IMG/VR virus record: IMGVR_UViG_3300044691_000405
Location: 1 to 21,601 of that record
Length of the DNA: 21,601 nucleotides
Direction: 5' to 3' (one strand)
From: a virus
In this document: positions 1-21,601 of the stretch, piece after piece
Position numbering within the stretch: position 1 is the stretch's first letter
How the letters are laid out: every line of letters begins with the position of its first letter
Made by a program: the position numbers and the translations under genes
The notes under the pieces: generated by a model
Database searches by the model: none
Told to the model about the DNA's origin: nothing
Seen by the model: only the letters and a program-made list of their open reading frames with translations

Positions 1-213
1 ATCCTTAAGCGGGATAGGTTCGCTAAAGGTCAATTGCTGTATGTAAAGGTGGTTTGTACGGTTGAATACGGCCTTTTCAGGTTCGCTCATTTCATATTTA
101 CACCATGCGGGCATTCCTGGAACATCGTTATTTAACTGAATAGGTAATGGTAGGTATTGAGGCTGATTCTTAGCCAGTATTATATTACGCTCTTTGAAGT
201 CAATTGGTTTCAT
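1..213 (-). CDS. Conserved phage hypothetical protein, C-terminus cut by window edge
   Basis: The frame opens with ATG at 213 and stays open for 71 codons to the window edge, so the 3' end is missing. The protein begins MKPIDFKERNIILAKNQPQY and contains LPLPIQLNNDVPGMPAWCKYE. I associate this opening with a short hypothetical protein common in Bacteroidota phages and prophages, with no known function; that is memory, not a search. The start overlaps the stop of the 49-residue gene upstream by ATGA. Unlike most genes here it has a clear Shine-Dalgarno sequence (AAAAAGGAGATAAAATT before the ATG), which suggests strong or independent translation. Confidence 0.75.
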   Translation of the reverse strand, partial: MKPIDFKERNIILAKNQPQYLPLPIQLNNDVPGMPAWCKYEMSEPEKAVFNRTNHLYIQQLTFSEPIPLKD

Positions 214-359
214 AATTTTATCTCCTTTTTATAATATCGTTTCCTGTTTAAAGCCTCTATAAACGCATAACAACGCCTTTTTATCTCCCGCTTTGATGTA
301 TTGCCATCGAACCCTAAATAGGTCGCCTTGGCTACTAATATCCTTATTTTTGGCTTCAT
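210..359 (-). CDS. Small basic hypothetical protein (49 aa)
   Basis: ATG at 359 gives 49 residues, very basic (for example TSKREIKRRCYAFIEALNRK and KRYYKKEIKL), ending in TGA that overlaps the next ATG as ATGA. The in-frame codon just before the ATG is TAA, so no longer start exists. The many Lys and Arg residues fit a nucleic-acid-binding role, but no fold is recognised. The end of this gene also carries the Shine-Dalgarno sequence of the next gene, which supports coupled translation. Function unknown. Confidence 0.5.
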   Translation of the reverse strand: MKPKIRILVAKATYLGFDGNTSKREIKRRCYAFIEALNRKRYYKKEIKL

Positions 360-402
360 TTACGCGTATATTGTTAAATGCATTTCAATGAATTTGAGGA
401 AT

Positions 403-669
403 TTACTTTAGTTCTTTAAGTTTATTAATTGCAATAATAAAACTTGACTTCGACATTATTATACTACCTTCAAACTCTTCGCAGTTGCCTCGCCATAATT
501 TCTCTATTTGATCTTCACTCACGCATTGATTAGTGCCTGGTTGGGATTGCTGCCATTGAGCGCCAAGCTTAAAACATTCAATTTCCGATGGGAACGGCTG
601 ACCTTTTTCTTTTTTAATTATGCTGATTGCGGCTTCTTCAACGCTTTGTGCCTTTTGAGTGTCTTTCAT
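403..669 (-). CDS. Hypothetical protein (88 aa)
   Basis: The 88-residue protein starts MKDTQKAQSVEEAAISIIKK. It has a mixed-charge, helix-rich composition with the segment CFKLGAQWQQSQPG in the middle and a Lys-rich end (INKLKELK). The pattern resembles small phage proteins with 'FKLGAQWQ' motifs seen in many phages, but no function is established. No membrane segment or signal peptide is visible. It lies 11 bases after the 49-residue gene upstream, consistent with one operon. Confidence 0.65.
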   Translation of the reverse strand: MKDTQKAQSVEEAAISIIKKEKGQPFPSEIECFKLGAQWQQSQPGTNQCVSEDQIEKLWRGNCEEFEGSIIMSKSSFIIAINKLKELK

Positions 670-680
670 GGGTTAAAATC

Positions 681-830
681 TTATTTCATCTTAAATAATT
701 CACGTGGTATAAAAGTTACGTAAATACCATAACACAGGCTGTTTTTGAATGTATAAAATATGCCACACAAATTAACCGTAGTTTCTCCGTGTGCTTTAAC
801 CCATACTTTTTGTTGCTCATCTATCCACAT
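681..830 (-). CDS. Small hypothetical protein (49 aa)
   Basis: ATG at 830 reads MWIDEQQKVWVKAHGETTVN and ends IPRELFKMK before TAA. The middle (LCGIFYTFKNSLCYGIYVTF) is hydrophobic and aromatic with two Cys residues, which fits a small beta-rich or weakly membrane-associated protein. An A-rich stretch precedes the ATG and there is no Shine-Dalgarno site, as is usual here. It fills an otherwise empty gap with tight spacing to its neighbour. Function unknown. Confidence 0.45.
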   Translation of the reverse strand: MWIDEQQKVWVKAHGETTVNLCGIFYTFKNSLCYGIYVTFIPRELFKMK

Positions 831-859
831 TTGTTTGTTTTTTGTTGCATGGTTAATGA

Positions 860-1063
860 TTATTTAATGAATTGATTAGTTTTCAATTTTGCTGCATATC
901 GTGAAAACTGCCCCAGTACTTCATAAGCTATCAAACCCTTAATGCCGTAGTAATAATTATTATAACCACCTGAATACATACTATGTGAACATCATATGCG
1001 TCCCCATGCTGAGTGTTTGGCGTTCTTACCAAATACGAATATTCTTAATGTTTTACCTCTCAT
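860..1063 (-). pseudogene. Small phage protein split by one in-frame TGA (67 sense codons)
   Basis: ATG at 1063, three bases after the upstream stop, reads MRGKTLRIFVFGKNAKHSAW GRI and then meets TGA at 992-994. The same frame continues CSHSMYSGGYNNYYYGIKGL through IAYEVLGQFSRYAAKL to a TAA at 860. Both halves look protein-like and in phase, so this reads as one gene of 67 sense codons with a nonsense codon at position 24. A shorter product could restart at ATG 979 (39 aa). Possibilities are a recent nonsense mutation, readthrough, or two separate peptides. Function unknown. Confidence 0.5.
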
Positions 1064-1065
1064 AA

Positions 1066-1242
1066 TTAATCTATATCAGTATAATCAATAATAGGGCAGT
1101 TCTGATCTAATGACCAGTCTACACATTCGTCTATTGAGCCTATCTTTACTTTAGTTATCCACCAGGTCCATAGGAATTTGGTTTGTAACCAGGCTTCAGA
1201 TGAATGAGGGTATGGGTAGTGTTTTAATAATACTCTTTTCAT
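1066..1242 (-). CDS. Small Trp-rich hypothetical protein (58 aa)
   Basis: ATG at 1242 overlaps the stop of the upstream gene as ATGA and gives 58 residues, beginning MKRVLLKHYPYPHSSEAWLQ and ending IIDYTDID. It has four Trp residues (TKFLWTWWIT segment, VDWSLDQNCP) and an acidic end. The overlap with the upstream gene and the 2-base gap to the next ATG argue for real, coupled translation. The fold and function are not recognised. Confidence 0.6.
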   Translation of the reverse strand: MKRVLLKHYPYPHSSEAWLQTKFLWTWWITKVKIGSIDECVDWSLDQNCPIIDYTDID

Positions 1243-1631
1243 TTTCTGATTTTTTGGCGCATTTCACGTATAGCTGCTGCTGACCGGCGTTTAAGATATC
1301 TTTTAGATAGCTGTCCAGATGTTAGGAATGGATTTTCAAGTAAAATAGTTAATTCCACATGTGTCCATTTAACCCTGTTTGTGCCATTGCTGTCCTGAAT
1401 TTTTACCCGTGATCTTATACGCGCCCTTATTTCTGATTGATTCCAACCATATATTTTGGGGTTTTCAAGATGCAGATAGTCAATAGTCAGGTTTACACCG
1501 CCATTCTTTTCTATCTGCTTCATGATGTTTTCGTATAATGGTTGTGCTGCCGCAAGTACAAAAGGTTGTGGATGTATCATTTCTCTGATTATTTTTGAAA
1601 GTCCTGGATATATGTAAGGTGATGGCCTCAT
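1239..1631 (-). CDS. Hypothetical protein with Myb/SANT-like C-terminal helices (130 aa)
   Basis: The 130-residue protein has a proline-rich start (MRPSPYIYPGLSK) and a C-terminal segment from about residue 86 that begins KWTHVELTILLENPFLTSGQ and ends in a basic helix (RRSAAAIREMRQKIRK). A Trp near the start of a helix, a short turn and an 'R+S..AIR' recognition-type helix resemble Myb/SANT-like or related helix-turn-helix DNA-binding motifs in phage proteins; this is inferred from pattern only. It directly abuts the secreted-protein gene upstream (stop at 1632, start at 1631) and overlaps the next gene by ATGA. Confidence 0.6.
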   Translation of the reverse strand: MRPSPYIYPGLSKIIREMIHPQPFVLAAAQPLYENIMKQIEKNGGVNLTIDYLHLENPKIYGWNQSEIRARIRSRVKIQDSNGTNRVKWTHVELTILLENPFLTSGQLSKRYLKRRSAAAIREMRQKIRK

Positions 1632-1940
1632 TTAGTTTTTAGGCTTTTGCTCTTTGGGTTTATCCTGATATTGTTTTTGTTCAGCAAATGTTTTCCTGAT
1701 ATCCTGAATTAACTGGATAGATTGCGCTACCTCATTATGAGGCGATGTTGACTTATTTAAGTTTAATTCAACCACTAATAATGCAGTCATAATTTGGATA
1801 TAGGCTGCACTGTCTACTTGTAAACCTATACTATAAACTTTTGGTTGTATAGGCTGTTGTACTAATTTTGGCTTATCTTGGGCCTTAGTTTGGGTTGACA
1901 GGATGATTGAAATTGCGGATAGTAAAAGTATTTTTTTCAT
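1632..1940 (-). CDS. Exported small protein with Sec signal peptide (102 aa)
   Basis: The N-terminus MKKILLLSAISIILSTQTKA is a classic Sec signal peptide: two Lys, a hydrophobic core and an ALA-type site before QDKP. The TKAQ context is typical of Bacteroidota exported proteins. There is no lipobox Cys, so it should be released by signal peptidase I into the periplasm. The mature part is about 80 residues, helix-rich, and ends in a Lys/Glu/Pro tail (DKPKEQKPKN). In this phage setting it could act on the envelope, for example in lysis or superinfection exclusion, but this is inference. No domain is recognised. Confidence 0.65.
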   Translation of the reverse strand: MKKILLLSAISIILSTQTKAQDKPKLVQQPIQPKVYSIGLQVDSAAYIQIMTALLVVELNLNKSTSPHNEVAQSIQLIQDIRKTFAEQKQYQDKPKEQKPKN

Positions 1941-1946
1941 ATTGAT

Positions 1947-2432
1947 TTATTTTGTGGTTTGTAAGCGTGATTTTGAAAAGCCTAATTTTTTAGCTTCTAT
2001 TGGATTGAGTTCTAAGTATTGATGGCATGCCCGACACGTTGCCACATATTGCGTGCTATCAAGCATAGCTTTTCCTATACGGCCTATTGGATGGTGACAG
2101 TCGGTTGTTGGAGCACCTTTACATTTTATGCAAACTTGGCAAATAAGATGGTCTTTCTTAAATTGACTTGAAATAACGGCGTATGCGCGATTTATTTTTT
2201 CTTGCTTATCACTTACCTTGTTTATTTCAGATCGTGGCTTGGTGGCTGGTTTTATATCGTTTGGGTTGAATTCTATGTAGTTTGCTTCCAATCCAAAAGC
2301 GGGATCATCGCATAACAGGTAATTATCGGGTGATTTTACACGGTATAGATACAGTTCTTTCCCATCTACCATAAACTTAGTACCTCTTTTTGGCTGGCTG
2401 GCTTTTGTTGGTATGGGTTTACGATCTTTCAT
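1947..2432 (-). CDS. HNH/NinG-like zinc-binding nuclease (161 aa)
   Basis: The C-terminal part carries an HNH-type layout: C98..C101 and C104 near CQVCIKCKG, a His pair at H113-H114 (DCHHPIGRIG), and a second Cys pair with His at C133-x2-C136-H137 (ATCRACHQYL). These fit a beta-beta-alpha metal nuclease with a structural zinc, similar to NinG or other phage HNH proteins. The first 80 residues are basic and could bind DNA. HNH proteins close to terminase genes assist DNA packaging in several phages; this one lies about 840 bases downstream of the large terminase gene. It overlaps the upstream gene by ATGA. Catalytic activity is not proven by sequence. Confidence 0.6.
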   Translation of the reverse strand: MKDRKPIPTKASQPKRGTKFMVDGKELYLYRVKSPDNYLLCDDPAFGLEANYIEFNPNDIKPATKPRSEINKVSDKQEKINRAYAVISSQFKKDHLICQVCIKCKGAPTTDCHHPIGRIGKAMLDSTQYVATCRACHQYLELNPIEAKKLGFSKSRLQTTK

Positions 2433-2692
2433 GATTGCTCAATGTCTGCAAAATGCCAATTTTTACCATAATAATGATAATCTTCTGATTTGTATAAATT
2501 CTGTTCGGCTTCCAATATTGCCATTTGGAATAATTCCGCATCGGTTGTTGATGGATCAATATCATCTAACATAACACCTATCGTTTTTAGAAACGTATCA
2601 GGCCCTAATCCCTTTCTAATTTCAAATGTAACACTGAAATAGGCTTCCATACACTTAACAATATATTCGCCAACTTTTTTGCCACTCTTCAT
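2429..2692 (-). CDS. Hypothetical protein (87 aa, start uncertain)
   Basis: Reads MKSGKKVGEYIVKCMEAYFS and ends YHYYGKNWHFADIEQS. It is acidic and probably helical in the middle (DDIDPSTTDAELFQMAILEA). The ATG at 2692 lies inside the end of the upstream gene, giving a 38-base overlap. The next in-frame ATG at 2650 (MEAYFSVTFE) would leave a 4-base gap and a 73-residue protein. Residues 1-14 look like normal helix sequence, so the longer form is kept but is not certain. No domain recognised. Confidence 0.6.
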   Translation of the reverse strand: MKSGKKVGEYIVKCMEAYFSVTFEIRKGLGPDTFLKTIGVMLDDIDPSTTDAELFQMAILEAEQNLYKSEDYHYYGKNWHFADIEQS

Positions 2693-2888
2693 ATTCAGGA
2701 TTAAATCCTGATGGAATTGGTAGATTAATTAACTCGGCTTCATGTTCTCCATCTTTAATTCCAGGTGCTGGATAAGACCTAACCATTTCTTCGAAATTAG
2801 CATGCAAAAAACTTGCAGATTGTGAACTGCCTAAATATGGATTTACTTGCCTGCCAACTTCATCTTTGACTATAATTTTTATTTTCAT
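2655..2888 (-). CDS. Hypothetical protein (77 aa)
   Basis: The protein starts MKIKIIVKDEVGRQVNPYLG, continues through SQSASFLHANFEEMVRSYPA and ends PEYEEWQKSWRIYC. A beta-strand-like start followed by a helix suggests a small alpha/beta fold, but no family is recognised. Its ATG overlaps the stop of the 27-residue gene upstream (ATGA), and its 3' end overlaps the next gene, so it belongs to the chain that starts at the promoter at 3226-3257. Confidence 0.65.
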   Translation of the reverse strand: MKIKIIVKDEVGRQVNPYLGSSQSASFLHANFEEMVRSYPAPGIKDGEHEAELINLPIPSGFNPEYEEWQKSWRIYC

Positions 2889-2968
2889 TTGTAATGCTTT
2901 TTATTTGATTGATAGCTTAGAAATAATATTTCAGCTATTATTATGATAAATATGGTTAGGTACATCAT
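2885..2968 (-). CDS. Single-pass membrane micro-protein (27 aa)
   Basis: ATG ATG at 2968 shares a base with the TAA of the gene upstream (TAATG), and its own TGA overlaps the next ATG (ATGA). The product MMYLTIFIIIIAEILFLSYQ plus SNKKHYK is one hydrophobic helix followed by a basic tail, so it should sit in the inner membrane with the C-terminus in the cytoplasm. Overlaps at both ends are good evidence that it is translated. Possible roles (lysis helper, superinfection exclusion) are guesses. Confidence 0.55.
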   Translation of the reverse strand: MMYLTIFIIIIAEILFLSYQSNKKHYK

Positions 2969-3051
2969 TAGTTCTCAATGTTGCAAAGTGGAATATTTTC
3001 AGTGATACTCTTGCCGAAATTTTTGGAGATGTTTAGGGTTATTGATTGCAT
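2968..3051 (-). CDS. Micro-protein (27 aa)
   Basis: ATG at 3051, two bases after the TAG of the membrane protein upstream, reads MQSITLNISKNFGKSITENI followed by PLCNIEN and TAA. It is soluble, with a beta-strand-like start and one Cys. The TAA shares its last base with the next ATG. It is too short to assign. Exact joining to both neighbours supports translation as part of a polycistronic message. Confidence 0.45.
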   Translation of the reverse strand: MQSITLNISKNFGKSITENIPLCNIEN

Positions 3052-3053
3052 GG

Positions 3054-3197
3054 CTATTTACTTAAATGATTCCAAATAATTGAACAAACATTATATTCAA
3101 AAGCTATGTAAACAGATAAAAACATAGGAATTAATATAAGCATTATAGCTATTCCTAAAGCAGTCTTAAATGTTAATTCATCCGAATTATTTTCCAT
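3054..3197 (-). CDS. Single-pass membrane micro-protein (47 aa)
   Basis: ATG at 3197 follows the promoter and the A-rich leader at 3206-3222. The product begins MENNSDELTFKTALGIAIML and continues with ILIPMFLSVYIAFEYNVC, giving one long hydrophobic segment (about residues 12-34) between an acidic N-terminus and a short polar end. It is predicted to be an inner-membrane protein. It is the first gene of a chain of at least four coupled genes immediately downstream of the large terminase gene. Function unknown. Confidence 0.55.
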   Translation of the reverse strand: MENNSDELTFKTALGIAIMLILIPMFLSVYIAFEYNVCSIIWNHLSK

Positions 3198-3225
3198 GAT
3201 TTCTTGATTGATTATTAAAGTTAAG

Positions 3226-3257
3226 CTAAGGTATAATTTAAATTCTATACTACAAAA
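3226..3257 (-). promoter_or_regulatory. Bacteroidota-type promoter for the micro-gene chain
   Basis: On the minus strand TTTTG (3253-3257), 19 bases, then TACCTTAG (3226-3233) match the Bacteroidota consensus TTTG-N19-TAnnTTTG at all but one position of the -7 box. The upstream box lies in the gap just after the large terminase stop at 3272. The spacer holds TAGTATAG. About 35 bases are nearly identical to the promoter at 7630-7661. The first gene downstream starts at 3197. Confidence 0.7.
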
Positions 3258-3271
3258 TATATTTTCACTTT

Positions 3272-4705
3272 TTATATGTTTGCCTTAAATAAATCTGAAA
3301 ATACCTTTGTGAATAGGTAGCGGGTTAAATCTGCATAGTGGCCGCGCTTTTGATAGGATATGCCGGTTTTCTTATCCTTTTCCATTTCCTTTAACATACC
3401 GTCTTTACCCAATAGAACACTTTCTATGTCCCCAATCAGATCCGCACAGCTTTCTTTATCCGCTATGAATTCAATAGGATACCAGTTTGCAAAAACCTTA
3501 TTCATGAAGTCACGGCTTTTTGTGACAGATGGATTCACTATGTTAACGCGATCTGATGCCTGGTTTAAAAATGGTGCCAAATTCTTTTTTATTCGTTTGA
3601 AGTTTGCACCGTCACCGTGGCCTGGAACATTGGATTTGCCTGATGCATCCCCATATAAGAACAAATCCCTTACTCTATTTCCATAATCCTGAATGTAGGC
3701 ACTGCAAACATTGTCCACATCGTTCACCGGCGGCCTGAATGAGTAGTTTTTAAAGGCTCTGATCTGCGTTACGTAAATTTCCCTGCAATCAGGCTGATGC
3801 TCTTTAAATCGCTGTATCGTTGGAACGTCATTTCCCTTAGTGTCTTTTAAGATTACCCGCCGTTCCCATCGCTTTACATTTTCTGCTATCTGAAATAAAC
3901 ACATAGGTTGATATGGCAACCAGTTAAAGTCCCATGATTGATGCACTCCTAAATGAGGCAGGAATTTAACTTCGCCGGTATGCTGTATTTTAGAGAAACG
4001 TGGAAAGAACTCTGAACCTGTTTTTAACTTACCCCACAATCCTAAAGCATAGATGTTATATTGGTTTTCATCTACAAACTTTAAGGCTTCGATTTCCTCA
4101 TGGTCTTCAGGTAATAGGAATTCATTATCCCAATGTGTTGAATGAACTATTGTGGCCCGGTCTAACTTGTTCTTAAAAAAATGTGAATTAATCCAGTGAT
4201 CTTCATCAATAGGATTAAACATTAGCGTTATCTGAATATTAGGGATACCGCGAACGCGCCTGTTTAATTCTTTGAAGTCATCATATTCAAGTTCATTAGC
4301 TTCCTCGACAACTATACGGCCTATTCCCTCAATAGATTTTAGCTTTTCCGGGTCATCTAGCCCACTGAATAAGAATTCACTATACTGTTTATTACCAATG
4401 GATAGTTTTATGTATAAAGGTTTTTTTGTGGTCCGCGCAAATGGCGTTAACCCGAATTCCTTTATACGCTCATTAAAGTTTTTGAAGATACTTCCCTCAA
4501 TACTGGTTGAGTACTTACGGATTACCAAAGTGCTTACTTTAGTTTCGCAGGCTTTTAGTATTTCATCCTGAACAACGGCGCGGGACTTTCCTGACCCTGA
4601 ACCACCGTAAACTATCCTGAACCTGGTATTTATATTGCATATCTTCCAGTATACTTTGGAAAACATGTTTTCATCAATGTTGAGTTTAATCTTTTCCCGA
4701 TTCAT
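3272..4705 (-). CDS. terL: Phage terminase large subunit (PBSX/Terminase_3 type)
   Basis: This is the ATP-driven DNA packaging motor and nuclease. The N-terminal ATPase has Walker A GGSGSGKS at residues 34-41 and Walker B with catalytic acids in RIVVEEANEL (E134/E135). The C-terminal RNase H-like nuclease has candidate metal ligands D259 (QSWDFNW), D353 (LYGDASGKS) and D459 (GHYADLTRYL). At 477 residues it is full length for the family. It should work with the small subunit just upstream, whose end it overlaps by 20 bases. A promoter for the following genes begins right after its stop. The portal gene that commonly follows is not present; small genes take its place. Confidence 0.93.
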   Translation of the reverse strand: MNREKIKLNIDENMFSKVYWKICNINTRFRIVYGGSGSGKSRAVVQDEILKACETKVSTLVIRKYSTSIEGSIFKNFNERIKEFGLTPFARTTKKPLYIKLSIGNKQYSEFLFSGLDDPEKLKSIEGIGRIVVEEANELEYDDFKELNRRVRGIPNIQITLMFNPIDEDHWINSHFFKNKLDRATIVHSTHWDNEFLLPEDHEEIEALKFVDENQYNIYALGLWGKLKTGSEFFPRFSKIQHTGEVKFLPHLGVHQSWDFNWLPYQPMCLFQIAENVKRWERRVILKDTKGNDVPTIQRFKEHQPDCREIYVTQIRAFKNYSFRPPVNDVDNVCSAYIQDYGNRVRDLFLYGDASGKSNVPGHGDGANFKRIKKNLAPFLNQASDRVNIVNPSVTKSRDFMNKVFANWYPIEFIADKESCADLIGDIESVLLGKDGMLKEMEKDKKTGISYQKRGHYADLTRYLFTKVFSDLFKANI

Positions 4706-5051
4706 CCGGGTCTCTCCGTTTTATATTGATCTCAAAGCCTGCAAATGATGCTTCTAATTCAGATGATTGATAGGCGCTTTCCATCAGTGCTTTATAAGCA
4801 GGTGTATCACCGTCAATAATCGCTTTAGAGGCTTGGATAAAAGTCATTATTTCTTCCGTTGATAGCTTTTCCTGTATTTCAGGATAAAGTTCCTTTAACT
4901 GTTCTAAAACAGATTTGGGAAACCTTGCTGTTAATGCAAGAATTTCCTTTGCTATGGTTGACCGGTTCTTAGAACCAACTGCACGGCCTACCTGTCTATT
5001 CTCCGGGTGAACATCAAATCCCTTACCTATTATATTCTCTGGTTTTGGCAT
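4686..5051 (-). CDS. terS: Phage terminase small subunit
   Basis: The small subunit recognises phage DNA at the start of packaging and regulates the large subunit. The 121-residue protein starts MPKPENIIGKGFDVHPENRQ and contains VGRAVGSKNRSTIAKEIL, the 'GRPkGskNR+T' type motif of Bacteroidota small terminases with a DNA-binding basic patch. A longer frame to 5105 would need a TTG codon, so ATG 5051 is preferred. It overlaps the large-subunit gene by 20 bases, which supports the pairing. The gene directly upstream is a homing endonuclease that separates it from the RuvC-like gene. Confidence 0.8.
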   Translation of the reverse strand: MPKPENIIGKGFDVHPENRQVGRAVGSKNRSTIAKEILALTARFPKSVLEQLKELYPEIQEKLSTEEIMTFIQASKAIIDGDTPAYKALMESAYQSSELEASFAGFEINIKRRDPDESGKD

Positions 5052-5106
5052 CGTTGAAAAATCGTTGTAGACATCAAAATTAGATAATGGGAGGTTAGAA
5101 AGCAAA

Positions 5107-5808
5107 TCATAGATATTTCCAAAGAAATCCCAAATGATGTTTACTTTTACCTAAAGCTACTTTGTTAATATTTGAACGACTACCATTTAATAAAATACAG
5201 GCCTCAGTCACGGTATTGAATTGTCTTATAAATTTTCCATCAATAGAAAACTGAGCAACTTTTCTTCTGTTATGTGCAATTCGTTCTTTTTTTATTTTTG
5301 GTTTTGCAGTTCCTTTATTCCAAGGAATACAACCCTTTTTTGATGCACTCATTCTTTCAAATTTCAATTTCTTTTTTTCATCAGATTGAGAAGCTAATGT
5401 GTTTTTGAATTTTAATAGAATTGATTTTTTCTTTTCTTCACTCCATAGGCTTTTAGTCTTTATTTGATTATCAATAGCTATTTGTGGCATTTTCCTACCC
5501 TTATTCCAATCTGATATTTTTTTATATGCTTCACTACCAGTATGTCCGCCATAACCGCCATTAGACAAGTTATAACCTATTTGTCTATCGGTAGAATTAA
5601 AATACTTTATCCAAAACCTTTCAGCCTCAGATAAATGGTATCGTGAAATGCAATGTTTAACTATTTGCTTTTTGAAATTCTTAACCCCATGTTTCTTAAT
5701 TGCAAGTTTTAGCAATTTACCTGATCCTAAATATTCAGGATTGTTGTAAAAATCAATGCCTATATAAATTCGGCCATCTAAAATATTTGTAGTCTTATAA
5801 ATTATCAT
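5107..5808 (-). CDS. Free-standing GIY-YIG homing endonuclease with NUMOD3/IENR1 repeats
   Basis: The 233-residue protein starts MIIYKTTNILDGRIYIGIDF, the GIY-YIG signature (IY at 3-4, YIG at 15-17), with a conserved glutamate in LSEAERFWIKYF. The middle has NUMOD3-like stretches (KISDWNKGRKMPQ and KKGCIPWNKGTAKPK). The C-terminus has an IENR1-type DNA-binding repeat beginning KVAQFSIDGKFIRQFNTVTE and ending HHLGFLWKYL. Such enzymes cut phage DNA at or near sites lacking the insertion and spread their own gene. ATG 5808 is chosen because the longer frame needs TTG. It is a selfish insertion between the RuvC-like and small terminase genes. Its Lys/Ile/Asn-rich makeup differs from its neighbours. 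Confidence 0.85.
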   Translation of the reverse strand: MIIYKTTNILDGRIYIGIDFYNNPEYLGSGKLLKLAIKKHGVKNFKKQIVKHCISRYHLSEAERFWIKYFNSTDRQIGYNLSNGGYGGHTGSEAYKKISDWNKGRKMPQIAIDNQIKTKSLWSEEKKKSILLKFKNTLASQSDEKKKLKFERMSASKKGCIPWNKGTAKPKIKKERIAHNRRKVAQFSIDGKFIRQFNTVTEACILLNGSRSNINKVALGKSKHHLGFLWKYL

Positions 5809-5836
5809 AAATAAAATATCCCGAACACATAAAAGG

Positions 5837-5920
5837 CTTATCAAGACTTACCAAAGGAAAGAATTGCATTTATGCGCCGGGAATAATTTAAATGTTTGAT
5901 GTGTTATAAGTCTTAATAAG
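5837..5920. repeat. Imperfect inverted repeat upstream of the homing endonuclease gene
   Basis: The arm at 5837-5850 (CTTATCAAGACTTA) and the arm at 5907-5920 (TAAGTCTTAATAAG) are reverse complements at 13 of 14 positions, with 56 bases between them. They lie between the RuvC-like gene stop and the GIY-YIG start. They could fold in the leader RNA of the endonuclease, mark the edge of the inserted segment, or bind a regulator. Confidence 0.5.
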
Positions 5921-5949
5921 CACATCTAAAATACGAAATATATTTTTAA

Positions 5950-6507
5950 TTACAAATTCTTTCTCCTGCCGTACTCACAAATTAAAGAGGCATCCACAAG
6001 ACCATCGTGATCCTTAGTCACCCTTTTACTATCTGACTTTCTAAAGTCAAATCCAGAGAACAATCTTTTTGCACAAATTAAAGAGGTGAGCTTAGTATTT
6101 ACCTGCTTTTTGGTTTTACCTGGTTCCAATGGTTTATATTGGATATCGGAGTTTTGCCAAATTTCTGACTGCCATTTTTTAGGGGCAATCTTGATTAGCT
6201 TAAAACCGTGTGATATGACTATAGCCTCAATAGCCCCGCATACAAATCCGAAAGTAAAGTTACTCCCTGCAGAGGTTCCGTAAATGCTGTGAACCTCTTC
6301 CAAAATTAAAGTAACGTTCCACTTTTCTTTTAATGGCGTGAATATATCATACAGGGTTTTCATATCAATGGCATCACCCAAAAGCGGGATAATCCATTTT
6401 TTCATTTGGCCATCGGTGTTCATAGCGACTATACCGCCTGATTTTCCCGGATCAATACCTATGAATAACTTAGGTAAAAGATCGTTTTCAGTATCAAATA
6501 AATTCAT
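5950..6507 (-). CDS. RuvC-like Holliday junction resolvase
   Basis: The 185-residue protein has the RuvC/RNase H order of acids: D19 in FIGIDPGKSGG, E70/E71 in LILEEVHSIYG, and D168 with D172 in KDHDGLVDASLICEYG. The stretch around residues 75-115 (TSAGSNFTFGFVCG, PKKWQ) matches phage crossover-junction endodeoxyribonucleases. It should cut branched DNA made by recombination and replication so it can be packaged, which fits its place just upstream of the terminase genes. It overlaps the gene upstream by ATGA. Confidence 0.85.
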   Translation of the reverse strand: MNLFDTENDLLPKLFIGIDPGKSGGIVAMNTDGQMKKWIIPLLGDAIDMKTLYDIFTPLKEKWNVTLILEEVHSIYGTSAGSNFTFGFVCGAIEAIVISHGFKLIKIAPKKWQSEIWQNSDIQYKPLEPGKTKKQVNTKLTSLICAKRLFSGFDFRKSDSKRVTKDHDGLVDASLICEYGRRKNL

Positions 6508-6923
6508 ATCAGAACTATCTCCACTTTCTTATAAGCTACCCGGCCGGTTATGATATCGTTCAGCCAGTCGATGATATGGCCGCGTTTGATGCTTTCTTTT
6601 GTCAGGTTTTTATCAACCTGGTTTTTATTTTGCATGTGCAGTGTTGTTTCGCCGTTAAAGTGCATGTGCTTCATCAGGTCGAAAAACCGCAACGTTACTT
6701 TTTCATGCTGGATAGGTTCTACATGGTCGAAGTACATTCTTACCGATATGTCCGCTTCATTCATGAACAAATAAGAATCTAAAATCATTTCCGGTGATTG
6801 ACCGTTTTGATTGCGGGTTTCATCGAATAGGTCAATGATCTGTGAGCGTTCAACTACTGCTACATTGTAGTTTCCGTTTCCTATGGTTCGGATGTAGTCG
6901 GTGGCATGGGTAATAAAGTTCAT
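6504..6923 (-). CDS. Hypothetical protein (139 aa)
   Basis: The 139-residue protein starts MNFITHATDYIRTIGNGNYN. It contains a Phe/Met/His-rich middle (YFDHVEPIQHEKVTLRFF, DLMKHMHFNGETTLHMQNKN) and a C-terminus KESIKRGHIIDWLNDIITGR that looks like a helical DNA- or protein-binding end. No family is recognised. ATGA overlap with the RuvC-like gene suggests they are translated together and may share a role in branched-DNA processing; that is inference only. Confidence 0.7.
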   Translation of the reverse strand: MNFITHATDYIRTIGNGNYNVAVVERSQIIDLFDETRNQNGQSPEMILDSYLFMNEADISVRMYFDHVEPIQHEKVTLRFFDLMKHMHFNGETTLHMQNKNQVDKNLTKESIKRGHIIDWLNDIITGRVAYKKVEIVLI

Positions 6924-6941
6924 AAGTTGATTTTATTTAGG

Positions 6942-7163
6942 TTACATTTTATCAGCTTCATCATTAAGCATCTGCGCGACTTCTTTAAAAGCCGGTTTTA
7001 ATGCTGCCTTTTCGCTTTCTGTCAGCCCGGAGCCTGGATTACCCCTTGTGTTTAATCCGTTCGTGTGCTGCATTAAAGCGGTATTATATTCCATGTCATG
7101 ACATAAGTCCTCTACTATGGGTTTTAGTTTTACGTACTTCAACGTTTTTTTCAAATCACTCAT
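6942..7163 (-). CDS. Hypothetical protein (73 aa)
   Basis: The protein starts MSDLKKTLKYVKLKPIVEDL and ends KEVAQMLNDEADKM. Two predicted helices flank a Gly/Asn/Thr-rich linker (NGLNTRGNPGSGLTESEK). No domain recognised. Its ATG overlaps the stop of the membrane protein upstream (ATGA), and 18 bases separate it from the next gene. Confidence 0.65.
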   Translation of the reverse strand: MSDLKKTLKYVKLKPIVEDLCHDMEYNTALMQHTNGLNTRGNPGSGLTESEKAALKPAFKEVAQMLNDEADKM

Positions 7164-7354
7164 TTTATTTTATTTTTAGTAATATCATACAGTACAATTA
7201 ACGCGTAGGGTATAAATAAGAGAATTGCAGACACAATTATGTATAAAGGGGTGCAAACATACCACCAACTGAAATTGATCACTCCTGTAAGCTTTAAAAC
7301 GCTTAATATTAAAAACACGGTTATGCAAATGTAAAAGCCTCCGTATTTTTTCAT
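7160..7354 (-). CDS. Two-helix membrane protein, TMFXF-like (64 aa)
   Basis: Two hydrophobic segments (about residues 7-24 and 30-56) surround ITVFLILSVLKLTGVINFSW and WYVCTPLYIIVSAI. The 'LKLTGVI.WSWW.V..PL' pattern is that of the small TMFXF (transmembrane Fragile-X-F-associated) proteins in phages and bacteria; this rests on recall of the pattern. It should be in the inner membrane. Its biochemical role is not known and it is not a proven holin. ATG 7354 is used; the longer frame to 7372 needs TTG and runs into the terminator hairpin. It overlaps the next gene by ATGA. Confidence 0.75.
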   Translation of the reverse strand: MKKYGGFYICITVFLILSVLKLTGVINFSWWYVCTPLYIIVSAILLFIPYALIVLYDITKNKIK

Positions 7355-7372
7355 AATGTCTTTTACCGACAA

Positions 7373-7394
7373 AAGCCCCTTGTTATCGGGGCTT
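7373..7394 (-). terminator. Candidate intrinsic terminator
   Basis: Minus-strand AAGCCCC (7394-7388), an 8-base loop, then GGGGCTT (7379-7373) form a 7-bp GC-rich stem, and TTTTG follows. It lies between the coiled-coil gene (ends at 7418) and the membrane protein gene (starts at 7354), so it probably ends the short transcript from the promoter at 7630-7661. The U-tract is short, so readthrough is likely. Confidence 0.6.
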
Positions 7395-7417
7395 ATGGGT
7401 TATAAGTCAGTTAATAA

Positions 7418-7600
7418 TTAATGTGCAGGTTCCTCTTTTCGCAGTTCCTGTAAATTGGCAAGTTCGGTTTGTAGGGTTTCAGCTTTGGCTTTTGCGTCGG
7501 CTGCATATTGAGCATATTTTACCGATTCTTTAGTGTAATGCTCCACCATGTTAAACTCATCCTTGATTTGTTTTTCTACTGTTTTGATTAATGTGTCCAT
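7418..7600 (-). CDS. Small coiled-coil protein (60 aa)
   Basis: The protein begins MDTLIKTVEKQIKDEFNMVE and has heptad-like helix throughout (KYAQYAADAKAKAETLQTEL, NLQELRKEEPAH). It is a likely coiled coil with no transmembrane segment. It has its own promoter (7630-7661) and a terminator after it, so it is probably made independently and in quantity, unlike most neighbours. Function unknown. Confidence 0.7.
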   Translation of the reverse strand: MDTLIKTVEKQIKDEFNMVEHYTKESVKYAQYAADAKAKAETLQTELANLQELRKEEPAH

Positions 7601-7629
7601 GATAATTTGATTTAATTTTTAAAGTTAAG

Positions 7630-7661
7630 CTAAGGTATAATATAAATTCTATACTATCAAA
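7630..7661 (-). promoter_or_regulatory. Bacteroidota-type promoter for the coiled-coil gene
   Basis: On the minus strand TTTG (7658-7661), 20 bases, then TACCTTAG (7630-7637). About 35 bases including the spacer TAGTATAGAATTTA match the promoter at 3226-3257 almost exactly, so this is a duplicated phage promoter. The coiled-coil gene starts at 7600. Confidence 0.7.
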
Positions 7662-7678
7662 TAAAAGTTAAAATTTAT

Positions 7679-7963
7679 TTACTCATTTGCTATTTTTAGT
7701 AAAACATCAGCATGGCATGGCTGATCAAGTGAACAAAAGCACATCAGGTTTTTACCTCTCAATAATTCTTTTGCTTTCTTAGCCGTGAATCGCCCCTCCG
7801 GAAACTCTTTCAGCCAATCTTCATAAAGACTTACCGCATATTCATTTGATGAGTCCTTACCTACTTTAAACGGATTCCCGAAAAAACCAGGACGGCAAAC
7901 ATTAATTGTATTGTCGGGCTTTTTCCAGCCCTTAACTCTTTTTCTTTGAATTCTTATTGGCAT
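7679..7963 (-). CDS. DUF4326 family protein (94 aa)
   Basis: The features of DUF4326 are all visible: RPGFFGNPFKVG (about residues 24-35), a helix with YEDWLKEFPEGRF, ELLRGKNLMCFCSLDQPCHA (about 66-85) with its three Cys and one His, and the closing DVLLKIANE. At 94 residues it is the usual full length. The Cys/His cluster suggests metal binding. The family is common in phages and its activity is not established; a link to nucleotide or nucleic-acid metabolism is only suggested by context. It lies downstream of the primase-helicase gene. Confidence 0.85.
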   Translation of the reverse strand: MPIRIQRKRVKGWKKPDNTINVCRPGFFGNPFKVGKDSSNEYAVSLYEDWLKEFPEGRFTAKKAKELLRGKNLMCFCSLDQPCHADVLLKIANE

Positions 7964-7967
7964 AGTT

Positions 7968-8171
7968 TTAAAATTTATTTATTCTCTGTATAAAACGATA
8001 GTCATTGCTTAATTGGAAGTCCGGGTTTTGATCAATGAACTCTTTGCAGATTTCAAGCATCAATTCTTTATCCTGCTTTCCTATTTTTGTTTTGCTGAGC
8101 TCTACTGATTCGCCGGGGTTTAGGGATGATAAGCCGGTAATGGTTCTATTGTAATCTTCGGTGAAACTCAT
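7968..8171 (-). CDS. Hypothetical protein (67 aa)
   Basis: The 67-residue protein begins MSFTEDYNRTITGLSSLNPG and ends YRFIQRINKF. The middle (SVELSKTKIGKQDKELMLEI) suggests a beta-strand followed by a helix, and the end is basic and aromatic. It lies 3 bases after the primase-helicase stop and 4 bases before the DUF4326 start, so it is part of the replication transcript. No family recognised. Confidence 0.65.
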   Translation of the reverse strand: MSFTEDYNRTITGLSSLNPGESVELSKTKIGKQDKELMLEICKEFIDQNPDFQLSNDYRFIQRINKF

Positions 8172-8174
8172 AAA

Positions 8175-9965
8175 TTAAAATGGGGGGTTAATTACTTTAT
8201 CTGGTACTTTGAATGCAACATCAGGCGAAAATATTGCGCCCTGTTCAACATCAGGAATAAGCCAATTTGAATTATCATAATCACCCTCCAAATTATTGAA
8301 CCTACTATTATTAAAATTATATTTTACCTCGCACATACCCTGTTCGCCCAAATGTTCAAACTTGATTTTTTGCACATAGATTTCCGAAAACTTAGTAACG
8401 TAATTTCTATAAAAGCAAACTCCAATATCAACTTTATTAAACCAGTTTGCAGATCCGGCAATATCGTAAAGGTTTGGCACCTCAAATAATCCGGTTTTTA
8501 AATTTTTCCTGATTTTAGTAGGATGCGCCACAATAATAGTGAAAACTGAAAACCTCTGATCAAACCTGATTATCTTATCTAATTCTTTTGATATATACAT
8601 CGTTTCATTATCGCCCTTACTCATATTGTGTTCAAGTTTGTTCCACGGGTCAATAAGCAAACCTCTTATTCCTTTCCTGGTAACCAAAGATTTAGCCTTT
8701 TCAATAATATTATCAGTCGTGTAGTTATCATCTTCCGGTTCTATAAAGAAAAAGTGATCATCAATAAAAGCTTTAGACAATTCCTTTTCACGTGCCGAAA
8801 ATCCAAACCCTGGCCGTGCTCTTTTACCTAAAAGCATCTCACATATTTTAACTAAAAATATAGGCAATGGCTTATGTTCAGGGGAGCATATACCCCACTT
8901 CCAACCATGATTAATTGAAAGGCAGCACATGATCAAAAGTGCAAAAGGAGATTTACCATGATTAGGAATACCCGTCAACCCCATTAATTGCCCAGGCACA
9001 AAAGAAACAAGCTTATCAAAGTCTTTAAGAAATTCAGTAACATCACCCCTTTTCAAACCGGACTGCAGTAAAGTTTCAACGTCATCCCAAATCATTGATG
9101 CCGTTATAATACCGCTTATAGGGAATTCTATTAAGTTTTCATCTTTTATAACGTCACAAAGTTTTTCAGGTCCATAGGCTGTTAAAAATTCATTAGCATC
9201 CTTACAACCATTTAAACTAACCTTATAGCAAATATCATATCCTAACCGCCTGGCTAATTCATCCCGCAACGATTGACCTGGTTCATCATCATCAGTGGCA
9301 AGTATAATCTTTTTCTTATTCTCAAAGTAATGAATACAGTTATCTAAATATTCGAGGTTTAGACTGCCTTTTGAGGCGCCATTTGGAACAGATACAACCT
9401 CTTTTATTCCAGCTTCATTAAATGAAAGTTTATCTATTTCACCCTCGACAATTACACACCAATCAGATTCTTTTATATCATCCAATCCGTAAAAAATAAG
9501 TTCAGCATCCTTTACCATAATGAAATGCTTTTTACCGTCACGGTATTTTATATTTATTAATTCCTGGTTCCTGAAATAATTAAAATTTATTGTGTTTTCC
9601 TCTTTTCCTGTTTGAGGCATAAACTTTTTACATTCAGTTATTTTTTGATCAATTAAAGTTTGCTGGCTTATTGATCGGCCCTGAAACCATTTGACTAAAT
9701 TATTTGAGAGTGAAGTGTTATTGTTAAAAACAGGAATGATATATTCTTTAGGTTTTGGTACATAAGCCTCTTTGATAACAGTTCCTTTAAATCCGCAATC
9801 ATTATGACAATTATAAACCCCGGTATCAAGGTTGATACTTAGGCATGGATCTTTTTTATTTTTCCTGGTATGAGAACATTTAGGGCAAAGCACTTTATCC
9901 GAACCGGCGTTTCTTTTTGTTTCTATGCCAATATTTGCAAATAGTTCCTTTATTGAATTTTCCAT
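8175..9965 (-). CDS. Phage primase-helicase (zinc ribbon + Toprim + RecA-like ATPase)
   Basis: This resembles T7 gp4: an RNA primase joined to a hexameric replicative helicase. A zinc ribbon has C27-x2-C30 and C53-x3-C57. The Toprim primase domain has E174 (VIVEGEIDKLSF) and D225/D227 (ATDDDEPGQ). The helicase domain has Walker A GIPNHGKS at residues 332-339 and a Walker B-like GLLIDPWN with D439, and a later histidine in IIVAHPTK. At 596 residues it is full length. Walker A carries PNHGKS instead of the usual GxxGxGK pattern, which is acceptable for DnaB/gp4-like enzymes. It abuts the replication initiator gene upstream (stop 9966, start 9965). Confidence 0.92.
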   Translation of the reverse strand: MENSIKELFANIGIETKRNAGSDKVLCPKCSHTRKNKKDPCLSINLDTGVYNCHNDCGFKGTVIKEAYVPKPKEYIIPVFNNNTSLSNNLVKWFQGRSISQQTLIDQKITECKKFMPQTGKEENTINFNYFRNQELINIKYRDGKKHFIMVKDAELIFYGLDDIKESDWCVIVEGEIDKLSFNEAGIKEVVSVPNGASKGSLNLEYLDNCIHYFENKKKIILATDDDEPGQSLRDELARRLGYDICYKVSLNGCKDANEFLTAYGPEKLCDVIKDENLIEFPISGIITASMIWDDVETLLQSGLKRGDVTEFLKDFDKLVSFVPGQLMGLTGIPNHGKSPFALLIMCCLSINHGWKWGICSPEHKPLPIFLVKICEMLLGKRARPGFGFSAREKELSKAFIDDHFFFIEPEDDNYTTDNIIEKAKSLVTRKGIRGLLIDPWNKLEHNMSKGDNETMYISKELDKIIRFDQRFSVFTIIVAHPTKIRKNLKTGLFEVPNLYDIAGSANWFNKVDIGVCFYRNYVTKFSEIYVQKIKFEHLGEQGMCEVKYNFNNSRFNNLEGDYDNSNWLIPDVEQGAIFSPDVAFKVPDKVINPPF

Positions 9966-10613
9966 TTAGTAAACCATTTTGCTTTGCATAACCTCTATTT
10001 TATTTTCATCCTTAAACCAAACTGAAATCATTTTTTGTTTCCAGCTTATTATTTTTTTGCCTTTGCTATCAACCCAATTAGTTTGATCGTAATATTTAAA
10101 AGCTTTTACGCCAACTTCATGTTTATATCCATTATCTGCAAAGTACAGGCAAACCTCTTTTTCAGATGGCGCTATAAACATATTCTTTACCTTATTATCC
10201 TTCTTATCTTCTTTAGATGTGTTCACTGGCTGTTCACTGGCTGTTCGCTGGCTGTTCGCTGGCTGTTCACTTTGATTTTCTAAGCTATTATAATCATCAT
10301 ATTTACAGATAGTTACTATAGTAAATTTGTTGTTCGATTTTAGATCAATTGAATTGTCATTTTTTAATTTTTGTAGTACGCGATAGATTTTACTCTCATC
10401 AAGTTTTAATTCTTTTGCTGCTGATGATCTACCAAAAATTAATTGACCTCTTTCAATAGCAATATCAGCATAACCTGAGTTAACTTTTATAGATGCTATA
10501 GAGGTTTTATAATTTGCTTTGAGTAATAACCATATCCAAATCTTTAAATAATCAGGGTTCGAAAATTGGTAGCTATCTAATAATTTACGGTGTAACTTTA
10601 TATATCCTTCCAT
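9966..10613 (-). CDS. Phage replication initiator (winged helix, DnaD-like C-terminus)
   Basis: The 215-residue protein opens MEGYIKLHRKLLDSYQFSNP with the layout of phage replisome-organiser proteins: an N-terminal winged helix ending near TICKYDDYNS, a flexible linker (about residues 113-130, SEQPANSQRTASEQPVNTS), and a C-terminal segment with ADNGYKHEVGVKAFKYYDQT followed by a Lys/Trp end (GKKIISWKQKMISVWFKDEN). Such proteins bind the origin and load the helicase. The linker is encoded by 11-bp tandem repeats, a common site for a phage origin. It lies directly upstream of the primase-helicase gene. Confidence 0.8.
   Translation of the reverse strand: MEGYIKLHRKLLDSYQFSNPDYLKIWIWLLLKANYKTSIASIKVNSGYADIAIERGQLIFGRSSAAKELKLDESKIYRVLQKLKNDNSIDLKSNNKFTIVTICKYDDYNSLENQSEQPANSQRTASEQPVNTSKEDKKDNKVKNMFIAPSEKEVCLYFADNGYKHEVGVKAFKYYDQTNWVDSKGKKIISWKQKMISVWFKDENKIEVMQSKMVY
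10221..10271. repeat. 11-bp tandem repeat, candidate origin iterons
   Basis: Four full copies of GTTCRCTGGCT (10221-10231, 10232-10242, 10243-10253, 10254-10264) and 7 bases of a fifth lie inside the replication initiator gene. Copies 1-2 have A and copies 3-4 have G at position 5. The period of 11 is not a multiple of 3, so the encoded linker changes from copy to copy. The spacing of about one helical turn suits side-by-side binding by the initiator, as at the lambda O gene. Origin function is inferred from position and pattern. Confidence 0.75.
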
Positions 10614-10615
10614 AT

Positions 10616-11092
10616 TTAAAATTCGTAATCAACAGACTTTAAAACAGCATCTACAGTTTCATCAAAATATTCAGTATCAAATAAATCAGTATAAAAAAAT
10701 GGATAATATTTACTCCATTTTGGCATAAGAACAACATCTAACCAAATTCCACCATTAGCCATTAATTTCAAGGTTTTAAATGTAGGAATTCCAACCAATA
10801 ATATTACGGGAATATCTGTTAAATTTTCAGATAATTCAGCACATTTTAATCGTTCTAAAGATGTCAAATCATTTGGTTTTGCCTCAGCATAAGCATTGAA
10901 ATCAGGAAAATAAAAATCAGGTAGATAATTACCGGATGATAATTTAAAATATTGATGCTCATAAATCCAATCCCAATTTAAAGCATCAAAAAAAACAGCC
11001 CATTTTGCTTCTAATCTACTCCTAAAAGTTATGCCTCTATAAATTGTTGGTATTGCCCGGATATCATAATGACGTTTATATTTATTATCCAT
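10616..11092 (-). CDS. PD-(D/E)XK-type nuclease (158 aa)
   Basis: From ATG 11092 the protein reads MDNKYKRHYDIRAIPTIYRG then ITFRSRLEAKWAVFF with E28, an LPDFYFP motif with P58-D59, and AEAKPND with E70 and K72. This is the order of the PD-(D/E)XK nuclease fold, and the 'YRG..FRSRLEA+WA.FFD' opening is common in phage nucleases of this kind. Reading on to 11140 would need TTG and would translate through the terminator hairpin, so ATG 11092 is used. Target unknown. It lies immediately upstream of the replication initiator gene. Confidence 0.75.
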   Translation of the reverse strand: MDNKYKRHYDIRAIPTIYRGITFRSRLEAKWAVFFDALNWDWIYEHQYFKLSSGNYLPDFYFPDFNAYAEAKPNDLTSLERLKCAELSENLTDIPVILLVGIPTFKTLKLMANGGIWLDVVLMPKWSKYYPFFYTDLFDTEYFDETVDAVLKSVDYEF

Positions 11093-11149
11093 AAAAAAGA
11101 AAAGCCCCTGATCGGGTTCAGCTGTGCAGGCATCCCCCAATCAAAGGCT
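11093..11149 (-). terminator. Strong intrinsic terminator/attenuator with T-tract
   Basis: On the minus strand AGCCTTTGATTGGG (11149-11136) pairs with CCCGATCAGGGGCT (11116-11103), a 14-bp stem including three G-T pairs, with a 19-base loop, followed by TTTTCTTTTTT (11102-11092). This is a good rho-independent terminator directly before the ATG of the nuclease gene at 11092, so transcription of that gene should depend on readthrough or antitermination. Confidence 0.75.
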
Positions 11150-11200
11150 ATAATATTGTGATAGTAAACGCACTGCACACACGTTTAGTTTTTTCTGAAA

Positions 11201-11208
11201 CAAATATA
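11201..11208 (-). promoter_or_regulatory. Possible -7 box for a short leader RNA
   Basis: Minus-strand TATATTTG exactly matches TAnnTTTG, placed just after the stop of the 53-residue gene, but no clear TTTG lies about 19 bases upstream. If used, it would make a short RNA of about 95 bases ending at the terminator at 11093. Low confidence. Confidence 0.25.
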
Positions 11209-11211
11209 AAA

Positions 11212-11373
11212 CTATTTATTCTTTTTAAGCTTGTTAAGTTTCAATCTATACAAAAATCTTTCACGCTTTAATTTTTCATAAATTGTGATATCTGTATAGA
11301 AAAACTTAATCTCATCACCAGTAGGTGCCTTGTCAGCGTTTATATAAGAAATGTATTGCGTTAGCCTGCTCAT
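11212..11373 (-). CDS. Small basic hypothetical protein (53 aa)
   Basis: ATG at 11373 overlaps the TGA of the upstream gene (ATGA). The product starts MSRLTQYISYINADKAPTGD and ends in a basic helix (KLKRERFLYRLKLNKLKKNK) with many Lys and Arg, which suggests nucleic-acid or protein binding. The gene lies just before the possible -7 box at 11201. It is absent from any obvious family I can recall. Confidence 0.55.
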   Translation of the reverse strand: MSRLTQYISYINADKAPTGDEIKFFYTDITIYEKLKRERFLYRLKLNKLKKNK

Positions 11374-11939
11374 GACTGATTTTCCGGTCTTTCCGCAGCG
11401 ATTCCCGCTACATTTAAATCCAATTCACTTTGCGCCCCTACTCCGAACTTACCCTCTATAAAGTAATCGTGTGCATGTTCGCAAAGGTTTTCCCAAATGA
11501 TATTCAATTCTTTTCCGAACTGGTTTGTTTCCGGGTCCAGGCTGATGTTATTTGCGTTTAAGGCTGCTAACGCCCCGCTGTCCGCTTTGATAGCCCCGGA
11601 TATGTTCATTAACCCCTTGTCGCCGATAGTTACCGACAGGATAACAAAGCCGTCCAGGTTGCTGTCACCTATAGCCTTTTTCTTTTTGATGTAGTCGGCG
11701 GTGAACACTTTGTAACCAGGCATACCGATCTTCATTAAGAAGTGGGGAATGAATTGCTGTAGGGTATCAAGTAGATCAGGGTGTACGGGTTGATTCCCAG
11801 GCCATGTCTTACCGGCGCTGATCAGAATTTTACCCGATGGCATGTTTCTCATTTCGTCATGAACGATAGTGAGGCTTTTTTCTTTGTTGCTTACAGCTAC
11901 TTTTGAGATGTTAAGCTTTTCTTCTTTTGGATTTTCCAT
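11370..11939 (-). CDS. Conserved-looking phage hypothetical protein (189 aa)
   Basis: The protein starts MENPKEEKLNISKVAVSNKE and contains ISAGKTWPGNQPVHPDLLDT and FGKELNIIWENLCEHAHDYF. It has a disordered, charged N-terminus of about 25 residues, a long alpha/beta middle (LDGFVILSVTIGDKGLMNIS) and an acidic Asn-rich tail. I do not recognise the family. It overlaps the 53-residue gene by ATGA, and 9 bases separate it from the HNH gene, so it is part of the early/replication transcript. Confidence 0.7.
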   Translation of the reverse strand: MENPKEEKLNISKVAVSNKEKSLTIVHDEMRNMPSGKILISAGKTWPGNQPVHPDLLDTLQQFIPHFLMKIGMPGYKVFTADYIKKKKAIGDSNLDGFVILSVTIGDKGLMNISGAIKADSGALAALNANNISLDPETNQFGKELNIIWENLCEHAHDYFIEGKFGVGAQSELDLNVAGIAAERPENQS

Positions 11940-11948
11940 GTTGTTAAT

Positions 11949-12371
11949 TTATTGTTTAAAAGTTTCAAAATAAAATATTACCGGTTTTTCAGTTTCTTGT
12001 ACAAGGCCATATTTTTTAACCATTTTGTATTGAACCATTCTAAGATTAAGAGAACGTAAATAGCCAGCAATTGACTCCCTGAATTGTTCAATAGTATCTC
12101 CGTGTTTATTTATATTACAGGATGGACAGGATGGCATATAATTCTCAATGGAATCATTTTCTGGATAATCCATAGTAGCTATTTTAATATAATCATGCTT
12201 TTCTCTATCCCAAACTCTATTGCCTTTTTCATCAACTACATATTTCCATCCCCTGCGAATAGCCTCAACATGATCAATATGCCATCCTTTTTCAAGTTCA
12301 CAACCGCAATAAGCGCATTTACCGCCATACATATTAAAAACAAATTGACGGACTTTTTTGCTTATAGCCAT
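11949..12371 (-). CDS. HNH endonuclease (140 aa)
   Basis: The 140-residue protein has a complete HNH layout: C19-x2-C22 (KCAYCG), HIDHVEAIRRG with D33/H34, N77 in SIENYMPSC, and C82-x2-C85 with H90 (SCPSCNINKH). The zinc-binding Cys and catalytic His/Asn/His are all present, so it should be an active metal-dependent nuclease. It may be a homing-type enzyme or a phage-encoded DNA nickase. It begins one base after the zinc-finger-like gene stop, and that gene may be its partner. Confidence 0.85.
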   Translation of the reverse strand: MAISKKVRQFVFNMYGGKCAYCGCELEKGWHIDHVEAIRRGWKYVVDEKGNRVWDREKHDYIKIATMDYPENDSIENYMPSCPSCNINKHGDTIEQFRESIAGYLRSLNLRMVQYKMVKKYGLVQETEKPVIFYFETFKQ

Positions 12372-12629
12372 TTACTTATTTTTAATGAAACGTTTATTTA
12401 CTGTGTGGACTTTACTTTCGTGATCATACTTTTTGTAATCCACGTTTTTAGGTCCTTTTGATTTATTGGCCCGCTGGTTATGGCCTACATGATAAAGATT
12501 GCATTCAGAACATTTATAAGTGCCCATTTTCCTTTTACCACGTTTATTTAAATTGGCTGCGGCCGCGTGTGCATCTTCGTAGGTTTGGTACTTTACCTTT
12601 CCTCCGCATTGGTTATCTTCTCTTGACAT
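12372..12629 (-). CDS. Zinc-ribbon-like small protein (85 aa)
   Basis: It starts MSREDNQCGGKVKYQTYEDA and contains TYKCSECNLYHVGHN (about residues 37-51), so C40, C43, H47 and H50 plus the early Cys could bind zinc. The rest is very basic (RGKRKMG, NKSKGPKNVDYKKYDHESK). Short proteins with this 'CGGK..Y....A' plus 'Y.CS.C...HVGH' pattern are common in phages, with no assigned role. It may bind DNA or RNA. It directly abuts the HNH gene. Confidence 0.7.
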   Translation of the reverse strand: MSREDNQCGGKVKYQTYEDAHAAAANLNKRGKRKMGTYKCSECNLYHVGHNQRANKSKGPKNVDYKKYDHESKVHTVNKRFIKNK

Positions 12630-12631
12630 AA

Positions 12632-12841
12632 TTAATCGTACATTCCGATTACCTTTAACCGACTTGAATCTATAAGCCCTGTTTTTTCTTTTCCATCTAC
12701 TAAAACCGGGTGAAAATCATCTGTAAGGTAATGGATGAAATACTTTTTAAGTTCTTTAAATTGTTTTTCTTGTTCAGAGTGACGTGCAACCGCTTTACCA
12801 CCTGTGTCTATTTGGCATAAGTAACCGCTATTCTTTCCCAT
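12632..12841 (-). CDS. Hypothetical protein (69 aa)
   Basis: The protein starts MGKNSGYLCQIDTGGKAVAR and ends DSSRLKVIGMYD. The N-terminal 'MGKNSGYLC' and C-terminal 'L..IG..D' pattern recalls a small family in Bacteroidota phages, with no function known; this is memory, not a search. The middle is helical (EKQFKELKKYFIHYLTDDFH). Its start lies inside the end of the upstream gene (14-base overlap). Confidence 0.65.
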   Translation of the reverse strand: MGKNSGYLCQIDTGGKAVARHSEQEKQFKELKKYFIHYLTDDFHPVLVDGKEKTGLIDSSRLKVIGMYD

Positions 12842-13361
12842 GATTGAGTTTTTTTAATAGGTCATCAGTAGCCAGAATAATAAAATCGTTTGTGATTTCC
12901 ATTTTATCGCCTTGCAAACCATTAGTATAATACCCATTTGCTATTTGGCCGGCAATGTAAACCCTTTCAGTAATAGAGGCACTTTTTAAGCCCGTAGCAC
13001 GATCTTTAGTATTCGATCTTATCTCACTTAGTAAACTCTTAATTGAGTTAATTTCAGCTACCCACAAATCACTAATAGGCTTATCAGATTGTTTGTCTGT
13101 TTGCTGTCTGAGTACTTCAAGTATCCTCAAAGCTATTATTCTATCAGATTGTGAATTAGGATTACTCCATTGTAAACCCGTTTCCCCATCTATAATGTAA
13201 CTTAGTTTCCTTAAAACAGATAGCGTACTTTTAGAAATACTGTGATTTAGCATTAGTTGAGAAAAATTAACCTTTTCGTTATTGGCTAATCTGCCCCTTA
13301 CCTCGAAAATAAAAGAGGTCAGTTTTCCTACAGCCTTTTGGTTTGGTGAACGTTGGCGCAT
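12828..13361 (-). CDS. Hypothetical protein with possible helix-turn-helix (177 aa)
   Basis: It is the first gene after the promoter at 13386-13416. The N-terminal third is basic (MRQRSPNQKAVGKLTSFIFE) and contains NHSISKSTLSVLRKLSYIID, which resembles a helix-turn-helix recognition segment. The rest is helix-rich (LRQQTDKQSDKPISDLWVAE, RATGLKSASITERVYIAGQI). A DNA-binding regulator of the following genes would fit, but this is inference. No family recognised. Confidence 0.65.
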   Translation of the reverse strand: MRQRSPNQKAVGKLTSFIFEVRGRLANNEKVNFSQLMLNHSISKSTLSVLRKLSYIIDGETGLQWSNPNSQSDRIIALRILEVLRQQTDKQSDKPISDLWVAEINSIKSLLSEIRSNTKDRATGLKSASITERVYIAGQIANGYYTNGLQGDKMEITNDFIILATDDLLKKLNHGKE

Positions 13362-13385
13362 GTTGATTTGATTATTAAAGTTATG

Positions 13386-13416
13386 TAAAGGTATAAATAG
13401 AAACTATCTTTCAAAA
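13386..13416 (-). promoter_or_regulatory. Bacteroidota-type promoter for the 12828-13361 operon
   Basis: On the minus strand TTTTG (13412-13416), 18 bases, then TACCTTTA (13386-13393). The upstream box lies within the last codons of the NinB-like gene, so that gene and the promoter overlap. The leader AACTTTAATAATCAAATCA follows and leads to ATG at 13361. Confidence 0.65.
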
Positions 13417-13847
13417 TTTAAATCGCTTTGTGTTTTTGGATATGGTAATTCCCAATTAAAGTTTTGCCTGAACCATTGCCGGCAATTTTCAAGTTTATCT
13501 TCCCATTCTTTTGTGCTTTGAACGGTAGATGATTCGGGTATGTTTACAACTTCGCCAGTTTCTTCTATCACATGTTCGGTAGCCCAAAATTTAGATTTAT
13601 TAAGATCGTGAACCTGGGCTTTAGTATATGATTCCCCCCACATTTCTTTGAAACAATCTATTTCAGATGGAACGAAATTGCTCCAATAAAAACCATTTTG
13701 TAAAAGAGTCCTTTTGTTTTTAATCTCAATTGTAATCTTTACGTCCTGATTTAAAAATGACATAAGATCATCTGAAAACCCATCACGATTGAAAAGTTTA
13801 AGAACTCCTTTTTCATCAACATGGCCAAAGTAATCGAGCCTTTTCAC
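13404..13847 (-). CDS. NinB-like recombination protein (147 aa)
   Basis: The segment VKITIEIKNKRTLLQNGFYW (about residues 35-54) followed by SNFVPSEIDCFKE resembles the 'V.I.....RS..QN..YW' core of phage NinB/Orf-type recombination mediators, which help load recombinase on single-stranded DNA. The second half has VHDLNKSKFWATEHVIEETG and STVQSTKEWEDKLENCRQWF, the usual 'E.vHd..K' and 'S.s.LsT.EW...' motifs. The end (NFNWELPYPKTQ) is typical. It overlaps the DnaQ-type gene by ATGA, consistent with a shared replication and recombination role. Family assignment is by pattern. Confidence 0.55.
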   Translation of the reverse strand: MKRLDYFGHVDEKGVLKLFNRDGFSDDLMSFLNQDVKITIEIKNKRTLLQNGFYWSNFVPSEIDCFKEMWGESYTKAQVHDLNKSKFWATEHVIEETGEVVNIPESSTVQSTKEWEDKLENCRQWFRQNFNWELPYPKTQSDLNFER

Positions 13848-14410
13848 TTTGTTACCTTTTTGTAAATCTGTATCATTAGATTAACGTCATATTCGGCATC
13901 ATGTAGCTTTGTTTCGTCTACCTCAATGCCTAAATACCTGGCAACTGTTGACTGTTTAAAGTCAATCATTAAAGGCCGTTCACGTTTAAGAAATTCCCCT
14001 GCCAATATCATTACATCAATTGGCGAACTCCAAAACCAGGACCCGAAATAATTATCATTACACTGGACAAAAAACGCTCTTAAGAATTGATTATCAAAAG
14101 AAGCGTTATTATACCCGATCAAAAAGAACTTATCCCTTTTATCAAACTTGTCCACGTACTTTGAAAGCATCACGCAAATTTTACCTTTAACCACATCCAT
14201 TGGCATGTAGTTAGCTAATTGCTCACGGGTGATACCTGAGATTGCTAAGGCCTCATCTTCGATCACAGCGTCCTTAAAAGGTTGTACCTTAAAGTCGAAA
14301 TGTTCTTTGATTATACCATCTATTTCAATAGCACCTGATATTTGATGGATTCCGTTTTTCCAATGTTTTACACCGGTTGTCTCTGTGTCGAAAAAAAAGT
14401 TTTTAAGCAT
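13844..14410 (-). CDS. DnaQ-like 3'-5' exonuclease (DEDDh)
   Basis: The 188-residue protein carries the three exonuclease motifs: Exo I FDTETTG with D8 and E10, Exo II GYNNASFDNQF with D106, and Exo III HDAEYDV with H170 and D175. The final His-Asp spacing makes it the DEDDh subgroup like DnaQ, RNase T and Exo X. It has no polymerase or extra domain. It probably degrades single-stranded DNA ends or repairs mismatches in phage replication or recombination, and no polymerase is encoded in the window. A hairpin lies upstream at 14439-14467. Confidence 0.85.
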   Translation of the reverse strand: MLKNFFFDTETTGVKHWKNGIHQISGAIEIDGIIKEHFDFKVQPFKDAVIEDEALAISGITREQLANYMPMDVVKGKICVMLSKYVDKFDKRDKFFLIGYNNASFDNQFLRAFFVQCNDNYFGSWFWSSPIDVMILAGEFLKRERPLMIDFKQSTVARYLGIEVDETKLHDAEYDVNLMIQIYKKVTK

Positions 14411-14438
14411 GGTTTGATTATTTTAAAGTGTCTTTTAC

Positions 14439-14467
14439 TGCCAAAGCCTCAATAAAGAGGCATGGCA
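14439..14467 (-). terminator. Hairpin between exonuclease genes, possible terminator
   Basis: On the minus strand TGCCA, T, GCCTC, a 6-base loop, GAGGC, TT, TGGCA form a stem of 5+5 bp with a small internal loop. It lies between the PD-(D/E)XK exonuclease gene (ends at 14561) and the DnaQ-type gene (starts at 14410). There is no strong T-tract after it, so it may be an RNA stabiliser or a weak terminator. Confidence 0.45.
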
Positions 14468-14502
14468 TTTAGTTTGGCGTATAAATATTGTTATCCTTAT
14501 TT

Positions 14503-14522
14503 TTATTTCATAATTACCTCCT
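14503..14522 (-). other. Perfect Shine-Dalgarno before a two-codon open frame
   Basis: Minus-strand AGGAGGT (14522-14516) is followed by AATT and ATG AAA TAA (14511-14503). It is a near-ideal ribosome site in a region where other genes mostly lack one, yet only Met-Lys is encoded. It may be a leader minigene or a remnant of a gene start. Low certainty. Confidence 0.3.
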
Positions 14523-14560
14523 GCTTTTAAATTGTGATCTATTCTTGATTAGTAATACCC

Positions 14561-15448
14561 TTAGTACATAAATGCGGGTTTTTCCATAATGTAGATACCG
14601 CTTTTGAGTTCGCTCCAAAAGTCGAAAGATTCGGCAAAGCGATCCTTAAACAGGCAGAGGTTAAACTGATCTACCGCATCCTCATACTCTTTAATCCCGG
14701 TATCTATCAGTTTGTTTTCCAACAGGTGAACGGATACACCGCCTTTACGGTCTACGCAAATGTTATAGAAAGGAATGCGTTTCATAAGCCAGCCTACCTG
14801 GTACATGGCACCCTGGCCGTAATACCAGTTATCGATTATAGTTCGCTGAGCTTTCTTTGCTTTCGCTGCTTTCATGACCTTAAGGTCGGCCATTGCCTTA
14901 TCGCCACAGCCATCGATATAACCTGTAAATTTGAAATTCTTATACTCCCATGATATCTTTTTCTCAAACTCTGTACATTGAGCAATGACAATTCTTGCAG
15001 CCCGGTTTGAAAGTACTGCCTTTGCCATGAACTTTGCAGTGTTGGCAATCTTTAAAGAAATGATATTAAGCCCGGCATGATCAGTATAAAACTGCTCTTT
15101 CCATGCTTTGTAATCGTTGGTTGCCCTCGGCGACTTACTGCCTTTTTCGTCAACAAGCTTTTTACAGATGGCGGTATCATCCATCACCGTATACCGCTTT
15201 TCAAACTCTTTTGCTTCCCAAACTAAGCAGTGTGTAACGGTACCTAAAAGCATAGCCTCTGTTTGTACCTTTTCACGGAGTGCATAGTCTATGTAATCCT
15301 GGGGGCTTTCCCGGAACTCACGGAGAGCTGAATAGGATAGCGAACGTTTACCATCTGCCAAATCCTGTAAAAGTTTTTTGATCTTCTCTTCCCTGTTTTC
15401 GATTTCGGTTATTTCTTCAACCTCATCGATCATGTTAGTGGTTTCCAT
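14561..15448 (-). CDS. PD-(D/E)XK exonuclease of phage recombination (RecB/YqaJ-like)
   Basis: The 295-residue protein has the motifs of phage RecE-like or DUF3799/PDDEXK exonucleases: LSYSALREFRESPQDY (about 37-52), GTVTHCLVWE with H73, GYIDG with D179, ADLKV with D188/K190, and a QGAMY motif Q212-x3-Y216. These are the metal-binding and catalytic residues expected of a processive 5'-3' exonuclease that resects DNA ends. Next to the Rad52-like gene it would form a two-component recombination system like lambda Exo-Beta or RecE-RecT. The N-terminus (MIDEVEEITEIENREEKIKK) is a charged helix. Confidence 0.85.
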   Translation of the reverse strand: METTNMIDEVEEITEIENREEKIKKLLQDLADGKRSLSYSALREFRESPQDYIDYALREKVQTEAMLLGTVTHCLVWEAKEFEKRYTVMDDTAICKKLVDEKGSKSPRATNDYKAWKEQFYTDHAGLNIISLKIANTAKFMAKAVLSNRAARIVIAQCTEFEKKISWEYKNFKFTGYIDGCGDKAMADLKVMKAAKAKKAQRTIIDNWYYGQGAMYQVGWLMKRIPFYNICVDRKGGVSVHLLENKLIDTGIKEYEDAVDQFNLCLFKDRFAESFDFWSELKSGIYIMEKPAFMY

Positions 15449-15468
15449 TTCAATTTTAATTATTAAAG

Positions 15469-15735
15469 TTATTTAATACGTGTGCAGTTTTCAGGAATTT
15501 GTTGATATTCAATCTTCCAAAACCATTTTTCAAATTCATCAGGCGATATTTTTGATTGAACCAATAATGAACAATCGGTTGCATAGCATCCTATTAGCCA
15601 TGCAATATTATATTGCATAGTTTTATAATGTTTTTGAATATCTGTCATAGATGCTAAGATAAGTTCATCATCTTTTTTGTAATAAAGCAAACCATCTTCC
15701 AACTGAACAAGCATTGTATTTTCATCTATTACCAT
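15469..15735 (-). CDS. Hypothetical protein between exonuclease and annealing genes (88 aa)
   Basis: The protein starts MVIDENTMLVQLEDGLLYYK and contains YNIAWLIGCYATDCSLLVQS and EKWFWKIEYQQIPENCTRIK. It looks like a small alpha/beta protein with a hydrophobic middle (three Cys in all). I do not recognise the family. Its ATG shares a base with the TAA of the annealing gene (TAATG) and it lies between the two recombination genes, so an accessory role in recombination is likely but not shown. Confidence 0.65.
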   Translation of the reverse strand: MVIDENTMLVQLEDGLLYYKKDDELILASMTDIQKHYKTMQYNIAWLIGCYATDCSLLVQSKISPDEFEKWFWKIEYQQIPENCTRIK

Positions 15736-16322
15736 TATTTAAGGTTTTTGATATAGGTTTTACGGTTAAGTATTAAAGTTAAGAACTTGCTGTTTTTGTG
15801 CAGATCAGGAACAGATTCAAATACCAGGTCAAGATCAGCCAGCGTTTTAGCCTTTTTAACGGACTTCAATACATCGGGTGGTATGTCGCCTTGTTCTTTA
15901 AGTTTTATGTCCTCTGATGCTACAGGATTATAGTCTCCGTACTCTTTACGGTTAAGGTTGGCACCAAATCGGATACCTATTTGTTTCGCTGCAGTCTTTT
16001 TGGCCTCTCCGAAAGCAATACTATCTACAAAGTCAGTCGCCACCCCATCATGATGCAGCCATTCAAGGGCTACGGGGTGAAATACGCTTACCCTGGCTGT
16101 TATCTCTGTATCCTGACCCTTTAGCTTGCTTCCGGTAATTTGAAACGTTACAAGGCCGGAAAACATGTCCCTTAGATCAGGTTCAAGAAAACCGATAGGT
16201 ATATAGTCAAACCCGTTGTGTTGTTTAATCCATTCCGGGTTAGGAGTTTCGTTCAGCTTCCGGGTGAAAGCTTCCATATCAGCCCAAAATCCCTTTGGGT
16301 CTCTGATTAGTTTTTCGTTCAT
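15735..16322 (-). CDS. Candidate Rad52-like single-strand annealing protein (195 aa)
   Basis: The core (about residues 38-122) has FDYIPIGFLEPDLRDMFSGL, VSVFHPVALEWLHHDGVATD and AFGEAKKTAAKQIGIRFGAN. The last resembles the Rad52/22 motif in which a helix with Ala and Lys precedes 'FG', and a VxVxxP strand comes before it. Rad52-type proteins form rings and anneal complementary single strands. The C-terminus (residues 140-195) is a Lys-rich helix (VLKSVKKAKTLADLDLVFES). The adjacent exonuclease and SSB genes support this, but sequence resemblance is weak, so confidence is moderate. Confidence 0.6.
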   Translation of the reverse strand: MNEKLIRDPKGFWADMEAFTRKLNETPNPEWIKQHNGFDYIPIGFLEPDLRDMFSGLVTFQITGSKLKGQDTEITARVSVFHPVALEWLHHDGVATDFVDSIAFGEAKKTAAKQIGIRFGANLNRKEYGDYNPVASEDIKLKEQGDIPPDVLKSVKKAKTLADLDLVFESVPDLHKNSKFLTLILNRKTYIKNLK

Positions 16323-16341
16323 GAAAATGATTTATTAAAGT

Positions 16342-16743
16342 TTAATCTTCGTCATCTTTGAAAGCCTCATCCCATTCGTCATCTGAAATACCAGTCATTA
16401 AAAACTCTCTTTCAGAATCAGTATAGTTAGTTAAGACTTCCTGAATGTGTTTGCCTTGTTCAAATAATAGATGTTGTTCCGGGGTGATCATTGGTAACCA
16501 CATAGTACGCTCAATATTGCTTAGCATGCTTTTACGCGTTACTGATTGAAATATTACGCAATTATCAGGCGTATCATCAGATAATTTGCCAACTGACCAA
16601 AGGTTATTAGTATCTGTTTCAGTACCGTCATTGTGCTTTATTTTCCATTCAGCACCGCCGAAACCCATGAATGACCCGAAACGTGGTTTGTCGCGACCGT
16701 CATCTACATATATTTCGTGATTATAAATTAGTTGTTTTGACAT
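16342..16743 (-). CDS. Hypothetical acidic protein (133 aa)
   Basis: From ATG 16743 the protein reads MSKQLIYNHEIYVDDGRDKP then RFGSFMGFGGAEWKIKHNDG, TDTNNLWSVGKLSDDTPDNC and an acidic end (DDEWDEAFKDDED). ATG 16743 is preferred because the leader motif AACACTTTAATAATCAATCAA precedes it; the longer frame uses TTG and runs into a perfect 12-bp hairpin. The 'GFGG..W.I' and 'T.NLWS.G.L..' patterns recur in phage proteins, with no function known. It lies between the SSB-like and annealing genes. Confidence 0.7.
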   Translation of the reverse strand: MSKQLIYNHEIYVDDGRDKPRFGSFMGFGGAEWKIKHNDGTETDTNNLWSVGKLSDDTPDNCVIFQSVTRKSMLSNIERTMWLPMITPEQHLLFEQGKHIQEVLTNYTDSEREFLMTGISDDEWDEAFKDDED

Positions 16744-16771
16744 TTGATTGATTATTAAAGTGTTATTAAAT

Positions 16772-16810
16772 ATAGCCAAAAGCCTTGTAATAATGAAAGC
16801 TTTTGGCTAT
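16772..16810 (-). terminator. Perfect 12-bp hairpin after the SSB-like gene
   Basis: ATAGCCAAAAGC (16772-16783) and GCTTTTGGCTAT (16799-16810) form a perfect 12-bp stem with a 15-base loop. It lies between the SSB-like gene (ends at 16822) and the next ATG at 16743. On the minus strand the bases after the stem (ATTTAATAAC) are a poor U-tract, so it may be an inefficient terminator or an mRNA-stabilising hairpin that raises SSB output. Confidence 0.65.
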
Positions 16811-16821
16811 TTTATTATTGC

Positions 16822-17499
16822 CTAAAATGGCAAATCACTATCCGGGTCTTCCACATGATTTAAATCAGATGGCGGATAGCTTTGTCCTGATGGAGGGTTA
16901 AATTGCTCTGACGGCTTTAATCCGTCCGCAGGCTTAGCGTAACCGGGACTTGACTTATATAGGTTAGGCTTAATTTTGCTTTCAACCTGGGCTTTTAAAA
17001 ACTCCATGATCTTAAAGTCATCCCATTGCTCCTTACCCTTAAAAACAACCTTTTCGAGCGGCGGCATACCGTTTGGCTCATCTTTGGTAAAATACCATTT
17101 GATATCCTCTTCACCTTGTTTAAGATAAACAGCGGTTTTAGATTTGCCGTCTACCTCTTTGCTCCACGGGGTTATAGTGATCGGCATGTTTAAGTCTACA
17201 ACCGGGTTTAGTAACGCGTTTAAAAACGTTGTGGCATACCGTGAATTGTACATCATTTGAAGATTGAACACTTCGCCGTTATCCTCAATCTCAAAAACCC
17301 AATCCTTGCCGAATTCGTTTTCTTTGATCGATACCCCGGACAGGAAACCGCTCAAACTGCCGAACTTGATTTCATGAACTGTCTTTCCGTTTTTTGTTAC
17401 TCTTTGGATAGCATTTGGCGTACCCTCTTTTACTCGCTGGATAATTTTTCCATCCGCAACTGATAAATAAATCCGATTGCTGTTTTGATTTAATCCCAT
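16822..17499 (-). CDS. SSB-like single-stranded DNA-binding protein (225 aa)
   Basis: The protein begins MGLNQNSNRIYLSVADGKII and carries a long body with VTKNGKTVHEIKFGSLSGFL and FEIEDNGEVFNLQMMYNSRY, a beta-rich pattern as in OB-fold-like phage SSBs. The C-terminus is Pro/Gly/Ser-rich (SSPGYAKPADGLKPSEQFN to YPPSDLNHVEDPDSDLPF) and ends in the acidic DSDLPF tip that in bacterial SSB recruits partner proteins. It would protect single-stranded DNA made by the exonuclease and helicase. The acidic tip is strong evidence, although the N-terminal fold is not proven. A hairpin follows the gene. Confidence 0.75.
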   Translation of the reverse strand: MGLNQNSNRIYLSVADGKIIQRVKEGTPNAIQRVTKNGKTVHEIKFGSLSGFLSGVSIKENEFGKDWVFEIEDNGEVFNLQMMYNSRYATTFLNALLNPVVDLNMPITITPWSKEVDGKSKTAVYLKQGEEDIKWYFTKDEPNGMPPLEKVVFKGKEQWDDFKIMEFLKAQVESKIKPNLYKSSPGYAKPADGLKPSEQFNPPSGQSYPPSDLNHVEDPDSDLPF

Positions 17500-17530
17500 G
17501 ACTTGTTGTTTATTGTGAATATTTAATTAA

Positions 17531-17767
17531 TTACTTTCTAAGTTGATCGAGCAGATAATCTATTCCCCGGCCTGCCCGAACTGATTTGCCATTGAAATAA
17601 CCGCTGTAAGGATATAAGGTAACCTTTTCCCCTTTGAATTTAAAGACTATCCTCTTATCAGTAGTTTCAATAATGTCCACCTCTGTTAAGGTTGTTAAAC
17701 GTTCATGTGCATAAGCCATGCGTTTAGGTTCAAGCTTATTTTGGCGTTCTATGTTTAATCTTGGCAT
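17531..17767 (-). CDS. Conserved phage hypothetical protein (78 aa)
   Basis: The protein starts MPRLNIERQNKLEPKRMAYA and ends SVRAGRGIDYLLDQLRK. The N-terminal 'MPRL.IERQ.KLEPKR' and the later 'FKGE.VTLYPYSG...GKS...GRG...LL.Q' recall a widespread small family in Bacteroidota phages, with no assigned function; this is memory of the pattern. It is basic, with a central beta-hairpin-like VDIIETTDKRIVFKFKGEKV. It lies upstream of the SSB-like gene. Confidence 0.75.
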   Translation of the reverse strand: MPRLNIERQNKLEPKRMAYAHERLTTLTEVDIIETTDKRIVFKFKGEKVTLYPYSGYFNGKSVRAGRGIDYLLDQLRK

Positions 17768-17805
17768 AATTTTATTTTGTTATATTTGTATCACTTCATA
17801 AACGG

Positions 17806-17817
17806 TGCCTTTCGGCA
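17806..17817 (-). other. Small GAAA-tetraloop hairpin and 12-codon open frame in leader
   Basis: Minus-strand TGCC GAAA GGCA forms a short hairpin with a GNRA loop within the gap 17768-17846. An open frame starting at 17818 (MPKGTVYEVIQI, stop at 17780) contains it. It may be a leader element for the gene at 17531-17767. Both are short and of low confidence. Confidence 0.25.
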
Positions 17818-17846
17818 TCTAATTCATGATTTGATTATTATTAAAG

Positions 17847-18026
17847 TTAGAGAGCCGGGCTGATTACCTGGCTTTCGCTTTTTACACCCTTAAGCCATAA
17901 ATAAAATTGATCGGCTTCCTGCTTAACTAAAAAGTTAACTATACGTTTGCCATTTTCAAGGCGGTAACGCTTTACAAGTTCATACCTTAGTTCACTGGAT
18001 GATTTTTCAAATTCTGATATAGTCAT
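17847..18026 (-). CDS. Small hypothetical protein (59 aa)
   Basis: ATG at 18026 overlaps the TGA of the upstream gene (ATGA). The product starts MTISEFEKSSSELRYELVKR, is charged and helical at first, then NFLVKQEADQFYLWLKGVKS and a non-polar end. It is the third gene of the chain that begins at 18261. No family recognised. The ATGA overlap supports real translation. Confidence 0.55.
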   Translation of the reverse strand: MTISEFEKSSSELRYELVKRYRLENGKRIVNFLVKQEADQFYLWLKGVKSESQVISPAL

Positions 18027-18154
18027 CTTAATTTAGCTGAAACGTTAGTGTTCTTTATTTTATCAATCTCTTTTTGCAGGTGCTTTTGCCAATAGTTGAA
18101 ATTCCTGCCTGTATACCCATGTGGGATAACAGTCTTTTGGGTTGATGTTTTCAT
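18023..18154 (-). CDS. Small basic hypothetical protein (43 aa)
   Basis: The ATG at 18154 shares a base with the TAA of the membrane micro-protein gene (TAATG). The product MKTSTQKTVIPHGYTGRNFN then YWQKHLQKEIDKIKNTNVSA is basic with an aromatic middle and a helical end. No family recognised. It overlaps the next gene by ATGA, so it is translated in a coupled chain. Confidence 0.5.
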   Translation of the reverse strand: MKTSTQKTVIPHGYTGRNFNYWQKHLQKEIDKIKNTNVSAKLR

Positions 18155-18261
18155 TATAAAGTGAATAAAATTACCATCGCTAAACAGATAGCAGCAAAGC
18201 CTACTATAGCTATTGCCTCAAATAATGCACGTGTTTTTTCTTTTAATGTGATACTTTTCAT
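18154..18261 (-). CDS. Single-pass membrane micro-protein (35 aa), first early gene
   Basis: ATG at 18261 follows the promoter at 18286-18317. The product MKSITLKEKTRALFEAIAIV then GFAAICLAMVILFTL is a charged N-terminus followed by one hydrophobic helix to the C-terminus. It is likely an inner-membrane protein. As the first gene of the early transcript it might alter the host membrane, but function is unknown. Confidence 0.55.
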   Translation of the reverse strand: MKSITLKEKTRALFEAIAIVGFAAICLAMVILFTL

Positions 18262-18279
18262 TTTGATTTGATTATTAAA

Positions 18280-18313
18280 GTAGTATAAAGGTATAATAAA
18301 TAATTTATACTAC
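18280..18313. promoter_or_regulatory. Perfect 10-bp inverted repeat over the early promoter (operator candidate)
   Basis: GTAGTATAAA (18280-18289) and TTTATACTAC (18304-18313) are perfect reverse complements with 14 bases between. The left arm overlaps the -7 box and the right arm reaches the first base of the -33 box of the minus promoter. This is the layout of a repressor operator. The other promoters in the window carry only one similar half-site (TAGTATA or GATAG). Confidence 0.65.
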
Positions 18314-18317
18314 AAAA
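18286..18317 (-). promoter_or_regulatory. Bacteroidota-type early promoter (minus strand)
   Basis: TTTTG (18313-18317), 19 bases, TACCTTTA (18286-18293) match the Bacteroidota consensus. It drives the 35-residue membrane micro-protein gene and the following early and recombination genes. It is divergent from the plus-strand gene at 18371. Confidence 0.7.
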
Positions 18318-18337
18318 TAAAAGTGAAAATATTTTTA

Positions 18338-18345
18338 TAGTTTTG
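18338..18345 (+). promoter_or_regulatory. Possible -7 box for the plus-strand gene
   Basis: Plus-strand TAGTTTTG exactly matches TAnnTTTG and lies 25 bases before the ATG at 18371. No clear TTTG is found about 19 bases upstream, so activation by another factor may be needed. Low to moderate confidence. Confidence 0.35.
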
Positions 18346-18370
18346 TTATTCATTTAAACAAAATCAAATC

Positions 18371-18895
18371 ATGTCAATTTTCTCATTTTTAGCATCGCTG
18401 TTTACAAGCTTACTTTCAGCAACAAAAAACGCTTGGAATCATTTACCTAAAACAGTTCAAACAGGTATACTGAACGGATCAGGTATCTTTAACATTATCA
18501 GCCAGTATATAGGACAGGACCCTAAACTTACTATCGCCACTATCCAGGCAAACTATCCCCTTGAAGATTTAACGCTTCTTTATACTGGCTTAGCTGCAGT
18601 ATTAAAGGAATGGGGTATAACCGCGCCACCTGATCTTGAAAGTGCTATTGTAGCTGTTCAAACAAGGCTTAAAAGCTTAGATGATAACAATTGGGCCAGG
18701 GTATTAAGCGGCGGGGCTCAAATATTGGCGGATGTGCTTACCGGTGGTGGTACTCCTTTTGAAATTGTGGTAACGCTTATTCAGTGGGTGTTTACCAACT
18801 TAGTGAAACCTAAACAGATTGTTTTTGCAAGTGTCGATCAAACTAATACAAGTCAATCGAGCGGGGCGGTAAGCCCAAAAGTACCAGCCCAATAG
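18371..18895 (+). CDS. Only plus-strand gene; hypothetical phage protein near lysis genes (174 aa)
   Basis: The 174-residue protein starts MSIFSFLASLFTSLLSATKN, an amphipathic or hydrophobic start, then HLPKTVQTGILNGSGIFNII, a helix-rich body (TGLAAVLKEWGITAPPDLES, ARVLSGGAQILADVLTGGGT) and a polar tail (SVDQTNTSQSSGAVSPKVPA). I recall similar proteins near lysis genes in Bacteroidota phages, but no function is assigned. It may be membrane associated. It has a divergent promoter region and a bidirectional terminator after it. Why it alone faces the opposite way is unexplained. Confidence 0.75.
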   Translation: MSIFSFLASLFTSLLSATKNAWNHLPKTVQTGILNGSGIFNIISQYIGQDPKLTIATIQANYPLEDLTLLYTGLAAVLKEWGITAPPDLESAIVAVQTRLKSLDDNNWARVLSGGAQILADVLTGGGTPFEIVVTLIQWVFTNLVKPKQIVFASVDQTNTSQSSGAVSPKVPAQ

Positions 18896-18946
18896 GTTTT
18901 TGGGCGAAGCTAATTCAAATCTTGCCTGATTTATAGGACATAGAGA

Positions 18947-18976
18947 AACCCCGGTCGTAGTAATGTGGCCGGGGTT
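18947..18976. terminator. Bidirectional terminator between convergent genes
   Basis: AACCCCGG (18947-18954), a 14-base loop, then CCGGGGTT (18969-18976) form an 8-bp GC-rich stem, and AATTTTT follows on the plus strand. It lies between the plus gene that ends at 18895 and the minus gene that ends at 18982, and can stop both transcripts. Confidence 0.8.
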
Positions 18977-18981
18977 AATTT

Positions 18982-19230
18982 TTATACAGTAGGCTTTTGA
19001 GAAGCTTGTACAGCAGATGGATCGTTGTTTACACTTACAGTAGTGCCGCCTGTAATATTTGAGTCTTTTGCTGTCATTAATCCTACCCCGCCAACAATAG
19101 CAGTAATAGCACTCATTACAACGCCCTCAGTAAGTGTTTTATTAATGTAGGCAAATACAATTCCTACAATTGCGCCTGCGATCATTAATAATCCGGCTGA
19201 TGTGGTCTTCCATGATTTTCCAGTGTTCAT
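18982..19230 (-). CDS. Holin candidate (82 aa, two membrane helices)
   Basis: The protein starts MNTGKSWKTTSAGLLMIAGA with two hydrophobic segments (about residues 11-28 and 36-53) and a polar tail GLMTAKDSNITGGTTVSVNN. 'WKTT.AG' at the start and 'AKD.N.TGG' after the second helix recur in small phage holin-like proteins. Together with its position one gene after a lysozyme, this makes it the best holin candidate. It would form holes in the inner membrane to release the lysozyme. The evidence is context plus topology, not proof. Confidence 0.6.
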   Translation of the reverse strand: MNTGKSWKTTSAGLLMIAGAIVGIVFAYINKTLTEGVVMSAITAIVGGVGLMTAKDSNITGGTTVSVNNDPSAVQASQKPTV

Positions 19231-19240
19231 AATATTGAAT

Positions 19241-19861
19241 TTAAAGTTTTAATAGTTGATCAATAGTTCCGTTAAAATAATCCATATCCAAATCACCGCC
19301 GGTTAATTCACCCGATATTTTACCGAATTGCGAATTTTGCCAAAAGTCAAACTTAGTATATCCATTAGGTAAACCCGGTTGATTAGCCTGATATGAAGCT
19401 AACCATAAGTAAGTAGCCCATGAATCATTGTTAAGATACTCAGCAAAGAAGTTTTTATAAGAATAGATAACGGGTTTACGCCCGGTTTCCTTAGTTACTA
19501 TCTCTAACCATTCAGTGATCAGATCAATAAACGCTTGCTTATTGGCTAATATCTTTTTATTCAATTCTGCCGGGACCTGGTCCTCAATATCCAGCATTGG
19601 CGGTAAACAGTTTTCAGCACTCCAATCCACACCTCTTGAAAGAAAGTTATTAGCCTGGTCTTTTGCCGATCCGTCAACTGTTAAAAAATGATATGCTCCG
19701 CGAAATAACGTAGTCGTCTTAAGATGCTGCCAATAGTTATTAAATTCCGGGTCTTTAAAGGAAATGCCTTGTGTAGCCTTGCAGTAAACAAATTTAATAT
19801 CAGGCGATATGAAGTTCCAGTTTACGGTATTGTTATGGCTGATGTCAATTCCCTTAAGCAT
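19241..19861 (-). CDS. Phage lysozyme, glycoside hydrolase family 25
   Basis: The 206-residue protein has the GH25 signatures: GIDISHN with D6, FVYCKATQG, FRGAYHF, PPMLDIED with catalytic D91 and E93, LWLASYQ, DFWQNSQFG and DMDYFNG. GH25 enzymes cut the beta-1,4 bond between MurNAc and GlcNAc in peptidoglycan and act as the endolysin. There is no signal peptide or cell-wall-binding domain, so a holin is needed for access to the wall. It is full length for the catalytic domain alone. Its ATG lies 8 bases inside the end of the 31-residue membrane peptide gene upstream. Confidence 0.9.
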   Translation of the reverse strand: MLKGIDISHNNTVNWNFISPDIKFVYCKATQGISFKDPEFNNYWQHLKTTTLFRGAYHFLTVDGSAKDQANNFLSRGVDWSAENCLPPMLDIEDQVPAELNKKILANKQAFIDLITEWLEIVTKETGRKPVIYSYKNFFAEYLNNDSWATYLWLASYQANQPGLPNGYTKFDFWQNSQFGKISGELTGGDLDMDYFNGTIDQLLKL

Positions 19862-19949
19862 ACTTCATAATTAAATAAGGCACAATAACCGAAAGGCTTA
19901 CAATTACTACCCAACAGATAAATGATATTTTTGTTGCTTTGTCAACCAT
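19854..19949 (-). CDS. Membrane micro-protein before the lysozyme (31 aa)
   Basis: ATG at 19949 reads MVDKATKISFICWVVIVSLS then VIVPYLIMKYA and TAA, overlapping the lysozyme start by 8 bases. It is almost wholly one transmembrane helix. Position and size suit a small holin-like or lysis-regulating peptide, but this is inference. A terminator hairpin lies just upstream at 19969-19990. Confidence 0.5.
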   Translation of the reverse strand: MVDKATKISFICWVVIVSLSVIVPYLIMKYA

Positions 19950-19968
19950 AAACCAAAATTAATAAAAA

Positions 19969-19990
19969 AAGCTTCACAAATGCAAAGCTT
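19969..19990 (-). terminator. Candidate terminator upstream of the lysis genes
   Basis: Minus-strand AAGCTT, a 10-base loop, AAGCTT, then a run of T give a 6-bp stem with a T-tract. It lies between the broken small gene (stop at 20018) and the 31-residue membrane gene. The stem is short, so activity is uncertain. If real, the lysis genes would need their own promoter or readthrough. Confidence 0.45.
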
Positions 19991-20017
19991 CAATTTGTAC
20001 AACGTACCAGTAAAATA

Positions 20018-20215
20018 TTATATCCCTGTATTTAAATTTCCTTCGTCAAAATAAATACTAAATGGCCTTTCACTCGGAACTCCGTGTTCTTCAACATAAG
20101 CTTGTGATCGATTGATCTTTTTAAATTCACTTTCTAAGTAATTATCCATTACAGCTTTAAGTTGCTCATAATTTTCTTTTGTGCAACTTTAGTTTATTTT
20201 TATGGTTATTTTCAT
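20018..20215 (-). pseudogene. Small protein gene split by an in-frame TAA
   Basis: ATG at 20215, two bases after the glycosyltransferase stop, reads MKITIKIN and then TAA at 20189-20191. The same frame continues SCTKENYEQLKAV followed by MDNYLESEFKKINRSQAYVE and PSERPFSIYFDEGNLNTGI to a TAA at 20018. The two parts together look like one 64-residue protein with a nonsense codon at position 9. A 43-residue product could start at ATG 20149. It has a disrupted-gene look, with function unknown. Confidence 0.5.
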
Positions 20216-20217
20216 AA

Positions 20218-21216
20218 TTAATGCCTATTTAAAAACCTGAACCACTTTAATATCGCGTGATGATTATAGGATTCAAGGTCCTGAATATTATCTTCAACCT
20301 GTTTGACGTTATTATCGATCACATGTTCCAAAACATCAGCGATATCTGATTCATCATTGGGATTTGCTTTCCTGCATGTCAACCAGTCAATTTGATCTGA
20401 AACAACTACAGGCACATGTGCTAAGATAGCATCAGCCGTCACAAGATTGAAAGTTTCTGTAAAACTCACCTGCATACAGGCATCCATTTCCTTGATCAGA
20501 TTGATAAACTCATGATGCTCTAACCAATCTATTTCTATCAGTTTATGACGGGTTCCGGCAAACAAAGCTCTTATATTCTTAAGAACGGATTCCCCTTTTT
20601 GCTCAATCCCTGCAGCATTAACATAAAAGTGAACGATAGCCTTTCTTTTTTCAGCAAACATAATAGCCGCCCATGCCTGCGATAACTGGTTTTTAAAAGG
20701 ACGTATGGATCCGAAACAACCTATTTTATAATGATGCTTTCTGCCTATCTCAGTACAGTTAACATGCTCAACATGCGGATAGATATTAGGCAAATAAACA
20801 TTTTCTATCCCAATACGCTGCATATCATTTGCCGTTTGATGGTTGTTAAAAGATACCTCTGAAATGGCCTGGTATTCTTTTATCCACTGAATGACATTAC
20901 CTTCCATAGCTATGAATGGAATACGCGAATGTATCCTGGTAATAAATCGGATGTGAGGAAACTTATCTATCAGTTCGGCAAGTTTACCAGGTGTAACGAA
21001 AACGGCCTCTATGATCACAGTATTAGGTTTGTGCTCAATCAACTGTTTATATATTCCGTTCTGGTCCTTTACGTGCGATATAAAAGCTTCGATCCCGGGA
21101 AACCCATTGATAGTATCTACCACAAACCTTGATGCATTGGTAAGGCCTGATTTCGAGGTATTGGTAGACTGGGCACCACTTGTTTGATTGATTTTGAGTA
21201 TAAATAATATTTTCAT
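20218..21216 (-). CDS. Glycosyltransferase, GT-B fold (332 aa)
   Basis: The protein starts MKILFILKINQTSGAQSTNT, a beta-strand opening. The second half has KIGCFGSIRPFKNQLSQAWA, the donor-binding 'G..+..KN' type motif, and SFTETFNLVTADAILAHVPV with the E-x7-like glutamate, followed by VVVSDQIDWL. These fit a retaining GT-B enzyme of GT4-like type that transfers a sugar from a nucleotide-sugar. The N-terminal domain is divergent. Its acceptor could be a virion protein or the host surface. It overlaps the upstream gene by ATGA. Confidence 0.8.
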   Translation of the reverse strand: MKILFILKINQTSGAQSTNTSKSGLTNASRFVVDTINGFPGIEAFISHVKDQNGIYKQLIEHKPNTVIIEAVFVTPGKLAELIDKFPHIRFITRIHSRIPFIAMEGNVIQWIKEYQAISEVSFNNHQTANDMQRIGIENVYLPNIYPHVEHVNCTEIGRKHHYKIGCFGSIRPFKNQLSQAWAAIMFAEKRKAIVHFYVNAAGIEQKGESVLKNIRALFAGTRHKLIEIDWLEHHEFINLIKEMDACMQVSFTETFNLVTADAILAHVPVVVSDQIDWLTCRKANPNDESDIADVLEHVIDNNVKQVEDNIQDLESYNHHAILKWFRFLNRH

Positions 21217-21601
21217 GATTTGTGATTTTTTTCTGTTTCCAAAAGTATAAAACGATCTGCTGAATTGCCTACATCTAAAACAACCTTTCCCGACTTAGCA
21301 ATTTCCGGGGATATATATTTCGAAGCCGGGCCACCGCTGAATAATACTAAAGAGGCATCCGATTCTGAAACGTCTTTTATAATGTTTTCTGATTGCCTCC
21401 AATTAGATAATTGCTGGTAATGAACATCCACATTTAAATATTGATGCGCCCTGGCCTTGAATATTGCTCCACTATCAGGATTCAGGTGTAAGAAAACTAT
21501 TTTTTTTGCCTGCTTATAAAGTTTTACAATTTGTTCCTCATTCCAAAAGTTGATAAAGAAGTTATCAAGATAGTGTTGTTGTTTTCTTAAAAAGTATAAA
21601 T
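21213..21601 (-). CDS. Glycosyltransferase-like protein, N-terminus cut by window edge
   Basis: The frame is open from the window edge at 21601 to a stop at 21213, giving at least 128 residues without a start. It has FINFWNEEQIVKLYKQAKKI, VFLHLNPDSGAIFKARAHQY and, near the end, ASLVLFSGGPASKYISPEIA then VVLDVGNSADRFIL. The last block resembles the C-terminal half of GT-D or DUF1792-type glycosyltransferase domains ('LlS.GP.sKyI...ia..gkVvLDVG'). It would act with the neighbouring GT-B enzyme in a glycan pathway. An internal GTG at 21431 is not the real start. Family by pattern. Confidence 0.55.
   Translation of the reverse strand, partial: LYFLRKQQHYLDNFFINFWNEEQIVKLYKQAKKIVFLHLNPDSGAIFKARAHQYLNVDVHYQQLSNWRQSENIIKDVSESDASLVLFSGGPASKYISPEIAKSGKVVLDVGNSADRFILLETEKNHKS

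Follow-up and report, generated by a model that had tools for sequence, protein, structure and literature searches.

Intramolecular kissing loops are known from the purine riboswitches and from other RNAs, in which the two pairing loops belong to separate arms of a three-way junction. In phage HK022, a phage of Gammaproteobacteria, the put RNAs are short two-hairpin RNAs that act in cis to bring about antitermination and lie before distant terminators. The packaging RNA of phage phi29 carries complementary loops that vary between phages and pair between molecules for packaging. Bacteroidota form a dominant group in the gut, in soil and in the sea and, to our knowledge, little is known about RNA regulation in their phages. 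By analogy, the nearest functional precedent for the element described here is the HMP-PP (thiS motif) riboswitch, a terminator-embedded aptamer of thiamin genes with a P1/P2 switch and a pseudoknot (PMC6478431). Like that riboswitch, the phage element would be a compact leader with conserved functional nucleotides inside an intrinsic terminator, just before a gene (PMC6478431); unlike it, the element consists of two separate hairpins with kissing loops and precedes replication or nuclease genes, not thiamin or HET-P genes.

The element lies on the minus strand of a 21.6-kb virus record (IMG/VR IMGVR_UViG_3300044691_000405), the whole of which is referred to below as the window. Its features and those of the genes that follow it are:

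11201 to 11208, minus strand: promoter box TATATTTG, a Bacteroidota sigma-A -7 box (TAnnTTTG), read directly
11094 to 11196, minus strand: putative transcript of ~95-100 nt (H1, linker and H2 terminator), placed from the box position and the U-tract
11165 to 11187, minus strand: hairpin H1, TAAACGTG-TGTGCAG-TGCGTTTA, from folding, with stem pairs that covary in homologues
11173 to 11179, minus strand: H1 loop TGTGCAG, one kissing half, the exact complement of the H2 loop
11150 to 11164, minus strand: unpaired A/U-rich linker of 15 nt between H1 and H2, from the alignment and a listing of linkers
11103 to 11149, minus strand: hairpin H2, the putative intrinsic-terminator hairpin, from folding and homologue covariation
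11117 to 11135, minus strand: H2 apex with internal loop GGAU (11135-11132) / UGAA (11120-11117), from family comparison
11123 to 11129, minus strand: H2 apical loop CTGCACA, the other kissing half, the exact complement of the H1 loop
11093 to 11102, minus strand: terminator U-tract TTTCTTTTTT, read directly
10616 to 11092, minus strand: PD-(D/E)XK-like nuclease of 158 aa, ATG directly 3' of the U-tract, from a PHROGs match
9966 to 10613, minus strand: DnaD-like helicase loader (PHROGs phrog_2514)
8175 to 9965, minus strand: DNA primase/helicase (PHROGs phrog_239)

RNA folding of positions 11215-11085 (minus strand) and direct reading bore out the 14-bp terminator stem ending in a T-tract that the original prediction had described. 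In this fold the outer stem of H2 pairs 11149-11136 with 11116-11103, G-U pairs included, and is topped by a 4x4 internal loop, a 2-bp inner stem and a 7-nt loop; UUUCUUUUUU lies between the H2 stem and the nuclease ATG at 11092-11090. The box that had been placed at 11201 is present at 11208-11201. Direct comparison likewise confirmed that CTGCACA (11129-11123) and TGTGCAG (11179-11173) are exact complements. Their contact had been pictured as a pseudoknot or a loop-linker interaction; the contact stands but the linker does not, since TGTGCAG is the loop of a hairpin of its own (11187-11165), making the interaction loop-loop. The window element taken alone is only weakly unusual, with a fold z-score of -1.5 and, by our own estimate, a ~5% chance of finding a 7-nt complement between its 19-nt loop and the ~70 upstream bases.

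Homologues were sought with patterns drawn from the window and from phage contig L005, and then with covariance models. The exact loop-core pattern from the window alone had no match in viral_contigs, and no close relatives of the window nuclease were found in the same collection. In L005, the first relative, the element stands in front of an HNH gene and shows compensatory changes. The initial broad pattern placed no requirement on the hexaloop but partly fixed the GGGGAT and TGAACC borders; because the hexaloop was free, the loop complementarity reported below is no search artefact. The covariance model recovers 17 members from 17 sources, giving ~17 distinct families, almost all of them of uncultivated phages: the window; L007 (with L008, L009 and L012); L038; L019; L017; L016; L011 (on the contig of L005); L037; L071 (with L076); L042; L015 (with L024); L059 (with L063); L010; L014; L034; L057; and L119. 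Many loci returned by looser patterns were chance matches in coding DNA, and one candidate, G312/L058, is a plain terminator that has no H1 and was missed by the architecture scan described below. BLAST of the elements against isolated phages gave nothing at E 0.01 and only unrelated short matches at E 10; the versions in cultured phages described below came to light solely through model and architecture scans.

Bacterial genome assemblies are the source of two families, L042 (from a record labelled Saprospiraceae) and L057. The pattern search of genome_contigs gave one real match, L042. Phylum and order samples were centred on G012, the genome of L042, and on G305; among the several hundred genomes sampled (the phylum and two orders), only L042 and L057 were real, and the element is therefore essentially a phage feature. 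Most phage contigs have one copy; three related ones lack it, with the caveat that a viral contig may not be complete.

The original prediction had proposed looking for covariation in related phages, and compensatory changes were found. When the kissing pairs are included in the structure, 20 of the 24 pairs show changes on both sides (12.2 in shuffles), and standard pairs occupy 95.8% of 356 cells. The covariation score was 0.713, compared with 0.193 for shuffled alignments and at most 0.192 for slid partners; L034 stands one base out of register in H1 of the alignment, which lowers the covariation counts. Both-sided changes affect all four pairs of the H1 stem and 11/11 modelled pairs of the H2 outer stem, and the loop-loop pairs themselves change from GC to CG, from UA to AU or GC, from AU to CG and from GC to AU. 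In every family the H1 loop is exactly complementary to the H2 loop (17/17, where permutation gave a mean of 3.5 and at most 11), although these families are not fully independent. They fall into seven loop types: GTGCAG, GTGCCG, GAGCAG, GGGCAG, CTGCCA, TGCCGG and, in the window, the 7-nt TGTGCAG. G-U pairs account for 29/287 stem pairs, which fits the element being an RNA of the minus strand in the window. Together, these homologue data strongly support a short structured RNA (~95-100 nt) with a tertiary contact, in line with the original prediction.

The complementarity stops near the loop borders. Flanking bases extend the loop pairing at the first positions in 12/15 and 8/15 sequences and at the second in 1/15 and 3/14, and the closing pair of H1 is kept in 14/15, which argues for a kissing-loop RNA and not one long helix. 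Covarying complementarity is thus confined to the two hairpin loops, the pattern of an intramolecular kissing loop. On one phage contig with two copies each copy matches itself (GAGCAG/CTGCTC and AGGCAG/CTGCCT), as does each of the two elements of Flavobacterium phage hattifnatt9-1, which favours pairing within each RNA type, possible same-type dimers included. The internal loop, conserved and rich in purines, is GGAU/UGAA in 15 of the 17 families and UGAU/UGAU in L057 and L119, whose membership was confirmed by model scores; both versions would be consistent with tandem G.A plus U.U mismatches. The linker is weakly conserved in sequence, with a family tendency towards AAnACAUUUU, and, in families with a fully resolved H2 stem, is 13-20 nt long (15 families listed).

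In 11/15 family members an exact TAnnTTTG box is found no more than 30 nt upstream of H1, against a background of 1.6%; a relaxed box occurs within the same distance in 14/15, against 5.4%. Since this consensus spans -12 to -5 in Flavobacterium (PMC9723704), the +1 of the window transcript was placed at ~11196. From this predicted start to the U-tract, the RNA would measure ~95-100 nt, near the ~95 bases of the original prediction.

In the window, the genes 3' of the element are, in order, those of the PD-(D/E)XK-like nuclease, the DnaD-like helicase loader and the DNA primase/helicase. The best match of the nuclease is phrog_21138 (unknown function, E 9.4e-23), with a weaker match to phrog_9019, a Holliday junction resolvase; upstream of the element are a 53-aa ORF (our translation), a 189-aa protein, an HNH protein and a NinB-like protein. 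Isolated phages with the most similar primase/helicase include vB_RanS_PJN03 and phages of Tenacibaculum, Cellulophaga and Flavobacterium. Across the families, downstream genes belong mostly to replication entry (DnaD-like, primase, helicase) or to homing-type nucleases. The next gene is Lin1244-like in L015, DUF6291 in L016, DUF1376 in L017 and, judged by eye, DnaD-like in L014 and L042; it is of the primase type, directly or after one small ORF, in L007, L038, L019, L037 and L071 (some named by eye). NUMOD4/HNH_3 or HNH genes follow in L010, L059, L005 and L119 (by eye for L059 and L119), a T5orf172/MUG113 gene in L057 and an unknown 78-aa ORF in L034. All readable downstream ORFs are on the strand of the element, and in most families the ATG comes 6-12 nt after the resolved stem (15 families listed).

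L003 holds a homologue of the window nuclease which has no RNA element and is preceded by a short ORF and a TACATTTA box (L003:3616-3870), and L005 has the RNA at its HNH gene and not at its DnaD-like gene; the RNA is thus a movable leader and not part of one gene. In L010 and in L059/L063 the sole copy found follows a capsid-like gene and precedes that of an HNH homing endonuclease, and here endonuclease and leader seem to travel together. The second copy on a 67.6-kb phage contig (L056, G007:C1:5775-5854, minus strand, loops AGGCAG/CTGCCT) precedes a gene whose product resembles phage proteins of the PAPS-reductase family. The window also contains, at 5107-5844 (minus strand), a GIY-YIG homing-endonuclease-like ORF adjoining terminase-region ORFs; a model search found no kissing-loop element before it.

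Versions of the element were also found in cultured phages. Flavobacterium phage hattifnatt9-1 gave a weak model match (18.2 bits, E 0.14) at ~14334-14450, before gp044-gp046 (primase), where a box, H1 and H2 with a U-tract are present and the loops are GUGAGACG/CGUCUCAC. This first element occurs in 46 records and in three covarying loop versions among cultured phages, near relatives having GUGAGAAG/CUUCUCAC in morran9-1 and GUGGAACG/CGUUCCAC in the mumin and snusmum phages. An architecture scan, which uses no sequence models, located a second hattifnatt9-1 element before the helicase gene gp034 (loops GCUUCGAC/GUCGAAGC), an element before the replication genes of Tenacibaculum phage JQ with 10 complementary nt by eye, and one before Nekkels1_88-90 of Cellulophaga phage Nekkels_1 with 6-7 nt and a much longer H2. 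The scan of cultured phages gave 0 matches in 2.2 Mb of shuffled strand-bases and, run over the collected loci, it recovered most family members and L056, again with 0 shuffled matches. The elements of hattifnatt9-1, JQ and Nekkels_1 all precede a module with DnaD-like and primase or helicase genes. What these versions share with the families above is the design; common descent is not implied, as loop length and internal loop differ. Gene gp034 is annotated as starting at 9441, a position that overlaps the terminator of the second hattifnatt9-1 element (L141:9365-9480, MN812207.1); an ATG at ~9476 fits better, and this annotation may be wrong.

Rfam 15 contained no family reaching the gathering cut-off for the window, L139, L141 or L148. 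Permissive Rfam scans gave scattered sub-threshold matches, none of them over the elements of L015, L037, L042, L014 or L034, and no published description of such an RNA was found in a search of open-access papers. The element is therefore placed as a new family of the general kind 'leader RNA with terminator', with an unusual built-in kissing loop. It would share with purine riboswitches two hairpin loops that pair within one RNA; unlike them, H1 and H2 are consecutive, there is no junction, and H2 itself is the predicted terminator. The put RNAs, compared by description, are alike in having two hairpins and in acting in cis on transcription, as we propose for this element, but the phage element contains a terminator and belongs to Bacteroidota phages. 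Unlike the phi29 packaging RNA, it has self-matching loop pairs in two-copy genomes, a mostly replication neighbourhood and no Rfam match. A type III toxin-antitoxin system (ToxI-like) does not describe it either: there is no tandem RNA repeat at the window site and no ToxN-like gene, the downstream proteins being nuclease-like or of replication families.

The reading that we favour, with modest confidence, is a cis-acting attenuator leader in which a kissing fold built into the terminator sets the level of read-through. The conserved promoter box, the two hairpins, the loop-loop pairing, the U-tract, and the position and strand of the element are observed; transcription, termination, attenuation and any trigger are predicted from sequence. 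The TAnnTTTG promoter would start an RNA of ~95-100 nt near H1; H1 would fold first, followed by the A/U-rich linker and then by H2 as an intrinsic terminator, and the two loops would kiss within one molecule. Most transcripts would stop at the U-tract right before the ATG of the next gene, a replication-entry or nuclease gene that would be made from the element's promoter by read-through alone. The level of read-through would then depend on whether the kissing fold forms or is blocked, perhaps by a protein or ligand. H2 has the architecture of a terminator or attenuator, a strong stem and U-tract upstream of a co-directional gene. Because the design recurs in many Bacteroidota phages, mostly at the start of DNA-replication genes, the RNA is probably a switch on those genes. 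Folding across the families revealed no conserved competing antiterminator; because of this, a switch, if any, would work via the tertiary fold or through a factor that binds. Against an attenuator, the downstream genes are diverse (replication, HNH, GIY-YIG-like, PD-(D/E)XK and a likely PAPS-reductase-like gene) and do not converge on one pathway, the RNA can be absent from relatives that share the nuclease or primase, and closeness to the ATG could reflect compaction, as phage intergenic space is tight. The original prediction of an attenuator controlling the nuclease gene therefore survives in part: a cis attenuator fits best, but it is not nuclease-specific, since relatives precede replication genes or other nucleases.

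The strongest competitor, which we nevertheless consider unlikely, is a trans-acting small RNA gene bounded by promoter and terminator, with the kissing fold as a stability element or binding site and the downstream gene as a mere neighbour. Such a gene would account for an element that has its own promoter and terminator and almost no flank, whose terminator precedes the ATG, that usually occurs once per phage contig and whose neighbours vary. It accounts less well for a next gene that is on the same strand wherever readable, with its start codon usually 6-12 nt past the stem, and for two-copy genomes in which each copy precedes a different gene. Moreover, because related phage contigs lack the RNA, it is probably not a required factor.

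Less probable still is a folding switch, in which the loop sequences would first pair in a nested long-range helix at the expense of H1, and H1 and H2 would later take its place. Truncated transcripts do use the long-range helix in their lowest-energy fold in most families, but the flanks do not extend this helix in a conserved manner (second positions 1/15 and 3/14) and H1 closes on itself in 14/15 sequences. A transient long-range-helix stage, preceding synthesis of the 3' arm of H2, is possible in such modelling, and would be compatible with attenuation. A replication-linked RNA, either a primer or an origin element, could be suggested by the fact that most copies head a replication module; we hold it to be very improbable, given the sole copies found in L010 and L059/L063 between capsid-like and HNH endonuclease genes and the second copy on one contig before a PAPS-reductase-like gene. 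An ordinary terminator with a chance complementarity, as the window's weak z-score alone would allow, is refuted by the homologues, in which covariation and loop matching are far above permutation and shuffled DNA yields no architecture match.

Building on the attenuator reading, we tentatively suggest a wider one, which we think rather less probable: a new class of Bacteroidota-phage regulatory RNA, in which a kissing-loop terminator would sense an infection cue (a protein, nucleotide or ion) and time entry into replication, and which homing-type nucleases would have adopted as a leader of their own. If so, a conserved leader of the replication module would be a novel means by which phages time their replication, and a tertiary fold within a terminator would offer a compact natural model for the effect of RNA tertiary structure on termination. 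Because Flavobacterium, Tenacibaculum and Cellulophaga phages with such elements are in culture, the idea is open to direct testing.

Among the loci collected, L039 (JAHBAM020000033.1, a Roseobacter MAG) and L041 (JAHBAN010000033.1, a Flavobacteriia MAG) have the same contig number, the same length of 16,683 and a matching stretch, and a binning mix-up is probable.
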